A stretch of 64,000 bases of DNA from Aridibaculum aurantiacum (lineage in GTDB: Bacteria; Bacteroidota; Bacteroidia; Chitinophagales; Chitinophagaceae): positions 377,001 through 441,000 of the forward strand of contig NZ_JAFEWC010000003.1 in NCBI RefSeq assembly GCF_017355875.1. Reading direction: 5' to 3'. The notes under the pieces were generated by a model that had not been told where the DNA came from, did no database searches, and saw only the letters and a list, made by a program, of their open reading frames with translations. Below, in pieces: positions 1-64,000 of this stretch. Made by a program: the position numbers and the translations under genes. Within the stretch, counting starts at the first letter, position 1. The number at the start of each line of letters is the position of its first letter.

Positions 1-168
1 TTGCAGGTTTCGAAAGAAGCTGTGCTTGTACCTGTTGATAGCGATGTTGATAATCTTATTAATGAAGCTACTGAGCTTGTAAAGATCTTCAACGCAACGG
101 ATTTGACTGCCAAAAAGAATAGGGTTGAAAAAGAGCCCAAAATCACTAAATCTCAAAATCAGAAATAA
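1..168 (+). CDS. C-terminal end of an unidentified protein (partial)
   Basis: An open frame runs from the window edge to TAA at 166-168 and encodes about 55 residues, with a soluble-looking helical segment followed by a Lys-rich tail. I do not recognise the family. It ends 4 bp before the hemB start, so it may be the upstream gene of the same transcript. Its last codons contain the word AAATCTCAAAATC, which also occurs in a non-coding low-complexity stretch near 6.53 kb, so the tail may have been extended by a repeat. Confidence 0.45.
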   Translation: MQVSKEAVLVPVDSDVDNLINEATELVKIFNATDLTAKKNRVEKEPKITKSQNQK

Positions 169-172
169 CGAG

Positions 173-1144
173 ATGTATTTACAAAGACGAAACCGTATAC
201 TGCGTGCAACACCTGCCATTCGTGCAATGGTTGCTGAAACTATAGTTACACCCAATGATTTTATTGCTCCGCTGTTCATTGATGAAGGAGAGAATGTAAA
301 GACGGAGATCGCTTCAATGCCGAGCTACTATCGCAATAGCATTGATAACACTGTAAAAGAGGTGAAGGAATTGTGGAGTATTGGTATTAAATGCGTGCTG
401 TTGTTCATTAAGTGTAGGGATGAACTGAAGGACAATACGGGTAAAGAAGCGTGGAACCCTGATGGATTAATGCAACGCAGCATCAAAGCCATCAAAGATG
501 CAGTGCCGGAGATGTACGTGATGACGGATGTTGCGCTTGATCCTTATTCTTCTTATGGTCATGATGGGATAGTGGAAAATGGTGAGATAGTAAATGATCC
601 TACGGTAAAGGCATTGGTAAAGATGAGTATCAGTCATGCGCAGGCGGGTGCTGATATGGTAGCACCCAGCGATATGATGGATGGCCGCATTGGCGCCATA
701 CGTGAGGGGTTTGAAAAAGCTGGTTTCACTAAAACAGGTATCATGGCATACAGTGCTAAATATGCTTCTTGTTTTTATGGTCCTTTCAGAGATGCTCTCG
801 ATAGTGCGCCCGGCTTTGGTGATAAGAAGACATACCAGATGGATCCTGCAAACAGAACAGAGGCAATCAAAGAAGCATTGATGGACGTAGAAGAAGGTGC
901 AGACATAGTGATGGTTAAGCCGGGTCTTCCTTACCTGGACATATTGCGTGAAGTAAAGAATGCAGTAGATGTACCTGTAAGCGTTTACAATATCAGCGGA
1001 GAATATGCGATGATAAAAGCAGCAGCCAAGATGGGTTGGATCAATGAAGAAAGAGCCATCTTAGAAACGCTTACCTCTTTTAAAAGAGCAGGTGCTGATT
1101 TGATAGCGACCTATTTTGCTAAGGACGCGGCGAAGCTTTTTTAG
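173..1144 (+). CDS. hemB: Porphobilinogen synthase (delta-aminolevulinic acid dehydratase)
   Basis: HemB condenses two 5-aminolevulinate molecules to porphobilinogen in cytosolic heme and siroheme synthesis. The protein has 323 residues, the usual length. Schiff-base lysines are visible at about K196 (MAYSAKYASCFYGPF) and K249 (MVKPGLPYLD), and the metal/active-site stretches MTDVALDPYSSYGHDG and APSDMMDGRIGAIREG are intact. The ATG at 173 gives the canonical N-terminus YLQRRNRILRATPAIR; an in-frame TTG at 125 would add 16 residues unlike the family and overlap the upstream gene. hemL, the preceding step of the pathway, lies downstream, separated only by the four-helix-bundle unit. Confidence 0.97.
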   Translation: MYLQRRNRILRATPAIRAMVAETIVTPNDFIAPLFIDEGENVKTEIASMPSYYRNSIDNTVKEVKELWSIGIKCVLLFIKCRDELKDNTGKEAWNPDGLMQRSIKAIKDAVPEMYVMTDVALDPYSSYGHDGIVENGEIVNDPTVKALVKMSISHAQAGADMVAPSDMMDGRIGAIREGFEKAGFTKTGIMAYSAKYASCFYGPFRDALDSAPGFGDKKTYQMDPANRTEAIKEALMDVEEGADIVMVKPGLPYLDILREVKNAVDVPVSVYNISGEYAMIKAAAKMGWINEERAILETLTSFKRAGADLIATYFAKDAAKLF

Positions 1145-1170
1145 TGAATGGTGAATAGTCAATGGTGACT
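1144..1170. repeat. Left low-complexity inverted repeat flanking four-helix-bundle gene 1
   Basis: The stretch GTGAATGGTGAATAGTCAAT and the next few bases begin at the last base of the hemB stop codon. Its reverse complement matches 1634-1660 at about 23 of 28 positions by eye. The two copies point toward each other and bracket the four-helix-bundle reading frame. Confidence 0.6.
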
Positions 1171-1386
1171 GTGACATTTATAAATGGTGGCTAAGGTTGC
1201 CATGTGAAACGTTGTTAGCTGTTGCAGGTTAGAGTCAGGTAGGTTATCTTGAAGGTATAGCTAATAACGAACAATCTGTTTCTTCAACTAAATCACCAGA
1301 AACTTCATCTTTACGAGTTCTCGAAACATCTAGTTATTCTGGTTTACCAGGTCACTAAACAACTTCCGCCTGATGAGCGATTCGGT

Positions 1387-1668
1387 ATGATCAGTCAAAT
1401 GCGAAGGGCTGCACTGTCGGTTCATTTGAACATTGCCGAAGGTGCTTCTAGAAGAACGGTGGCTGAAAGGAAAAGATTTTACGAGATTGCGAGAGGATCT
1501 CTTATAGAAATAGATGCAGCATTAGACGCTGCTAAAGCATTAGGATATTTAGAAAAAATATACACGACGTCAATCGGTGATGCTATGATCAAAACTTTTA
1601 AGACCTTAACCGGCTTAATAAAAAGTTGTACTAATTCACCATTGACAATTGACAATTCACAACAATGA
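1387..1668 (+). CDS. Four-helix-bundle protein (23S rRNA IVS / TIGR02436-like), start probably lost
   Basis: The family is small helical proteins first seen in 23S rRNA intervening sequences; their function is unknown. The core is clear ([15 protein letters not shown], then an [14 protein letters not shown] helix). The ATG at 1387 would remove the first helix. In the same frame homology continues upstream to about 1288 (NHQKLHLYEFSKHLVILVYQ), but between the stop at 1258-1260 and 1387 there is no ATG, GTG or TTG; the position aligned with the start Met of the second copy (17877-18251) is CTA at 1288, and a CTG occurs at 1276. The gene is either start-mutated or uses a rare start. Its last 11 codons are made of the flanking repeat and it overlaps hemL by 4 bp. 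Confidence 0.6.
1634..1660. repeat. Right low-complexity inverted repeat flanking four-helix-bundle gene 1
   Basis: ATTCACCATTGACAATTGAC followed by AATTCAC is the inverted partner of 1144-1170. It ends 4 bp before the hemL ATG, so the unit bounded by the two repeats fills the whole hemB-hemL gap. Confidence 0.6.
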
Positions 1669-2951
1669 TTAACAACAGCATCCAACTATTCGAACGAGCT
1701 CAGCGCTCTATACCCGGCGGTGTTAATTCACCTGTACGTGCATTTAAGAGCGTAGGTGGTACACCATTATTTATCAAAAAAGCCCAAGGCGCTTACCTGT
1801 ATGATGCAGATGATAACAGGTACATCGACTACATCGCGTCATGGGGTCCAATGATACTCGGTCATGCTTATGAGCCGGTGGTGAAGGCGATACAAGAATA
1901 TGCTGAATATTCTACTTCGTACGGCGCGCCTACTGAACTGGAGATAGAGATGGCCGAGCTGATACTAAGCATGGTGCCTAACGTGGATATGATACGCATG
2001 GTGAGCAGCGGTACAGAAGCCTGCATGAGTGCGCTTCGTCTTGCACGTGGATATACCGGTAGAAATAAGGTGATCAAGTTTGAAGGTCACTACCATGGCC
2101 ATGCTGATAGCTTCCTCGTGAAAGCTGGAAGTGGTGTGGCTACTTTCAATATTCAAACTGTACCCGGTATAACAGCCGGTGTTTCTGCTGATACTTTGGT
2201 TGCTGCATATAATAATCTTGAGCAGGTACAGCAACTTGTTGCGGAAAACAAAGGAGAAGTAGCTGCCATCATCATGGAGCCTGTTGCAGGGAACATGGGC
2301 TGTATACTTCCTGAGGCTGGTTTCTTAGAAGGTGTACGTGCACTGTGCGATGCAGAAGGCATCGTCTTCATCATGGATGAAGTGATGACAGGCTTTCGTC
2401 TTGCTCCCGGCGGTGCACAAGAGAAGTTGGGAATAAAAGCAGATCTTGTTACCTATGGTAAAGTGATAGGAGGCGGTATGCCAGTGGGCGCATTTGGTGG
2501 AAGAAGAGACATCATGGAGAAGATCGCGCCGCTGGGTAGTGTGTACCAGGCAGGAACGCTAAGTGGTAATCCGATTGCAATGATTGCCGGATATACAACA
2601 CTAAAGACTTTGAAGGATAATCCTTCTATTTACGCAGAATTGGATGAGAAGTGCAACTACTTAAAGATTGGCTTGAACGAAGTGCTGCAAGCATGGGGAC
2701 AGCCTTATATTATCAACCAACTAGGCTCGATGATCAGTGTGCATTTTAGCGACCATGCTGTTACTGATTTTGCTACTGCTTCATCAGCCAACAATGCACG
2801 CTTCAACCAGTTCTTCCATGCTATGCTGAAGCGCGGCATCTACTTGCCACCATCAGCTTTTGAAGCATGGTTCCTGAATAACGCGCTTACACAACAGGAC
2901 CTGGATGAAACAATTAGAGCTGCTAAGGAAAGCCTGCAGGAGATAGATTAA
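1665..2951 (+). CDS. hemL: Glutamate-1-semialdehyde 2,1-aminomutase
   Basis: HemL is a PLP enzyme that converts glutamate-1-semialdehyde to 5-aminolevulinate in the C5 heme pathway; HemB uses its product. The 428 residues match the family length. The N-terminal [28 protein letters not shown], the [11 protein letters not shown] aspartate region and the PLP-lysine motif [18 protein letters not shown] (K at about 266) are all present. The start overlaps the end of the four-helix-bundle frame (ATGA). A strong terminator follows. Confidence 0.97.
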
Positions 2952-2958
2952 AATGTCT

Positions 2959-2997
2959 AAACAACGGTAGTCTCTAAGACTATCGTTGTTTCTTTTT
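2959..2997 (+). terminator. Rho-independent terminator of hemL
   Basis: AAACAACGGTAGTC at 2959-2972 pairs with GACTATCGTTGTTT at 2978-2991 (14 bp with one G-T pair, 5-nt loop), followed by CTTTTT. Confidence 0.85.
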
Positions 2998-3031
2998 ATA
3001 CTACTGTAGTCTTAGAGACTACAGTAGTATA
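2997..3031. repeat. Perfect 15-bp inverted repeat between convergent hemL and dprA
   Basis: TATACTACTGTAGTC, loop TTAGA, GACTACAGTAGTATA. The core TAGTCTTAGAGACTA (3007-3021) is the exact reverse complement of the core of the preceding hairpin (2968-2982). It lacks a U-tract in the minus direction, so it may be a partner or cruciform element rather than a standard dprA terminator. Confidence 0.7.
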
Positions 3032-3042
3032 AAGCTTATTCT

Positions 3043-4140
3043 TTACGCCAACCTATACATCTTCCCTGGCAGCGAGATCACCATGTTCTGAAATTCGAGG
3101 TTAAGCATAGCGGCGGCCACACTGCTACTGTTTAGTCCGCTGGCGATGTACACTTCATCAATATGCATCTGCTCTTTGTGCTGGAGAATATCCAGAAGTT
3201 TTTGTTCGTCCTCGCTTAGATCTACAAATAGTTGCGCTTGTCTCCGTGGCTTCACTTTCTTCTCTTTCCATCCCAGAAGTTCTATCATTTCATCCGCATC
3301 GTTTAGCAGTATCGCCTTGTTCTGGCGGATCAGCTCGTTGCATCCTGCACTCTTACTGTCTGTAGTTCTGCCAGGAAAAGCAAATACGTCTTTGTTGTAG
3401 CCGTTGGCGAGCTCTGCAGTGATCATGCTGCCACCGCGACTAGCAGTTTCCACTACTACCACAGCATCTGCCATTCCGGCTACTATACGGTTTCTTCTGG
3501 GAAAGTTGTGCTTATCAGGTAAGGTGTCTTTTCGAAATTCGGTAAGTAATCCTCCATTCAGCAGCATTTGTTTTGCCAGTGGTTTATGCTGCGGAGGGTA
3601 TATCTTATCAAGACCATGAGCAAGCACCCCGACTGTTGGCAGGTTGCAAGCTACTGCTGCTTTATGCGATAAAGCATCAATGCCATAGGCAAGTCCGCTT
3701 ACCACCAGTACATTGTATGGCTGCAGTTTTTCTACCAGTTGCTCAGTAAGCTGCTTTCCATATTCAGTATTGTTTCGTGTACCAATGATGCTTACCACAC
3801 GTGATGTATTAAGATCAGCATTGCCGCGGTAATATAACAGCGTTGGTGAGTCGTAGCAGTTGAGCAGGCGCTTTGGATAATCTACATCCTGCAGGAAAAG
3901 TGGTTGTATATGATGCTTGTGGAGGAATTCTATCTCATGTTCAGCAGCGGTAAAATCATCAAACGATTTGATGGAAGTAGCCCGTACTTCACCAATTCCT
4001 TCAATAGTTTCAAGGTGTTTCTGCTTTGCTTTAAAGATGCTATTTGCATCGCCAAATTCTTCCACCAGGATCTTAGCCTGCACAGCACCCACATTTGGCA
4101 CCATGGTAAGAGCAATCTGGTAAAGCAGGTCGTTGTGCAT
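3043..4140 (-). CDS. dprA: DNA-processing protein DprA
   Basis: DprA protects incoming single-stranded DNA and loads RecA during natural transformation. The 365-residue protein has an N-terminal helix-hairpin-helix/SAM-like part, the Rossmann-like core (SIIGTRNNTEYGKQL, VVSGLAYGIDALSHKAA, FPRRNRIVAGMADAVVVVE) and a C-terminal winged-helix domain from about residue 300. The start is taken as the ATG at 4140 (MHNDLLYQIALTMVP). An in-frame ATG at 4155 would add MLPFF, but it lies inside a terminator hairpin. The start codon sits directly after that terminator's T-run, which is unusual. Confidence 0.95.
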   Translation of the reverse strand: MHNDLLYQIALTMVPNVGAVQAKILVEEFGDANSIFKAKQKHLETIEGIGEVRATSIKSFDDFTAAEHEIEFLHKHHIQPLFLQDVDYPKRLLNCYDSPTLLYYRGNADLNTSRVVSIIGTRNNTEYGKQLTEQLVEKLQPYNVLVVSGLAYGIDALSHKAAVACNLPTVGVLAHGLDKIYPPQHKPLAKQMLLNGGLLTEFRKDTLPDKHNFPRRNRIVAGMADAVVVVETASRGGSMITAELANGYNKDVFAFPGRTTDSKSAGCNELIRQNKAILLNDADEMIELLGWKEKKVKPRRQAQLFVDLSEDEQKLLDILQHKEQMHIDEVYIASGLNSSSVAAAMLNLEFQNMVISLPGKMYRLA

Positions 4141-4165
4141 AAAAAAAGGCAGCATCAGCTGCCTT
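4141..4165 (-). terminator. Rho-independent terminator immediately upstream of the dprA start
   Basis: On the minus strand AAAGGCAGC, loop TGAT, GCTGCCTTT, then TTT directly followed by the dprA ATG. It probably ends the transcript of the PorE-like gene or of a small RNA in 4166-4365, but its position also fits a regulator of dprA. Confidence 0.75.
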
Positions 4166-4365
4166 TAAAATACTGAAAGTCTTTGATTTTAAAATTTGAA
4201 TGCACTACTAATCTTGCTACTGAAGGTGAAGTGCTCAATAACCTGGTGCGGTACAAGTGTGCGACGCAACCACAGTTGAAGAAGGTTCAACTGCTGGTTA
4301 CATCATCTTTTTTATGCAATGCATCAAGTGTATCTGCTGGAGTACTGTAAACTCTTCTAAAGCAT
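4166..4365 (-). other. Non-coding 200-bp stretch with a hairpin, ended by a terminator
   Basis: No credible reading frame is visible. It contains an 8-bp perfect stem (CAGTTGAA at 4273-4280, TTCAACTG at 4286-4293, 5-nt loop) and near it GGTGCG...CGCAACC, which can pair with one bulge. Together with the terminator at 4141-4165 this could be a structured 3' UTR of the PorE-like mRNA or a small RNA. Confidence 0.3.
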
Positions 4366-6279
4366 TTACTGCCCAATGATCACGAACTCAGTGCGCCTGT
4401 TCCTGGCTCGTCCTGCTTCAGTTGTATTATCGGCAACTGGCTTGGTCTCGCCAAAACCTTTGTACGAAAGACGCTTGGCATCTATGCCTTTACTAACAAG
4501 GTAATCTACCACAGACTTAGCACGCGCTTCAGAAAGCTTCAAGTTATCAGCAGGCTTACCTACGTTGTCGGTGTAACCATTGATCTGCACCTTCAGCGTT
4601 GGGTTCTCGTTCATCAGCTGCAACAGCTTGTTGATTTCGATCATGCTGATCGGTTCGAGCTTAGCAGAATTCGTCTCAAAAAGAATATTCTTTAGTACGA
4701 CCGATGCATTCAGTTCCACCGGCTGTAACGGAATGTCTTTGCGGTAAGTGCTGTCAGGAGGATTGCCTGAAAGCGGGTACAGCTCGCTGAAGAATAAGTA
4801 GCCTTTGCGATTCACGGTGAAAGTATAATCCTTGCCTACAGGCAATGTGATGAAGTAGTGGCCGGTCTCATCTGTCTGGATTGTGCTCACGGTTTGTTGT
4901 GTGCTGTTGTCCACCAGTTCAATACCACTTGGCAAGCCTTTACCAGTTTTAATATCGTACACCTTGCCTTGCACATATAGCGTTTTGGCTGGACGAACAT
5001 TAGGACGCAGTTCGAAAGAATATAGATCTAATGCGCCACGGGTATCGCTGCGGTCGCTGGAGTAGATAGCAGTTTTTCCATCGGCAGAAACAAACAGGCT
5101 GCCTTCATTCTCGATCGTGTTGATCGGGTAGCCCAGGTTTTCAGGAATGCTCCACTCATTGTTAGGGCCTTTGCGCGTTAAGAACAAATCGTTTTCACCA
5201 TAGCCGGGAAGACCATTGCTGGTGAAGTATAAAGTAGCATTATCAGCATGAATGAAAGGTGCCTGTTCTTTACCTTTTGTATTGATGTTTGGTCCCATAT
5301 TCTGTGCTGGTCCCCAGCGGCCATTTGGCTGGCGGTAACTAACATAAAGATCGGCATCACCATATCCGCCGGGGCGGGTACTGCTGAAATACAAAGCTTT
5401 TTTATCAGGACTTAAACTAGGAGCGCTTTCCCAGAATTCGCTGTTCACATTTCTGCCAAGGTTCTCAGGCAGGCTCCATCCTTCGGGCGTATAGTAGGAA
5501 ATGTAGAGGTCAAAATCGCCATAGCCGCCCGGGAAGTTGTACCCGGCAAATAGCAGCCATTCGCCATCTTGCGAAATGTTGATAGCGCCTTTAGATGGCT
5601 GCTCGTTGATGACTCCTCCAATAGGTTTTGCCCTGTCGTAAGTGCGATCAGGAAGTATGGTGGATTGGAAAAAGTCTTCCCTGAAGCCTTGGCCACGGCG
5701 CGTAAACACCAGCAGGCTATCGTTGATGGTGATAGACGGGTAATATTCTGCTGTTGGCGAGTTTACATTGTCTCCAAGATTTTTAGGAGCAAAAACATAA
5801 GTGCCTGCAGGATGTTTCTGCGCGTACTGCACTGCAAATTCGTAGGTGCGTTTGCGATGCTCGCCACTAAGACGGCTGCGATCACTCAACTTTGGAATGG
5901 ATAAAAAAGAATTGATGGCATCCAATGCTTCCTGGAAGCGACCGAGGCCTGCAAGGTTGATGGAGTACGAAAGATTGTAAAACTGGAAATAGATAGGGTC
6001 TACCTGGCGTGCTTTGTCGTAGTATTCAATAGACATTGCATAATCCTTCAGTTCGGCGTATACACCAGCCAGCGAAAGATAGGCGTCAGCATAATTTTTA
6101 TCAAGATCAATAGCACGTTTAAAAAGTGGGATCGCCTGCGTTAGTTCACCATCACGAATTCGGAGCATGGCTCTTTCGTAGGCGTCAATGGCTCGTTTAT
6201 TTACTTTGTCGCTGTCATAGGCTTGTGCAAAAGCTCCTAAAGAAAAAGAAGCTAATAGTAGTACCAACAAATATTTCAT
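4366..6279 (-). CDS. PorE-like envelope protein: TPR, PD40 propeller, carboxypeptidase-regulatory-like and OmpA domains
   Basis: This is a periplasmic, peptidoglycan-binding envelope protein. The 637 residues begin with a signal peptide (MKYLLVLLLASFSLGAFAQ), then TPRs at about 25-135, WD40-like PD40 beta-propeller repeats at about 165-420 (repeated SPDKKALYFSSTRPGGYG-like units), a carboxypeptidase-regulatory-like beta domain at about 430-520, and an OmpA-type domain at 525-637 (NGYTDNVGKPADN, LSEARAKSVVDYL, GRARNRRTEFVI). This domain order matches Porphyromonas PorE, a type IX secretion component, though many Bacteroidota carry paralogs, so the T9SS role is an inference. A T9SS cargo gene is at 43.0-44.2 kb. 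Confidence 0.85.
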   Translation of the reverse strand: MKYLLVLLLASFSLGAFAQAYDSDKVNKRAIDAYERAMLRIRDGELTQAIPLFKRAIDLDKNYADAYLSLAGVYAELKDYAMSIEYYDKARQVDPIYFQFYNLSYSINLAGLGRFQEALDAINSFLSIPKLSDRSRLSGEHRKRTYEFAVQYAQKHPAGTYVFAPKNLGDNVNSPTAEYYPSITINDSLLVFTRRGQGFREDFFQSTILPDRTYDRAKPIGGVINEQPSKGAINISQDGEWLLFAGYNFPGGYGDFDLYISYYTPEGWSLPENLGRNVNSEFWESAPSLSPDKKALYFSSTRPGGYGDADLYVSYRQPNGRWGPAQNMGPNINTKGKEQAPFIHADNATLYFTSNGLPGYGENDLFLTRKGPNNEWSIPENLGYPINTIENEGSLFVSADGKTAIYSSDRSDTRGALDLYSFELRPNVRPAKTLYVQGKVYDIKTGKGLPSGIELVDNSTQQTVSTIQTDETGHYFITLPVGKDYTFTVNRKGYLFFSELYPLSGNPPDSTYRKDIPLQPVELNASVVLKNILFETNSAKLEPISMIEINKLLQLMNENPTLKVQINGYTDNVGKPADNLKLSEARAKSVVDYLVSKGIDAKRLSYKGFGETKPVADNTTEAGRARNRRTEFVIIGQ

Positions 6280-6335
6280 AGAAAAAAAGAATAGGGCTCA
6301 AGGTCGTGAAATATCAGGAATAGGCTTGTTAAAAA

Positions 6336-6576
6336 CAGAAGCGTGGGGGAGGAGGTGTTAGACGTGAGGTGTTAGACTTTAGTCCTGAGGATTTAGGCCT
6401 TATCAGTGCTGATGCTTGATATATGATACTAGATCGATGGGAAGAACATTTAGGTAATGAGAATTAAAGTTATTTATGCAGGGGCCAAAGAACCAGAAAT
6501 CAGAAACAAGAAATCATAAACAAGAAACCAAATCTCAAAATCTCCAAATCTCAAAATCCCCATATCCCCAATCCCC
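6336..6576. repeat. Low-complexity intergenic text between PorE-like gene and queE
   Basis: This gap holds short imperfect repetitions and no gene: GAGGTGTTAGAC twice, ATGATACTAGATCGATGGG, then runs such as AAATCTCAAAATCTCC and AAATCTCAAAATCCCC. GATACTAGATCG also occurs in the repeat flanking the second four-helix-bundle gene, and AAATCTCAAAATC near 150. Confidence 0.55.
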
Positions 6577-7197
6577 TTACGGCACGTTAATATACTTATG
6601 CACCTGCAGGCTTAGTTCCCATTGTGGATGTTGTTTGATGTAGTCGACGATCTGCGGGGTCATGATCATGCTGCGGTCCCACTCAGGCTGCAGGTAAAGC
6701 TTACAACCAGGACTTACCATGGCTGCATGTGTTTCGGCCCAGGCAAAATCATTTTTGTTGTAGATGATCACCTTTAGCTCGTTAGCGTGTGCGAGCACCT
6801 CTGGCAGTGGAGCACGAAATTTTTTAGGGGAAACACAGATCCAGTTCCAGGAACCTGATAGCGGGTAAGAGCCAGAAGTTTCAATATTGGTTTCAAAACC
6901 TTCGGCATGTAGTTCATCAGTAAGTGCATCCAGGTTGTGCATCAGCGGTTCACCTCCTGTTATAACAGCCAAGCGACCCGGTTGTGCAGCGGCTTGTTGT
7001 ACAATATCATCAACTACCAGTTTGGGATGTTTGTCTGCATCCCAGCTTTCTTTTACATCGCACCAAAAGCAACCAACGTTGCAGCCACCGAGGCGAATGA
7101 AATACGCAGCGCGCCCCTGGTGAAAACCTTCACCTTGTATTGTATAAAATGCCTCCATCACAGGAAGCGTCACCATCTCTTTTACCTGCAAAGCCAT
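6577..7197 (-). CDS. queE: 7-carboxy-7-deazaguanine synthase (radical SAM)
   Basis: QueE converts 6-carboxytetrahydropterin to 7-carboxy-7-deazaguanine in queuosine synthesis, using S-adenosylmethionine and a 4Fe-4S cluster. At 206 residues it is typical. The cluster motif CX3CX2C is at C39, C43, C46 (GGCNVGCFWCD), followed by the SAM-binding AVITGGEPLMHN, and substrate-side EAFYTIQGEG near the N-terminus. It stands alone here without queC, queD or queF. A strong TTG-N19-TACCTTTG promoter ends 5 bp before the ATG, so the mRNA may be leaderless. Confidence 0.93.
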   Translation of the reverse strand: MALQVKEMVTLPVMEAFYTIQGEGFHQGRAAYFIRLGGCNVGCFWCDVKESWDADKHPKLVVDDIVQQAAAQPGRLAVITGGEPLMHNLDALTDELHAEGFETNIETSGSYPLSGSWNWICVSPKKFRAPLPEVLAHANELKVIIYNKNDFAWAETHAAMVSPGCKLYLQPEWDRSMIMTPQIVDYIKQHPQWELSLQVHKYINVP

Positions 7198-7202
7198 AGC
7201 GG

Positions 7203-7232
7203 CAAAGGTAGTGGAGGCAGGGGGAAAGCCAA
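7203..7232 (-). promoter_or_regulatory. Bacteroidota-type promoter of queE
   Basis: On the minus strand TTG (7230-7232), a 19-bp spacer and TACCTTTG (7203-7210) match the Bacteroidota -33/-7 consensus TTTG...TAnnTTTG. Only 5 bp separate the -7 box from the start codon, which places the transcription start at or next to the ATG. Confidence 0.65.
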
Positions 7233-7366
7233 TAGCATTAGCTTTTTTTAAGAATTCGGATATGGAGCATGATCTAGCAGGCTTGGTTTTAGAAATCTAA
7301 ACCTACCACCAAGGAAACTCAAACAGGAGGTAGAGCAGCTATAAGGAACTTTTACTTTTTGCTTTT

Positions 7367-7612
7367 TTACTTTTGACTTAAACCAGCTTCTATTTGTTTC
7401 ACCAAAACTTCATCACTCAGTTGTTCCCAATCATCCTCTAACTGAAGCCGTACCGACTGTGCACCGCCAGATGGAGTACATACGACGTCTACTTTTCCGG
7501 TGCCATTTCTTTCTTTAGCCTTTTCAGCAAGTTCTTCATTTCCACTTCCTGAGAAAGCTTGTACACATGTCCACTTGGTGTTGTCGGTGCCGGTAACTTC
7601 TCGTTGAGCCAT
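7367..7612 (-). CDS. Small uncharacterised protein downstream of folD
   Basis: This is an 81-residue soluble protein of unknown function, without signal peptide or membrane segment, with two cysteines (TWTCVQ-like and VVCTPSGG regions) and an acidic C-terminal helix. It begins 3 bp after the folD stop on the same strand, so it is almost certainly co-transcribed with folD. I recognise no domain. Confidence 0.65.
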   Translation of the reverse strand: MAQREVTGTDNTKWTCVQAFSGSGNEELAEKAKERNGTGKVDVVCTPSGGAQSVRLQLEDDWEQLSDEVLVKQIEAGLSQK

Positions 7613-7615
7613 AGT

Positions 7616-8494
7616 TTATCCTTTTCTTCTTGTATATGCGTCCAGTGTGTTCTTCATCAATCCTGCTATGGTCATGGGGCCTACGCCACCAGGAACTGGT
7701 GTGATGGCCGAAGCTTTCTGAGATACAGCTTCAAAATCTACATCACCCTGTATGCGATAACCTTTAGCAGTATTTGGATCTGGAACCCTTGTTATTCCTA
7801 CATCTAAAATAACCGCGCCTTCTTTCACCATATCTGCTTTTACAAATCCTGGTCTTCCCAAAGCGGCTACAATGATGTCGGCACTTCTTGTTATTTCGGC
7901 AAGATTGGGTGTATGAGAATGTGTAATGGTAACTGTGCAGTTGCCGTAAAGCAGGTTGCTGCTTAGCAGCACACTCATAGGTCTGCCTACTATGTTACTC
8001 CGACCTATAACTACGGCATGTTTACCTTTTGTTTCAATTTTATAGTGTTCCAGCATAAGCATCATACCATAAGGAGTAGCTGGGATGAAAGTTTCCAGCC
8101 CTTGCACCAGCCTGCCCACGCTTACCGGGTGAAAGCCATCTACATCTTTTTCCGGGCTAATGGAATTGATCACTTTTGACTCGCTGATCTGCTTAGGCAG
8201 TGGTAGCTGTACGAGGATGCCATCTATAGAATCATCGTTGTTCAGTTGGTCTATCTTTTCTAATAATTCAGCTTCCGTAATACTTTCATCCAAACGCAGC
8301 AGGGTAGAGTGGAACCCGATTTCTTCGCATGTTTTCACCTTACTTGCTACATACGTTTCACTGGCTCCATTATTACCAATAAGAACTGCTGCCAGGTGTG
8401 GCGGCCGTTTGCCATCACTTATAAGTTGCTGTGTCTGTTGTTGAAGTGTTGTTTTTACAGCTTTAGAAGCAGCTTTGCCATCGAGTAGTAACAT
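7616..8494 (-). CDS. folD: Methylenetetrahydrofolate dehydrogenase / methenyltetrahydrofolate cyclohydrolase
   Basis: This bifunctional cytosolic enzyme interconverts methylene-, methenyl- and 10-formyl-tetrahydrofolate. The 292 residues carry the catalytic Tyr48...Lys52 motif (YVASKVKTCEEIGF), GILVQLPLPKQI, PATPYGMMLML, the NADP-binding VVIGRSNIVGRPMS and the C-terminal TPVPGGVGPMTIA. A TACCTTTG box ends 5 bp upstream of the ATG, as at queE. A small gene follows at 3 bp. Confidence 0.97.
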   Translation of the reverse strand: MLLLDGKAASKAVKTTLQQQTQQLISDGKRPPHLAAVLIGNNGASETYVASKVKTCEEIGFHSTLLRLDESITEAELLEKIDQLNNDDSIDGILVQLPLPKQISESKVINSISPEKDVDGFHPVSVGRLVQGLETFIPATPYGMMLMLEHYKIETKGKHAVVIGRSNIVGRPMSVLLSSNLLYGNCTVTITHSHTPNLAEITRSADIIVAALGRPGFVKADMVKEGAVILDVGITRVPDPNTAKGYRIQGDVDFEAVSQKASAITPVPGGVGPMTIAGLMKNTLDAYTRRKG

Positions 8495-8499
8495 GGCCG

Positions 8500-8507
8500 C
8501 AAAGGTA
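8500..8507 (-). promoter_or_regulatory. TAnnTTTG -7 element of folD
   Basis: TACCTTTG on the minus strand, 5 bp before the folD ATG, the same spacing as at queE. No clear -33 TTG at 19-20 bp. Confidence 0.5.
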
Positions 8508-8610
8508 TTGTGTTGTTTGGCTCGTTAAGGCTTATCAATAGCTGTTCTTGAAAAATTAATTTTTGATTGCTTGAAGTGATGTGGTATTTTTCGTTAATAA
8601 ATCTGACTGC

Positions 8611-9438
8611 TTGAAACAACTTCTACTAGTCCTGGCTGTATTTATTGTTGGATCAGCACATGCACAAATGGTACGGCAACCGCTATCGGTAAAGTATGCC
8701 GGGCTTGGTGCATACAGCTACAATTTCGTCGATCCTTTTTCCATTACATCCAATACTGCGGCCCTGGCTCAGCTTAAATCAGGAGGTTTTGGTGTATACG
8801 GCGAACGTCGTTTTTTGATGCAGGAGCTAAATCAATATTCAGCTGTGGTGGCCTTGCCCACTACCAATGCAGGCACTTTTGCAGTTCAGGGTGATTACTT
8901 TGGTTTCAGCGATTTCAACGAGAGCCAGGTTGGATTGGCATACGCACGAAAAATTGCTAAGGCTGTAGATATTGGCGCCAAGTTCAATTACCACATGGTG
9001 CGGATAGCGGGTTATGGGAACGCAACCGCAATCAATTTTGAAGTAGGTACTATGTTTCATCTAACAGACAGGCTTCATACGGGCGTACATGTATATAATC
9101 CATTGAGTAGTAAAATAGGAACGGAAGGCAATAGCCGTTTGGGATCTATGTACCGTGTGGGTTTAGGATACGAAGTTTCGGACCGGGTGCTGGTAAGTAC
9201 AGAAATAGTGAAGCAGGAAGATATGCCTGTCAGTGTGAATGCAGGATTGCATTACAATGTGCAGCCAAATATTTTTATTCGTGCAGGTATTTCAACGCAT
9301 AACAATAACAGCTTTGTTGGTGCAGGTATCCGGTTAGGAACTTTACGGGTTGATGTGAATACTGCCTATCATCCGCAGTTAGGTTTTACGCCAGGTGTAT
9401 TGCTATTGATCAACTTCAAGAAACTAGAACAACAGTGA
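8611..9438 (+). CDS. Outer-membrane beta-barrel protein (PorV/PorQ-like, uncertain)
   Basis: This is a predicted outer-membrane barrel of about 275 residues made of alternating short beta-strands, ending in GVLLLINFKK. The TTG at 8611 gives a clean signal peptide (KQLLLVLAVFIVGSAHAQ); a GTG at 8581 would add 10 residues before it. The N-terminal part (SVKYAGLGAYSYNFVDPFSITSNTAAL) resembles PorV/PorQ-type barrels, where early-mature asparagines and small residues line the lumen, but the assignment to a specific T9SS role is not supported. It overlaps the next gene by 4 bp, so the two proteins probably work together. Confidence 0.7.
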   Translation: MKQLLLVLAVFIVGSAHAQMVRQPLSVKYAGLGAYSYNFVDPFSITSNTAALAQLKSGGFGVYGERRFLMQELNQYSAVVALPTTNAGTFAVQGDYFGFSDFNESQVGLAYARKIAKAVDIGAKFNYHMVRIAGYGNATAINFEVGTMFHLTDRLHTGVHVYNPLSSKIGTEGNSRLGSMYRVGLGYEVSDRVLVSTEIVKQEDMPVSVNAGLHYNVQPNIFIRAGISTHNNNSFVGAGIRLGTLRVDVNTAYHPQLGFTPGVLLLINFKKLEQQ

Positions 9439-11495
9439 GAAAGTTATTACTGATAGCATGTTGTTTTTTCTCGCTAACCGTTTTTTCGCAGGACGAAAAC
9501 CCGGTGACCGTTGGTAGCAATACCGAACAACAACTGGAAAACCTTGCAGACTTGCAGGAAGGTGAATCCGAAGATGATACTTACCTGCAATCGCTGGTGC
9601 AGTTTAGAAGGAATAAGCTTAATATAAATTCGGCAGAGCAAAATGAATTGCGTGAATTAAAGCTGCTGACGGATCTGCAGATCATCAACCTGATAAGGTA
9701 TCGCCAGCTGCTGGGAAACCTGGTTAGCATATACGAATTGCAGGCGGTGCCGGCGTGGGATGTAGAAACCATTTTGCGTATCCTTCCATTTATAACAGTA
9801 GGTACAGTAGTGCCTTTTGGTATAGATATAGGAGAACGTTTTGCTAACGGCAACCACTCACTGTTGATGCGTATGCAACAGGTTTTAGAAAGAAGTGAAG
9901 GTTTTAAACGACCAGATACTGTTTTGAACCGTTATCCAGGCAGCCCGCAGCGATTATTTTTTAGGTATAAGTATACGTATAGAAACTTGCTGCAGTACGG
10001 TATTGTAGGCGATAAAGATGCAGGTGAACAATTTTTCAACGGAAGCCAGCGATATGGTTTCGACTTTTATTCATTCCATCTTTTTGCACGTAAACTAGGG
10101 CCGGTACGGCTGCTGGCGTTAGGTGATTTTACGGTAAATATGGGCCAGGGCTTGATCCATTGGCAGAGCCTTGCATTTAGAAAAAGTGCAGAGGTAATGG
10201 CAGTAAAACGGCAGGCGGATATACTTCGCCCTTACAATTCTGCCGGTGAATTTAATTTTCATAGGGGTGTGGGTGTAACGGTAGGAAGCAACAAACTAAA
10301 TGTGACCGCATTTGGCTCTGTAAAAGAAATGGATGGTACACTTAATTCTGATACGTCAACTACCAATGAAGATTTCATTTCTTCTATTTTAAATAATGGT
10401 CTGCATCGCACACCCAATGAAGTAGGAAAGCGCAACTCATTTACCCAAACTACGGTGGGTGGAAATATATCTTATAATTCTACTGGTTTTCATTTAGGGG
10501 TTAATGGAGTTGGCTACCGCTTTTCTACGCCGCTCCAGCGCAACCTTCAGCCTTACAACCAATTTGCCATAACCGGTAAAGACTGGTTGAACTATAGTGT
10601 TGACTACAGCTATACCTACCGCAACATGCACTTGTTTGGCGAAGCTGCTATGGATAAAAACAATTCGAAAGCTCTTCTGGCGGGTATGATGGTAAACCTG
10701 GATCAGCGTGTAGATGCATCGTTGGTTTACCGCAATATTGAGAAATCTTACCAGGCTGTTTATGGCAATGCATTTACAGAAAGCACCTATCCTAATAATG
10801 AAAAAGGATTGTATGCAGGCTTGAGTGTTAAACCTTACTATTGGCTTCGTGTAGATGCGTATGCTGATGTTTTCAGCTTTCCCTGGTTGCGTTATCGTGT
10901 AGATGCGCCTTCTACGGGTTCTGAATATATGTTCCAGGTTACTTACAGGCCTAACAAGCAGGTAGAAGTATATACGCGCTATCGCAATGAAAACAAAGCG
11001 ATCAATCTATCAGGTCTTAACCTTCCTACCCGGGAGACAGTAACGCGTCCAAGGCAAAACTGGCGGACACAGATAGCTTACAAACCTTCCCGCGATGTTA
11101 CTCTTCGCAATCGTGTAGAGTTGATGTGGTTTGATCAACAGGTGGAAGAAAGAAGGCAACAAGGATTCCTTACTTATTTTGATGTTGCCTATCGGCCTTT
11201 TGGCAAGCCTGTTTCTATTACTACACGCCTGCAATATTTTGAAACAGAAGGGTACGATAGCAGGATCTACGCTTTTGAAAATGATGTGCTGTACAGCTTT
11301 TCAATACCTCAATTTATTGGCAAGGGAATGCGCTATTATGTAAACCTAAATTATGATGTCTCTAAGAAGTTAACCATGTGGTTTCGCTGGGCACAGACCA
11401 TCTATTCTAACCAGAATACGATTGGCAGCGGATTGGATCGCATAGACGGTAACCGCCGCTCGGAAGTGAAGATTCAGGCTATGTACAACTTCTGA
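9435..11495 (+). CDS. Helix-hairpin-helix protein with C-terminal outer-membrane barrel
   Basis: The 686-residue protein has a signal peptide (MRKLLLIACCFFSLTVFSQ), then a ComEA-like helix-hairpin-helix region at about residues 55-115 (LNINSAEQNELRELKLLTDLQIINLIRYRQ and a second VSIYELQAVPAWDVETILRI unit), and from about 150 a long series of aromatic-rich beta-strands ending in FRWAQTIYSN and VKIQAMYNF, typical of an outer-membrane barrel. It starts with GTG overlapping the previous stop. HhH units usually bind DNA, which is curious for a barrel protein; DNA binding or uptake is only a speculation. Confidence 0.7.
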   Translation: MRKLLLIACCFFSLTVFSQDENPVTVGSNTEQQLENLADLQEGESEDDTYLQSLVQFRRNKLNINSAEQNELRELKLLTDLQIINLIRYRQLLGNLVSIYELQAVPAWDVETILRILPFITVGTVVPFGIDIGERFANGNHSLLMRMQQVLERSEGFKRPDTVLNRYPGSPQRLFFRYKYTYRNLLQYGIVGDKDAGEQFFNGSQRYGFDFYSFHLFARKLGPVRLLALGDFTVNMGQGLIHWQSLAFRKSAEVMAVKRQADILRPYNSAGEFNFHRGVGVTVGSNKLNVTAFGSVKEMDGTLNSDTSTTNEDFISSILNNGLHRTPNEVGKRNSFTQTTVGGNISYNSTGFHLGVNGVGYRFSTPLQRNLQPYNQFAITGKDWLNYSVDYSYTYRNMHLFGEAAMDKNNSKALLAGMMVNLDQRVDASLVYRNIEKSYQAVYGNAFTESTYPNNEKGLYAGLSVKPYYWLRVDAYADVFSFPWLRYRVDAPSTGSEYMFQVTYRPNKQVEVYTRYRNENKAINLSGLNLPTRETVTRPRQNWRTQIAYKPSRDVTLRNRVELMWFDQQVEERRQQGFLTYFDVAYRPFGKPVSITTRLQYFETEGYDSRIYAFENDVLYSFSIPQFIGKGMRYYVNLNYDVSKKLTMWFRWAQTIYSNQNTIGSGLDRIDGNRRSEVKIQAMYNF

Positions 11496-11505
11496 TTTTT
11501 CTTTA

Positions 11506-11601
11506 TTACATCTTCTTGTTCAGATCAAGCAGCAGAAGCTTGTTGCCATTTGTCACAACAAATGCAGTGATTGAACGTGTTTCGGTGCCGTTAAGGTATT
11601 T
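11506..11601 (-). pseudogene. Possible 3' remnant of a lost gene
   Basis: Between two stops on the minus strand lies a 31-codon frame with no start codon whose translation reads like a protein end (RSITAFVVTNGNKLLLLD, then LNKKM and two stops). The rest of the gap between the HhH gene and the SusC gene holds only AT-rich upstream sequence. Evidence is weak. Confidence 0.2.
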
Positions 11602-11661
11602 TTAACAGTTCGTTAATTACTGTATATTTACTGGCAATATTTACAAACCGTAAAGTAACAC

Positions 11662-14600
11662 ATGAGAAAAATTTTATCCCTCCTATGTATGCTATTGCTT
11701 ACTGCAGTGATGGCATTCGCTCAATCCAGGGTAGTTACAGGAAAGGTGGTCGATGATAAAGGTCAACCTGTTCCATTTGCCTCTGTAAAAGTAAAGGATG
11801 CCACGGGTGGTGTGGCAGCCGATGCTGAAGGCAACTTCAAAATAGAAGTGACACCCGGGGCTACGCTGGTAATAAGTGCAGTTGGCGGTGGCTCACGTGA
11901 AGTGAAAGTGACACCCAACCAGAATGTGTACAATGTAACACTCGCTGCACAAAACACTGAACTGACAACCGTAGTGGTTACAGCATTGGGTATAACGAGA
12001 AGTGTAAAGTCTACCACTTTTGCTACACAACAAGTAACTGCCGACAGGCTTACACAGGCAAGAGAAACCGATGTAACCTCTGCTCTTGCAGGTAAAGTAG
12101 CAGGTGTACAGGTGCTGGGGCAGTCGGGTGCTAAGCTGGGTAGTGCAGGAGATGTTCGTTTGAGAGGTTCTGCTTCTATAAAAGATAAGTATGCTATTTA
12201 TGTTGTAGATGGTACCATCGTTACCAACGTGGTCGACATCAATATGGATGATGTGGCGAATGTATCGGTGCTGAAAGGCCCTAATGCCACTGCTTTATAT
12301 GGTCAGCGTGCAGAAGGTGGTGTAATAGTGATTACCACCAAAAAGGCTGCACGTAATCGCAAGCTAGTTGTTGATTTCAATCATACTACCACTGCAGAAC
12401 AAGTGAATGTGCTGCCAGATTACCAGGACGTGTATGGTGGTGGAAATACTGAAAACTGGAGAACATTCAATTATAATGCTGGTGTACATCCTGCGGAATA
12501 TGCGCCGCTGAATGGTCAGCGTTATCATAACTATTCAACCGATGAAAGCTGGGGGCCGCGTATGGACGGCGGACAATATATTCCATGGTATGCATGGTAT
12601 CCTGGACATGCGGGTGCTTTTAAAACAGAAGCTTACACGCCACAGCCAAATAACATACGCCAGTTCTTCAATACCGGTGTAACGGTAAATAATAACGTAA
12701 GCCTTGCTTCAGGGGGCGAGAGATATTCAGCGCGTGTTTCCTTCACCAACCTGAGCCGCTCAGGTATCATTCCAAGGTCAAGACAGGATAAGAATTTTAT
12801 ATCTACCCAGCTTAGCTACGACCTCGCCAAGCGTTTAACCATTTCTACCAACGCTACCTACACTTTTGAAAAGCTACAGGGCGATTTTGATGATGATTAC
12901 TCCAATCTTACTTCTGGTAGTTTCAACCAGTGGTTTCATCGCGACATTGATATGCGCAAGATGAAAGAATTGCGCGGCCTGAAAACACCATTAAGTGTAT
13001 ATGCATCATGGAACCACTCTGATCCTGGTGCAAGCAGCAATTTTACATCACCAGGCTTGAACAAAGGAAACTATTGGTACAATCCATATTCTTACCTGGA
13101 TGCAGTAACTATGACCAACAACAGGCAAAGATTGCTGGGAGATGTAGGCTTGAAATACCAGATAATGAACAATTGGGATGTAACAGGAACCTATCGTTTC
13201 AACCGCCGTACCACCAAGGCTGAAAGCAAGATCCCGCAGATCATACAGGAAGGTGCGTTGCAGTCAGGTATATATGCCGGCTATTCACTTTTCGATTCCC
13301 GTTTTCTTGAGCAAAACTTTGAACTGCTTTCTACGTACAGGAGAACTTTCACCGACGTAAGCCTGGAAGTGAATGCTGGTGCAAACTTCTTAAAAATACA
13401 TAGCCGCGACTCAAGCCGCAGCACCAATGGTGGCCTGGTAACGCCTGATGTTTTCACCATTGCTAATAGTGTAACACAGCCACCAACGCTGTCTGCAGGT
13501 TTTTACGATAAAGAAGTTCTGAGCTTTTTTGGAAAGGCGACTGTTGGTTACAAAGACTTCTTATTTGCTGACCTTACTTTACGCCAGGATTATAGCTCAG
13601 TTTTACCTGCAAATAACAATGGCTACCTGACACCTTCAGTAGGTGTTAGCTTTGTTTTCTCCGATTTTGTGAAGGAGCGTTTGCCTCAACTTTCTTTCGG
13701 TAAGCTACGTGCAAGCTGGGCAAGGATAGGTACAGACGACATCGATCCATACAGGATCAACTTTGCTTATACAACCAGCAACATTGGTTACAACGACCAG
13801 TTCTATTATACAGGTGTACCAAATGTTTTGGTTGACCCTGATCTGCGTCCTACTATCAATTCAGCTTACGAAGCTGGTATGGACCTTCGTTTCTTCAGGG
13901 ACAGGGTTGGTTTTAGCGCTACATATTTCCATGAAGTAAAACGCGATGATATTGTAACCACGGATATCTCTACAGCAAGTGGTTTTACGCAAAAAGTATT
14001 CAACGTAGGTCAAGTAACACGTAATGGTATTGAACTTACTCTTGATCTGAAGCCTGTACAAAACAGGAACTTTAGCTGGGATGTTTCTTTCAACTACTCA
14101 CGCATCCGTTCTTTTGTTGATCGTATCTCTGATCAAACAAAGACCATCAATCTTACTGCTCCTGGTTTCCGTACACAAGGTCTGCAGTTTGGAAATCCTC
14201 CTTCGCTTATTCTCCCTTCTGTGGTTCATACCGAAGGCGAGGAGTGGGGACAACTAAGAGGATTCGGTATTAAAAAGATCAACGGTATGCCGGTTCTGGA
14301 TAACAATGGTTTGTTTGTAGAAGAGGCTAATGTAAATTTTGGTTCTGTACTGCCTAACTATACAGGTGGTATTTTCAATCAGTTCAGTTATAAGAGCTGG
14401 CGTTTGACTGCTTCTATCGACTACCAGCAAGGTGGTAAATTCTTCTCGCTTAGCGATTGGTTTGGTACCTATAGCGGGTTGATGGCTCGTACTGCAGAAT
14501 TGAATGATAATGGTGTGAACGTACGTGAGCCGGTAGCCAATGGCGGTGGTGTACATGTATATGGTGTAAATGAAGAAGGCAAACCAGTAGATTATTATGT

Positions 14601-14895
14601 AGATGGAAAGACCTACTTCAAGCAGTTTGCAGATAATACATCTGGTGTGGCTGATATGTCAGTGTTCGATGCTACATATGTAAAACTGCGTGAGGTGTCA
14701 CTGGGATATACTTTCAACATACGTAACAGTAGGTATATAAAGCGTGCATTCATTTCGGCTGTTGCGCGTAACCCATGGCTGATATACAAGAACAATCCTG
14801 CCGTAGATCCATCTGAGCTTAGTAACAGGAATGGTGAAAATGGACAATTACCAGGAACTCGTTCTCTTGGTATCAACCTGAAGCTGGGCTTCTAA
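11662..14895 (+). CDS. SusC/RagA-family TonB-linked outer-membrane receptor
   Basis: An outer-membrane TonB-dependent transporter of 1077 residues that takes up oligosaccharides, peptides or other polymers with its SusD partner. Signal peptide MRKILSLLCMLLLTAVMAFA, a carboxypeptidase-like regulatory domain at about 24-100 (VTGKVVDDKGQPVPFASVKV), a SusC signature and plug at about 120-235 (LAGKVAGVQVLGQSG, VLKGPNATALYGQRAEGGVI), and a 22-strand barrel ending in GTRSLGINLKLGF. The SusD-like gene follows after 23 bp. No hydrolase or regulator is adjacent, so the substrate cannot be inferred. Confidence 0.95.
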   Translation: MRKILSLLCMLLLTAVMAFAQSRVVTGKVVDDKGQPVPFASVKVKDATGGVAADAEGNFKIEVTPGATLVISAVGGGSREVKVTPNQNVYNVTLAAQNTELTTVVVTALGITRSVKSTTFATQQVTADRLTQARETDVTSALAGKVAGVQVLGQSGAKLGSAGDVRLRGSASIKDKYAIYVVDGTIVTNVVDINMDDVANVSVLKGPNATALYGQRAEGGVIVITTKKAARNRKLVVDFNHTTTAEQVNVLPDYQDVYGGGNTENWRTFNYNAGVHPAEYAPLNGQRYHNYSTDESWGPRMDGGQYIPWYAWYPGHAGAFKTEAYTPQPNNIRQFFNTGVTVNNNVSLASGGERYSARVSFTNLSRSGIIPRSRQDKNFISTQLSYDLAKRLTISTNATYTFEKLQGDFDDDYSNLTSGSFNQWFHRDIDMRKMKELRGLKTPLSVYASWNHSDPGASSNFTSPGLNKGNYWYNPYSYLDAVTMTNNRQRLLGDVGLKYQIMNNWDVTGTYRFNRRTTKAESKIPQIIQEGALQSGIYAGYSLFDSRFLEQNFELLSTYRRTFTDVSLEVNAGANFLKIHSRDSSRSTNGGLVTPDVFTIANSVTQPPTLSAGFYDKEVLSFFGKATVGYKDFLFADLTLRQDYSSVLPANNNGYLTPSVGVSFVFSDFVKERLPQLSFGKLRASWARIGTDDIDPYRINFAYTTSNIGYNDQFYYTGVPNVLVDPDLRPTINSAYEAGMDLRFFRDRVGFSATYFHEVKRDDIVTTDISTASGFTQKVFNVGQVTRNGIELTLDLKPVQNRNFSWDVSFNYSRIRSFVDRISDQTKTINLTAPGFRTQGLQFGNPPSLILPSVVHTEGEEWGQLRGFGIKKINGMPVLDNNGLFVEEANVNFGSVLPNYTGGIFNQFSYKSWRLTASIDYQQGGKFFSLSDWFGTYSGLMARTAELNDNGVNVREPVANGGGVHVYGVNEEGKPVDYYVDGKTYFKQFADNTSGVADMSVFDATYVKLREVSLGYTFNIRNSRYIKRAFISAVARNPWLIYKNNPAVDPSELSNRNGENGQLPGTRSLGINLKLGF

Positions 14896-14918
14896 TCTTA
14901 ATCTTCAAATAAGACACA

Positions 14919-16370
14919 ATGAGAATAGTAACAAGCATATTAGCCATCACTCTTGCACTGGGTTCTTGTAAGAAATATGATTTTGGCGATATCAATATAA
15001 ACCCAAACCCGCAGGTAAACGCGGTGCCTAGCACAGCTGAATTATTTACCAACATAAGCCGGCAGATTGCAGGTGATCTTACCATTTCTGATGCTGTACC
15101 AGGTTTATACGTACAGTATTTTACCGAAACGCAGTATCCTGGTGCATCACTGTATAGCCTTAGCCGTAGCGACTGGAGCACCTACTATACAGGTATTCTA
15201 AAGGATATGCAGGAGATTATTGAACAGAACACGAATGCTAATACTGCAGCAACTGCACGCCAGTTTGGCCCTAATGTTACGCAGATTGCTGTAGCGCGTA
15301 TCATGAAAGCATACACTTTTTCTATAGTGACGGACCGCTGGGGCGATGTTCCTTATTTTGAAGCATTGAAAGGAATAAGCACTCCAAAATATGATAAACA
15401 GTCTGCTATCTATGCTGATCTTTTCAAAGAACTAACAGAAGCTGTAGCGCAGTTTGAAGGCACGCAGGGCATACAGGGAGAATTGCTTTTTGGCGGTGAC
15501 CCCGTGAAGTGGAAGCGCTTTGCCAATTCGCTGCGTATGCGGCTGGCCATGCGCATTTCTCTTGTAGATCCGGCTAAAGCAAGGACTGAATTTCTTGCAG
15601 CTTACAATGATCAAAATGGATGGATAGATGAAAACACGGAGAATGCTGCTTTCCCTTATTTGAACAACCGCAACTTCCGCAATCCATGGAATGCTAAGAT
15701 CGACCAGCGTGATGACCTTGCGATGAGCAATGTTTTTGTAGATACATTGAACACGATGGGCGATCGCCGCATTACGAAATATGCTAACCCTACGCCAGCA
15801 AATACTTTTGTAGGCGCTCCTTATGGTTGGAGCCAATCAGCCATTACCAACTGGGGTAGTAACAACCAATATTCACGTATTGGTGCGGCTATCACAAATA
15901 TGGATGCACCAGGTTATATGATAACGGCGGCAGAAATGCATTTGATAAAAGCTGAAGCTGCCTTAAGAGGTTGGATAGCTGCTAGTGAAATATCAGCATA
16001 TTATACTGCTATACAACTAAGCTGGCAGCAATGGAATGTTTTTGACCAGGCTGCTTATACTGCTTATATAGCCAGTCCACGAGTAAACATCGGTATGGGT
16101 ATCACTAATTTTGCTGAAATACTCCGCAAGATCGGGTTGCAAAAGTGGATAGCACTTTATCCTAATGGCCAGGAAGCCTGGAGCGAATGGCGCCGCCTAC
16201 ATGTACCTACTTTATCGCCTGCACGTGATGCTCCATCTGGTAGAAGAATACCATTGAGAATGGGTTATCCTGGTAATGAGCCTACTTTGAACGGAGCTAA
16301 TTACAATTCACAGGTAGCTACCATGCCAGGTGGCGATACGCCTGATACACCGGTTTGGTGGGACAAATAA
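14919..16370 (+). CDS. SusD/RagB-family surface lipoprotein
   Basis: This surface-exposed nutrient-binding lipoprotein of 483 residues caps the SusC partner. The lipobox is LGSC (Cys at about 17), followed by KKYDFGDININPNPQ. The sequence resembles the SusD_2 (SusD and RagB outer-membrane lipoprotein) subgroup: ITDRWGDVPYFEALKG-like motif near residue 135, ITAAEMHLIKAEAALRGW near 335 and a C-terminal YPNGQEAWSEWRRLHVPTL. Directly downstream of the SusC gene and upstream of a DUF1735-type lipoprotein, in one apparent operon. Confidence 0.93.
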   Translation: MRIVTSILAITLALGSCKKYDFGDININPNPQVNAVPSTAELFTNISRQIAGDLTISDAVPGLYVQYFTETQYPGASLYSLSRSDWSTYYTGILKDMQEIIEQNTNANTAATARQFGPNVTQIAVARIMKAYTFSIVTDRWGDVPYFEALKGISTPKYDKQSAIYADLFKELTEAVAQFEGTQGIQGELLFGGDPVKWKRFANSLRMRLAMRISLVDPAKARTEFLAAYNDQNGWIDENTENAAFPYLNNRNFRNPWNAKIDQRDDLAMSNVFVDTLNTMGDRRITKYANPTPANTFVGAPYGWSQSAITNWGSNNQYSRIGAAITNMDAPGYMITAAEMHLIKAEAALRGWIAASEISAYYTAIQLSWQQWNVFDQAAYTAYIASPRVNIGMGITNFAEILRKIGLQKWIALYPNGQEAWSEWRRLHVPTLSPARDAPSGRRIPLRMGYPGNEPTLNGANYNSQVATMPGGDTPDTPVWWDK

Positions 16371-16407
16371 TAACAGCTACAAATTCATTACAAACTAAAT
16401 GCAAGAC

Positions 16408-17361
16408 ATGAAACTCAATAAGCTGCCCATATTATTAGTGATGTTGCTGTCAATGACAGCATGCAGAAAAGACATCAGGACTGTGCCTGAGGTAAACTAC
16501 GAAGGTGGGCCAATGGTTAACTTCAATAATTATTATGATAATGAAGGAAGGCCAGGATATAAAAAGGCTGAGATAGCACTGAAGGATACTTTCATCAGTG
16601 CCAATATAGAAATCAAACTTTCCAATACCACCGAGCCTGCATCGCAGGATATAAAAATCTACCTGAAAAAAGTAGATGCGCTGGTTACAGATTACAATAC
16701 TCGTTTTGGAACGTCGCTTACGCCGCTGCCTAATTCTTCAGCAGCTGCTAAATTCGATTTTAGTGAGCCTGTCATCATAAAAAAGGGTCAACGAAAAGCA
16801 ACAGTTCCATTTATGGTGAATGCACTTTTGCTGAACCTGAATGTTATTAATGCCATTGGTATTGCAATAGACAGGGTAGAAGGTGCAGCTATAAATGCAG
16901 GGCCTGAAAGCAGGTTGGTAGTAGAGTTTGGTGCAAGAAATAAATATGATGGTCGTTATTCCGTTACAGGAACTTTTGTTGACAACACCAATGCTACCTT
17001 TACCGCCTTTTATCCATTAGAGTGGGAACTGGTGACTTCGGGTGAACATAGTGTGATAGTGTACGACAATGAGCTGCTCGGTTTCCCGGGATATGTTTTT
17101 CTTGCTGCAGGTTCGCCTACCTACTATGGCAACTTTGGCCTGGAAGTTAATTTTGATCCATCTGGTAATGGCAATATTGTAAGCGTTACTAACTATTACG
17201 GTCAGCCATCTCCAAACAACCGCTATGCACAACTCGATCCTACTGGTATAAATAAATGGACACCCACCAAGATCGACATCAAGTATAACATGCTGCAGCC
17301 AACACCAACTACTGTGCGTTCTGTTTTCACCGAAACATGGACCTACTTAGGCCCTCGCTAG
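16408..17361 (+). CDS. DUF1735/BT_3987-like surface lipoprotein
   Basis: This 317-residue lipoprotein has lipobox SMTAC (Cys at about 19). The first half has the beta-sandwich pattern of the BT_3987/DUF1735 domain (IEIKLSNTTEPASQDIKIYL, FDFSEPVIIKKGQRKATVPF), the second half a lipocalin-like/DUF4361-like beta region (YDGRYSVTGTFVDN, FTETWTYLG). Such proteins often accompany SusC/SusD pairs as an extra surface glycan-binding subunit, which is the likely job here. ATG 16408 is preferred to the in-frame ATG at 16399 because it starts the signal peptide with MKLNKLP. A terminator follows. Confidence 0.8.
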   Translation: MKLNKLPILLVMLLSMTACRKDIRTVPEVNYEGGPMVNFNNYYDNEGRPGYKKAEIALKDTFISANIEIKLSNTTEPASQDIKIYLKKVDALVTDYNTRFGTSLTPLPNSSAAAKFDFSEPVIIKKGQRKATVPFMVNALLLNLNVINAIGIAIDRVEGAAINAGPESRLVVEFGARNKYDGRYSVTGTFVDNTNATFTAFYPLEWELVTSGEHSVIVYDNELLGFPGYVFLAAGSPTYYGNFGLEVNFDPSGNGNIVSVTNYYGQPSPNNRYAQLDPTGINKWTPTKIDIKYNMLQPTPTTVRSVFTETWTYLGPR

Positions 17362-17386
17362 CAGATTGTAGCTGAAAATAATAATG

Positions 17387-17418
17387 AAAATGGCTGCTAC
17401 CTGCAGCCATTTTTTATT
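17387..17418 (+). terminator. Rho-independent terminator of the SusC/SusD operon
   Basis: AATGGCTGC, loop TACCT, GCAGCCATT followed by a T-run, 25 bp after the DUF1735-type gene. Confidence 0.85.
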
Positions 17419-17445
17419 GGTAAAAAACATTTACCTATACCTTTG
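17416..17445 (+). promoter_or_regulatory. Bacteroidota-type promoter of the DUF3467 gene
   Basis: TTG at 17416-17418, a 19-bp spacer and TACCTTTG at 17438-17445, 18 bp before the ATG. The -33 box is embedded in the tail of the preceding terminator. Confidence 0.6.
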
Positions 17446-17463
17446 CCACTCAATTTTTAAGAC

Positions 17464-17778
17464 ATGTCTGATCAACAAGCACCGAATAGCCAACTGAATA
17501 TAGAAATCACAGAAGAAGTAGCAGAAGGTACATATGCCAATCTTGCTATTATTACCCATAGCCATGCAGAATTTGTAATGGACTTCGTGAACGTAATGCC
17601 TGGTACTCCAAAGAGCAAAGTAAAAAGCCGCATCATTTTTACACCTATGCACGCCAAGCGTTTTTTAAAAGCTTTAGAAGATAATGTAAATCGTTACGAA
17701 GCCGCCAATGGTCCAATCAAAGACCTGGAGCAGGTAGAGATACCGCTGAATTTTGGAGGACCGACGGCGCAGGCGTAG
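17464..17778 (+). CDS. DUF3467 domain protein
   Basis: A 104-residue soluble protein of the DUF3467 family, function unknown. The family pattern is visible: YANLAIITHSHAEFVMDFVNVMPGTPKSKV, then RIIFTPMHAKRFLKALEDNVNRYE. It is a single-gene unit between a terminator/promoter and the repeat-flanked four-helix-bundle unit. Confidence 0.88.
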   Translation: MSDQQAPNSQLNIEITEEVAEGTYANLAIITHSHAEFVMDFVNVMPGTPKSKVKSRIIFTPMHAKRFLKALEDNVNRYEAANGPIKDLEQVEIPLNFGGPTAQA

Positions 17779-17787
17779 TTGGGTAGA

Positions 17788-17835
17788 TTTGATGCTAGAT
17801 TGAGGAAAGAGGATACTGGATAGTAGATACTAGAT
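17788..17835. repeat. Left low-complexity repeat flanking four-helix-bundle gene 2
   Basis: A run of GATGCTAGAT, GGATACTGGAT, AGTAGATACTAGATCGG begins just after the DUF3467 stop. GATGCTAGAT-like and GGATACTGGAT words recur in inverse orientation at 18336-18416, on the other side of the four-helix-bundle gene. Confidence 0.6.
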
Positions 17836-17876
17836 CGGAAACTGTTAGTTCAGCACGTAGGTTATGAATTGTGAGA

Positions 17877-18251
17877 TTATTTGATGCTTTGATGTTGGAG
17901 CTCTACAGCTTGAAGGAAGGAATTTAGTTTCTTTCCTAGCAGTTTTACGTTCTGTTCTATAGCTGTGTATTTGGCTTCGTCTGTCAAAGAATGCGTATCC
18001 CATAGATTTTCAAGATGGTCAAGAGTTTCATCATTTGATGAGATTGCATATACGAGGAACTTTATCCAGTCTTGTTTATACCTTCTTCGTCCGTAGCCTT
18101 CCACGATACAGGCCTTGGTAGTCTTGCTGGATCTTCTGATTTGCTGCGCTTCTTCAAATTGTTCAAACTTGGGAAGCTGCAAAGACATTGCATGCACCTC
18201 GATCACAACCTCCCTCGCCAGCCGCCAAACTTCAAGATCTTTGTAGTTCAT
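17877..18251 (-). CDS. Four-helix-bundle protein (23S rRNA IVS / TIGR02436-like)
   Basis: A 124-residue all-helical protein of the S23/IVP four-helix-bundle family. It starts MNYKDLEVWRLAREVVIEVH and contains the conserved QQIRRSSKTTKACIVEGYGRR turn region and the FLVYAISSNDETLDHLENL third helix. Function in the family is unknown; many Bacteroidota carry several copies outside rRNA genes. Unlike the copy at 1.3-1.7 kb it has an intact ATG. It is bracketed by inverted low-complexity repeats that reach the stop codons of both neighbours. Confidence 0.88.
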   Translation of the reverse strand: MNYKDLEVWRLAREVVIEVHAMSLQLPKFEQFEEAQQIRRSSKTTKACIVEGYGRRRYKQDWIKFLVYAISSNDETLDHLENLWDTHSLTDEAKYTAIEQNVKLLGKKLNSFLQAVELQHQSIK

Positions 18252-18335
18252 CTTATAATAGGTTTAAGTTCATCAAACTTCAATAGTTAGCACCTATAGA
18301 AGTAACTGGTGACACTTTATCAGCAACACTAACTA

Positions 18336-18416
18336 TCATCAATCCAGCATCCGCCATCGGACCATCTAGCATTAACTCATCCAGCATCCAGTATCCATCA
18401 TCCACCATCCAGCACC
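18336..18416. repeat. Right low-complexity repeat flanking four-helix-bundle gene 2
   Basis: A run of CATCCAGCATCC, CCATCTAGCATT, CATCCAGTATCC, CATCATCCACC units extending to the radC stop codon. In reverse complement it contains GGATACTGGAT and AATGCTAGAT, matching the left repeat. Confidence 0.65.
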
Positions 18417-19103
18417 CTAAAGAATCCCCTCATCCGCAAAGCTGTAAAATCCTTCTTCGCTTACGATGATGTGGTCGAGGACTTTGATGTCGAAGTAGGT
18501 GGCGGCGGTTTTTATTTTGTAAGTAAGTTCTTCGTCTTGCCGGCTGGGGCGCAGGCTGCCGCTGGGATGATTGTGGCAAAGAATAATGGAGGTGGCATTG
18601 TGCTCCAAAGCCTTTTTTAGAATGATACGCGGATCAGCAATAGTGCCGCTGATGCCACCTTCGCTGATGGTTTCGTAGTGATTGATCTTGCTGGCTTTGT
18701 TCAGGTACAGAACCGTGAAGACCTCGTGCTTTTTGTATTCGATATGTGCCTTTAGAAAGTTTGCAACATCGCGGCTGGAGGTTACGCAATCTTTTTTATT
18801 TTCTTCCATAGCCCGCCTGATGCCTAATTGAAGTGCAGCAGCCACACTTACTGCTTTGGCAGGTCCCAGACCTTTTATCTTCATATTTACCATGTCTTTT
18901 ACCGAAAGCGAACCCAATCGCTGGAGATTATTACCGGCAGCTTGCAGTAACTCTTTCGCCAGGTCCACTGCGCTTTTTTGTACCGTACCGTTTTGAAGTA
19001 GAATAGCTATCAATTCTGAATTGGTGAGTGCATCTGCTCCTTTGGCTAACAGTTTTTCTCTTGGCCGGTCATCCTCGGCCCATTGCTTAATGGTTGAAGA
19101 CAT
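18417..19103 (-). CDS. radC: RadC/JAB-domain protein
   Basis: A 228-residue RadC-family protein with an N-terminal helix-hairpin-helix region (MVNMKIKGLGPAKAVSVAAALQLG) and a C-terminal JAB/MPN metalloprotease-like domain with the metal motif HNHPSGSLRPSRQDEELT. The cellular role of RadC is unsettled; it was once tied to DNA repair. The gene ends at the repeat next to the four-helix-bundle gene and is divergent from prs. Confidence 0.94.
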   Translation of the reverse strand: MSSTIKQWAEDDRPREKLLAKGADALTNSELIAILLQNGTVQKSAVDLAKELLQAAGNNLQRLGSLSVKDMVNMKIKGLGPAKAVSVAAALQLGIRRAMEENKKDCVTSSRDVANFLKAHIEYKKHEVFTVLYLNKASKINHYETISEGGISGTIADPRIILKKALEHNATSIILCHNHPSGSLRPSRQDEELTYKIKTAATYFDIKVLDHIIVSEEGFYSFADEGIL

Positions 19104-19264
19104 TTTTTCTTTTAAGATAGAAATTTGAACTTATTAATCAATGCTTTTATACCTGCGTCTATATACCTTCCAATCATATTTCTATCTCCAAACATTGGCT
19201 CATCTTCAAGAAACCTTCCCCGAAACAACAAAGGGTTTCCTATCTTCGCGGCACATTTCCAGTT

Positions 19265-20230
19265 ATGAATCCTTCTATAAAAATCTTCTCTGGTACAGGT
19301 TCACAATCGGTTTCTACTAAAATTGCGCAACGCTTCGGGGCTCCTCTTGGAAAAATCAACATCCAGAAATTCAGCGATGGTGAGTTTCAACCGGTGTTCA
19401 TGGAAAGCATCCGTGGCGATTATGTTTTTTTGATTCAAAGCACCTGTGCACCTACCGATAACCTGATGGAGTTGTTGCTGATGATAGATGCAGCTCGCAG
19501 GGCTAGTGCTTACAAGATCATCGTGGTAATGCCGTATTACGGCTATGCGCGGCAGGACAGGAAAGACAGGCCACGTGTGGCGATAGGTTCCAAACTGATA
19601 GCTAACCTGTTGGTTGCCGCCGGTGCCGACAGGGTGATAACCATGGACCTGCATGCACCACAGATACAGGGCTTCTTCGACATACCTGTAGACCATCTTG
19701 ACTCTTCAGCCATTTTTATACCTTATATAGAAAAACTTAAGCTTCAAAACCTTACTTTTGCCGCCCCTGACGTGGGTAGTACCAATCGTGTAAGGGAAAT
19801 TGCCAGCTATTTCAATTGTGAAATGGTGATTTGCGACAAGCATCGCAAACGCGCCAACGAGATAGCCAGCATGGTGGTAATTGGTGATGTGACAGGCAAG
19901 GATATTATTCTTATAGACGATATATGTGATACCGGCGGAACCCTTGCAAAAGCAGCTAGTCTGTTGAAAGACAAGGGCGCAAAGAGTGTAAGAGCACTTT
20001 GTACACACCCGGTTTTAAGTGGTAACGCTTACGAGAATATAGAGAATAGTGTACTGGAAGAACTCGTGGTTTGCGATACCATTCCAGTGAAAAGAGAAAC
20101 GAAGAAGATCAAAGTTCTTTCTGTTGCTGACCTTTTTGCTATAGCAATCAGGAATGCATACGAAAACCGGAGTATTACCAGTCTTTTCATCCACAGCCAG
20201 CTGAAAGCGCGCCGCGGAGAAAAGATTTAA
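19265..20230 (+). CDS. prs: Ribose-phosphate pyrophosphokinase
   Basis: Makes PRPP from ribose-5-phosphate and ATP for nucleotide, His and Trp synthesis. The 321 residues include the ATP-loop MPYYGYARQDRKDRPRVAI, the divalent-metal site VITMDLHAPQIQGFFDIPVD, and the PRPP-binding DIILIDDICDTGGTLAKAA. The carboxy end IRNAYENRSITSLF is typical. It is followed 28 bp later by rplY, a common pairing (prs-ctc). Confidence 0.97.
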   Translation: MNPSIKIFSGTGSQSVSTKIAQRFGAPLGKINIQKFSDGEFQPVFMESIRGDYVFLIQSTCAPTDNLMELLLMIDAARRASAYKIIVVMPYYGYARQDRKDRPRVAIGSKLIANLLVAAGADRVITMDLHAPQIQGFFDIPVDHLDSSAIFIPYIEKLKLQNLTFAAPDVGSTNRVREIASYFNCEMVICDKHRKRANEIASMVVIGDVTGKDIILIDDICDTGGTLAKAASLLKDKGAKSVRALCTHPVLSGNAYENIENSVLEELVVCDTIPVKRETKKIKVLSVADLFAIAIRNAYENRSITSLFIHSQLKARRGEKI

Positions 20231-20258
20231 CAATGTCATTTTTTTTAAACACACAATA

Positions 20259-20840
20259 ATGAAGACAATTACAATCGAAGGACAACTGAGGACCGGCAAG
20301 GGCAAAAAAGACACCCGCCAACTCCGCTCTCAGGAACTTGTGCCTGGTGTAATTTACGGGGGTGCCCAGGAAGTGAGCTTTGCAGCTCCTGCCAAAGCTT
20401 TCAAGCCGATCGTATACACCAGCGAATTCATGAAAGCTGAAGTAAATGTTGATGGAACTTCTTATACCTGCATTTTGAAAGACCTGCAGTTTGATAAGGT
20501 TACAGATCAACTTTTGCACATAGATTTTCTTGAACTGGTAGAAGATAAGAAAGTGATCGCTACATTGCCTCTTCACCTTACAGGTACACCTACAGGTGTT
20601 AAAGCTGGTGGTAGATTGGTAGTAAAAATGAAGCAGCTGAAAGTAAAAGCTTTACCTAAAGACCTTACTGAAGCTATCACACTTGATATCTCTAACCTGG
20701 AATTGAACGGTAACGTTCGTGTAGAAGACGTGAATGCTGGTAACATGGAAATCCTGAACAGCCCACGTATTCCTATTGCTTCTGTAGTAATGACTCGTCA
20801 GCTGAAGCAAGAAGAAGCCAGCGAAGGAAAGAAGAAATAA
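20259..20840 (+). CDS. rplY: 50S ribosomal protein L25 (general stress protein Ctc type)
   Basis: 5S rRNA-binding ribosomal protein of the long Ctc form, 193 residues: an L25 N-terminal beta-barrel at 1-95 (LRTGKGKKDTRQLRSQELVPGVIYGG) and the TL5 C-terminal domain (LPLHLTGTPTGVKAGGRLVV, LTLDISNLELNGNVRV-like). A Lys-rich tail ends the protein. It sits between prs and pth, the classic neighbourhood for this gene, and is closed by a terminator. Confidence 0.96.
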   Translation: MKTITIEGQLRTGKGKKDTRQLRSQELVPGVIYGGAQEVSFAAPAKAFKPIVYTSEFMKAEVNVDGTSYTCILKDLQFDKVTDQLLHIDFLELVEDKKVIATLPLHLTGTPTGVKAGGRLVVKMKQLKVKALPKDLTEAITLDISNLELNGNVRVEDVNAGNMEILNSPRIPIASVVMTRQLKQEEASEGKKK

Positions 20841-20861
20841 TTCTTTTATACCTTATACAGG

Positions 20862-20887
20862 AACCCGGCCAGTGCCGGGTTTTTTTG
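20862..20887 (+). terminator. Rho-independent terminator of prs-rplY
   Basis: AACCCGGC, loop CAGT, GCCGGGTT followed by TTTTT. Confidence 0.9.
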
Positions 20888-20972
20888 TTTTATATGCTGT
20901 TTAGGTCGTAAATTTTCAGCTAGTCTTTTGATTTTGTTGAACTTGCGAATGCCACAGTTTTTGCTAATCAAC

Positions 20973-20980
20973 TATTTTTG
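20973..20980 (+). promoter_or_regulatory. TAnnTTTG -7 element of pth
   Basis: TATTTTTG 7 bp before the pth ATG at 20988; no convincing -33 TTG at 19-20 bp. Its position supports the ATG at 20988 and a near-leaderless mRNA. Confidence 0.45.
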
Positions 20981-20987
20981 TCGACCT

Positions 20988-21569
20988 ATGAATAAATTCC
21001 TGATTGTTGGCCTTGGAAATATTGGTAGCGAATACGCGCATACACGCCACAACATAGGCTTCGATGTGCTGGATGCATTTGTTCAGAAACATGGAGGCAG
21101 CTTTGCCAACAGTCGCCATGCCCATGTAGCAGAAGTACGCTGGAAGGGCAAGATCTTTATTTGCATTAAGCCTACCACCTATATGAACCTGAGTGGCCGG
21201 GCATTCAAATATCATTTTGATAAAGAAAAGCTAGACCTTGAGCAAACGCTTACGGTAGTGGATGACCTTGCGCTACCTATTACTAAACTAAGGCTTCGTG
21301 GAAGTGGCAGCGATGCAGGTCACAATGGATTAAAGGATATACAGGCTACTGTAGGTACAGATAAATATCCCAAGTTGCGGTTTGGAATAGGCAGCAATTA
21401 CAAGAAAGGAGCACAGGTAGATTTTGTATTGGGTAGATGGTCCGACGATGAGCTGCCTGTCATTAACAAGAAAATTGACAAGAGTATAGAAGCCATCGAA
21501 AGTTTTGCAGCAGTTGGAATAGCACGTACAATGAACCTTATAAATACCTGGGAGGCCACAATAAATTGA
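20988..21569 (+). CDS. pth: Peptidyl-tRNA hydrolase
   Basis: Releases peptides from peptidyl-tRNA in the cytosol. The 193 residues begin MNKFLIVGLGNIGSEYAHTR with the catalytic His in the TRHNIGFDVLD motif; the substrate motifs PTTYMNLSGRA and VVDDLALPITKLRLRGSGSDAGHNGLKD are complete. An in-frame upstream start at 20928 would add 20 residues not found in the family and would precede the -7 box. Confidence 0.97.
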   Translation: MNKFLIVGLGNIGSEYAHTRHNIGFDVLDAFVQKHGGSFANSRHAHVAEVRWKGKIFICIKPTTYMNLSGRAFKYHFDKEKLDLEQTLTVVDDLALPITKLRLRGSGSDAGHNGLKDIQATVGTDKYPKLRFGIGSNYKKGAQVDFVLGRWSDDELPVINKKIDKSIEAIESFAAVGIARTMNLINTWEATIN

Positions 21570-21666
21570 GATTCCTGCGTTATATATCAACATTAAAATA
21601 TCATCAACATAATCGCTCAACCCCCTCCCATGATTATCTGGTGTATTGTTTTAAAATTTCAAGACT

Positions 21667-22278
21667 ATGAAAATCTTCTGCGTTGGTAGAAACTATGTAG
21701 ATCATGCCAAGGAGTTAGGTAATGATGTACCCACAGAACCTGTAATATTTATGAAGCCGAAAAGTGCGTTGCTTCAATCACATACACCGTTCTATTATCC
21801 TGAGTTTAGCAATGAATTGCATTATGAAGCGGAGCTTGTGTTACGTATCTGCAAGAATGGAAAATACATTCCGCAGCGACAGGCAAGCAAGTATTACAAT
21901 GCTATAACGGTTGGTATAGATTTCACCGCCCGTGATGTACAGCAAGAACTAAAAAAGAAAGGTCTTCCCTGGGAAAAAGCAAAAGCATGGGACAATTCAG
22001 CCGTTGTAGGACAATGGAAAGATGTAACTGCAGACATGCAAAAAAAGCCCATCAACTTTAGCATGAAGAGTAATGGTGAATATGTTCAGAAAGGTCTTTC
22101 CTCTGATATGCTCTTCCCGTTCGATGAGATCATATCACACATCTCAAATTACTTCTCATTAAATATTGGTGACCTTATTTTTACCGGTACACCTCCAGGT
22201 GTAGGCGAGTGTGTAGTAGGCGATATATTAGAAGGTTTTTTCGAGCAGGAAAAAGTGTTTGAGCTAGAGATAAAATAA
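21667..22278 (+). CDS. Fumarylacetoacetate hydrolase family protein
   Basis: A 203-residue enzyme of the FAH family (small form, like acylpyruvases and 2-hydroxyhepta-2,4-diene-1,7-dioate isomerases). The N-terminal KIFCVGRNYVDHAKELGN, the metal-binding HYEAELVLRI, the VGIDFTARDVQ region and the C-terminal LIFTGTPPGVGE are present. The exact substrate cannot be read from the sequence; oxaloacetate decarboxylase/acylpyruvase activity is common for this size class. Confidence 0.88.
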   Translation: MKIFCVGRNYVDHAKELGNDVPTEPVIFMKPKSALLQSHTPFYYPEFSNELHYEAELVLRICKNGKYIPQRQASKYYNAITVGIDFTARDVQQELKKKGLPWEKAKAWDNSAVVGQWKDVTADMQKKPINFSMKSNGEYVQKGLSSDMLFPFDEIISHISNYFSLNIGDLIFTGTPPGVGECVVGDILEGFFEQEKVFELEIK

Positions 22279-22299
22279 TTGCTTTTGATAAATAACATG

Positions 22300-22333
22300 A
22301 AGTATGATCATCATTGTGGTCATACTTTTTTTA
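22300..22333 (+). terminator. Rho-independent terminator of the FAH-family gene
   Basis: AAGTATGA (22300-22307), 12-nt loop, TCATACTT (22320-22327) followed by TTTTT. The remaining 178 bp up to the E1 gene contain nothing recognisable. Confidence 0.75.
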
Positions 22334-22511
22334 TATACCAGATTTTACTTGAAGCATTTCTTATATGGTTTAAAAATAAGCCCAAGCAATTATGTAAATA
22401 TGAAAAAGCTAGTGCTGCAGTAAAATGCAAGGCGATGTTGTACAACTTCATGCAGATACTTCTTTAACCGCTATTTTTACAGCGATTGCTTAAATACTGT
22501 ACTACTACTAC

Positions 22512-24578
22512 ATGCTAACTCCCGATATACTACTCCTTGCCTATAAAAGAATGGTCACTGCCAAAGCGATGGCAGACACTTACGAAGCCAACCGCTCCAT
22601 TTGCAAATATGTTCATTCTACATCTCGCGGGCACGAGGCAATACAAATAGCCACTGGTATGCAACTGCTGCCATGCGATTTTGTAAGCCCGTACTACCGC
22701 GACGACAGCATTATGTTGTCTGTAGGATTTACTCCTTATCAACTAATGCTTCAGTTGCTGGCAAAGGCCGATGATCTTTTCAGTGGTGGTCGTTCCTATT
22801 ATTGTCATCCATCCAGTAAGGCTGATGACAAGCCACGTATCATTCATCAAAGCAGTGCTACAGGAATGCAGGCTATACCTACTACGGGTATAGCACAAGG
22901 TATACAATACCTGGAGCAGACGCAGTCGCCGCTGCTGAAACGAGGTAGTGGTGGAGAAGCGCCAGTGGTTATATGCTCATTGGGTGATAATAGCGTGACC
23001 GAAGGGGAAGTAAGTGAAGCTTTTCAATTTGCTGTTTTGAAGCAACTGCCCATCATTTACCTGGTGCAGGACAATGATTGGGGTATAAGTGTAAGCGCTG
23101 CAGAGGCTCGTGCCATGGATGCCTATGAATATGCAGCTGGTTTTAAAGGAATGGGTCGCATCACCTGCGATGGCAATGATTTTCCTGCCAGCTACAAGGC
23201 GATGCACGAGGCTGTGCAATATGTACGTGCTGAGAGAAAGCCGGTACTGGTGCATGCTAAAGTGCCTTTATTAGGTCATCATACAAGTGGGGTGCGGCGT
23301 GAGTTTTACCGTAGCTCCGAAGATCTCCAAAAACATGCAGCAAACGATCCGCTGCCAAAACTTCGTGATAGGCTATTGCAGGAAGGAATTAAAGAAGAGC
23401 AGCTGCAGCAAATTGAAGCAGATGCCGCAGCGGAAGTTAAGCAGGCTTTTGAAGATGCATGTGCTGCTGCCGATCCTTCACCTTCTACCGTTTCAGATCA
23501 TGTTTTTGCTCCTACGCCAGTTACAGAAGAGAGTGGTGAACGTACACCTGCTAAAGGTGAAAAAGTGATAATGGTTGATGCTGCACTTCATGCTATAGAA
23601 GAATTAATGCAGCAACATGAAGAAGCCTTGTTATACGGCCAGGATGTAGGCAGGAGACTGGGTGGTGTGTTCAGGGAAGCTGCTACACTTGCTGAAAAAT
23701 TTGGTGATCATCGTGTATTCAATACTGCTATTCAAGAGGCTTATATCATTGGTAGCACCATTGGTTTATCAGCATTAGGATTAAAACCTTTTGTTGAAGT
23801 TCAGTTTGCTGACTATATCTATCCCGGCCTCAATCAACTGGTGACGGAGATATCAAAATCCAACTACCTGAGCAATGGCAAGTACCCAATAAGCATGGTG
23901 CTGCGTGTGCCAATAGGTGCTTATGGTGGTGGTGGTCCATATCATAGTGGCAGCGTAGAGAGCACCTTGCTTACCATCAAAGGCATTAAGGTGTGCTATC
24001 CTTCCAATGCTGCTGATATGAAAGGTTTGTTGAAGGCGGCTTATTACGATCCTAATCCGGTGGTAATGCTGGAGCATAAAGGGCTTTATTGGAGTAAAGT
24101 TCCAGGAACGGAAGACGCCAAAACCATAGAGCCTGCTGCCGATTATGTGCTGCCATTAGGTAAAGGAAATATTGTGCTGCACGCCAGTGAAGAGAAGGTG
24201 GCATCAGGTGAAACAGCTTGTGTTATTACTTACGGTATGGGTGTTTACTGGGCAAAAGCAGCCGCAGCTAAACTGCCAGGGCAGGTAGAGATAATAGACC
24301 TGCGCACCTTATCTCCACTGGATGAAGAGCTGGTAGAAGAAGCGGTAAAGCGACATGGCAAATGCTTGTTACTTACAGAAGAGCAATTGACAAATTCATT
24401 CATACAAGCGCTTGCACATCGTGTTACAAAAAACTGCTGGCAATACCTTGATGCACCCATCGAAACCATGGGCGCACTTGATCTTCCTGCTGTACCTATT
24501 AACCTTGTGCTCGAAGCAGCTATGCTGCCTACTGCTGATAAAGTTTATGAAAAGCTGGTGGAACTATTGAAGGCCTGA
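22512..24578 (+). CDS. Fused alpha/beta E1 component of a 2-oxoacid dehydrogenase complex
   Basis: A thiamine-diphosphate enzyme that decarboxylates a 2-oxoacid (branched-chain or pyruvate) and passes the acyl group to the E2 lipoyl domain. The 688 residues fuse the alpha subunit (1 to about 325; ThDP motif at about 158, GDNSVTEGEVSEAFQFAV, ending in NDWGIS) to the beta subunit (about 350-688; LLYGQDVGRRLGGVF, FVEVQFADYIYPGLNQL, MVLRVPIGAYGGGGPYHSGS). Such fusions are usual in Bacteroidota and most often annotated as branched-chain. No E2 or E3 gene is adjacent. Confidence 0.92.
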   Translation: MLTPDILLLAYKRMVTAKAMADTYEANRSICKYVHSTSRGHEAIQIATGMQLLPCDFVSPYYRDDSIMLSVGFTPYQLMLQLLAKADDLFSGGRSYYCHPSSKADDKPRIIHQSSATGMQAIPTTGIAQGIQYLEQTQSPLLKRGSGGEAPVVICSLGDNSVTEGEVSEAFQFAVLKQLPIIYLVQDNDWGISVSAAEARAMDAYEYAAGFKGMGRITCDGNDFPASYKAMHEAVQYVRAERKPVLVHAKVPLLGHHTSGVRREFYRSSEDLQKHAANDPLPKLRDRLLQEGIKEEQLQQIEADAAAEVKQAFEDACAAADPSPSTVSDHVFAPTPVTEESGERTPAKGEKVIMVDAALHAIEELMQQHEEALLYGQDVGRRLGGVFREAATLAEKFGDHRVFNTAIQEAYIIGSTIGLSALGLKPFVEVQFADYIYPGLNQLVTEISKSNYLSNGKYPISMVLRVPIGAYGGGGPYHSGSVESTLLTIKGIKVCYPSNAADMKGLLKAAYYDPNPVVMLEHKGLYWSKVPGTEDAKTIEPAADYVLPLGKGNIVLHASEEKVASGETACVITYGMGVYWAKAAAAKLPGQVEIIDLRTLSPLDEELVEEAVKRHGKCLLLTEEQLTNSFIQALAHRVTKNCWQYLDAPIETMGALDLPAVPINLVLEAAMLPTADKVYEKLVELLKA

Positions 24579-24605
24579 AAAACAAAGAGCCGATCGGTAT
24601 CGTAA

Positions 24606-25066
24606 CTATGTTATCTATGACATTATGTCCCTATGTGTTGAATAAGGATTGTTAACACATAGAGACATAGGTACAGTAGAGCACATAGAATAGTATTAAT
24701 AATCTTTTGAGGCAGTTAACGTTGATCATCTCCTATGTTATCTATTATCCTTGATCCTATGTGTTGAATGAGGATCTATAACACATAGAGACATAGGTAC
24801 AGTAGGGCACATAGATACTTATAAACTTTTGAGGCATTTAACGTTCATCATCATTCCTATGTTATCTATCATCCTATGAACCTATGTGTTGAAAAAGGAG
24901 TTGTAACACATAGTGTCATAGGTACAGTAGGGCAAATAGAATACTTATAAACTTTTAAGGCATTTAACGTTCATCATCCTTCCTATTTTATCCATCATTA
25001 TATGATCCTATGTGTTGAATGAGGATTTATAACACATAGAATCATAGGTACAGTAGGGCACATAGT
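24606..25066. repeat. Tandem array of about 3.7 copies of a 126-bp hairpin-containing unit
   Basis: Copies begin (CTATGTTATCT or close) at 24606, 24733, 24857 and 24983; the last is shortened. Every copy contains CTATGTGTT...AACACATAG (9-bp perfect stem, 14-nt loop) at 24631-24662, 24757-24788, 24882-24913 and 25008-25039, followed by CATAGGTACAGTAGGG-like sequence and CTTTTGAGGCATTTAACGTT. An outer stem is kept with different bases in copies 1, 3 and 4. No reading frame spans the array, which lies between the convergent E1 and YqgE genes. Confidence 0.9.
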
Positions 25067-25089
25067 TATTTACTGTTCCTTATTTGCTG

Positions 25090-25551
25090 CTACGTAAATA
25101 AATCGAACACAAAGCCTTCATCTTCCACCACTGTCCAGCTGCCTTCATCTATCTCAGCTTGTAGCTCGCCGGTATCCCAACCACAATAGCCAATAAAGAT
25201 CTTGATGTCTTTTGTGCTGATACTTCTGCTGCTGATTCCTTCAATGACTTGTTTGAAGCTACCACCTATGAAGAGACCATTTGCTACCGGTTCTCCGCCT
25301 TCCACAAGGTCTGGCCGTTGGTGAATAAAAAACACGTGTTCCTGGTCTACAGGTCCACCACTATACAATGGAAAAGGTGGCAGATGTTGATATTCCTCCA
25401 GCTCATTCAGGTTTCTTGAAAATGGCTTGTTTAGCATAAAACCTACGGCACCATCATCATTGAGTTCAGTAACTAATATAATAGCATCTTCAAATACTGT
25501 TGCTTCAAGTGCTTGCGTGCTTTTAATGATCGTTCCTGCCTTTAGTTTCAT
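25090..25551 (-). CDS. YqgE/AlgH family protein
   Basis: A 153-residue protein of the UPF0301 (YqgE/AlgH) family, function not established. Family features are seen: LKAGTIIKSTQALEATVFEDAIILV, GAVGFMLNKPFSRNLNEL, YSGGPVDQEHVFFIH and FIGYCGWDTGELQAEIDEGSW. The ATG at 25551 (MKLKAGTI) is preferred to an in-frame ATG at 25575 because it matches the family N-terminus. The gene is at the edge of the tandem repeat. Confidence 0.9.
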   Translation of the reverse strand: MKLKAGTIIKSTQALEATVFEDAIILVTELNDDGAVGFMLNKPFSRNLNELEEYQHLPPFPLYSGGPVDQEHVFFIHQRPDLVEGGEPVANGLFIGGSFKQVIEGISSRSISTKDIKIFIGYCGWDTGELQAEIDEGSWTVVEDEGFVFDLFT

Positions 25552-25638
25552 ATTGGCAATATAAGGGGAAATCAAAGGTGACAGTGACTTAGATGAAGGT
25601 AGAAATTTTCACTACTTTCAATACTCAAAAACCAGGAC

Positions 25639-25881
25639 ATGGAACAAAATAATTTTGTACAAAATCCTACTAAAAAACAGGCTATAGTTGTGTTTTCTGT
25701 TTGGTTGTTTGGTATTACCTGTAGCATGTTGGCTCAAACAAACCTGTTCACAAAAAATCCCTTCAAGGGTCCGGTTTTCAACCTTAATTTTTTGAACATC
25801 ATTTCTACTATGGTGATGAATGTTGTTGTAGTGAATTATATAAGAAACCGTAGAAGAGCCAAAAATAAAGCGCAGCTATGA
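25639..25881 (+). CDS. Small membrane protein
   Basis: An 80-residue protein with two predicted membrane segments (about 17-34, IVVFSVWLFGITCSMLA, and 48-66, FLNIISTMVMNVVVVNYI) and a basic C-terminal tail (RNRRRAKNK). Family not recognised. It overlaps the following lipoprotein gene by 4 bp, so they are co-translated. Confidence 0.65.
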   Translation: MEQNNFVQNPTKKQAIVVFSVWLFGITCSMLAQTNLFTKNPFKGPVFNLNFLNIISTMVMNVVVVNYIRNRRRAKNKAQL

Positions 25882-26336
25882 AGCAGTTATTTTTCCTACT
25901 CTTTATGATGGTTTTTTTTACCAGTTGCAACAACAGCAATGAACCAAAACAGGAAAATTCTCCTAGAGACACATTCGTTAAAAAAGATACTGAACCTCTG
26001 CGCGATACAGTGGAAGTGGATAAACCTGCTTCTAAGCCTTACAGCAACGAGCGCTTCAGGAACGTAACGGTTGAGAAAGTAGGAGAGAACGAATACCTGG
26101 TGAAGGGACAGGCACAGGTATTTGAAGCCTCATTTAGTTGGGTGATAGAAGATGGCCATAATGAGCTAAAGCAGGGGCATGAAATGACAGATGCCGGGGC
26201 ACCAGCCTGGGGAAATTTTTCTTTTAGAGTTCAAGCCAAAAAGGAAAGATCGAATTCTGTTCTGCATCTTATATTATATGAAGCAAGTGCTAAAGATGGA
26301 AGCAGGCAGCATTTACTGCCTATTCCGCTTCGCTGA
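25878..26336 (+). CDS. Lipoprotein with Gmad2-type immunoglobulin-like domain
   Basis: A 152-residue lipoprotein: signal peptide and lipobox FTSC (Cys at about 17), a charged linker rich in Glu, Lys, Asp, and from about 58 a Gmad2-like beta-sandwich (VKGQAQVFEASFSWVIEDG, GAPAWGNFSFRV, LYEASAKDGSRQHLLPIPL). Gmad2 was named from spore-germination proteins, but the domain is widespread in non-sporulating bacteria as an extracellular binding module. Role here unknown. Co-translated with the small membrane protein upstream. Confidence 0.8.
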   Translation: MKQLFFLLFMMVFFTSCNNSNEPKQENSPRDTFVKKDTEPLRDTVEVDKPASKPYSNERFRNVTVEKVGENEYLVKGQAQVFEASFSWVIEDGHNELKQGHEMTDAGAPAWGNFSFRVQAKKERSNSVLHLILYEASAKDGSRQHLLPIPLR

Positions 26337-26471
26337 TAATATCCCCTGATTTATCATCATCTAGCTTTATAGAAACGGTGCCATCATTTCTTTGTTGTAG
26401 TTATTGTTATCCCCATTTTATTATCTGAGATAACAGTGCAGAAATCTTTTTAGCACTAAAGGTCTCAGAAG

Positions 26472-26534
26472 ATGTTGCTGGTGCACTTCCTCATTATTTT
26501 CATTCTTATATTGTTGTTTCGATTGCTGATGTAG
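26472..26534 (+). other. Possible 20-codon hydrophobic peptide frame
   Basis: ATG to TAG, encoding a peptide almost wholly hydrophobic (MLLVHFLIIFILILLFRLL). It lies in a 230-bp gap that otherwise shows nothing. It could be a small membrane peptide or a chance reading of T-rich sequence. Confidence 0.15.
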
Positions 26535-26566
26535 CTGCTTAATTATTGACACCAAAACCCCTGAAT

Positions 26567-26995
26567 ATGAATCCTGTTTTACGGAACGTTCTTGCTTTTA
26601 TTGCCGGCGTTGTTGTTGGAAGCATTGTTAACGGAGGGCTGATAATGATCAGCGGATCTGTTATTCCTCCTCCTGCCGGTGCCGATGTTACTACTACCGA
26701 AGGTCTGCAGGCTTCCATTCACCTGTTCGAGCCTAAGCACTTTATCTTCCCCTTTTTAGCACATGCAGTAGGCACTTTTGTGGGTGCATTGGTTGCTGGT
26801 AAACTGGCTGGAAACAGCAAAATGAAGATCGCGCTGGGAATAGGTTTCCTGTTCCTGGTGGGTGGTATCTCAAGCACATTTATGATACCTGCACCAACCT
26901 GGTTCATCGTGGTAGATCTTGTGTTTGCTTATATCCCTATGGCGTATATAGCAGGTAAACTGGTAGCAGGAAAACGTACTCCCGTGTATTCATGA
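26567..26995 (+). CDS. Four-helix integral membrane protein
   Basis: A 142-residue inner-membrane protein with about four segments (roughly residues 7-28, 64-83, 89-108, 113-132), glycine- and alanine-rich (FIAGVVVGSIVNGGLIMISG, FPFLAHAVGTFVGALVAGKL). The ATG at 26567 starts MNPVLRNVLAF; an upstream in-frame TTG at 26546 gives a non-hydrophobic prefix. Family not named; similar small proteins are common in Bacteroidota and have no assigned function. Confidence 0.7.
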   Translation: MNPVLRNVLAFIAGVVVGSIVNGGLIMISGSVIPPPAGADVTTTEGLQASIHLFEPKHFIFPFLAHAVGTFVGALVAGKLAGNSKMKIALGIGFLFLVGGISSTFMIPAPTWFIVVDLVFAYIPMAYIAGKLVAGKRTPVYS

Positions 26996-27022
26996 TTTCC
27001 CCAACAAAACTAACCTAAACCA

Positions 27023-27964
27023 ATGGCCATGATAGAACAAGTAGAATTTTTATTTGATGATCAACTGGTAAATGCATTAATAAAATTGGTGAGAGGCGCA
27101 AAGACAAAACTGCTTCTTATAGCACCTTCCATTGATCTTGACGGAAGAATAGTTGATGCATTATATGAAAAGAAGGCGCTTCACAATTTCCAATTATTGG
27201 TTCTTTGTACTCAAAACCAGGAGACCAGGCAGTTAAACATTGAACCAAAAAGTTTGACTGTTTTAAAAGATTTTCCTGATGTAGAGTTACGTGTAAACAG
27301 CAGGCTGCAGGCTAAGTTTTACCTCAGCGATTTTGAGTATATCATGACGAGTTTGGACCTCTACAACTTCTCTACTACAAGTAATATAGAAGTAGGTATA
27401 CGATCAGAATATGCATCGCGTGGTATACTGGGTAAAGCTTTGAATGTAACAGGCGACCTGATAGGGCAGGGCATAGATAAGGTGAAGCAGGATGTAATAG
27501 GCATGGAAAAAAATATTAGCCCGATAGAGAAGTTTCAGCAGGTTTTTGAAGCTTCAGAATTAAGATACAAGAACAGGCCATTGGTGGTAGAAAAAGGTGG
27601 CTTGAACGGATTGTTTGGAGGAAAAAAATTGCAAGGATATGATGTGCTGGTAAATGATCTTGAACCAACTGTTACTGCTGAACCTGTTATTGAACCAATT
27701 CCTGTAGCAGCTGAGCCTTCAGTGCAGGAAATAGCTGCAGAGCCAGTGAGGACAGAGAACCATCTTTCAGCAGCGCAACTGAGCAAAGCATTTGGTGTAC
27801 AACCAAATGACATCAACAACCTAATGCAGCGGCGCGGCTTAATTCACAACGGTTATATTACACAATTAGGTAGTTCAAAAGGATTGATACAAGAAACAGC
27901 AATGGGAGAGACTTCAATACTGTTTCCAAAAGACCTGGAAGAACTAAATGAATTCAGGTTTTAG
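27023..27964 (+). CDS. Phospholipase-D-like protein with degenerate HKD motif and C-terminal helix-turn-helix-like domain
   Basis: Residues 1-135 have the fold pattern of a single PLD-like half (LLLIAPSIDLDGRIVDALYE, then QAKFYLSDFEYIMTSLDLYN, IEVGIRS). The motif HxKx4D reads Q96-x-K98-x4-D103, so the catalytic His is replaced and hydrolysis is unlikely. A linker and a Pro/Glu-rich spacer (about 215-250) lead to a C-terminal module of about 60 residues (LSAAQLSKAFGVQPNDINNL, LIHNGYITQLGSSKG) resembling winged-helix modules used for nucleic-acid binding. Total 313 residues. Function unknown; a binding or regulatory role is inferred. Confidence 0.6.
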   Translation: MAMIEQVEFLFDDQLVNALIKLVRGAKTKLLLIAPSIDLDGRIVDALYEKKALHNFQLLVLCTQNQETRQLNIEPKSLTVLKDFPDVELRVNSRLQAKFYLSDFEYIMTSLDLYNFSTTSNIEVGIRSEYASRGILGKALNVTGDLIGQGIDKVKQDVIGMEKNISPIEKFQQVFEASELRYKNRPLVVEKGGLNGLFGGKKLQGYDVLVNDLEPTVTAEPVIEPIPVAAEPSVQEIAAEPVRTENHLSAAQLSKAFGVQPNDINNLMQRRGLIHNGYITQLGSSKGLIQETAMGETSILFPKDLEELNEFRF

Positions 27965-28009
27965 AGCATGTAGTAATTGAAACTTTTCTTATTCATCAAC
28001 TAAACTTTT

Positions 28010-28486
28010 ATGGATAACGCGACTTTATATTCCGCCTATTTTAAGAGCGATAGCGACTACTACCTTACAAGGCTACAGCAATACCGCGAAGGCCGAAAGA
28101 TGTCCTTTAACGGCTATGCCTTCTTTTTTGGTGTTCTATGGTTCATGTATAGAAAGATGTATGTAGAGGCCTTCATCATTCTCTTCCTGATCATTGTTGA
28201 GGGAGTAATAGAAGAGGTGCTTTTGGAGTCGGCAGGTGTACCAGGTTCATCAGGTGTGAATGTTATATCTACCATTGTTATAGCGTCTATACTTGGTGTA
28301 ATAGGTAACTCACTTTACATGAAGAAGGCGCAAAGGGTAGTAGCAAAGGCTAAAGAAGAAAATACTGATGAGCAAAGCATGCTACAATACCTGCAGGAGA
28401 AGGGAGGAACAAGCTATTCTTTCGTACTGTTGATCGTTGTTGTCATTGCTGCAGTTGTAGCTTATTTCTACTCATTAAACAACTGA
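28010..28486 (+). CDS. DUF2628-type membrane protein
   Basis: A 158-residue protein whose N-terminal part (FNGYAFFFGVLWFMYRKMYV) matches the DUF2628 signature, where an aromatic-rich stretch precedes the first membrane segment. Three hydrophobic segments are seen (about 37-65, 80-103, 135-155). Function unknown. A bidirectional terminator separates it from the convergent lipoprotein gene. Confidence 0.78.
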   Translation: MDNATLYSAYFKSDSDYYLTRLQQYREGRKMSFNGYAFFFGVLWFMYRKMYVEAFIILFLIIVEGVIEEVLLESAGVPGSSGVNVISTIVIASILGVIGNSLYMKKAQRVVAKAKEENTDEQSMLQYLQEKGGTSYSFVLLIVVVIAAVVAYFYSLNN

Positions 28487-28531
28487 GTTAGCAAATTCAG
28501 CGCTCATTTCACTGCAAAGGTTTTAAATAAA

Positions 28532-28568
28532 AAAGTGTCTGCCACTGAAATGGCAGACACTTTGTTTT
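28532..28568. terminator. Bidirectional Rho-independent terminator
   Basis: GTGTCTGCCA (28535-28544), loop CTGAAA, TGGCAGACAC (28551-28560), flanked by A-run on the left and TTTGTTTT on the right, between two convergent genes. Confidence 0.9.
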
Positions 28569-28584
28569 CTTTGATCATCTTTTT

Positions 28585-29037
28585 TTAGCGCCTTGTGCTA
28601 TCGCCATCAAATACGTCTCTTGTTTTTTCTCCAACTTTATCAGCTGCTCTTTCTACAGCATTACCAGCATCGCGTGCACCTTCTTTAGTGGCATCCCATG
28701 CATTATTTATAGCACGGCCTGTTCTGTCAAAAAAGTCACCAGTTCTGCTTACTACTTCTCCATCCTGTAGCCTTACTTCACGATCTTCCCTTCTTACGCG
28801 GCCATCTCTTGATACAACTGTACCATTCTCCAAAGTCACATCATTATCAGCATCTGTCCAGTTACCGTTGCGGTACACTCTTAACCTGTTGTCCCTGTAG
28901 GTAACATCACCATCTGAAGGAGTGCGATCCATTGTGGTATTCTCTGTAGTTGTTTCTGTAGTGGTGGTATTATCCTCACCTGTGTTGCATGCCGTAAAAG
29001 TGATGGCTGCTAAAGCAATTACAAATAATTTTTTCAT
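28585..29037 (-). CDS. Lipoprotein with repeated NG/DG beta units (DUF6799-like)
   Basis: A 150-residue lipoprotein: MKKLFVIALAAITFTAC with lipobox FTAC, a Thr-rich spacer (TTTTETTTENTT), then short repeats such as VTLENGTVVSRDGRVRR and VRLQDGEVVSRTG that resemble DUF6799 units, and a C-terminal amphipathic helix (AWDATKEGARDAGNAVERAA). Probably periplasmic or surface-attached; function unknown. The Thr-rich spacer resembles that of the lipoprotein at 40923-41447. Confidence 0.72.
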   Translation of the reverse strand: MKKLFVIALAAITFTACNTGEDNTTTTETTTENTTMDRTPSDGDVTYRDNRLRVYRNGNWTDADNDVTLENGTVVSRDGRVRREDREVRLQDGEVVSRTGDFFDRTGRAINNAWDATKEGARDAGNAVERAADKVGEKTRDVFDGDSTRR

Positions 29038-29232
29038 AAGATCATTATCAAGTGTTTTTCCAGGTATGATAGTTCTTATTTATACCTGCACATGATCAAG
29101 ATTCATATAAATTTCCATGCCATTGGCAAAGCACAAGCAGATAGTTTTTATAGTCAAAGCATACTAATCCATTAACTATTGCAGCTTCTATATTAAACTA
29201 TATCAAGCTTTTACTGTCTCTGCTGCTGCACC

Positions 29233-29240
29233 TACATTTG
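29233..29240 (+). promoter_or_regulatory. TAnnTTTG -7 element of the serine hydrolase gene
   Basis: TACATTTG 24 bp before the ATG at 29265, with TTTA at the expected -33 distance (one mismatch). The 200 bp upstream show nothing else. Confidence 0.4.
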
Positions 29241-29264
29241 TAATTGAAACAACCCTCAACTAAC

Positions 29265-30344
29265 ATGCGTTCACTTAATCTCCTTCTTTTGCTGCTGCCT
29301 TTTTTGTTTGTGCAATGCAAAAAAGAAACAGCAGTTGTCAGTACAGCTTCTATGTATTTTCCTCCAATAGGAAACGCAGGTTGGGAAACAACAACACCTG
29401 CATCATTAGGATGGAGTGAAGCAGCACTTAATGATGTCTATAGCTTATTGGAACAGAAGAAAACAAAAGCCTTCATCATTCTGAAAAATGGCCGCATTGT
29501 ATCGGAGAAATATTTTGGAAGCTTTACTACTGACAGTAGCTGGTATTGGGCTTCGGCAGGTAAAACGCTCACTGCATTTTTGGTAGGTATTGCCCAGCAG
29601 GAAGGAAAAATAAATATTGATGCGCGTACATCACAATATTTAGGTACAGGTTGGACCGCTGCACCTTTAGCTAAAGAAAACCTCATCACTGTAAGGCACC
29701 AGCTTTCTATGACATCTGGCCTTGATGATATGGCCGCTACTGGTGCTGATTGTACCTTGCCTTCGTGCCTGCAGTACAAAGCCGACGCTGGTACTCGATG
29801 GTCCTATCACAATGCACCTTATACTTTGCTGGAAAAAGTAGTAGAGGCTGCCACTGGAACTTCTTACAACGCTTACTTTCAACAGAAGATCAGGGACAGG
29901 ATCGGGATGAATGGGCTGTGGGTAAAAGTGGATAACAACAATGTATACTTTAGTACACCACGAAGCATGGCACGCTTTGGTTTGCTTATGCTCAACAAAG
30001 GAAAGTGGAACAGCACCTCCATCTTCTCCGACACAACCTACTTCAATAACCTGGTGAATTCTTCTCAAACCCTCAACCCTTCCTACGGTTACCTCACCTG
30101 GCTGAATGGCAAAGGCTCATATATGATGCCTACGCTACAGTTCTCATTCAATGGAAATCTAGTACCCAATGCTCCAACTGATATGTATGCAGCTTTGGGT
30201 AAGAACGACCAGAAGCTTTATGTAGTACCATCTCAACAACTGGTAATTATTCGTATGGGTGAAAGTGCTGGTAACAGTATGCTGGCAGCATCCACTTTTG
30301 ATAATGAGCTTTGGGGCAAATTGAAGACACTACTGAAATATTGA
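29265..30344 (+). CDS. Serine hydrolase of the beta-lactamase/penicillin-binding superfamily, lipoprotein
   Basis: A 359-residue lipoprotein (MRSLNLLLLLLPFLFVQC) of the class C beta-lactamase-like family, which includes esterases and D-aminopeptidases. The SxxK motif is at S97-A-G-K100 and the YxN motif at Y181-H-N; HQLSMTSGL and GYLTWLNGKG are typical. ATG 29265 is chosen because it starts the signal peptide; a TTG at 29244 is in frame. Its stop lies 4 bp from that of the convergent GH13 gene. Confidence 0.88.
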   Translation: MRSLNLLLLLLPFLFVQCKKETAVVSTASMYFPPIGNAGWETTTPASLGWSEAALNDVYSLLEQKKTKAFIILKNGRIVSEKYFGSFTTDSSWYWASAGKTLTAFLVGIAQQEGKINIDARTSQYLGTGWTAAPLAKENLITVRHQLSMTSGLDDMAATGADCTLPSCLQYKADAGTRWSYHNAPYTLLEKVVEAATGTSYNAYFQQKIRDRIGMNGLWVKVDNNNVYFSTPRSMARFGLLMLNKGKWNSTSIFSDTTYFNNLVNSSQTLNPSYGYLTWLNGKGSYMMPTLQFSFNGNLVPNAPTDMYAALGKNDQKLYVVPSQQLVIIRMGESAGNSMLAASTFDNELWGKLKTLLKY

Positions 30345-30348
30345 TCTG

Positions 30349-32007
30349 CTATCTCTTCACCTTGTGATGCTCGTAAGGGCTGGCAAGATCGTCTGCGCGG
30401 AACCAGCGGTAGCCGTATGCTTCCAGTATAATAGCATGTTCCTGTTTTTCCGATGCGATGCTTTCTTCATTGTTCATCAGGTCTATCAGTTTTTTGTGCC
30501 CCGACTGTTTCTTCTTTATTACTATCTCCTGCGGCTCGTCTTTAAAGTTGTGAAATATGAATAACGAATTCTCCCTCCAGTTGTACCTCATCCCCAGTAC
30601 ATGTTCAAAACCGGTGTCTACTATTTCCCAATCACCATGTCCAATTTCCGGGCATTCTTTGCGTAGCCTTATCAGCGCCGTCATCCAGTTGAGCAACGAA
30701 GACGGGTCGCGACGCTGATGTTCTACATTCACATGTTTATAAGAATAGTAACCTTCTTCAACAACGGGATGAACAAGCTTGGACGCCTTCGAAAAACCTG
30801 CACCCGCATCAGCAGACCATTGCATAGGTGTGCGTATGGCCTCCCGTTCAGGAAGCTCCAGGTTTTCGCCCATACCTATTTCATCGCCGTACCTGATCAC
30901 TGGTGTACCTGGTAAAGAAAACATCAGGCTATAAGCTACCTCTACCTGCTGACGGTTACCAAGCATAGGAGCTAGTCTTCGGCGAATACCGCGGTCGTAT
31001 AGCTGCATGTTTTTAGCAGGTCCAAATTTTTGAAAAACCTTTTCTCTTTCTTCATCTGTTAGTCGCCCCAGGTCCAGTTCGTCGTGGTTGCGTAGAAACT
31101 GCGCCCACTGGTTATATGGAAAGATCTCCTTTGTCCTCATCAGCGCATCCACCAGTGGTTTTACTTCGGCTGTTGCCAGTGTGTAAAAAGCATATTGATT
31201 CACAAAAAAATTGAACATCAGGTGTATGCCGTCACCATTCTCGCCAAAGTAGTTCTTGCTTTCTTCAGGTAAAACATTTGCTTCGCCTAAAAAGACAGCG
31301 TCTCCTTTTCGCCATTGCAAAAAGCGACGCATTTGTTTCAGGTATTCAAAACGCATCTGTGCCTTTTTGCCTGGTGCCGGTGCTTCCAGTATAAAGGGAA
31401 CTGCATCTACCCGGAAGCCATCTACACCCAACTGCAGCCAGTATCCCATGATCCGCTCAATTTCTTTACGCACTTCAGGATTGTCTGTATTCAGATCAGG
31501 CTGGTAGTGGAAAAACCGGTGAAAGTAATAGGAGTTGGTTTTTTTCTCCAGTGTCCACGTCGTCTCTTGCACCCCGGGAAACACCATGCCTTCGTCGGCA
31601 TTGGCGGGCTTTTCATCAGACCATACATACCAATTGCGGAAGCGCGCATCCTTGCTTCTGCACGCATTGATGAACCATGGATGTTTATCCGACGTATGAT
31701 TTACCACCAGGTCTATGATCACTTTAATTCCTAGCTTTTTGGCTTTATAAATAAAGTCAACAAACTCGCCACTGGAGCCATGCCTTTCGTCCACACCATA
31801 ATAGTCGTATATGTCGTAGCCGTTGTCTTTGTTGGGCGTAGGCTGAAAAGGTGCCAGCCAGATGGTATCCACACCTAATGCATGGAGATAATCAAGGCGC
31901 GCCGATAGCCCTTCAAAATCACCTGTGCCGTCACCGTTTGCGTCCATAAAAGTTTCTAAGTCCAGGCTGTAGATAACGGCGTTTTTATACCATAATTCAT
32001 CTTCCAT
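30349..32007 (-). CDS. GH13 alpha-amylase family enzyme, trehalose-synthase-like
   Basis: A cytosolic GH13 enzyme of 552 residues resembling trehalose synthase/maltose glucosyltransferase (TreS). The catalytic triad is visible: nucleophile D201 (DGFRVDAVPF), acid/base E242 (FLGEANVLPEE), transition-state stabiliser D309 (RNHDELDLG). N-terminal WYKNAVIYSLDLETFMDANG is TreS-like, where other amylases have a different pattern. The start is set at the ATG at 32007 (MEDELWYKN); a frame start at 32112 would add 35 residues with no GH13 counterpart. Divergent from a second GH13 gene, which suggests a shared alpha-glucan or trehalose function. Confidence 0.85.
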   Translation of the reverse strand: MEDELWYKNAVIYSLDLETFMDANGDGTGDFEGLSARLDYLHALGVDTIWLAPFQPTPNKDNGYDIYDYYGVDERHGSSGEFVDFIYKAKKLGIKVIIDLVVNHTSDKHPWFINACRSKDARFRNWYVWSDEKPANADEGMVFPGVQETTWTLEKKTNSYYFHRFFHYQPDLNTDNPEVRKEIERIMGYWLQLGVDGFRVDAVPFILEAPAPGKKAQMRFEYLKQMRRFLQWRKGDAVFLGEANVLPEESKNYFGENGDGIHLMFNFFVNQYAFYTLATAEVKPLVDALMRTKEIFPYNQWAQFLRNHDELDLGRLTDEEREKVFQKFGPAKNMQLYDRGIRRRLAPMLGNRQQVEVAYSLMFSLPGTPVIRYGDEIGMGENLELPEREAIRTPMQWSADAGAGFSKASKLVHPVVEEGYYSYKHVNVEHQRRDPSSLLNWMTALIRLRKECPEIGHGDWEIVDTGFEHVLGMRYNWRENSLFIFHNFKDEPQEIVIKKKQSGHKKLIDLMNNEESIASEKQEHAIILEAYGYRWFRADDLASPYEHHKVKR

Positions 32008-32201
32008 GAGTGCATTTTTTGTGTGAATGACCCGTACGGCAGCAAAAGAAATACCATGCATCCTGCAGTGCCAGGTGTAGAGCAGAACAGCCATCCATCG
32101 CAGTAAGTGCATAGGGAATTATTTATGCAACTGCAGTTTTTCCAATGGCATCGTTTTTATCGCTCTACAGTTTCTTTTCGGTAAAATATAAGCTTCAGCA
32201 T

Positions 32202-33794
32202 ATGGATCAATCACGCTATCTATGGTGGCAGTCAGGTGTTATTTACCAGGTTTACCCGCGTTCTTTCCAGGATAGTGACGGTGATGGAGTAGGTGACCTG
32301 CGAGGGGTGATCAGCCGTCTTGATCACCTGGAATGGTTGGGTGTAACAGCAGTCTGGTTGTCGCCCATCTACCCATCGCCTATGGCAGATTTTGGATATG
32401 ACATTGCCGACTACACAGGTATACATCCCATGTTTGGATCATTGGATGATTTTGATGAACTGTCGCAGGAGCTGCGCAAGCGAAACATGAAGCTTATTCT
32501 TGACCTGGTGCCCAACCATACTTCTGATAAACATCCATGGTTTCTTGAATCACGTTCTTCAAGAAACAATCCCAAAAGAGACTGGTACATCTGGCACGAT
32601 GCCACGGCAGATGGTAATCCTCCCAACAACTGGCTAAGTGTGTTTGGCGGTAGTGGCTGGGAATGGGATGAAGCCACAGGACAATATTATTACCATGCAT
32701 TTTTAAAAGAGCAACCAGACCTGAACTGGCGCAACCCTGAGGTGCAGGAGGCTATGTTCAATGTAATGCGTTTCTGGCTGGATAGAGGTGTGGATGGTTT
32801 TAGGGTGGATGTGATGTGGCATATGATAAAGGACGAGAAGCTGCGCGACAACCCGGTGAACCCTGACTACCAGCAGCACATGGCTACTTACGAACAGCTG
32901 TTGCCTGTGTTCTCTACCGATCAGCCGGAGGTGCACGATATAGTCCACAAAATGCGGGCGGTACTGGATAGCTACGACGAGCGCATGATGATCGGCGAGA
33001 TCTACCTGCCCATTCACAAACTGGTGACCTATTATGGGGTAGATAATAAGGGTGCGCATCTCCCTTTCAACTTTCAGCTATTGTCGCTACCGTGGAATGC
33101 TGCTAAGCTAGCAAATGCAATAGACGAATACGAGGGTGCATTGCCTGATTCAGGGTGGCCTAATTGGGTGCTGGGCAACCACGATCAGCCGCGTATCACC
33201 AGCAGGGTTGGCGTGCAGCAGGCACGGGTGGCAGCTATGCTGTTGCTAACACTACGTGGCACTCCTACCATCTATTATGGCGATGAGATAGGGATGACAG
33301 ATGTGCCCATTCCATTTGATGAGGTACGCGATCCGCAGGGGCTAAACATGCCGGATAAGAACCTGAGCAGGGATCCATGTCGTACACCAATGCAGTGGGA
33401 TGACAGCCAAAATGCGGGCTTTACTAAAGGTCAACCATGGCTAAGGGTAGATAAGGCTTATAAACGTGTGAACGTGGCTGCAGCCAAAGATGATCCCTTT
33501 TCTATGCTAACGCTGTACAGGAAGCTGGTGCACTTGCGACAGCAGGAGTCAGCGCTGCATGTGGGCGATTATGTCACTGTGTTTAGCGATCAGCAAATAC
33601 TGGCCTATAAGCGCAGCTTTGAAAACATGAGTTTCCTTATTGTGCTCAACCTGTCGCACAGGCCATGCTATTTTAACGCAGGCAACTTGCGCGGTGTCAT
33701 TGAACTGTCCACTTCTCCAGAATTAGAGGGAGAGCAGGTTCATAACACAATTTGCCTGAGCGGTGATGAAGGCATTGTGGTGAGACTGCAATAG
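32202..33794 (+). CDS. GH13 alpha-glucosidase (oligo-1,6-glucosidase type)
   Basis: A 530-residue cytosolic GH13 enzyme that releases glucose from short alpha-glucosides. Catalytic residues: D203 (GFRVDVMWHM), E266 (MIGEIYLP), D328 (LGNHDQPRI). N-terminal WWQSGVIYQVYPRSFQDSDG and YGDEIGMTDVPIP fit alpha-glucosidases. ATG 32202 is preferred over one at 32145, which would add a hydrophobic stretch unlike the family. The 195-bp gap to the divergent TreS-like gene would hold both promoters. Confidence 0.9.
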   Translation: MDQSRYLWWQSGVIYQVYPRSFQDSDGDGVGDLRGVISRLDHLEWLGVTAVWLSPIYPSPMADFGYDIADYTGIHPMFGSLDDFDELSQELRKRNMKLILDLVPNHTSDKHPWFLESRSSRNNPKRDWYIWHDATADGNPPNNWLSVFGGSGWEWDEATGQYYYHAFLKEQPDLNWRNPEVQEAMFNVMRFWLDRGVDGFRVDVMWHMIKDEKLRDNPVNPDYQQHMATYEQLLPVFSTDQPEVHDIVHKMRAVLDSYDERMMIGEIYLPIHKLVTYYGVDNKGAHLPFNFQLLSLPWNAAKLANAIDEYEGALPDSGWPNWVLGNHDQPRITSRVGVQQARVAAMLLLTLRGTPTIYYGDEIGMTDVPIPFDEVRDPQGLNMPDKNLSRDPCRTPMQWDDSQNAGFTKGQPWLRVDKAYKRVNVAAAKDDPFSMLTLYRKLVHLRQQESALHVGDYVTVFSDQQILAYKRSFENMSFLIVLNLSHRPCYFNAGNLRGVIELSTSPELEGEQVHNTICLSGDEGIVVRLQ

Positions 33795-33841
33795 CTGGCG
33801 ACTGCCGTATATTTGAAGATGTTGAAACTATTTATAGCAGC

Positions 33842-34423
33842 TTGCTGACGTTTAGCTGCCTTTGGTTTACCTCGTGCACGCCAAAAGTTACCGCTGCAAA
33901 AACTTCTGCTTCTACAGGTAATCAAACGGCGTTTTGGTCGGCGCTACAGTCACTATGCGGTAAGGCTTACGCGGGTAAGGTAATCAACGCACCTGCCAAT
34001 GATACAGTTTTCAAGAACAAGACGCTGGTGATGCACGTGCGCAGCTGCGGCGAAGGATTGATACGCATTCCTTTTGTAGTAGGTGAGAACAGGTCGCGGA
34101 CGTGGGTGTTTAGAAAACAAGAAAACGGTCTTTCTCTTCACCACGATCACCGCCACGAAGATGGAAGTGAAGATGCGGTAACACAATATGGTGGAAGTAC
34201 TACCAATGCAGGCTCGGCTACTGTACAGGTATTTCCTGCTGATGAGCAGACTGTGCGGATATTGCCAGCTGCCTATGGCAATGTATGGTGGGTGGAACTG
34301 GTTCCGGGTGAATATTTTACCTACAACTTAAGGCGGCTGGGAACCGACAGGTTGTTCAGTATACGTTTCGATCTGAAGGATACTATCCCTTCACCAGCAG
34401 CACCGTGGGGATGGAAAGACTAG
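33842..34423 (+). CDS. Lipoprotein of unknown function with frame-disrupted signal peptide
   Basis: About 193 residues, no family recognised. Mature part has a His-rich loop (LHHDHRHEDGSED) and a C-terminal beta-like region. The lipobox is FTSC, but from the TTG at 33842 the leader would be only 11 residues without a basic start. An ATG at 33819 in another frame reads MLKLFIAAC then stops; adding one base near 33842 would give a perfect lipoprotein signal peptide joined to LLTFSCLWFTSC. So the sequence looks like a one-base deletion, a programmed -1 shift or a sequencing error. Confidence 0.55.
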   Translation: MLTFSCLWFTSCTPKVTAAKTSASTGNQTAFWSALQSLCGKAYAGKVINAPANDTVFKNKTLVMHVRSCGEGLIRIPFVVGENRSRTWVFRKQENGLSLHHDHRHEDGSEDAVTQYGGSTTNAGSATVQVFPADEQTVRILPAAYGNVWWVELVPGEYFTYNLRRLGTDRLFSIRFDLKDTIPSPAAPWGWKD

Positions 34424-34495
34424 GAGCTGGTTTTTTATTAAAAAGAAAAAGCATGAACCACGTAAAATCTAATAATTGCCGATCAGCAGCCCGTA

Positions 34496-35173
34496 TTATA
34501 TTTCATTGTCTGTTCCTTTGTTGCCATGCTTCAGCACCTTGGCCTCTTTATAAAAAACGATCTCTTCGGCAATATTAGTGATATGATCACCTACACGTTC
34601 AAGTTTACGAATGATGGACAATTGCAGTAGTGCCTGCCTGATTTTGTCAGGATGGTTCCTGCAATATTCTTCTACAATAGGTGTAACGGAACTGTTGATA
34701 TCATTCAGGAATTTATCGCGTGAGAAAACAGAACGTGCAAGCTTAGTGTCATCATTTATGTAGGCGTTGCCCACGTCGTCAAGCATATGACAGCTCATAT
34801 CGTACATCTTGCGCAGGCTTATCTGTTCCACCAATTCTTCATCAAACTGTTTCTCGCCAAGTATCACCAGTTTGGAAATGCCTTCTGCATAATCGCCAAT
34901 ACGTTCCAGGTCACCATTTATTTTAAGTGTAGCAAATACAAAACGCATATCGTGTGCAACGGGTGTAAGTAGAGCAAAAATGTTTTCGCAATCTCTATCA
35001 ATCCGTAGCTCCATTGCATTCACCAGTTTTTCGGTGTGCAGTACCTCGCTGGCAAGATCTTCATCTTTATCAAACAGGGCGTGCATGCTTTTATTCAGCT
35101 GGCCTTTTACCAGTTCCACCATTTCCGAAAGTGTTTTACGCAGATCGCGTAGTTGATCGCTTAAATGTGTCAT
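34496..35173 (-). CDS. phoU: Phosphate-specific transport system accessory protein PhoU
   Basis: A 225-residue all-helical PhoU with two three-helix repeats (about 5-105 and 115-210), each carrying an acidic metal-binding E/DxxxD pattern (RIDRDCENIFAL, RKLERVGDHITNIAEE). PhoU links the Pst transporter to phosphate sensing and limits uptake. Last gene of the pst operon, 11 bp after pstB. No PhoR/PhoB pair is nearby. Confidence 0.96.
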   Translation of the reverse strand: MTHLSDQLRDLRKTLSEMVELVKGQLNKSMHALFDKDEDLASEVLHTEKLVNAMELRIDRDCENIFALLTPVAHDMRFVFATLKINGDLERIGDYAEGISKLVILGEKQFDEELVEQISLRKMYDMSCHMLDDVGNAYINDDTKLARSVFSRDKFLNDINSSVTPIVEEYCRNHPDKIRQALLQLSIIRKLERVGDHITNIAEEIVFYKEAKVLKHGNKGTDNEI

Positions 35174-35184
35174 GATGTTCCTTT

Positions 35185-35937
35185 TTATCCAAAGCGGCCG
35201 GTTATATAATTCTGTGTTCTTTCCTTTTCAGGGTTTGTAAACAGCTTACGTGTATCATCGAATTCTATTAATTCTCCCGAATAAAAGAAAGCAGTTTTGT
35301 TGCTCACTCGTCCTGCCTGCTGCATGTTATGCGTTACTATTACTATGGTAAATGAACTCTTCAGGCTATAGATCAAGTCTTCTATTTTAGCGGTAGATAT
35401 AGGATCAAGAGCGGATGCAGGTTCATCCATAAGCAGTACAGTAGGCTCTACAGCCAGTGCTCTAGCTATACATAAACGCTGTTGCTGCCCGCCCGAAAGT
35501 GATAATGCAGACTTGTGCAGGTTGTCTTTTACCTCGTCCCACAGTGCTGCTTTTTGTAGCGACTCTTCTGCTTTTTGCTGCAACAGCTGCTTGTTGTTCA
35601 AGCCTTTTATCTTCAGTCCATACACCACGTTCTCAAAAATGCTTTTTGGAAAAGGATTGGGTTTTTGAAACACCATTCCGATGCGCTTGCGCAATTCATA
35701 CTCATCCATTTCATCCCCATAAATCTCTTCGCCATCAAGCAGGTAACTGCCTTCTATCCTGGTATTATCTATCAGGTCGTTCATCCTGTTGAAGCAGCGC
35801 AGCAGCGTAGACTTCCCACAACCAGAAGGCCCAATGAAAGCTGTGACAGCATTTGGCTCTATACCCAATGATATATTTTTCAGCGCCTGCTTTTCGCCGT
35901 ACCAGAGATTTGCATTTTTTGTTTCCAGTTTATACAT
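35185..35937 (-). CDS. pstB: Phosphate ABC transporter ATP-binding protein
   Basis: A 250-residue ATPase of the high-affinity phosphate importer. Walker [10 protein letters not shown], signature LSGGQQQRL, Walker [14 protein letters not shown] and the switch His in [12 protein letters not shown] are complete. Begins 6 bp after pstA. Confidence 0.97.
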
Positions 35938-35943
35938 GATGTA

Positions 35944-36807
35944 TTAATACTTAATTCTTTTATACCACTTGTTGCGTATGTAAATGGCTATGCCATTCAA
36001 CAGGAATGTGATCAATAACAATACAATAATACCTGCTGCAGCGTTCAGTACAAATCCCGGTTGTGGCCGCGATACCCAATTGAACACCTGTATGGGCAGC
36101 GTGGTAAATTGGTCTCGTGGTCCTTCAGGAATAAAAGGTACATATACTAAAGCACCTATCACCAATAATGGAGCCGTTTCGCCCACTGCCCGTGAAATCG
36201 ATAAAATGATGCCTGTAAGAATTCCTCCCAATGCTGATGGTAAGACAACACGTTTTGTTGTTTGCCATTTGGTAGCGCCCATTCCATAAGATGCTTCGCG
36301 GAGCGAATTAGGTACAGCCCTGATGGCCTCGCGGGTAGCAACTATTATGATTGGTAAAATCAGTAATGCAAGAGTGAGCGCTCCAGCTATAAGGCTGTTG
36401 CCAAAGCCTGCCAGTCGAACAAACAATTGCAGGCCAAGAATACCATAAATAACAGATGGTACACCGGCCAGGTTCGCAATGTTTATCTCTACAAATTTTG
36501 CAAAACGGTTTTTTACACTGTACTCCTGAAGGTATACACCAGCAGCTATACCAATAGGTAAAGCTATAATGATGGTAAAAAAAAGTAGGCTTAGCATTCC
36601 TGCAAGCGCAGTAAGAATACCCGACCGTTCTGCATGCCTTGAAGGAAGATTTGTAAAGAAGCTCCAGTTGATGCGGCTCATTCCCCTGGAGAAGATGTCT
36701 ATTAATAATACAGCTAGTATAGATAAGGCAAATATTGTGAGGCAAAAGGCCACAATCTTAAATGCTTTATCCTTTGTTCGTGCCGGACTTTTTTTACGCT
36801 TACTCAT
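35944..36807 (-). CDS. pstA: Phosphate ABC transporter permease PstA
   Basis: A 287-residue inner-membrane permease with six hydrophobic segments and the EAA-loop typical of ABC permeases (LREASYGMGATKWQTTKRVVLP). Basic N-terminus (MSKRKKSPARTKDK). Its start overlaps the end of pstC by 4 bp, consistent with translational coupling. Confidence 0.95.
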   Translation of the reverse strand: MSKRKKSPARTKDKAFKIVAFCLTIFALSILAVLLIDIFSRGMSRINWSFFTNLPSRHAERSGILTALAGMLSLLFFTIIIALPIGIAAGVYLQEYSVKNRFAKFVEINIANLAGVPSVIYGILGLQLFVRLAGFGNSLIAGALTLALLILPIIIVATREAIRAVPNSLREASYGMGATKWQTTKRVVLPSALGGILTGIILSISRAVGETAPLLVIGALVYVPFIPEGPRDQFTTLPIQVFNWVSRPQPGFVLNAAAGIIVLLLITFLLNGIAIYIRNKWYKRIKY

Positions 36808-37679
36808 TCATACTTATTTTGAAACCTCCGGCGCATCCAGAAGCTAATGTTATTTAATATGAACGTAAACAGGAACAAGGTCATTCCTGCGGCAAAGATG
36901 GTGCGGTACTCCAGCGAGTCTTGTGGTACATCGCCCATGCTTACCTGTACTATATAAGTGGTAATTGTTTCTACCGATTCTTTTGGATTGAATGTAAGAT
37001 TGGGTTCTTGTCCTGCAGCTATGGCTACAATCATGGTTTCGCCTAAGGCACGCGATATAGCCAATATTACAGAGATGATGATGCCTGACGATGCAGCAGG
37101 TATCATTACTTTAAACGCGGTTTGAAATTTTGTGGCACCCATACCATACGATGCTTCACGAAGAGAACCCGGAACAGCACGCAGTGCATCTTCGCTAAAA
37201 GAAGTTATGTAAGGGATGATCATTACACCCATTACCAAACCGGGAGACAGGGCATTGAAGCCCCGCAGGTCGGGGATGAAAGTTTGTAAGAATGGTGTTA
37301 CGAACTGCAGTGCAAAAAAACCATACACTACAGTGGGAATAGCAGCCAGTATTTCCAGTATAGGTTTTACCATAGAAGTGAATTTGGATGTAGCATATTC
37401 ATTTAAATAGATAGCTATGGTAAGGCCTAGTGGTACTGCAAAAAGTATAGCAATGGTTGTGGTAAGTAAAGTGCCTGAGAGCAGGGGCAAAATTCCAAAG
37501 TGCTTATCAGCAAAAAGAGGTGTCCATTGGGTATCGGTAAAAAATTCAACAATGGAAACTTCCTGGAAGAATTTTACCGTATCAATGGCAAGTACGAGTA
37601 TGATACCAATGGTAGTAAGAACGGTAATGAAGCTGCAGGCCATCATCACCCATTCGATCATTTTTTCTTTTGTGCGCAT
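36804..37679 (-). CDS. pstC: Phosphate ABC transporter permease PstC
   Basis: A 291-residue permease with six membrane segments; the EAA-like loop is VPGSLREASYGMGATKFQTAFK. Pairs with PstA to form the membrane channel. Starts 9 bp after pstS. Confidence 0.95.
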   Translation of the reverse strand: MRTKEKMIEWVMMACSFITVLTTIGIILVLAIDTVKFFQEVSIVEFFTDTQWTPLFADKHFGILPLLSGTLLTTTIAILFAVPLGLTIAIYLNEYATSKFTSMVKPILEILAAIPTVVYGFFALQFVTPFLQTFIPDLRGFNALSPGLVMGVMIIPYITSFSEDALRAVPGSLREASYGMGATKFQTAFKVMIPAASSGIIISVILAISRALGETMIVAIAAGQEPNLTFNPKESVETITTYIVQVSMGDVPQDSLEYRTIFAAGMTLFLFTFILNNISFWMRRRFQNKYE

Positions 37680-37688
37680 GCCTTGTAG

Positions 37689-38672
37689 TTAAAGCCCTTC
37701 TTTTAACAATGCTACCAGGTCGGCACCTACAGTAGAGCGATTAGCAAACATAGATCCCTGTTTATTTTTTAAAAACCTTTCGTACGAAAGTTGGTAAGCC
37801 TCCGGCTGTAATGGTACATAACCAATTTCACGAACCAACGCCGGAGCCTGCTCCATATAAAACCTGATAAAATCTTTGATGACCTGTGAGCCCGCAGACC
37901 GTGCATTTACATAAATAAATTCGGGCCTGGACAGCGGAATGTACTTGCCATTGCTGATGGTGGAGTCATTTGGCAATACCCGCTCTTTTCCATTGTCAAT
38001 AGGTACCAAACGAAGTCGCTGTTTATTTTCTTCGTAATACGCCAAACCAAAATAGCCGAGCGAACCTTTATCTGACGAAACACCTTGTACCAATACATTG
38101 TCATCTTCGCTTGCTGTATAATCGCCACGCGATGATTTGGATTTGCCTACAATAGCTTCTGTAAAATAATCATAAGTACCCGAAGATGTGCCTGCACCAT
38201 AAAGCCGCAGCGGTACATCAGGAAAAGAAGAACGTACCTGTTTCCACGATTTTATTTTTTCCTGTGCCGCGGGTTCCCATATTTTTTTCAATTCATCTAC
38301 TGATAAGTAATCCACAAAATCATTGGCAGGACTAACTACCACAGCAAGGCCATCGTATGCCACAGGTATTTCAATAAATTGGATGTTGTTTTTTTTGCAG
38401 GCTTCTATTTCACTTTTTGAAATAGGGCGAGATGCATTGCTGATATCGGTTTCTCCACGGGCAAATTTTTTGAAGCCGCCACCGGTTCCGGAAACGCCTA
38501 CTGTTATCCTGATATCGCTGTGATCATTCCTGTATTCTTCTGCAACGGCTTCGGTGATTGGGTATACTGAGCTGGAACCATCAATTGATATGCGGCCGTT
38601 GTATTGTTTGAAGCAACCTGTCGTTAGTAGAACAACTAAAACAAAGACAGTTAATGCTTTTATGAAAGCCAT
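37689..38672 (-). CDS. pstS: Phosphate-binding lipoprotein PstS
   Basis: The substrate-binding protein, 327 residues, with lipobox TTGC (Cys at about 20). Phosphate-binding pieces are recognisable: [41 protein letters not shown] and [14 protein letters not shown]. First gene of pstSCAB-phoU. The 140-bp region upstream shows no clear Pho-box-like direct repeats to me. Confidence 0.95.
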
Positions 38673-38814
38673 AGGTATATTGTTGCACCTGCATCTGGTT
38701 CTTCAGGTACTACAGCAGCATAAAAATTATGCCTTTGCCACCCATTAGTCTGCAGGTAACAATTTCATAATACGCTAAACGAGCCTTTTACAATGACAAG
38801 TTGCAGGTAAGAAC

Positions 38815-39519
38815 CTATTGTTTGCTTTTCTTATCGTTGGAGAAAATATTCCAGAAGCCTTTGTTTTCGCCGCTTGCTTTTTGCTTTTCACGTTCTCTCT
38901 TTCGCTTCTCTCGTTCACGTTTCCGCTCCTTCTTTTTCTGCATTGTTTTGCGGTCCCAGGTAAATTTATTCTCCACAGGAAAATAGTAGCGCAACGACAT
39001 GTACAGGGTGTTTGCTTCAACCGGCTTTTCACCAGGAGCTGTTTTATCCTTAGTAAGTATGGTAAGACCATTCACCAGGTGAAGCCCCAGTATGCGAAAT
39101 CCAACGGATGGTCCAAAGCCAAAGCGATGTCCATTTTGGAAGTTGGTAAAATAATTTAAGTTGGCGCCATAGGTAAGATTTATCCTGCCGCGTTTCATCC
39201 ACATGCCGGCTTTATAGCCCAGCACGTTGCTACTAATGTTATATTCAAGATTGGTGGTTGCGCCTATAATATGTGGCTTTAGCAGACTTATTTTTCGCCA
39301 GTGCGCTTCTCCACCAAGTTCTATTGAAGTGAACCTTCCGCGCTGCAGGCCAAGTATCATCCCCGTGTTGCGCTGGTATAGTTTTCTGCCAAAGATGGGA
39401 GGGATATAAGCGTAATCATAAGCTGTAACAAAAGATTGCTGGTAAGCAAGATCATTAGTAACAGGCTGCGCATATGCAGCAATAGAAATAAACAGGAAGA
39501 ACACAGGGAGTAGCTTCAT
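38815..39519 (-). CDS. Outer-membrane barrel-like protein with highly charged C-terminal tail
   Basis: A 234-residue protein: signal peptide MKLLPVFFLFISIAAYAQ, then a region of amphipathic strands (ITLTYGANLNYFTNF-like, FGFGPSVGFRILGLHLV, LYMSLRYYFPVENKFTW) as in small outer-membrane barrels, and a tail of alternating Lys, Arg and Glu (QKKKERKREREKRKREREK) ending in WNIFSNDKKSKQ. The tail is unusual for a barrel and could project into the periplasm. ATG 39519 is preferred to 39606. Family not recognised. Confidence 0.6.
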   Translation of the reverse strand: MKLLPVFFLFISIAAYAQPVTNDLAYQQSFVTAYDYAYIPPIFGRKLYQRNTGMILGLQRGRFTSIELGGEAHWRKISLLKPHIIGATTNLEYNISSNVLGYKAGMWMKRGRINLTYGANLNYFTNFQNGHRFGFGPSVGFRILGLHLVNGLTILTKDKTAPGEKPVEANTLYMSLRYYFPVENKFTWDRKTMQKKKERKREREKRKREREKQKASGENKGFWNIFSNDKKSKQ

Positions 39520-39621
39520 AGAAACGGTTACAACATGAGCAATAATGAAGGCTAAACTAGCAAATGACTGCTGCTGCCATCCAGCTTTAACAAATAGAGC
39601 TAGCAAAGGATGTTTTAGTTA

Positions 39622-40782
39622 CTAAAGAATAGTTGCCTCTTCTTTTCCCGGCGCTTCTCCTTTGTCTTCTTCTTTATCGTGTTCTATTGCAGGAATAGCT
39701 TCTGTAAATATCAAACCATTTTGTGCCGCATGTTCTGCAGCCTCTACTGTATCAGCTACTATCAGCATTTCCACCTCGTGTTCTTTTACTGAGGCAGAAA
39801 CTTCCACTGCTACCTTTTTTCGCTTTTCCAGTTTTACATCGCGGATATAGATGGCTAGTATCCGTCCCGGAAATTCCTTCACTACTTCACGATATATAAC
39901 CGGGTCTTCCTGGCCACTGTCACCAATTAAAATGAACTGCAGCTGCGGGTACGAGTGCATGATCTGCCGGATCTCTTTCAATTTATGCCCGAGGTGGTCG
40001 TTACCTTTTACCGAGTCTTCATCCAATCCAAAATCGCGAAGCATGATCGGCCCTTCTGGTATATCGTTCAGGTCAAGAAAATCTGTTAGCAGGTCGTAAA
40101 GATTCCATGGGCTGCTGCTGACATAAAAGAACGGGTTGTTCTTCTTGCCATTGCGGCCTAATTGCAACGATCTATAGAATTCTGAAACACCTGCAAACGG
40201 TAATCTTGTTTTTGCATTGTTCAGAAATGTTGTTCTGCTCATGGCCAGCAGGTTGGTGGCAGTGGTTTCTACTATGGTATCATCTATATCGCTTATGATG
40301 CCATATTCAGCATCTATAGGTGGTATCATTACTTCTGCTGTAGCTTGAAGACCTTGTTTATAGGGTATAGGTGCATGTAATAGTTCAACCGTTATAGGAT
40401 GCCACAGGTCTTCGTTGATAATGCTGGTCTTGGGGTGAATGTTCAAAACGAAATAACCTTCTTTATCGGTGGTAACCTCGTATTCTTCACCTGGTAAAAT
40501 GGCTTTCAATTTTGCATCAGGCACTTCATCACTTTCAAAGCGCTTGTACATATTCAGCAGGTTGTTCCACACAGTGTCTTTGTCATCAGCACTTGCTATT
40601 TTTTTATCTTCCAGTACTCGGCCTTTTATATACACGCGATCTGCTGTGCCATAAGTTCTATATGGCACGATCTGCACCGGGTCATTCAAACCCAATCTTC
40701 TTTTTATGTTGAAACGCAATTCATCCCACCTATCTTCTATAGCAGATGCAGTTCTAATGATGTTCTTTTTTATACTAGCCAT
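39622..40782 (-). CDS. App1-family (DUF2183) phosphatase
   Basis: A 386-residue protein with the App1 catalytic domain at about 170-340: the HAD-like signature ISDIDDTIVET, PFFYVSSSPWNLYDLL, GPIMLRDFGLDEDS and FILIGDSGQEDPVIY. Yeast App1 is a phosphatidate phosphatase; the bacterial substrate is not known. The N-terminal 160 residues form a beta-rich domain, and the C-terminus is Glu/Lys-rich. No signal peptide is seen. Confidence 0.85.
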   Translation of the reverse strand: MASIKKNIIRTASAIEDRWDELRFNIKRRLGLNDPVQIVPYRTYGTADRVYIKGRVLEDKKIASADDKDTVWNNLLNMYKRFESDEVPDAKLKAILPGEEYEVTTDKEGYFVLNIHPKTSIINEDLWHPITVELLHAPIPYKQGLQATAEVMIPPIDAEYGIISDIDDTIVETTATNLLAMSRTTFLNNAKTRLPFAGVSEFYRSLQLGRNGKKNNPFFYVSSSPWNLYDLLTDFLDLNDIPEGPIMLRDFGLDEDSVKGNDHLGHKLKEIRQIMHSYPQLQFILIGDSGQEDPVIYREVVKEFPGRILAIYIRDVKLEKRKKVAVEVSASVKEHEVEMLIVADTVEAAEHAAQNGLIFTEAIPAIEHDKEEDKGEAPGKEEATIL

Positions 40783-40853
40783 GCAAGGTATTTTTCCTAT
40801 TCACCAAAGTTCCATGCCACACGACATTTTGAAACTGTTAGTGCATTGTATAC

Positions 40854-40885
40854 AAAAAATAAAGGGTCACCTGTAGTGACCCTTT
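40854..40885 (-). terminator. Rho-independent terminator of the lipoprotein gene at 40923-41447
   Basis: On the minus strand AAAGGGTCAC, loop TACAG, GTGACCCTTT, then ATTTTTT. Confidence 0.85.
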
Positions 40886-40922
40886 TCCTTATTTCATTCA
40901 AGTTAAAATTCAGCTATCGATG

Positions 40923-41447
40923 TTATTGTCTTTTTATAACTGTATCCTCTGTTTTAATCTTTGTTCTGCCGCTGCTTGCGTCATACTTTACCTTAGTCTC
41001 ATCACCATCTTTCATTTTCATATCACCATCGCTGTCCATTTTAGTTCTCCATCTTTCTTCATCTAAAGTATACGTGTTGTCATTGCCCCTGATGAGGTAA
41101 TTGTTTACTCTATAACCATACATGTCGAAAGTGTCCCTGGTAGAAGGATTGTAGAAGAAATATGATAATGGTTCATTTGTCTCGCTATTCATCAGTGTTT
41201 GCGACTGTGTATTGCGAGTTATTCTTACTGGTTTATTTGTCCTCAAATCCATATAAGAACCACTTTCGTCAAATGAACTGTTGATAGAACGTCCTGATTG
41301 ATTTTGATCAGTACCAGATGTTGTTGCTCCTGTATTAGTAGTGTTATTTGCTGTGGAGTCTTCTGTAGATGTCTCAGTAGTTGATTCGTTGCACGCTACA
41401 AATGATAGCGAAGCAGCAAATGCAAGTACCATGAATTGCTTTTTCAT
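40923..41447 (-). CDS. Thr/Ser-rich lipoprotein
   Basis: A 174-residue lipoprotein with lipobox FVAC (Cys at about 19), a long Thr/Ser/Asn spacer (STTETSTEDSTANNTTNT) and a beta-rich second half ending in a very charged region (KMDSDGDMKMKDGDETKVKY). No family recognised. The spacer style resembles the lipoprotein at 28585-29037. Confidence 0.68.
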   Translation of the reverse strand: MKKQFMVLAFAASLSFVACNESTTETSTEDSTANNTTNTGATTSGTDQNQSGRSINSSFDESGSYMDLRTNKPVRITRNTQSQTLMNSETNEPLSYFFYNPSTRDTFDMYGYRVNNYLIRGNDNTYTLDEERWRTKMDSDGDMKMKDGDETKVKYDASSGRTKIKTEDTVIKRQ

Positions 41448-41550
41448 ATGTGTTATTTTTTGACTGATGAAGTAAAACTATCGTGCCACAAGGCCTGATA
41501 TTGGTATATTGATAATTGAAAACACACCAATCTTTTTAAATTTTACATCC

Positions 41551-41841
41551 ATGAAAAACGGTTTTTCCAGCAGATTAAACAATGCACTGCCTTTGATATT
41601 CCTGGTGCTGGGAATAGCATTTGGCGCTTGCGTAATTGTATTTGCAAACAGTAACACTGAGACATTGATAGCTCATAGAACGTTTCCTTCAGGCACTGTT
41701 CCGGTAGATGAAACTACCAACGGTGCTTTCTATGGACAAGGAGTGTATGGCGCAGCTATTGTTTCTGCGGCATGTTTTATTTGTGCAGCACTTACTGCCA
41801 GTAGAAGGTATGTTATACAAGGCCAGCAGGTAACAACCTGA
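41551..41841 (+). CDS. Small two-helix membrane protein
   Basis: 96 residues with membrane segments at about 12-32 (ALPLIFLVLGIAFGACVIVF) and 67-85 (YGAAIVSAACFICAALTAS) and a loop of about 30 residues between. Family not recognised. ATG 41551 is chosen; an in-frame upstream codon at 41509 would add a non-matching 14 residues. Confidence 0.6.
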   Translation: MKNGFSSRLNNALPLIFLVLGIAFGACVIVFANSNTETLIAHRTFPSGTVPVDETTNGAFYGQGVYGAAIVSAACFICAALTASRRYVIQGQQVTT

Positions 41842-41888
41842 TTTGTTAGTAGTAGAGGTGGCTTTAGAGAATATCTTAGTATCTTTTT

Positions 41889-42848
41889 CTACAGGTACAT
41901 TAGTCCATAAACTAGTGCCATAAAAAGACCTGTACCTAAGAGGACAATGCCTTGGGTAACGCTACCATTAACAAGACGCATAATACCCGCAACTATACCT
42001 ACAATAGGGAAGATGAGGGTACCAATCAATAAGGCTGCCATCGTGCCAATACTCCAGCTTGTATCTTTTTCTGGTATTGCTATCCTATCCTGGTGATTGT
42101 GATGGTTAGGAATGAAAGTATGTTGGTGTTCGTTCTGTTTGATTGGAGGGATGTGAGGCCTGTGTTCCTTTATTGGGGCTGGCTTCGGTGGTGTATTGGT
42201 TGAAACTTCTTTAATCATTTCATCTACTTCTACTGCAACGGAAGCAAACAGGTCGTCGTGTTTTTTTAGCCGGTAAAGTAAGCCTACCACATCTTCTTTG
42301 TTCACTTCTTTATCAGCTAGTTTATTTCGTAGTTCACGTACTATTATTGCTTGGTCATTTTTACCAAGATTAGGTGTGTCTATCTTTTCTTTCAGTGTAT
42401 CCAGGTAAGAAATGGGAACAGCAGGTGGCTCTGGCAGCGGATCGGGTAGCGGAGGTGATGGAGGTAATTTCCGAAGTCCTTTGTGAAGGTCTAATGCCGC
42501 TTGCTTGTTGTTTGGGTCAGTATAGTTTACATAATGCAGGTGGGAGAGATACCGGGGTATAATTGAAATTGAAACACCTTGTTTTAATAATACTGGAAAA
42601 GGTTGTTTACCCAGGGCTTCAGCATATTTCATTTCCCTGATGCAAGCTGTAGAGTCCAAAGCTTCCACTGAAAGCCCAAATAGAAAAACATCGCACTCCC
42701 TTATTTGCATCAAAATCCTATCCCACCAGCTTTGCCCGCCACTCAGGTCATTGTCGTACCAAACTTCATGATCGAGTTCTTCCAGGTCCTTTACCAGCAT
42801 TCTTACTTCGTTCTGTGTAGACCTGCTGTAGCTAATGAAAATTTTCAT
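41889..42848 (-). CDS. TIR-domain protein with C-terminal membrane segments
   Basis: A 319-residue protein. Residues 1 to about 130 are a TIR domain: MKIFISYSRS, DLEELDHEVWYDNDLSGGQS and, in the catalytic helix, SxxCxxE (S66, C69, E72) as in NAD-cleaving bacterial TIR domains. A Pro-rich hinge, a helical region (about 165-235), a His/Pro-rich stretch (HQHTFIPNHHNHQDR) and two membrane segments at about 269-319 follow. Bacterial TIR proteins act in antiphage defence or as signalling/virulence enzymes; the partner and role here are unknown. No recognisable defence genes flank it. ATG 42848 is preferred to 42908. Confidence 0.85.
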   Translation of the reverse strand: MKIFISYSRSTQNEVRMLVKDLEELDHEVWYDNDLSGGQSWWDRILMQIRECDVFLFGLSVEALDSTACIREMKYAEALGKQPFPVLLKQGVSISIIPRYLSHLHYVNYTDPNNKQAALDLHKGLRKLPPSPPLPDPLPEPPAVPISYLDTLKEKIDTPNLGKNDQAIIVRELRNKLADKEVNKEDVVGLLYRLKKHDDLFASVAVEVDEMIKEVSTNTPPKPAPIKEHRPHIPPIKQNEHQHTFIPNHHNHQDRIAIPEKDTSWSIGTMAALLIGTLIFPIVGIVAGIMRLVNGSVTQGIVLLGTGLFMALVYGLMYL

Positions 42849-42958
42849 ATTGATGTTTTGATAGAGTTGGCAAAAGAAGATAGTGGAGTAGCTTAAAGTT
42901 AGCATCATCTACTGTTATATGCAATCAATTTTACATGTTTTTTGGCCGGAGAAACCGC

Positions 42959-42993
42959 AAAAAAAAAGAGCTGCCTTTATGCAAGCAGCTCTT
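42959..42993 (-). terminator. Rho-independent terminator of the T9SS cargo gene
   Basis: On the minus strand AAGAGCTGC, 10-nt loop, GCAGCTCTT followed by TTTTTTT. Confidence 0.85.
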
Positions 42994-43012
42994 CCTGATT
43001 ATGCATTTTTAT

Positions 43013-44230
43013 TTACTGAAGTAAGATGCTCTGTGTAACGCTACCACTATTAGATTGTAGCACTACCCGGTAAATTCCCCTTGATGGAGTTGATTTCAGA
43101 TCCACTTGTTTTATTCCATCTACACCATCATGAACGATGTTGGTAGACTGAATTAGTTGACCATTATTGTTGATGACCATTAACCGGTAATCTCCTGCAA
43201 CCATATCCTGCATTTGAATATTAAGTGCACTTCCAACTTGTGTAACTGCAAAATTGCTTTTTAGCGAGGCGTTCTTAATCACGATCACTCTACTCACCTG
43301 TGATCCACCTCTTTCTTTTATTCTTAACCTGTAATAGTTGTTGCCTTTTATTGGCAGTGCATCCACTGAAGTATAGGTTGTATTGCCTGAAGCATTTCTT
43401 GCTTTTACGCTTGCAATGGTAGCGAAGTCACGACCGTTAGCAGAACGTTCCAATTGGTATTCATCAATATTGATCTCCTGTGCTACGCTCCATTTTACCT
43501 CTATTTTTCCTTGCTGTGCCGAAGCAGCAAAATCTACCAGTGAAACAGGTAAGGCTGCTGATGTTGAAAAATTAAAGGTTTCTTGAACAGTGTATGGATT
43601 GTAGGCACTCACACGAGAATATCCAGTGAACGGATCACCAAATCCTTCGTTTGATCTGAATGCTGTCTGGCCAATATAGGTGCCCATAAAGTTGAAGTTG
43701 ACTGTATCTGTTGGCAGTAAACCAAACTGGGACTTGAAGGTATAAGCGGTGTAAGTTGGCGCCGAATTATTTCCTGTAGGGAATACCGGGAAAGAGCCCT
43801 GTTCTTGCATAAACCTGGTGCCTAATGTATCAATCAGGAAAAATAACCTGCCTCCATCTTTATCGAAAACTACAGCCAGGTCTGGTTTGAAGTTGGCAGG
43901 AAAATCAAGCCTTGCTTCCTGCGATGAAGAAAATCTTCCTGAAGCGGCAGTTGAATATTTATCAGGAACCCCTGTATAAATTAATCCTCCTGTAGAAGAG
44001 ATACCGGAAGTAGTAGATGGCTCATCAATGTAAAAAACCAGTAGGCTATCAAAAAGCCCGGGTCCTTTTTGTAAACTGAAAAGTAACGTGTCGCCGGCGT
44101 CAGTGATAGATAAAGTTCCCAAACCTACAGCGCCTCCAAAGCTGTTTTTTCCATTGCCTGGATAACTGATGGTTTGAGCGAAGGAAATAGTGGATACAAG
44201 AATGCTGAGAGAGAGTAAAAATTTTCTCAT
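43013..44230 (-). CDS. Secreted protein with type IX secretion sorting domain
   Basis: A 405-residue protein with a signal peptide (MRKFLLSLSILVSTISFAQ), a unique N-terminal beta-rich region to about 230, a fibronectin-like segment (KIEVKWSVAQEINIDEYQLE), and a C-terminal T9SS sorting domain from about 325 (MVAGDYRLMVINNNGQLIQS, RGIYRVVLQSNSGSVTQSI). It should be exported by the type IX system and attached or released at the surface. The N-terminal domain is not recognised. Confidence 0.8.
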   Translation of the reverse strand: MRKFLLSLSILVSTISFAQTISYPGNGKNSFGGAVGLGTLSITDAGDTLLFSLQKGPGLFDSLLVFYIDEPSTTSGISSTGGLIYTGVPDKYSTAASGRFSSSQEARLDFPANFKPDLAVVFDKDGGRLFFLIDTLGTRFMQEQGSFPVFPTGNNSAPTYTAYTFKSQFGLLPTDTVNFNFMGTYIGQTAFRSNEGFGDPFTGYSRVSAYNPYTVQETFNFSTSAALPVSLVDFAASAQQGKIEVKWSVAQEINIDEYQLERSANGRDFATIASVKARNASGNTTYTSVDALPIKGNNYYRLRIKERGGSQVSRVIVIKNASLKSNFAVTQVGSALNIQMQDMVAGDYRLMVINNNGQLIQSTNIVHDGVDGIKQVDLKSTPSRGIYRVVLQSNSGSVTQSILLQ

Positions 44231-44345
44231 AGTGTTTTTCGTTTTGATTTTAAAGTCGTTGAAATTATAAACTTTCCAAATACATAAAAATTAAAATATT
44301 AGCTCGGCAGGCGGCAGGAAAAAGCATTCTCAATGCTTTTCAACC

Positions 44346-44372
44346 AAAACAAAAATGGTCCCTTGCGGGACC
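44346..44372 (-). terminator. Rho-independent terminator of the 66-residue gene
   Basis: On the minus strand GGTCCC, loop GCAA, GGGACC, then ATTTTTG, 33 bp after the stop of the small gene. Confidence 0.65.
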
Positions 44373-44404
44373 TCTACATCTTCATTCAAGTATTTAAGTC
44401 TGTA

Positions 44405-44605
44405 TTATGAACCTAGATTTTGATTCAAAAGTTCCAGTTCCGATTCAATATCTGTCCGTTGCGGACCTGCCTGTTTTATAATGGTTACTACCTTATCGGC
44501 AGAGAGGTTAGGATACTTTTTTACCAGGTCTTCAATAGCTGCCTCATCATGGCTATCTATTCTTGACGGATCTTTTTCTTCCATGTTGTTGTTTGTTTCT
44601 GACAT
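44405..44605 (-). CDS. Small soluble protein of unknown function
   Basis: 66 residues, acidic, with two predicted helices (EAAIEDLVKKYPNLSADKVV and DIESELELLNQNL). No family recognised. A terminator follows it. Confidence 0.55.
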   Translation of the reverse strand: MSETNNNMEEKDPSRIDSHDEAAIEDLVKKYPNLSADKVVTIIKQAGPQRTDIESELELLNQNLGS

Positions 44606-44699
44606 AGCAATGATTTTTCATCATCAGAATAAAAAACTATGCCTGTAAAACACTTCTTTGGAAAGAAAACCAACGATCAGTCCAGGTGCTGGAACGGTA

Positions 44700-45125
44700 T
44701 TATAAAGCCTCTACTACAGAAAGGTTGTTATCAGCTGCTTTCAATACAAGTGTCTCCTGTTCGTTCTTTATAGTCAGGTAAATATCATCAGTACCACGGG
44801 CAGACATCAGTATGGTTTCAGTAACACTGTAGTTCGTGAATTTCTTCGCCAGCAATCTTTTTACAGTGTTTGACACCTTTGCTAATGAAATGTGTTTGCT
44901 GGTGCCGATCAGTTCGCCGTCGTTGTTGTAGTAGGCAACCATGCGCTCATTTTGCTGTAGGAATGATACCTGTACATAATTAGCTTTTATTGTCCAGGCT
45001 ACATCTGTTGCGCCTTTGAATTCTGTGTTGAAAGCATTTTCAACCGGGCGGCTAACAAAGGGTGAATTAGCTGAAGCAAATAAAGCTGTGAAAGCAATTG
45101 CCAGGGTTAAGATCATCTTTTTCAT
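44700..45125 (-). CDS. Secreted PepSY-like (DUF2874-type) protein
   Basis: A 141-residue protein with signal peptide MKKMILTLAIAFTALFASA and a PepSY-like pattern (FNTEFKGATDVAWTIKANYV, ERMVAYYNNDGELIGTSKHI) of strands and one helix, as in DUF2874 domains. Periplasmic; function unknown. The ATG at 45125 is chosen: upstream codons to 45296 encode a polar stretch that would bury the signal peptide and overlap the region before the divergent glycosyltransferase. Confidence 0.72.
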   Translation of the reverse strand: MKKMILTLAIAFTALFASANSPFVSRPVENAFNTEFKGATDVAWTIKANYVQVSFLQQNERMVAYYNNDGELIGTSKHISLAKVSNTVKRLLAKKFTNYSVTETILMSARGTDDIYLTIKNEQETLVLKAADNNLSVVEAL

Positions 45126-45323
45126 AATGGTAATGTTTAAGTTTTGATTGGTTGTTTTGATTTGATAAACCAAAAGTACCCTCGCAGTCGGCGGTTGAAA
45201 ATTGATAGTGGAAGAACGCGGTTCATTAACTGACGAATGACGAAAATGGGCTGAGGAATGATCCTCTTCTTCCCCGTTCAGCAACCTGTTTTGCATGGCA
45301 CTATTGTTAGTCTTTTGTACAGC

Positions 45324-46469
45324 ATGTGGATGTATGTAGATGCCATACTATTACTGGGTACCTGGCTGGTTATTAGCTTTTACTTATTGATTAGCAGTAG
45401 CAGGATCAAGCGATTGAAGGATATTGATCCTGGCGGCTGTGCTTCTTTACCGTCAGTAGCTATCATAGTTCCTGTTCGTAATGAGGAAAAAAATCTTCAG
45501 CAGGCATTAAGCACTTTATGCCGGCTCAATTATCCTGGTTATAAAATAATAATGGTCAATGACCGGTCAACGGACGGGACAGCAGAAATAATTCAATCAT
45601 ATTGTGCACAGTTCAAACATGTAGAAGTCGTCAATATAGATCACCTTCCGGTAGGTTGGCTGGGTAAAAGCTATGCGCTGTACCAGGGGTATTTACAGTC
45701 AGATGCTGAGTGGTTGCTTTTTACAGATGCTGATGTTGAATTGAAGGAAGATGCATTACTAAAAGCTATTTCATTCTGCCGCCAAACAAAGGCTGATCAC
45801 TTAACCGTTTTGCCTGAAGTGCGCTCCGGCTCGGCATGGGTAAACTGCCTGCATTCATTTTTCCAGGTATTATTTCATCTCAGGTATAGGCCGTGGTCTG
45901 CGAGCAATCCACAGTCAACTGCATCATTAGGAATGGGTGCTTTTAACCTGGTAAGTAGAGAGGCTTACAAAACAATGGGAACACATGCGCACATTGCACT
46001 GCATCCCAATGATGATCTGAAATTAGGAGAGGCTGTAAAAGCTGCCGGTGCCCATCAGCAGGTGTTATATGGTAAAGATGCTGTGAAATATGAATGGTAT
46101 GAAACGGTTCATGCTTTTATAGAGGGACTAACAAAAAATGCATTCTCTTCCATGAACTATGATATTGGTAAAGTGGCTTTTAATATAGTGGGTACTATGT
46201 TATTTTTTGTGCTACCCATACCCATCTTCCTTTTATCTGCTGATCCATTACTGGTGCTCGTTTCTGTTGCTGTTTTATCTATTCAATCCCTTTTATTCAT
46301 TCGCTTTCGTGGGGCCAAAGGCAGATGGTGGTACGCGCTGCTTATTCCTTTTAGTGCCTGCGTGATGGCTTACATTTTAGCGCGTTCTGCTTTCCGCACA
46401 CTTCGCCACCAGGGCATTTATTGGAGTGACCGTTTTTACAAATTAAGCGAACTAAAGAGGTGTGATTGA
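45324..46469 (+). CDS. Family 2 glycosyltransferase, membrane-bound
   Basis: A protein of about 381 residues with an N-terminal membrane helix (DAILLLGTWLVISFYLLIS), a GT2 domain (VAIIVPVRNEEKNLQQAL, MVNDRSTDGTAEII, FTDADVELKEDAL, PNDDLKLGEAVKAAG) and three C-terminal membrane segments (about 290-372). It resembles carotenoid/hopanoid or lipid glycosyltransferases of this topology; the acceptor is unknown. ATG 45324 or 45330 is plausible; an upstream frame start at 45258 adds residues overlapping the divergent gene's upstream region. Confidence 0.82.
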   Translation: MWMYVDAILLLGTWLVISFYLLISSSRIKRLKDIDPGGCASLPSVAIIVPVRNEEKNLQQALSTLCRLNYPGYKIIMVNDRSTDGTAEIIQSYCAQFKHVEVVNIDHLPVGWLGKSYALYQGYLQSDAEWLLFTDADVELKEDALLKAISFCRQTKADHLTVLPEVRSGSAWVNCLHSFFQVLFHLRYRPWSASNPQSTASLGMGAFNLVSREAYKTMGTHAHIALHPNDDLKLGEAVKAAGAHQQVLYGKDAVKYEWYETVHAFIEGLTKNAFSSMNYDIGKVAFNIVGTMLFFVLPIPIFLLSADPLLVLVSVAVLSIQSLLFIRFRGAKGRWWYALLIPFSACVMAYILARSAFRTLRHQGIYWSDRFYKLSELKRCD

Positions 46470-46514
46470 TCAGCATTACCTCTTCTTTTGTATACGTTGT
46501 TTATCTTCATCAGT

Positions 46515-47090
46515 ATGGAGCAGCCTTTGTTTGAAGAAATAGTTTTTGAAAAGAAGGATTTCACATCAACCAGTTTTACTAAAGGAGACTATGAGTATTG
46601 CTCTTTTGCACATTGTGATCTTCAAAAAGTAGATCTTTCAGGCTGCAGGTTTATTGAATGCAGTTTTAACGATTGCAATCTTACATTGGCCTCCTTGCGC
46701 GACACATCAATGCAAGATGTAAAGTTTGTTGACTGTAAGATGCTGGGCCTCCAGTTCGATAGGTGCAACAAGTTTAACTGGAGCATTTCGTGTATAGGCT
46801 GTTCGCTTGATAATTCTGTGTTTTCTAAAATGGAATTGAAAAAAGCAAAATTCACAAACTGCCGGTTATTAGAAGTAGATTTTACAGCATGTGATCTGCG
46901 TGAGGCGGTGTTCGATGCATGTGATCTTAGCCGTGCAAATTTTGCTATGGCCAGTCTTGAAAAAGCTGACCTACGCACTTCATACCATTTCACTATTCAC
47001 CCTGAAGAGACACGGGTAAAGAAAGCTAAATTCTCTATAGATAATGTTGCGGGATTATTCACCAGGTACGATGTAATCATCGAAAGCTGA
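46515..47090 (+). CDS. Pentapeptide-repeat protein (Qnr/McbG-like architecture)
   Basis: A 191-residue right-handed beta-helix of pentapeptide repeats (CDLQKVDLSGCRFIECSFND and CDLREAVFDACDLSRANF), ending with the common cap IHPEETRVKKAKFS and GLFTRYDVII. Some relatives (Qnr, McbG, MfpA) mimic DNA and protect gyrase; whether this one does cannot be told. The repeats contain an unusual number of Cys. The ATG at 46515 starts MEQPLFEEIVFE. Confidence 0.85.
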   Translation: MEQPLFEEIVFEKKDFTSTSFTKGDYEYCSFAHCDLQKVDLSGCRFIECSFNDCNLTLASLRDTSMQDVKFVDCKMLGLQFDRCNKFNWSISCIGCSLDNSVFSKMELKKAKFTNCRLLEVDFTACDLREAVFDACDLSRANFAMASLEKADLRTSYHFTIHPEETRVKKAKFSIDNVAGLFTRYDVIIES

Positions 47091-47097
47091 ATGATGA

Positions 47098-47355
47098 CTA
47101 GCTAAACACATCTTCAAGAATGCGCTGCCCATCTTTTTGCCGCTTGATGCGCTTTTCTATTTTATTCAATACCTGCACAAAAGCAAAATAAAGCTCTTCC
47201 TTTTCTTCGTGCTTATAAGGCAATGTGTTGATGAGGATGAGTGTGATGTTCTCGAGGTATTTACGTCCTCCAGGCTTCCTGAAAAATTCTTCTGCAAAAG
47301 TGGTGTCACCTTTTGCAATCGTATTTACAATGAATTGTAGATCCTCGTTATGCAT
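47098..47355 (-). CDS. Small helical protein of unknown function
   Basis: 85 residues, soluble, mostly helical, with a basic segment (NKIEKRIKRQKDGQRIL). Family not recognised. Convergent with the pentapeptide-repeat gene (7-bp gap). A near -7 box GACCTTTG lies 5 bp upstream of the ATG. Confidence 0.6.
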   Translation of the reverse strand: MHNEDLQFIVNTIAKGDTTFAEEFFRKPGGRKYLENITLILINTLPYKHEEKEELYFAFVQVLNKIEKRIKRQKDGQRILEDVFS

Positions 47356-47436
47356 CTGCGCAAAGGTCAGTCGTATGGTTACATGAAGTTGTTATAGAAC
47401 AGTTGTATTGCCGCAGAAGGAGTGAGGTAAACACAA

Positions 47437-49332
47437 CTAATCCTGCCGGTGAAACTTTGGTAACAGAATATGAAAAGAAGCACCCTTGTTTTCTTCTGAT
47501 ACGGCATAGATGATGCCGTAATGGTTAGTGACCACTTTTTTGCAAAGCGCCAGGCCTATACCTGTGCCACTGTATTCGCTGCGGTTGTGTAACCGCTGGA
47601 AGATATTAAAGATCTGCTCTGCAAATTCCTGGCTAAATCCAATGCCGTTGTCTGCTACTATTATCTCGTAATATTCTACATCATGAAGTAGTTGCGGATG
47701 TTTGGCTAGTGTTTCTATACCAGCCACCTTGCCTGTTACTTTTACTTCCGGTGCTATGCCAGGCTTCGAAAATTTAAGGGCATTATTCAGCAGGTTGTAA
47801 AATAGCTGGTGCATCTGTACAGGTATGGCGCGTAGTACAGGTAAATCACCTACTTCTATAACTGCATTTTTCTGGCTTACCACAAGTTCCAGGTCTACCA
47901 GGGCACGCGCTACAATTTCATTAAGATCAATTTCCTGTAATTGCTCCTCTTTACTCATCTGCGTAAAGTTGAGCAGCTCCTGGAGCAGTGTACTCATTCG
48001 GAGTGCAGTAGCATTTATCTTTTCCAATTGTCTTGCTGCAGCTGCATCCATTGATAAGTTGGTGCTTTGCAAAATATCACTGAACATCCTGATCTTACGC
48101 AATGGCTCCTGCAGGTCGTGGCTGGTAACATATACAAACTGTTCCAGTTCGCTATTACTTTTTTCCAGCTCAAATGTTCGTTCTTTTATCCGCCTCTCCA
48201 GCTCTTCTGCAAAAGCTTTCTGTTCATGTATATCGGTATTGGTACCTATCCACATGGTTACTTTTCCTGCAGCATCTTTTTTGGCTACACCACGCACCAG
48301 GTGCCACCTGTATTCATTGTTGTATTGCTGTATCCTTTGCTCAAACTGGAAGTCGGTGCCGGTATCAATAGCGTGTTGCCACACTTCCCTGTTCTGCTCT
48401 GCATCATCAGGATGAATGCTGCTTATCCAACCCCAGCCTTTTAGTTCTTCCATTGTTTTACCAGTATAGGTAGTCCAATGTTGGTTGAAGAAATTGAGGT
48501 CACCATTTGCATCTGCTGTCCATACTTTTTGCGGCATGGCTTCAGCCATAAAACGAAACAGTGCTTCACTTTCTACCAGTGCTGCTTCTTTCTTTTTTTG
48601 CTCAGTAATATCATTTAGCAGGATGATGTTAAGTGCTTTGCCTTCTTCATTTTTTACCTCGGCTATATTCAGCTCAAGGTAAAGGTTGTGTGCCTGCACC
48701 ACCTTAGTGGCATTTGCACCTAATGACAGTTTTAGTTGCTGGAGCGAAAGGTTAGGAAAAAGGTCAGTAAGTGCAGGGTGCTTCTGGTGATCAACAGAGA
48801 AGATCTCACGTGCCTTTAGGTTGAAGGCAATGATGTTTTGGTTTTCATCTACCAGTAATGCACCTACAGGCGCCTGTTCCAGGAAAATCCCAAAATCCTC
48901 CACTTTTACTGCACTTGATGCAATAGATGCAACAGGCGCAGGGTTGATATTTATTTTACTGAAACTCCTGCGTTGCCTGGTGCGCAATGCTGCCTGCTTG
49001 CATGCGCTGGCTATGTCAAGATTGGGAGTATATGCAATGCACAAACTATTTTTTCCAACAAAGGGAGCAAACTGAAGCGCTTGCTTCACCCTGGCAAATT
49101 GAGCAGGCATTGCAAGCACAATAACAGAGATATGCTTATCTGCGCCATTGATAGCTTGTACCAGTTTTATTGGCTGGTTGTGAGCCGGTCCAATAATAAC
49201 CAGTTCGGCAGAAGAAAGATGAGCTACCAGGTCTTGCTCGTTTACCTGTACAAGTGAAAAACTATCTGCTTCCAGCTTTTGCTGAACAGGAAGCAGGATT
49301 TCATTTAGATCGATATGTAGAGCCTGGAACAA
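47437..49332 (-). CDS. PAS-domain sensor histidine kinase
   Basis: A 631-residue soluble kinase. The first ~130 residues resemble a receiver-like fold without a phosphoacceptor Asp; two PAS domains follow (about 145-255 and 258-380, the second with a PAC motif IHPDDAEQNREVWQHAID), then HisKA (YVTSHDLQEPLRKIRMFSDI) and HATPase_c (FYNLLNNALKFSKP, IIVADNGIGFSQEF, GTGIGLALCKKVV). Signal unknown. It follows acyl-CoA dehydrogenase and a stand-alone receiver gene on the same strand (18- and 56-bp gaps), suggesting one operon. Confidence 0.9.
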   Translation of the reverse strand: MFQALHIDLNEILLPVQQKLEADSFSLVQVNEQDLVAHLSSAELVIIGPAHNQPIKLVQAINGADKHISVIVLAMPAQFARVKQALQFAPFVGKNSLCIAYTPNLDIASACKQAALRTRQRRSFSKININPAPVASIASSAVKVEDFGIFLEQAPVGALLVDENQNIIAFNLKAREIFSVDHQKHPALTDLFPNLSLQQLKLSLGANATKVVQAHNLYLELNIAEVKNEEGKALNIILLNDITEQKKKEAALVESEALFRFMAEAMPQKVWTADANGDLNFFNQHWTTYTGKTMEELKGWGWISSIHPDDAEQNREVWQHAIDTGTDFQFEQRIQQYNNEYRWHLVRGVAKKDAAGKVTMWIGTNTDIHEQKAFAEELERRIKERTFELEKSNSELEQFVYVTSHDLQEPLRKIRMFSDILQSTNLSMDAAAARQLEKINATALRMSTLLQELLNFTQMSKEEQLQEIDLNEIVARALVDLELVVSQKNAVIEVGDLPVLRAIPVQMHQLFYNLLNNALKFSKPGIAPEVKVTGKVAGIETLAKHPQLLHDVEYYEIIVADNGIGFSQEFAEQIFNIFQRLHNRSEYSGTGIGLALCKKVVTNHYGIIYAVSEENKGASFHILLPKFHRQD

Positions 49333-49350
49333 GTTAGTTTGGTTGGAATA

Positions 49351-50508
49351 TTAATCTGATAAAATAGGCTGATCGAGCAGTGCCCGCCCAAGCCATGTAT
49401 ACAAGAGATCTGTGGTAGGCGACATGATGTGTGCAGCCCTTGCATCGCGCAGGTACATACCCAGCAAGCCATTTTCACGGTATCCAATTCCACCGGCAAG
49501 TGTCATCACTTCATTCACTACATCTACTGTACAATGTGCTACTTCAGCCTTGGCAGCCAGTATGGAAGTAATAGCTGCGGGATCGTTATTGTCTCCTAGA
49601 TGCGCTGCATGGTATATCAGCCTGCGGGTTCGTTCTACATTAGACCACAACATGCCAATGCGGTGCTGTAGCAGCGAGACTTGTGCAAGATTGGTTCCGT
49701 TGTGCAGGTAAGTTCTTCTAAGTAATGTGTTCTTGCCTTCCTGCAGTGCAGCTTCTGCGATGCCAAGGTAAGTGCCAGCCATTGCCATTAAAAAATAAGG
49801 AGCTACTACATTGAAAATATACCACAGCTGGTCGCCCTTCTCGCCTAGTATATGTTTATCAGAAATATGAATATTGTTGAAATGAACAGCACGCGAAGAA
49901 TTTCCTCTCATGCCCAGCCCATTCCATTCATCACCCCATTCCATGCCTTTGGTATTTGCATCAAGAAGAATGCAAGAGAATTGTTCGGCACTTGCATCTT
50001 CGCTGGCGCCAAGAGTTGAGGCTACATACGAGTCGGCATAGCCACCATTGGTAACAAATGTTTTGCTGCCATTAACCTGGAATTCTTCTGGCGTAATGGG
50101 CAGTAAAGATGTTTGCGGGAAATAAAAGTGAGCTCCTGTTCCTGGCTCGCTTAGTGCTAGTGTGGTGATGTGTTTACCCTGTGCTATTGGCTCCAGGTAA
50201 TTTGCCTGCTGCCATTGAGTTGCTTTAGATGCAATAACTGCAGTGCCTACGCAATGCATACCGAAGCATAACCCAGCAGAAGAATAACCTTTACCTAGTT
50301 CTTCACATACTCTTACAAGAGCGAATAAGCCTCCACCTAAACCTCCATTAGCTTTTGGTACGGTTAGGCCGGTAAGTTTAGAGTCTTTAAGAGCCTGCAT
50401 GGTCTGCACCATCCACTGCCCCTTTTTATCTGCCTCTATTGCTTCTTTTGAAGCAACATCATTGGCTATAGTTTGTGCTAAATGAACAAGATGATCCAGT
50501 TGGGGCAT
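49351..50508 (-). CDS. Acyl-CoA dehydrogenase family flavoprotein
   Basis: A 385-residue ACAD-family enzyme using FAD. The N-terminal helical domain, a beta-domain region (LALSEPGTGAHFYFPQTSLL, NGSKTFVTNGGYADSYVAST) and a C-terminal helical domain (VMTLAGGIGYRENGLLGMYL) are recognisable. The substrate is unknown; the C-terminus (RDARAAHIMSPTTDLLYTWL) is unlike that of short-chain acyl-CoA dehydrogenases, so a monooxygenase-like or other ACAD subgroup is possible. Lies between a receiver gene and a histidine kinase gene. Confidence 0.85.
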   Translation of the reverse strand: MPQLDHLVHLAQTIANDVASKEAIEADKKGQWMVQTMQALKDSKLTGLTVPKANGGLGGGLFALVRVCEELGKGYSSAGLCFGMHCVGTAVIASKATQWQQANYLEPIAQGKHITTLALSEPGTGAHFYFPQTSLLPITPEEFQVNGSKTFVTNGGYADSYVASTLGASEDASAEQFSCILLDANTKGMEWGDEWNGLGMRGNSSRAVHFNNIHISDKHILGEKGDQLWYIFNVVAPYFLMAMAGTYLGIAEAALQEGKNTLLRRTYLHNGTNLAQVSLLQHRIGMLWSNVERTRRLIYHAAHLGDNNDPAAITSILAAKAEVAHCTVDVVNEVMTLAGGIGYRENGLLGMYLRDARAAHIMSPTTDLLYTWLGRALLDQPILSD

Positions 50509-50564
50509 GCTGAATTTTGTTTAGCTGCAAAAATGAGTGATTTGTGTAAATCCGAAGGAAATTC

Positions 50565-50975
50565 CTAAGCGGCACGATTACACAACGATGCCATCTCTTT
50601 TGCAATATGAACCAGCTCAGCAAAATTGGTAGGCTTCACTTTATAATCAAGTGCGCCTTTTTGCAAGCATTCATTTACAAAAAGAGGATTGTTGGAAGTG
50701 CTTAATATAACCTTAGGAATAGAGGAATAACGTTCGTTGGGCATAAGCCGTTGAATAACCTGTGCACCATTTAGCTCGGGCATATTGTAATCAAGCAGTA
50801 TCAAACAAGGAAGATTCTGTTCATTAGAATTTTCAAGGTATTCAACTGCTTCCATGCCGTCTCTTACCATGCGAAGCTCAAGGGTCGGGTCTGCTTTTGA
50901 AAATGCAAAAGCAATAAGTTCCTGGTCATCCAGGTCATCTTCGGCAATAAGAATGATCTTTGTACAGGTGGGCAT
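50565..50975 (-). CDS. Single-domain response regulator
   Basis: A 136-residue receiver domain with no output domain. Phosphoacceptor D62 (ILLDYNMPELNG), acidic pocket D13/D14, Thr/Ser at about 92-93 and K114 (YKVKPTNF) are present. Similar stand-alone receivers in Bacteroidota (Rcp1-like) act with PAS kinases; the histidine kinase two genes downstream is the obvious candidate. A TACTTTTG box lies 7 bp upstream of the start. Confidence 0.92.
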   Translation of the reverse strand: MPTCTKIILIAEDDLDDQELIAFAFSKADPTLELRMVRDGMEAVEYLENSNEQNLPCLILLDYNMPELNGAQVIQRLMPNERYSSIPKVILSTSNNPLFVNECLQKGALDYKVKPTNFAELVHIAKEMASLCNRAA

Positions 50976-50982
50976 AGAAATA

Positions 50983-50990
50983 CAAAAGTA
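50983..50990 (-). promoter_or_regulatory. TAnnTTTG -7 element of the response-regulator operon
   Basis: TACTTTTG on the minus strand, 7 bp before the response-regulator ATG. No matching -33 box at the ideal distance. Confidence 0.4.
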
Positions 50991-51071
50991 GCATTGCTAG
51001 CCGTACATACCTGTTTAAGCCACTTATATTCCTGTTATTGTTTTACCAGATTACCTTAATTTTTTTTAAGG

Positions 51072-51293
51072 TTAGCTTGCTACAGGTATTGCATTGAAAC
51101 CAGCATCCTGGATAATGGTCTCTACTTCTTCAGAACTTAAGCTGTTTGTCTCAATGGTCAGGATCTTTTGCGGGTTGTCTACGTCAATATGCCAATGGTC
51201 AATGTCCTGTTCCTGTTCCAGCTTATCAAGATGTGGTTTTACCTGTCCTACGCAGCCCATGCAGTTGATGTTTGTTTTATAAGTGTACTTCAT
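51072..51293 (-). CDS. Heavy-metal-associated (HMA) domain protein
   Basis: A 73-residue HMA-fold protein with the metal site CxxC at C11/C14 (NINCMGCVGQVKPHL). Probably a cytosolic copper chaperone, but no copper ATPase is nearby. Divergent from the DUF389 gene. Confidence 0.85.
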   Translation of the reverse strand: MKYTYKTNINCMGCVGQVKPHLDKLEQEQDIDHWHIDVDNPQKILTIETNSLSSEEVETIIQDAGFNAIPVAS

Positions 51294-51414
51294 GGCAAAT
51301 TGTTTTCTATTAAGGTCTCAACTTTTGTGCCTTCCCTTGTTTTGATTGATGCAGTTGATAAAGCCCGTTCCAATGGTTTTGTTTTTGAAGCAATCAGGTA
51401 AATCAACTATAGCT

Positions 51415-52677
51415 ATGCGTCCACTCTTTGTCCAGGTAAATGAAGGAAACGGGAAAAAGGTTATGTCTATAGCGGACTCTGTAGATGCAAAAAATATCTC
51501 ATCCTGGCGTGCATCTGGTTCTTCTAAACCAATGGATGTGGTGGTGGCTTATGTATCTAATAAGAATGTCGAAAAATTTATAGCTGATGTAAGCGAGATA
51601 GAGGAGGCGCAGATCACTTTGTTTCCGCAGGGCGTAATGGCTATGTATCCTCCTGCCAATGATGCCCCGCAACAGGTGACGAACATAGAAAACAGGAGCC
51701 CGATCGAGATCTTCATGGCAGGCCTGCAGAGCATTGGCTCGTGGAAAGGCTTCATCAGCTACTGCATCATTGCGGGTATAGTGGTTTGGATAGGATTATT
51801 TACCAATACTTCTTACTTATTAGTGGGCGCCATGCTAATAGCACCTTTTGCAGGTCCTGCCATGAATGCTGCCATTGCTACATCGCGAGGAGATATGTTG
51901 CTGCTACGGCGGTCAATGCTGCGCTATGCTATTGCCATTGTTCTTACAGTTTGTTCGTGTTTCCTGCTAAGCCTGTTACTGCAGCAAGAAGTAGCTACAA
52001 CTATGATGGTAGAACGAAGCCAGGTTTCTTCTGTAGCAGTGCTGCTGGCACTTGCTGCGGGTGCTGCCGGTGCCATCAATTTAATACAAAGCGAACGTGA
52101 TAGCCTTGTATCGGGTGCTGCTACAGGTATGTTGGTAGCTGCATCGCTTGCGCCACCAGCAGGTGTGGTGGGTATGGCAATGGCTATAGGCGAATGGAAC
52201 CTGGTGAAAAGCGGCATATTCCTGCTGGTGCTCCAGTTGCTTGGGATGAACCTTACCGGTAGTATCATTTTCCGCTTGGCTGGATTACGGCCCAAAGGAG
52301 CACGTTTTCCACGTGGTAATAAAATGGTAGTAGCAGCCAGCATGGCTGTTACTTTGGTTTTGTTTGCTGGTGTGCTGGCGTGGCAGTTCTCTACACCGCT
52401 AGAGCTGGAACGCAGCAGTACATCAAAGAGGGCAGAGGCTGAGATACAAAAAACAGTGAATGCGTATAAAGGCGTTGGGCTGGTAGAAGCCAGTGCGCGT
52501 TTTACACGAGCCAATATTCCTGGAAAGAATACGCTGCTGTGCATTATTTACGTTCAGCAAATGCAGCCTGGCCTTTCAACTGAACAAATAAAGCAAGAGC
52601 TGCAGGCAAGGATCATACATACAGTAAAAAGCAAGTTTAAAAATGTAGACCCGGTGGTGAACATCGTTGTGCTTTGA
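51415..52677 (+). CDS. DUF389/TIGR00341 membrane protein
   Basis: A 420-residue protein: a soluble N-terminal domain (about 1-95), then six or so membrane segments (TSYLLVGAMLIAPFAGPAMN, IVLTVCSCFLLSLLL, AGAAGAINLI, GMLVAASLAPPAGVVGMAMA, FLLVLQLLGMNLTGS, VVAASMAVTLVLFAGVLAW) and a periplasmic or cytosolic tail. The LIAPFAGP and SLAPPAG turns are typical of DUF389. Function unknown. ATG 51415 is preferred to 51346. Confidence 0.85.
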   Translation: MRPLFVQVNEGNGKKVMSIADSVDAKNISSWRASGSSKPMDVVVAYVSNKNVEKFIADVSEIEEAQITLFPQGVMAMYPPANDAPQQVTNIENRSPIEIFMAGLQSIGSWKGFISYCIIAGIVVWIGLFTNTSYLLVGAMLIAPFAGPAMNAAIATSRGDMLLLRRSMLRYAIAIVLTVCSCFLLSLLLQQEVATTMMVERSQVSSVAVLLALAAGAAGAINLIQSERDSLVSGAATGMLVAASLAPPAGVVGMAMAIGEWNLVKSGIFLLVLQLLGMNLTGSIIFRLAGLRPKGARFPRGNKMVVAASMAVTLVLFAGVLAWQFSTPLELERSSTSKRAEAEIQKTVNAYKGVGLVEASARFTRANIPGKNTLLCIIYVQQMQPGLSTEQIKQELQARIIHTVKSKFKNVDPVVNIVVL

Positions 52678-52767
52678 TTGCTTTTTTCTGCAGCCTAAGT
52701 AATCATTCCATCCCGCTTTAGCATAGCCTGAACACTTCATCAGAGGCAGCATGTAAATAGTATCATA

Positions 52768-52775
52768 TACCTTTG
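52768..52775 (+). promoter_or_regulatory. TAnnTTTG -7 element of the M3 peptidase gene
   Basis: TACCTTTG 19 bp before the ATG at 52795. No clear -33 TTG. Confidence 0.4.
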
Positions 52776-52794
52776 CTTTTCCTAAAAAGTTCCT

Positions 52795-55005
52795 ATGGCA
52801 CATAATAATTTTTCATACTCACTTTTGGTGGTGGCAGCGCTGGCCGCAGGCTGTGGCGCTTCACGAAAAAAAACGACTACTACTACCATGGATAATCAAA
52901 CCACTACAGTGGCATCAGCAACTACTACTAATCCTTTATTGGCAAATTGGACAGGACCTTATGGTGGTATACCACCATTTGACCAGGTGCAGGTAGCTGA
53001 TTTCAGGCCGGCACTGGAAGCTGCAATGGCTGAAAATCTTGCTGAGATAGATCGTATAACTGCAACAGCCGGTAAAGCTACTTTCAACAATACCATTGCT
53101 GCGCTTGAAAGATCAGGTAAGACTTTGGACAGGGTAAGAACGATCTATGGCATCTGGAGCTCTAACATGAACACGCCGGAGTTCCAGGTTGTGGAGCGTG
53201 ATATGGCGCCAAAGCTTGCTGCTTTTGCAGATAAGATCACGCAGAATGAAGCACTGTTCAAGCGGATAGAAGCTGTACATAATTCACCTGATACTGCTAG
53301 CCTGACGCCTGAACAGAAGAGGCTGACATGGCGCTACTATACCAACTTTGTAAGAGCGGGAGCAAGACTGGATGCAACAGCCAAAGCACGTTTGTCACTT
53401 ATCAACCAGCAAATGGCTGGTCTTTTTACGCGCTTTAGTCAAAACCTGCTGGCTGACGAATCGGAGCAGTTCCTGTCATTGAACCAGGAGGCTGATGTAG
53501 CTGGATTACCTGCTTCGGTAAAAGATGCCGCTGCCAATGCTGCAAGGGCAAAAAATCTTCCGGGCTGGCTGATCACCAACACCCGTTCTTCTATTGATCC
53601 TTTTCTTACTTATGCTGACAGACGCGACCTGCGTGAGAAAGCGTGGCGCATGTTTGTAAACCGTGGTGACAATGGCGGCGACAATGATAACAATGCTATC
53701 ATCACGCAAATATTACTGCTGCGTGCAGAAAGGGCTAAGCTGCTGGGTTATAAAACACATGCTCATTGGCGCCTTGAAAATACTATGGCTAAAACTCCTG
53801 AGCGCGCCATGGAATTGCTGGAAGCAGTGTGGAAACCTGCCGTAGCAAGAGTACGTGAAGAGGTAGCAGATATGCAGGCTGTAGCAACAAAGGAAGGTGC
53901 TAACATAAAGATTGAACCTTGGGATTATAAGTATTATGCAGAGAAGGTAAGGAAAGAGAAGTATGATCTTGATCAAAACGAAATAAAACAATACCTGCAA
54001 CTGGATAAGCTGCGTGAAGGCATGTTTTGGGTTGCTGGTGAATTATTCAATTTCAGCTTTTCTCCGGTAAACAATGTGCCGGTTTTTCACCCTGACGTAA
54101 AGGTGTGGGAAGTAAAAGATAAAACTTCTGGCAAGCATATAGGCCTATGGTATTTTGATCCATATGCAAGGCAGGGAAAACGTTCTGGTGCATGGATGAA
54201 TGCATACCGCAACCAGGAACGACTGGATAAAGAGGTTACTACTATTGTATCTAACAACTCAAATTTTGTAAAGGGACAGCCAGGCGAGCCAGTGCTGATT
54301 TCATGGGATGATGCTAATACCTTGTTCCACGAATTTGGTCATGCGCTTCATGGATTGTCTTCTAACGTTACCTATCCTTCATTGGCAGGAACGGCAGTTT
54401 TCAGGGATTATGTAGAGTTCCCATCGCAGCTACTGGAGCATTGGCTATCTACTCCAGAAGTGTTGCAGCGTTTTGCTTTGCATTACCAAACCGGTAAGCC
54501 AATACCACAAGCTTTGGTCGACAAAATAGAAAGTGCATCTACATTTAATGAAGGTTTTGAAACCACAGAATATTTGGCTAGTGCACTTATTGATATGAAG
54601 CTTCACCTGGCCGGCGATACCAAAATTGACCCGGATGCTTTTGAAAGAGAAACGCTGGCGCAAATGGGAATGCCATCAGAAATTGTTATGCGTCATCGCA
54701 CGCCGCAGTTTGGACACATATTCTCCAGCGATGGTTATTCTGCCGGCTATTACAGTTACCTATGGAGCGATGTACTAACTGCTGATGCGTTTGGTGCATT
54801 TACAGAAGGTAGTGGCCCTTACGATAAGGAGGTAGCGAAGCGACTAACGCAGTACATATTTTCCGTAGGTAATACCATTGATCCTGCAGAAGGTTATCGC
54901 CAGTTCAGAGGTCGTGATCCGCAGGTAGATGCGCTAATGAAAAAGCGTGGCTTCCCGGTAGTGGAGCAACGAAGAACTAAGCAGGAGAAGAAGACGAGGG
55001 GTTAA
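52795..55005 (+). CDS. dcp: M3-family metallopeptidase (peptidyl-dipeptidase Dcp type), lipoprotein
   Basis: A 736-residue zinc peptidase that trims oligopeptides. The zinc motif HEFGH lies at residues 512-516 (LFHEFGHALHGL), with the third ligand Glu in STFNEGFETTEYLA. The N-terminus has a lipobox-like AAGC (MAHNNFSYSLLVVAALAAGC), suggesting periplasmic or outer-membrane attachment, unlike cytosolic E. coli Dcp. C-terminal YLWSDVLTADAFGAF is typical of M3. Confidence 0.93.
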   Translation: MAHNNFSYSLLVVAALAAGCGASRKKTTTTTMDNQTTTVASATTTNPLLANWTGPYGGIPPFDQVQVADFRPALEAAMAENLAEIDRITATAGKATFNNTIAALERSGKTLDRVRTIYGIWSSNMNTPEFQVVERDMAPKLAAFADKITQNEALFKRIEAVHNSPDTASLTPEQKRLTWRYYTNFVRAGARLDATAKARLSLINQQMAGLFTRFSQNLLADESEQFLSLNQEADVAGLPASVKDAAANAARAKNLPGWLITNTRSSIDPFLTYADRRDLREKAWRMFVNRGDNGGDNDNNAIITQILLLRAERAKLLGYKTHAHWRLENTMAKTPERAMELLEAVWKPAVARVREEVADMQAVATKEGANIKIEPWDYKYYAEKVRKEKYDLDQNEIKQYLQLDKLREGMFWVAGELFNFSFSPVNNVPVFHPDVKVWEVKDKTSGKHIGLWYFDPYARQGKRSGAWMNAYRNQERLDKEVTTIVSNNSNFVKGQPGEPVLISWDDANTLFHEFGHALHGLSSNVTYPSLAGTAVFRDYVEFPSQLLEHWLSTPEVLQRFALHYQTGKPIPQALVDKIESASTFNEGFETTEYLASALIDMKLHLAGDTKIDPDAFERETLAQMGMPSEIVMRHRTPQFGHIFSSDGYSAGYYSYLWSDVLTADAFGAFTEGSGPYDKEVAKRLTQYIFSVGNTIDPAEGYRQFRGRDPQVDALMKKRGFPVVEQRRTKQEKKTRG

Positions 55006-55119
55006 TGATTTTGGTACGATATTGTAATGTTCATGATAGATAAGTCAGCACGCTCTAAAGCTGCTGAAGCAAAATAACCCAGGTAAATACATCATAGACT
55101 GGAACAGATAGTAAAACGA

Positions 55120-55183
55120 AGTGCTGGTAAAAACATCAATAGAAGGCTTAGCCTCCTGCTGATTTTTGCCAGCACTTTTTTTT
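55120..55183 (+). terminator. Terminator-like hairpin overlapping the signal-peptide region of the GH43-like gene
   Basis: AGTGCTGGTAAAAA (55120-55133) pairs with TTTTTGCCAGCACT (55163-55176; one G-T pair), a 29-nt loop with a small inner stem, and eight T's. It may end the M3 peptidase transcript, and its right arm also encodes part of a hydrophobic leader for the next gene. Confidence 0.65.
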
Positions 55184-55203
55184 GTTCATACGCGCAAATA
55201 TTA

Positions 55204-56793
55204 GTGTTGCCCGGGTCACATCCCGACCCTTCAGTGACCAAAGTGGGCAATACCTTCTGGGCAAGTGCCACGTCTTCCAATTGGTTTCCGGCGTTTCCAT
55301 TATTCAGCTCCAAAGACCTCATCAACTGGAAAGAAGAAGGCTATGTGTTTAACGAACTGCCGGCATGGATAGAGAAGTATACGTGGGCGCCCGAGGTGAG
55401 CTATGACAGTGGCCGCGTGTACGTATACTATACCGCAAAGAAGAAGGGTGGTCCGCTATGTGTTGGTATCGCCAGCGCTGCTTCGCCTGAGGGGCCATAT
55501 ATTGATCATGGGCCTATCGTATGCCAGGAGTATGGTTCTATCGATGGCTTTCCTATAAGAGATACGGCTGGTGTATTATACCTGGTTTGGAAGGAGGATG
55601 CCAACAGTGTCAACAAGCCGACGATCATATGGGCGCAACAAATGAATGAAGAACGTACGCAGCTGCTAGGTGAACGATACGAACTTTTTAGAAACGATCA
55701 ACCATGGGAGCACGACCTGGTGGAAGGCGTATCGATGATGCGGCACGGCGAGTACTATTATGCTTTCTATGCAGCCGCGGGTTGCTGCGGCGATAGGTGT
55801 ACCTATGTAACCGGCATTGCACGTGCTACCAACCTGCTGGGGCCATGGGAGAAATATGAACGCAATCCCATACTTACCGACGATAAGAACTGGCTGTGCA
55901 AAGGTCATGGCACACCGGTGGAGATGAACGGACGGCACTACTTCCTGTATCATGGTTACCACTCTCAATCGAGTGCTTACACGGGTAGAGAAGGGCTGTT
56001 GCAGGAGTTTCGTTTCACTGAAGATGACTGGGTGGAATTCATCAACCCGGTAACAGATAGTGTCATTCGCCGCGATGTTATCACCGATGAATTCAACGAG
56101 GAAGCGCTGCCTCATAAGTGGCAGACGAGTGTTTTTCATAAGGCAAAATATCAACTGCAGGACGGCGCTGTGCGACTGTTTGGGATGCCAATACCATCGG
56201 GTGCTTTTCTTGCGCAGAAGATACCCAGTGCTAACTATACGGCGACTACGGTGGTAGCTGCCACGCGTTCTACAGCCTATGGTGGTATTGCTGCTATAGG
56301 CGATGAAGACAACATGCTGGCCTTACTCGTCAAAGACTTCCAGCTTCAGATATTGAAGGTGCAGAATGGCAAAGACTCAATTCGGGAACTTTTTCGCATT
56401 CCGGTGGTAGAGAAGGTGTACCTGCAGATTAGTATCGAAGGGCCTTATAGAACCACGTTTCTCTACAGCATCGATGGTAAAAAGTTTATCCGCATCAACA
56501 ACACGCCGCTGCGCGGCGCTTACCTGCCGCCGTGGGATAGCCCGCCATTCGTAGGTATTGTAGCCAAAGGTAACACAGATGAATTTGCTTTTTTTGATCG
56601 TTTTGAAATACGCCTTGGCGCGCTGAAATCATCCATCGTGTCGGAGGAGCCGCGAACCGGGAGGCTATGGCTTTACATAACAACAGGACTTGTAGCATTA
56701 CTCGTTATAGCTGGTGCAGTTAAACTGTACCGAGACAAACACAAGAAAAGCGTGGTGGAAAAAGCACCTCTTAAAGTAGATGACGCCGGATGA
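55204..56793 (+). CDS. GH43-like glycosidase with C-terminal membrane anchor, start unresolved
   Basis: A GH43-type five-bladed propeller: catalytic-site candidates are SHPDPSV, GSIDGFPIRD and LVEGVSMMRHG; a beta-sandwich from about residue 300 and a C-terminal membrane helix (LYITTGLVALLVIAGAVKLY) with a basic tail. A GTG at 55204 begins at the propeller. In the same frame upstream lies an excellent signal peptide (RRLSLLLIFASTFFCSYAQI), open back to the stop at 55084-55086, but that stretch has no ATG, GTG or TTG; ATA (55087, 55108) and CTG (55099) are the only near-start codons. The true protein probably includes the leader. Confidence 0.75.
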   Translation: MLPGSHPDPSVTKVGNTFWASATSSNWFPAFPLFSSKDLINWKEEGYVFNELPAWIEKYTWAPEVSYDSGRVYVYYTAKKKGGPLCVGIASAASPEGPYIDHGPIVCQEYGSIDGFPIRDTAGVLYLVWKEDANSVNKPTIIWAQQMNEERTQLLGERYELFRNDQPWEHDLVEGVSMMRHGEYYYAFYAAAGCCGDRCTYVTGIARATNLLGPWEKYERNPILTDDKNWLCKGHGTPVEMNGRHYFLYHGYHSQSSAYTGREGLLQEFRFTEDDWVEFINPVTDSVIRRDVITDEFNEEALPHKWQTSVFHKAKYQLQDGAVRLFGMPIPSGAFLAQKIPSANYTATTVVAATRSTAYGGIAAIGDEDNMLALLVKDFQLQILKVQNGKDSIRELFRIPVVEKVYLQISIEGPYRTTFLYSIDGKKFIRINNTPLRGAYLPPWDSPPFVGIVAKGNTDEFAFFDRFEIRLGALKSSIVSEEPRTGRLWLYITTGLVALLVIAGAVKLYRDKHKKSVVEKAPLKVDDAG

Positions 56794-56860
56794 TTTCAAC
56801 ATGTTTATGTGAGGCGGCCGAACATATGAGCATATAATTTTGCTCAACTAACTGTTGATT

Positions 56861-57532
56861 ATGCGACAATCCTCTACCGCCGGAATATTATTGATCTTCG
56901 CCGCGGTTACTTACTTCGCCAGCTGGGCGCTCATGCCCGACCAGGGTACTGCTGACACGGCTCATATCTTATCCATTGTACAACAAGAGAGGCAATGGGT
57001 GCTGGCATCTGTAATAGTACAGATCATCTCATCGGTGTTGTACATCCCTGCCTTGTTCCTGATGGTTCACGCGCTACCGTTCAAAGGACCTTCTTTAGTA
57101 GGTGTGGTGCTGCTGGCTATTGGCGCCATGGGTATGTGTGCTGATGCCTTCTTCCATCTGCTTGCCTATTTCATGACGGACGATGCTGTTCACATGAAAG
57201 AGGGCGTGGTGCAGGTGATGACATCTATGCAAACAAAAGGGTTACGCTTCCTGGTGCCGCTACTGCTGCCATTCTTCGTTGGTACAACCATACTAGCCGA
57301 TGGCTTGCGCCGGCTGCAGATCGTGTCGCGCCTGCCATTGATACTCGCTACGGCAGCATTCCTGGTTGCCATGGCAGGCGGACTGCTGGTGAACAAGGTG
57401 CTTGGCTATGGACGGGGTACGCTGGTACTTTTGGTGCTGGCGATGTTCGGTGCTGCGCAGGTAGCGATAGGAGCTAATCTTCTACGCCGCAGCGTGCAGG
57501 CTTCATTTATAAGTGCTGCCAGAACTGCTTAG
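56861..57532 (+). CDS. Integral membrane protein
   Basis: A 223-residue protein with about six membrane segments (for example GILLIFAAVTYFASWALM, VIVQIISSVLYIPALFLMV, FLVPLLLPFFVGTTILA, LVLLVLAMFGAAQVAIGANL). Family not recognised with confidence; DUF4386-like multi-pass proteins look similar. ATG 56861 is preferred to a TTG at 56855. Its stop overlaps the convergent gene by 4 bp. Confidence 0.65.
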   Translation: MRQSSTAGILLIFAAVTYFASWALMPDQGTADTAHILSIVQQERQWVLASVIVQIISSVLYIPALFLMVHALPFKGPSLVGVVLLAIGAMGMCADAFFHLLAYFMTDDAVHMKEGVVQVMTSMQTKGLRFLVPLLLPFFVGTTILADGLRRLQIVSRLPLILATAAFLVAMAGGLLVNKVLGYGRGTLVLLVLAMFGAAQVAIGANLLRRSVQASFISAARTA

Positions 57533-58848
57533 CGGGTAGAGAGCCTGTATTTCTTGTTTACTCTTGGGCTATTGAAATACCTGTTCAATTCTTCTTCTGT
57601 CAGTTCGTTGGTAAGCTCTACCGGTACATCAATCAGTTGTACCTGTATTTGCTTCAGCTCATCTTTCAGCTTGTTGGTTTTACGGGTAATATCCCAATCT
57701 TTTTCACCCAGCAGCATATTGTCAGTAAGCACATACTCCAGCCTTTTTATAGAAGAACGAATAGAGGATGCTTGGTTCTGGTCGATCGACTTACTTGGTA
57801 CAGAAGCTTCTTTTATAGGCACCATTGCAAGACCTACACTTGGTAAAATCTTACCTGTACGTTGTGCTTCCTGGCTGCTCGATGTGCCTAAAATTGTTCC
57901 GGTAAGTGAAGTGGTGGCAGCAGTAAGATCGAAGGTGGTACGGGCTGTACGTGTACGCTTAAGTTTTTTATCTAATTGTAAAAATGTGAACTTCAGTTGC
58001 AGCACATAACGCTGTATATTTCTTACTACCTGGTTGTATTCTTCTTTTGCTAAAGGATAATTGAGCGCGTTGCGTACAATAATTTTTACTGAAGCAGTAT
58101 CCTTTACCTGGAAGCGTGTAGAGCCAACAAAGAATACCTGCACAATCTTTACTTTACCTGAATCCGTTTCTTTTACAAAGTCATAATCCGGAACCCATTT
58201 GAACTCATTGCCGCATTGCTGTACATCTGCATAATTATGTATAGGCATATTAGCAAACGTGAGAATATTTTCAATTGGGAAGCTTCCTGTTTCGCATAGC
58301 ACTTTGAACGAAATTGTTTCACCTTCTTCTGCCCATATGGTACTGCTGATTGCAGGCTTTACTTTAGAAGGCACGATCTCCAGGTTGTAAAACACAATAG
58401 TGAAAGTAGTATCGATACGATCAGTAGGATCCTTTAGATTTTGAACACCTAGTTGTACTTTGTAGTTAACGTCGTACTTCAATTTGCCTGACAGAAAAAA
58501 TGATTTTTGCGCGTTGAAAGTAAGGAGACCATTGTCTTTGTTGATACGCAATCCTACCGGCGAGTTCTTCAGGTACCAGAAATAATCATCAGGATTTTTA
58601 TTAACCTGTAGCTGGTAACTAAGCGAAGAGTCTACATGTAAAGTGAAGTAAGGATTAAGATTAATGATGCGTAAGGCAGTATCTTTTTTTACTACCGGGA
58701 AAGTATCACCATAAATAACTGTTGCAGTGTCAGGAACAATAGTAGTTGTATCCTGGCTTTTAGCCACAGCACTACACATTGTAAATACTATCCATAAAAA
58801 TACTGTTGTTACACTTTGCTTTACTCCCATGGGCGGCAAATTAATCAT
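57529..58848 (-). CDS. Secreted protein with Ig/cadherin-like domains
   Basis: A 439-residue protein with a signal peptide (from an ATG at 58830, MGVKQSVTTVFLWIVF) and beta-sandwich-like segments (LRINKDNGLLTFNAQ, LRYDVNYKVQLGVQNLKDPT-like), as in cadherin/Ig-fold proteins, then a helical C-terminal half (QYVLQLKFTFLQLDKKLKR, LKDELKQIQVQLIDV). Family unknown. Likely periplasmic or outer-membrane associated. Confidence 0.65.
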   Translation of the reverse strand: MINLPPMGVKQSVTTVFLWIVFTMCSAVAKSQDTTTIVPDTATVIYGDTFPVVKKDTALRIINLNPYFTLHVDSSLSYQLQVNKNPDDYFWYLKNSPVGLRINKDNGLLTFNAQKSFFLSGKLKYDVNYKVQLGVQNLKDPTDRIDTTFTIVFYNLEIVPSKVKPAISSTIWAEEGETISFKVLCETGSFPIENILTFANMPIHNYADVQQCGNEFKWVPDYDFVKETDSGKVKIVQVFFVGSTRFQVKDTASVKIIVRNALNYPLAKEEYNQVVRNIQRYVLQLKFTFLQLDKKLKRTRTARTTFDLTAATTSLTGTILGTSSSQEAQRTGKILPSVGLAMVPIKEASVPSKSIDQNQASSIRSSIKRLEYVLTDNMLLGEKDWDITRKTNKLKDELKQIQVQLIDVPVELTNELTEEELNRYFNSPRVNKKYRLSTR

Positions 58849-58954
58849 TCTAAAAACAAGATGATTGAATGCTGCTCCTTTAAGAAAGCATTTAACTTTT
58901 AAAGCATCACTTTATAGAGGTAAAAGAAGTAATACGATAGTGAGATTATTAGGT

Positions 58955-58986
58955 ACAAAAAAAGGCTGCCGGATAACCGACAGCCC
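58955..58986 (-). terminator. Rho-independent terminator of the secreted 134-residue protein gene
   Basis: On the minus strand GGCTGTCGG, loop TTAT, CCGGCAGCC (one G-T pair), then TTTTTTT. Confidence 0.85.
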
Positions 58987-59007
58987 ATCTAATCACGCAG
59001 AAAAATA

Positions 59008-59409
59008 TTATAGGTTAGCTACAACCAGGTTAGAAACAACATAACTGTTGTTGATGATCTGGTATGTTTTAACTTCTTTAGTAGACTTACTTTTTACCAC
59101 GAACCTGATGTTCTTCAGATCGTCTGAGTCAACATCTAGTTTGTATTTCTTAGAAATAGAATTTCCTTTTACTGTTTCTGAGTGAAGGATGTGGTTGTTC
59201 ACATCTGTGATCCTTACTTCAAATTCATCTTCAATAACGTTATCCAGCTTAAGCTCGAAAACAGGGGAAGAACCGATGTTGCCCAGGTAGCTGATTACGT
59301 TAGTTGCCTTGTTGCTGATGTCTGTTGCAGTAGCTGTGTTTGCAGCGCTAAAGCTGAACAGGATCATAAGGATTGCTAGTACCGGTAATTTGTTGATCAT
59401 AGTTTTCAT
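59008..59409 (-). CDS. Small secreted beta-rich protein
   Basis: A 133-residue protein with a signal peptide (MKTMINKLPVLAILMILFSF) and an Ig-like strand pattern (FEVRITDVNNHILHSETVKG, KYKLDVDSDDL) as in the secretion-linked beta-sandwich units of Bacteroidota, but without a T9SS sorting domain. Function unknown. Confidence 0.68.
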   Translation of the reverse strand: MKTMINKLPVLAILMILFSFSAANTATATDISNKATNVISYLGNIGSSPVFELKLDNVIEDEFEVRITDVNNHILHSETVKGNSISKKYKLDVDSDDLKNIRFVVKSKSTKEVKTYQIINNSYVVSNLVVANL

Positions 59410-59415
59410 AATCAT

Positions 59416-59747
59416 TGTATTTCAATTGTTGTAAAAAAAGTTAAATGGTAGTGGCAACCGTGTGGCAAACAAAAGAAAATGGCTATGACAAGTATCGTGA
59501 GGATGTGAAGCCTAGTAGTGTATTCTGACTTGATGATGTAAAAGTAGTGCCGTAGAATGAACGCCAAATAACAGATTCATGTTCGTTCTCTGCTCTTAAA
59601 CTTCAATGTGATTTTCTGAAACCCTTGCTATTACTGCGTTTCAAGCGAATAGCTGTATGATGCCCAACCGAAAAACAGGCTTTGACTTGACCCTCCACTT
59701 AACAATTCATTAATTTACTTACATTAATTATAGATCATTAATCAAAT
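59416..59747. other. Gene-free 330-bp stretch
   Basis: I see no reading frame or structured RNA here; it becomes very AT-rich near 59700 and ends at the terminator of the DAHP synthase gene. Confidence 0.5.
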
Positions 59748-59800
59748 AAAAAAGACATAGAACTATTCTTCATTATGAGGAATAGTTTCTATGTCTTTTA
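59748..59800 (-). terminator. Long Rho-independent terminator of the aromatic operon
   Basis: On the minus strand AAAAGACATAGA pairs with TCTATGTCTTTT and ACTATTC with GAATAGT, giving a stem of about 20 bp with one bulge, then TTTATTTG. Confidence 0.85.
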
Positions 59801-59835
59801 AATTATACATTTAATGCCGATGCATTAAGTATTTA

Positions 59836-60924
59836 TTAGGAATTCAAAACCTTCGTTTGGTGGTTGATACTTTCTATGTGTACAGCATCAAAATATTTAG
59901 TAATAAATTCTTTACTCAATCCTAATAATTCACCTTTTATATACGCTCTTTCCAATATCTCGTTGTAGCGGTTGGTTTGCAGTACGGTGATGTTGTTTTC
60001 TTTTTTGTACTTACCAATTTGTTCTGCTACAAGCATACGTTGTCCAAGTATCTGCATCAGTTCATCATCCAGGTGGTTTATCTTATTACGCAGCTGATCT
60101 AATGCATTGTGATACTCTTCTGAGTTGATGTCTTCCTTACGCCAGATGATCATGTCGAGCAATTCATTTAGCTGTGTAGGTGTTACCTGCTGCTTTGCAT
60201 CGCTCCATGCATTGTCTGGATCAATATGACTTTCTATTATCAATCCATCATAATCAAGATCTATAGCCTTCTGTGCTACATGAATCAATGTATCTCTGCG
60301 GCCACATATATGCGACGGATCATTGATCATCATTAGCCCTGGGTTTCGGCGCTTCATCTCGATAGCAAGATGCCACATAGGAGCATTACGAAATTCTGTA
60401 TTACCATAAGAGGAAAACCCACGATGTATCAAGCCAATATTCTTGATACCTGCTTTAGCTACACGCTCTACTGCACCTGTCCATAGTTCAAGATCAGGAT
60501 TGATAGGGTTCTTTATTAAAACAGGAATATCTACACCACGAAGTGCATCTGCTACTTCCTGTACGCTAAATGGATTTACGGTTGTTCGTGCACCGATCCA
60601 AACAATGTCCACATCAAAATGCAGTGCATCTTGTACCTGCTTGGCTGAAGCAACTTCTACTGCAGTAAGTAATCCTGTTTGCTTCTTTGCCTGTTGCAAC
60701 CAGGGCAGTCCTTTGGTGCCAATGCCTTCGAAATTTCCTGGCCTTGTACGAGGTTTCCATATACCTGCACGTAGTACATCTACCTTACCTGTTTGTGCCA
60801 GTTGCTTCGCCGTTTCAATTACCTGCTCTTCAGTTTCTGCACTGCACGGACCAGAAATTATCAGCGGACGCTTAGCCCATACCTGGTCGATTGTTTTATT
60901 TTCTTTAGTTGCTGTTGTATTCAT
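59836..60924 (-). CDS. Bifunctional DAHP synthase (class I-beta) and chorismate mutase
   Basis: Catalyses the first step of the shikimate pathway and the branch point to prephenate. 362 residues: DAHP synthase at 1 to about 260 (ISGPCSAETEEQ, GIWKPRTRPGNFEGIG, FSSYGNTEFRN, MINDPSHICGRRD), then an AroQ-type chorismate mutase at about 270-362 (LRNKINHLDDELMQILGQRM). The mutase is at the C-terminus, the reverse of the order in Bacillus-type fusions but known in Bacteroidota such as Porphyromonas and Prevotella, where prephenate inhibits the enzyme. Separated from tyrA by a 99-bp low-complexity gap. Confidence 0.93.
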   Translation of the reverse strand: MNTTATKENKTIDQVWAKRPLIISGPCSAETEEQVIETAKQLAQTGKVDVLRAGIWKPRTRPGNFEGIGTKGLPWLQQAKKQTGLLTAVEVASAKQVQDALHFDVDIVWIGARTTVNPFSVQEVADALRGVDIPVLIKNPINPDLELWTGAVERVAKAGIKNIGLIHRGFSSYGNTEFRNAPMWHLAIEMKRRNPGLMMINDPSHICGRRDTLIHVAQKAIDLDYDGLIIESHIDPDNAWSDAKQQVTPTQLNELLDMIIWRKEDINSEEYHNALDQLRNKINHLDDELMQILGQRMLVAEQIGKYKKENNITVLQTNRYNEILERAYIKGELLGLSKEFITKYFDAVHIESINHQTKVLNS

Positions 60925-60938
60925 AATTATTTATTTAA

Positions 60939-61019
60939 GTCAAAGTCAAAATTCAAACGTCAAAAGTCAAAATCGGAATGCACTACCTCACTACTTACTA
61001 TACACCATTCACTACTCAC
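60939..61019. repeat. Low-complexity insertion between tyrA and the DAHP synthase gene
   Basis: AGTCAAAGTCAAAATTC followed by TCAAAAGTCAAAATCGG, then CACTACTTACTATACACC and ATTCACTACTCACCATCTC. The CACCATTCACTAC words resemble those of the repeats at 1144-1170 and 1634-1660. It interrupts an operon in which the other genes touch or overlap. Confidence 0.55.
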
Positions 61020-61023
61020 CATC

Positions 61024-61863
61024 TCACTTCAATATCCTTTTTATTTCATTCGCATGTGTCATCAGCGATTCCAGGTATTCATAATTCTCTTTTTCAAGAC
61101 TTGCCTTGAACTTGCGTAACTGGCTGATGTGTTCATTCAAAACATCCAAAACATTTTCCCTGTTTTCTCTAAAGATGGAACTCCATGTTGCCGGGTTACT
61201 TTTCGCAAGCCTTACGGTACTTTCAAAACCACCACTTGCCAATTCAAAAATGGCATCTTCTTCCTTTTCTTTTTCCAGTACAGTATTGGCCAAGGCAAAA
61301 GATGTGATGTGTGAAATATGGCTAACATAAGCCACGTGCACATCATGCTCTTTTGCATTCATGTATACGATGTGCATACCTAATGTTCTGTATATTCTTT
61401 CAGCTAATTCTTCTGCGTCTTTATCTGTTTCTTCTTTGTTGCAGATCACGCAAGCCTTGTTGGCAAATGCTTGTCGTTCTGCAGCCTCAGGGCCACTAAA
61501 TTCAGTTCCCCACATAGGATGCGTAGCCACAAACCTGCTTCGCTTTGGGTGATCTTTTACTACATCTATAATACCTTCTTTCGTAGAGCCAACATCCATC
61601 ACAACCTGTTGGTCTACTTTATCCAAAATGCTTGGTAACATTTGCATGACCACGCTTACCGGCACTGCCAGCACTACCAGTTGTGATTGTTTAATAGCTT
61701 CATCCAATTCCATCATCTCATCCACCAGTCCAAGCTGTAAAGCCTTTGCCTGGTGGATCTCATTGCTATCTACGCCTATGATCTTGCTGGCTAATCCTTT
61801 TTCTTTTAGAGTAAGAGCCAATGATCCACCAATAAGACCGACGCCTATAATTGTAGTTGTCAT
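61024..61863 (-). CDS. tyrA: Prephenate dehydrogenase
   Basis: Converts prephenate to 4-hydroxyphenylpyruvate with NAD for tyrosine. 279 residues: N-terminal Rossmann motif GVGLIGGSLALTLKEKG, the catalytic HPMWGTEFSGPEAA region (His at about 115) and a helical dimerisation domain. Overlaps the aminotransferase gene upstream by 4 bp. No ACT domain. Confidence 0.93.
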   Translation of the reverse strand: MTTTIIGVGLIGGSLALTLKEKGLASKIIGVDSNEIHQAKALQLGLVDEMMELDEAIKQSQLVVLAVPVSVVMQMLPSILDKVDQQVVMDVGSTKEGIIDVVKDHPKRSRFVATHPMWGTEFSGPEAAERQAFANKACVICNKEETDKDAEELAERIYRTLGMHIVYMNAKEHDVHVAYVSHISHITSFALANTVLEKEKEEDAIFELASGGFESTVRLAKSNPATWSSIFRENRENVLDVLNEHISQLRKFKASLEKENYEYLESLMTHANEIKRILK

Positions 61864-63023
61864 TTTATTTTACAATGTGTAGTTATGCTTTCTATTGATC
61901 GTGTAAAGTTCTCTTCCGTGCTACATAAGCTCACACGTACATACTTTTCGCCGGCAGATCCAAAGATGCCACCGGGTGTTATAAATACTCTTGCGTTATA
62001 CAATACTTCATCACTCAGCTCAAATCCTGATTTATATGCAGCTGGTATTTTTGCCCATACAAATAAGCCTACCTGTTGTTTTGAATAGCTACATCCAAGA
62101 AGGTCTAAAAGCTGAAATGCTTTTTCTTTTCGCTTGCTGTAAACTTCATTTACTTGCTGGTGCCAGTCAGCGCCAAGGCTTAAAGCCTTTGCTGCAGCCA
62201 GCTGTAGCGGAAGAAACATGCCACTGTCCATATTGCTTTTAAAACGTATGATCTCATCTATTCGTTCTTTAGCACCACTCAATACACCTACACGCCACCC
62301 GGCCATATTATGCGATTTGCTCAGTGAGTTCAATTCTACTGCAACTTCTTTAGCACCATCAACAGCAAGTAAACTTGCAGGGTTTTCATTTAGTATAAAA
62401 CTGTATGGATTGTCGTGGCAAATAAGGATGTTATGTTTTTTACCAAAAGCGATCAGCTTTTCAAACAATGCTTTAGTTGGTAATTGGCCTGTTGGCATAT
62501 GCGGGTAATTCACCCACATCAGTTTTACCTTACTTAGATCTTTTTGTTCGAGCGCATCAAAATCTATTTGCCAATCATTCTCTTCTTGCAGTTCATATTC
62601 TACACAAGTACCACCGGCCAATTGTACAGCACTTCTATAAGTAGGATAGCCGGGATTAGGAATAAGCGCCTCATCTCCATGTTCCAGGTAGGTCATGCAT
62701 ATATGCATGATGCCTTCTTTGGAACCAATGAGCGGCAGAATTTCTGTTGCAGGATCTAACGTTACATGATACCACTGGCGATACCAGTCTGCAAATGCCT
62801 GTCGCAATGCATCCACTCCTTTATAGCTTTGGTAGCCATGCACATTTTGTTTGGCTGCGTCTTGTTGTAAAGCCTCTATCACTTCGGGATTAGGTGGCAG
62901 GTCGGGGCTGCCAATACCAAGATTGATAACAGCTGTGCCTGACTTATTCATTTCCTGTATCTCTTTCAGTTTTTGCGAGAAATAATATTCTCCAATGCCG
63001 TTCAACCTGCTTGATACTTTCAT
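61860..63023 (-). CDS. PLP-dependent class I/II aminotransferase (aromatic pathway)
   Basis: A 387-residue fold-type I aminotransferase: INLGIGSPDLPPNP, GSKEGIMHICMTYLEHGDE, HDNPYSFILN and the PLP-lysine motif ELNSLSKSHNMAGWRVG. Position between pheA and tyrA suggests it transaminates phenylpyruvate and 4-hydroxyphenylpyruvate to Phe and Tyr; LL-diaminopimelate aminotransferases are similar in sequence. Its ATG touches the pheA stop. Confidence 0.9.
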   Translation of the reverse strand: MKVSSRLNGIGEYYFSQKLKEIQEMNKSGTAVINLGIGSPDLPPNPEVIEALQQDAAKQNVHGYQSYKGVDALRQAFADWYRQWYHVTLDPATEILPLIGSKEGIMHICMTYLEHGDEALIPNPGYPTYRSAVQLAGGTCVEYELQEENDWQIDFDALEQKDLSKVKLMWVNYPHMPTGQLPTKALFEKLIAFGKKHNILICHDNPYSFILNENPASLLAVDGAKEVAVELNSLSKSHNMAGWRVGVLSGAKERIDEIIRFKSNMDSGMFLPLQLAAAKALSLGADWHQQVNEVYSKRKEKAFQLLDLLGCSYSKQQVGLFVWAKIPAAYKSGFELSDEVLYNARVFITPGGIFGSAGEKYVRVSLCSTEENFTRSIESITTHCKIK

Positions 63024-63851
63024 TTAGATCGTTTTACCTTTTTTGTATAAACCAAGAACTGTTAGCTCTTGTGTAAGTGGTTGTATTTTTTGCAAAGCGT
63101 TGTCAAACTTCTTTATGTTGTCAAATTCCATGTCTGCATGAAAGCTATACTTCCAGTCGCTGCCGGGGATAGGCATGCTTTGTAGCTTGCTAAGGTTTAT
63201 GCCAGCGGATGCTATTTTACTCAAAACCTTCGCCAGGCTTCCTTTTGAGTGGTCTGTAAAAAAGTTAACTGAAGCCTTGTTTGCATCTTCCACTTTCGCT
63301 GTTGTTCCTTCGCGTTTCAATACCAGGAAGCGTGTATAGTTGTTTTTCATGGTGTGAATGTTGGGTGCAATCACATCAAGATTGTACAGTTGCGCAGCCA
63401 GTTTACTTGCCACTGCAGCTATGTGTTTACTGCGGTTCTGGTGTACATGCTTAGCACTCAAAGCAGTGTCTTCGGTCTCCACCAGTTTCCATTTATACTT
63501 ATCAAAAAAATCGATGCACTGCAACAGCGCCATAGGGTGGGAGTGCACCTCGCGGATATCCTGTAATTGAACACCTGGATTAACCAAAAGGTTTTGCCTG
63601 ATCTGCAGGTAAACCTCGCCTACAATTTTTAGGTTGCTTTTTAGCAGGAGATTGTAATTGGGAAGAATGCTGCCGGCTATAGAATTTTCAATAGCCATTA
63701 CGCCGCCATCACTTTCTTTTTTGTTGGCAGCAATTTTTACAACCTCCCTAAAAGTAGCACATGGGATAACTTCCACGTCATCAAAAAATTGTTGAGCTGC
63801 CACCTGGTGAAAGCTTCCTTCAAAGCCTTGTATTGCAATTTTTAAACTCAT
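63024..63851 (-). CDS. pheA: Prephenate dehydratase
   Basis: Converts prephenate to phenylpyruvate. 275 residues: the PDT domain at 1 to about 185 (IQGFEGSFHQVAAQQFFDD, GVMAIENSIAGSILPNYNLL and the TRF motif NYTRFLVLKREG) and a regulatory ACT domain at about 190-270. The ATG at 63851 (MSLKIAIQG) is preferred to one at 63866. First gene of the aromatic operon and placed just behind an attenuator-like terminator. Confidence 0.95.
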   Translation of the reverse strand: MSLKIAIQGFEGSFHQVAAQQFFDDVEVIPCATFREVVKIAANKKESDGGVMAIENSIAGSILPNYNLLLKSNLKIVGEVYLQIRQNLLVNPGVQLQDIREVHSHPMALLQCIDFFDKYKWKLVETEDTALSAKHVHQNRSKHIAAVASKLAAQLYNLDVIAPNIHTMKNNYTRFLVLKREGTTAKVEDANKASVNFFTDHSKGSLAKVLSKIASAGINLSKLQSMPIPGSDWKYSFHADMEFDNIKKFDNALQKIQPLTQELTVLGLYKKGKTI

Positions 63852-63864
63852 GATTTTGTGCAAC

Positions 63865-63893
63865 AAAAAATCCCGGCCTTGTGAGCCGGGATT
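63865..63893 (-). terminator. Attenuator terminator upstream of pheA
   Basis: On the minus strand AATCCCGGC, 7-nt loop TCACAAG, GCCGGGATT, then TTTT, ending 13 bp before the pheA start. Its left arm can instead pair with 63938-63946. Confidence 0.85.
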
Positions 63894-63961
63894 ATCTATG
63901 TTGAGTTTTTTAATTTTTCTATGGTTTCAACAAAAGCATCCCGGCTCCTTTCGTAAAGAAG
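63865..63961 (-). promoter_or_regulatory. Transcription attenuator of the pheA operon
   Basis: On the minus strand, in order: CTTCTTT, loop ACG, AAAGGAG (63945-63961, hairpin 1:2); AGCCGGGAT (63938-63946, arm 2); ATCCCGGCT (63884-63892, arm 3, exact complement of arm 2); GCCGGGATT (arm 4). 2:3 is an antiterminator that excludes the 3:4 terminator. Arm 2 is inside the leader-peptide frame just after the Phe/Tyr codons. Confidence 0.65.
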
Positions 63962-64000
63962 TAATAAAAAAAGAAGTAACGATATCCTTTGTTTGTTGTC
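63919..64000 (-). CDS. Phe/Tyr-rich leader peptide of the pheA operon (partial at window edge)
   Basis: Reading from the edge: TTNKGYRYFFFYYFFTKGAG then MLLLKP and TAG at 63919-63921. Ten consecutive codons, Tyr-Phe-Phe-Phe-Tyr-Tyr-Phe-Phe and the nearby Tyr, are Phe or Tyr, matching the products of the operon. The start codon would lie outside the window. The other frame in this stretch is open too, up to TAG near 63896, so the choice rests on composition and position. Confidence 0.55.
   Translation of the reverse strand, partial: TTNKGYRYFFFYYFFTKGAGMLLLKP

Follow-up and report, generated by a model that had tools for sequence, protein, structure and literature searches.

The region upstream of pheA in Aridibaculum aurantiacum appears to contain a ribosome-mediated transcription attenuator of the trp/phe type, which would sense the charging of tRNA-Phe and tRNA-Tyr together; we put the probability of this reading at about 0.9. 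An attenuator controlling a Phe/Tyr operon had been proposed in a preliminary description of the window (the whole stretch of 64,000 nucleotides that was analysed), and the proposal is now supported, at the level of sequence, by a start codon, conserved codons and covarying arms. Several hallmarks of trp/his/phe-type attenuators are found here: a small ORF in which codons for the products of the pathway form a run, an intrinsic terminator between this leader and the first structural gene, an antiterminator (arms 2:3) that excludes the terminator, and an arm 1 able to take arm 2, the last being moderate in this genome. The features are listed in Table 1.

Table 1. Features of the pheA leader region and operon, with the His and Trp leaders of the same genome
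Feature	Position	Strand	Sequence	Remarks
Leader ORF	63919..64000	minus	MTTNKGYRYFFFYYFFTKGAGMLLLKP*	27 codons; first two bases past the window end, notional 64002-64001
Regulatory codons	63955..63978	minus	YFFFYYFF	8 Phe/Tyr codons in a row; codons 9-16 of the leader
Arm 1	63986..63993	minus	AACAAAGG	pairs with CTTTTGTT just 3' of the arm 2 core; putative protector (anti-antiterminator)
Arm 2 core	63938..63947	minus	GAGCCGGGAT	inside the leader ORF; starts 7 nt after the Phe/Tyr run
Arm 2 extension	63927..63932	minus	TGTTGA	complementary to TCAACA
Arm 3 extension	63899..63904	minus	TCAACA
Arm 3	63883..63892	minus	ATCCCGGCTC	common to antiterminator (2:3) and terminator (3:4)
Arm 4	63865..63877	minus	GCCGGGATT	continues into the U-run (intrinsic terminator)
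U-run of terminator	63865-63870	minus		ends 13 nt before the pheA ATG
pheA	63024..63851	minus		prephenate dehydratase (PF00800); first structural gene; ATG at 63851
Aminotransferase gene	61860..63023	minus		class I/II (PF00155)
tyrA	61024..61863	minus		prephenate dehydrogenase (PF02153, PF20463)
DAHP synthase gene	59836..60924	minus		fused to chorismate mutase (PF00793, PF01817)
His leader before hisG	L255:1356-1403	plus	LHIHHHH type	own genome; relatives in L259-L287
Trp leader before trpE	L257	minus	mostly WWWH	own genome; relatives in L308-L336

The leader and its fold

The frame running through GYRYFFFYYFF, which had been noted on the minus strand upstream of pheA, is present as described. 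Sequence past the end of the window supplies the in-frame start that the preliminary description anticipated, an ATG whose G is position 64000, so that the leader ORF is complete, with its stop codon at 63921-63919 (minus strand). A promoter close upstream had been anticipated as well, and a Bacteroidota-type -7 box is located just 5' of this ATG. A conserved longer protein in another frame had been named as the finding that would speak against a leader peptide; the two alternative frames stay open over the whole leader in just 11 and 18 of 98 family genomes, and do not look like such a protein.

The arms first described, AGCCGGGAT (63938-63946), ATCCCGGCT (63884-63892) and GCCGGGAT plus T-run (63865-63877), were all recovered on the minus strand. 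The complementarity between arms 2 and 3 proved to be longer than claimed, comprising GAGCCGGGAT/ATCCCGGCTC and, after an internal loop, UGUUGA/UCAACA, a pairing that lengthens the antiterminator. To these arms we add arm 1, for which a pairing with CUUUUGUU is also given. Folding of the RNA between 64000 and 63850 gives -37 kcal/mol (z = -4.4), a value equalled by none of 200 shuffles. The terminator consists of 10 pairs, 6 of them G-C. On the two strands of the region 59000-64000 there are 7 terminator-like sites, as compared with 3.8 in shuffles, and this terminator ranks first among them.

The genes pheA, aminotransferase and tyrA adjoin or overlap one another, and a terminator between tyrA and the DAHP synthase gene was looked for and not found. 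The approximately 100 nt that separate these last two genes (60925-61023) are repetitive and AT-rich. The named set comprises the 80 best-matching of 152 related loci from the GTDB collection (Segetibacter, Niastella, Flavihumibacter, Puia and others), and its nearest match is from Segetibacter (80%). Within the stretch covered, the aminotransferase gene is next to pheA in 79 of these 80 loci, and tyrA is there too in 76.

The arms and the way they covary, the codon run and the distances between the elements are evident from the sequence; from these we infer the following dynamics. Transcription would start at or a few nucleotides before the leader ATG, and a ribosome would load at once and trail the polymerase. 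When Phe or Tyr is scarce, this ribosome would stall on the regulatory codons, covering arm 1 and leaving arm 2 free to pair with arm 3 once arm 3 emerges; arm 4 would then stay single-stranded, and the polymerase would read on into pheA-aminotransferase-tyrA-DAHP synthase/chorismate mutase. When both Phe and Tyr are plentiful, the ribosome would reach the stop codon and mask the distal part of arm 2 or, alternatively, arm 1 would take arm 2 after release of the ribosome. With arm 2 masked or taken, arm 3 would pair with arm 4 and transcription would end at the U-run before pheA.

The spacing of the elements fits this model. The distance from the end of the Phe/Tyr run to arm 2 has a median of 10 nt (middle half 8-12), and that from the end of arm 2 to the leader stop codon a median of 11 nt; with ribosome footprint sizes taken from general knowledge, this is what a stalled ribosome would need in order to free arm 2, and a completing one in order to cover part of it. 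In A. aurantiacum, a ribosome at the leader stop codon would sit over the arm 2 extension. Here 16 nt separate the end of the arm 2 core from that codon, so that masking of the core would be slight, and repression in this genome may lean on the pairing of arms 1 and 2.

Occurrence among relatives

The criterion for a leader was a small ORF starting with ATG, located within 400 nt upstream of pheA and containing 6 or more F/Y in a stretch of 10 codons. The top-scoring ATG ORF of 8-70 codons was chosen and ties went to the shortest, so that the ATG taken is the one closest to the Phe/Tyr run. The pheA gene was found in 103 of 147 Chitinophagaceae genomes. For the class, a search that may overlook distant copies gave pheA in 72 of 247 genomes; subtraction of 5 own-family matches and of 2 more (G166, G355) from these 72 leaves 65 regions of other families. 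In line with the conservation of Phe/Tyr codons that the preliminary description expected, a Phe/Tyr leader precedes pheA in 98 of the 103 Chitinophagaceae regions against 7 of 515 shuffled regions, and on the strength of these shuffles a chance ORF is rejected. The leader also occurs in 43 of the 65 regions of other families (15 families; shuffles 3/325), and is hence present in 16 families of the class, Chitinophagaceae included. No leader reached the threshold in 5 of the 103 family and 22 of the 65 other-family regions, the method being such that some true leaders are scored as misses, for example MKLTQTYFWFYPASKREG (L116), with a score of 4. The named set, reduced to 79 loci by leaving out one with too little upstream sequence (L252), gives 78 leaders (shuffles 6/395), a count that is not independent because its genomes are shared with the family set.

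Codons for both F and Y occur in each of the 219 scored leaders, which include 78 named loci partly repeating family genomes, with medians of 6 Phe and 4 Tyr codons. Trp codons are also seen in 40 of the 219 leaders, in some beside the Phe/Tyr run (e.g. L121, L123, L138, L340), and such leaders perhaps serve as a general aromatic sensor in some families.

Outside the class, 95 genomes had a pheA match, from which 22 upstream regions, mostly high-scoring, were picked by hand; only 3 of these 22 (L337, L352, L353) have the Phe/Tyr leader, and a phylum-wide origin is unsupported. The pheA of these three has 42-50% identity to that of the window and scores 215-267 bits against it, compared with at most 177 bits in the other 19. 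As their pheA is thus the nearest to the window's, the operon more probably spread to these genomes, which suggests that it was transferred along with its attenuator.

Pairing between the arms and alternative readings

A hairpin with a T-run follows the Phe/Tyr run in all 98 family leaders and in 42 of 43 leaders of other families, as compared with 15 of 98 and 6 of 43 shuffled segments; under looser rules, applied without a control, a terminator-like hairpin is found in 219 of 219. Of the 98 family segments, 76 were aligned by sequence alone, after removal of 1 because of its length and of 21 near-duplicates. In this alignment 95.3% of the terminator cells are paired, and 9 of the 10 terminator pairs have changed on both sides. 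Changes on both sides occupy 69 cells against 18.8 in shuffles, none of 500 shuffles matches the observed values, and a shift by one column lowers the pairing to 57%. For the antiterminator, pairing amounts to 67.5% of cells (63.2% after a slide of -1), and 85 cells show changes on both sides, compared with 40 in shuffles; this count is weakened by the MAFFT alignment, which places arm 2 in two registers, and we therefore relied on a rank test.

Duplexes of arms 2 and 3 within the family reach -19.9 kcal/mol with the genome's own arm 2, -15.9 with that of other genomes and -7.3 with shuffled ones, and the corresponding values in other families are -15.9, -11.4 and -7.6 kcal/mol. In 44 of 141 leaders arm 3 lacks CCCGG, and there the own arm 2 has a mean rank of 0.15 where 0.5 is expected, computed, as all these ranks, without correction for relatedness. 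For 23 of these 44, at most 7 of the 140 other genomes' arm 2 fit equally well, and for 4 (L063, L112, L114, L126) the own arm 2 falls in the worse half, more than half of the others fitting as well. The covarying complementarity of arms 2 and 3 that the preliminary description looked for in relatives is therefore seen as compensatory change, more weakly in the alignment count.

Pairing of arm 1 with arm 2 follows the same trend, scoring 18.0 with the own arm 2, 14.8 with swapped and 13.0 with shuffled ones across the family; the helix of this genome, at 16.5, is only moderately above the shuffled mean. Leaders of the VVF type (e.g. GCAAATACA with TGTATTTGC) score 20.4 with their own arm 2 against 13.9 with that of the LLL type. 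Those of the LLL type (e.g. AACAAAGG with CTTTTGTT, or AAGGCAT with ATGCTTT) score 17.9 with their own, against 13.0 with VVF-type arm 2, and fit their own no better than that of other LLL-type leaders (18.0). Since arms 1 and 2 covary by leader type, the ends of the leader peptide seem to be dictated by RNA pairing.

This tracking bears on whether the peptide itself, as a conserved functional micropeptide (for example in the membrane), could be the selected product and not a stalling device. An aromatic, hydrophobic peptide present across families would suit such a role; however, the number and order of F and Y vary, the C-terminal residues track the RNA arm (PGMLLL, SRVVFAK and GCFC types) and the N-terminal codons track arm 1 by leader type, which leaves a micropeptide highly improbable. 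Still less probable is a chance ORF overlying a hairpin that is simply the ordinary terminator of the thrABC operon upstream. In this genome thrC is indeed directly upstream on the same strand, but this is so in 1 of the 80 named loci (flanks of up to 2.5 kb, less in a few), against a leader in 78 of 79, and the covariation of arm 2 with arm 3 also speaks against an ordinary terminator.

Of the readings that keep the leader as a regulator, translational attenuation would have the 3:4 hairpin hide the pheA start while transcription continues. In this genome 17 nt separate the end of the stem from the pheA ATG, which would favour such hiding, yet the hairpin continues into a T-run, and the gap between stem and pheA ATG is at least 30 nt in 33 of 97 family genomes and at least 50 nt in 12. 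We regard this possibility as very unlikely, if the least improbable of the three, and favour attenuation of transcription.

Relation to known systems

No Rfam family reached its gathering threshold anywhere in the window (4227 families searched), and a T-box leader or a known riboswitch was rejected on this ground. For the Phe_leader family (RF01859) the score is 23.6 bits, the gathering threshold being 55. The pheL-pheA system of E. coli works alike, with Phe codons, alternative hairpins and a terminator before pheA; the likeness lies in the working and does not imply common descent. The E. coli phe leader has Phe codons and is not known to have Tyr codons.

Leader peptides for amino acids are described, in passages of an earlier survey, as known in Proteobacteria and Actinobacteria, with Firmicutes added (PMC2965389). 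In Flavobacterium psychrophilum, a member of the same phylum, passages of one report speak of strong indications that leader peptides attenuate amino-acid operons and of a conserved 5' element before pheA that is kept in other Flavobacteriaceae genera and has no Rfam hit (PMC9723704). The gene, the suggested attenuation and the absence of an Rfam match are shared with the present leader; those passages contain neither leader sequence nor codons, whereas here 16 families have a leader containing codons for Phe as well as Tyr, together with covarying arms. A Phe-Tyr-Phe (FYF) leader likewise precedes a DAHP synthase gene, aroF, in Corynebacterium glutamicum, as passages of another report have it, and differs in phylum, in operon and in having 3 codons against the run of 8 here (PMC4046766).

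The preliminary description held that a combined Phe/Tyr sensor in Bacteroidota would be of interest. A leader with both kinds of codon is indeed there, but it is less new than supposed, given what the passages on F. psychrophilum hint at (PMC9723704) and the FYF leader (PMC4046766). The kind of attenuator is already known, and attenuation before pheA was hinted at in F. psychrophilum; what is new is the breadth across the class, the presence of both codons in all 219 leaders, the lack of an Rfam match and the promoter box near the ATG in the family. A search of the open-licence literature found no description of a Phe/Tyr leader in Bacteroidota.

If the attenuator reading is true, classical attenuation would be a broad means of controlling amino-acid synthesis in the class Bacteroidia, whose translation initiation is unusual. 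The dual sensor for Phe and Tyr would then set the whole terminal branch by the scarcer amino acid. Classical attenuation needs a ribosome that keeps pace with RNA polymerase, and the leader would then be a natural reporter of transcription-translation coupling in Bacteroidia. The leader element could also become an Rfam family of its own.

A promoter box close to the leader ATG and other leaders

For the leader studied here a near-leaderless transcript is predicted from the position of the promoter box; the aroF transcript of C. glutamicum is leaderless. According to passages on F. psychrophilum, the Bacteroidota sigma-A box, TAnnTTTG, extends from -12 to -5, and leaderless mRNAs make up 5.5% of those examined (PMC9723704). 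In A. aurantiacum the box TATATTTG is followed by 6 nt and then by the leader ATG, a position that predicts a 5' UTR of about 2 nt. Among the family leaders, the nearest exact box is 4-10 nt before the ATG in 70 of 98, farther in 15 and missing from the 90 nt upstream in 13; for leaders of other families it is at 4-10 nt in 2 of 43, at 15-35 nt in 19, farther in 3 and missing in 19. As a control, 235 ORFs of at least 200 aa were taken from 464 kb of the own genome (20 stretches plus the window; starts are first-ATG guesses), and the box was at 4-10 nt in 7, elsewhere within about 90 nt in 24 and lacking in 204. The comparison of 70:15 with 7:24 (box at 4-10 nt vs elsewhere) gives a Fisher p of 4e-9, uncorrected for relatedness. 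Judged by this box position, the family leader is predicted to be near-leaderless, in a phylum where Shine-Dalgarno pairing is little used. A comparable case is trpL of Sinorhizobium meliloti, as passages of its report describe it: its 5' end is at the ATG of the leader, giving a leaderless leader peptide, while here this is predicted, and it differs in concerning Trp and an alphaproteobacterium (PMC7298713).

The same genome carries His and Trp leaders that resemble the Phe/Tyr leader in design. Before hisG we found MNLHLHIHHHALAER, with a box 5 nt before its ATG and then a hairpin with a T-run; a longer ORF is open in the same frame too. Before trpE lies MKAISLQNNWWHIFSFPG, with CATATTTG 7 nt before the ATG and again a hairpin with a T-run. 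Across the family, a His-run leader precedes hisG in 27 of 30 loci examined (out of 50 matches), with the exact box 4-10 nt before the ATG in 20 of the 27. A Trp leader precedes trpE in 28 of 30 loci examined (out of 46 Anth_synt_I_N matches from 39 genomes), the exact box being at 4-10 nt in just 7, and several of the other trpE leaders carry versions resembling CATATTTG. With these leaders in mind, one may speculate, at what we would call even odds, that the Phe/Tyr, His and Trp attenuators of Chitinophagaceae follow one lineage-specific plan, in which the transcript would start at or just before the leader AUG and ribosomes would board the nascent RNA immediately, guaranteeing coupling. The shift would be specific to this lineage because similar leaders in other families sit behind a longer 5' UTR.

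In the own genome ilvD is located behind another gene, where no leader was seen. Upstream of thrA in the thrABC operon, outside the window (L002:10984-11082, minus strand), there is a Thr/Ile-rich leader, MKLSIIHIASHTSCHAVTTFVGTTFTTIITTL, with a hairpin, ACAACCCTTTAAGGGTTGT, across its stop codon and without a clear U-run; this is possibly a Thr/Ile attenuator of another type.
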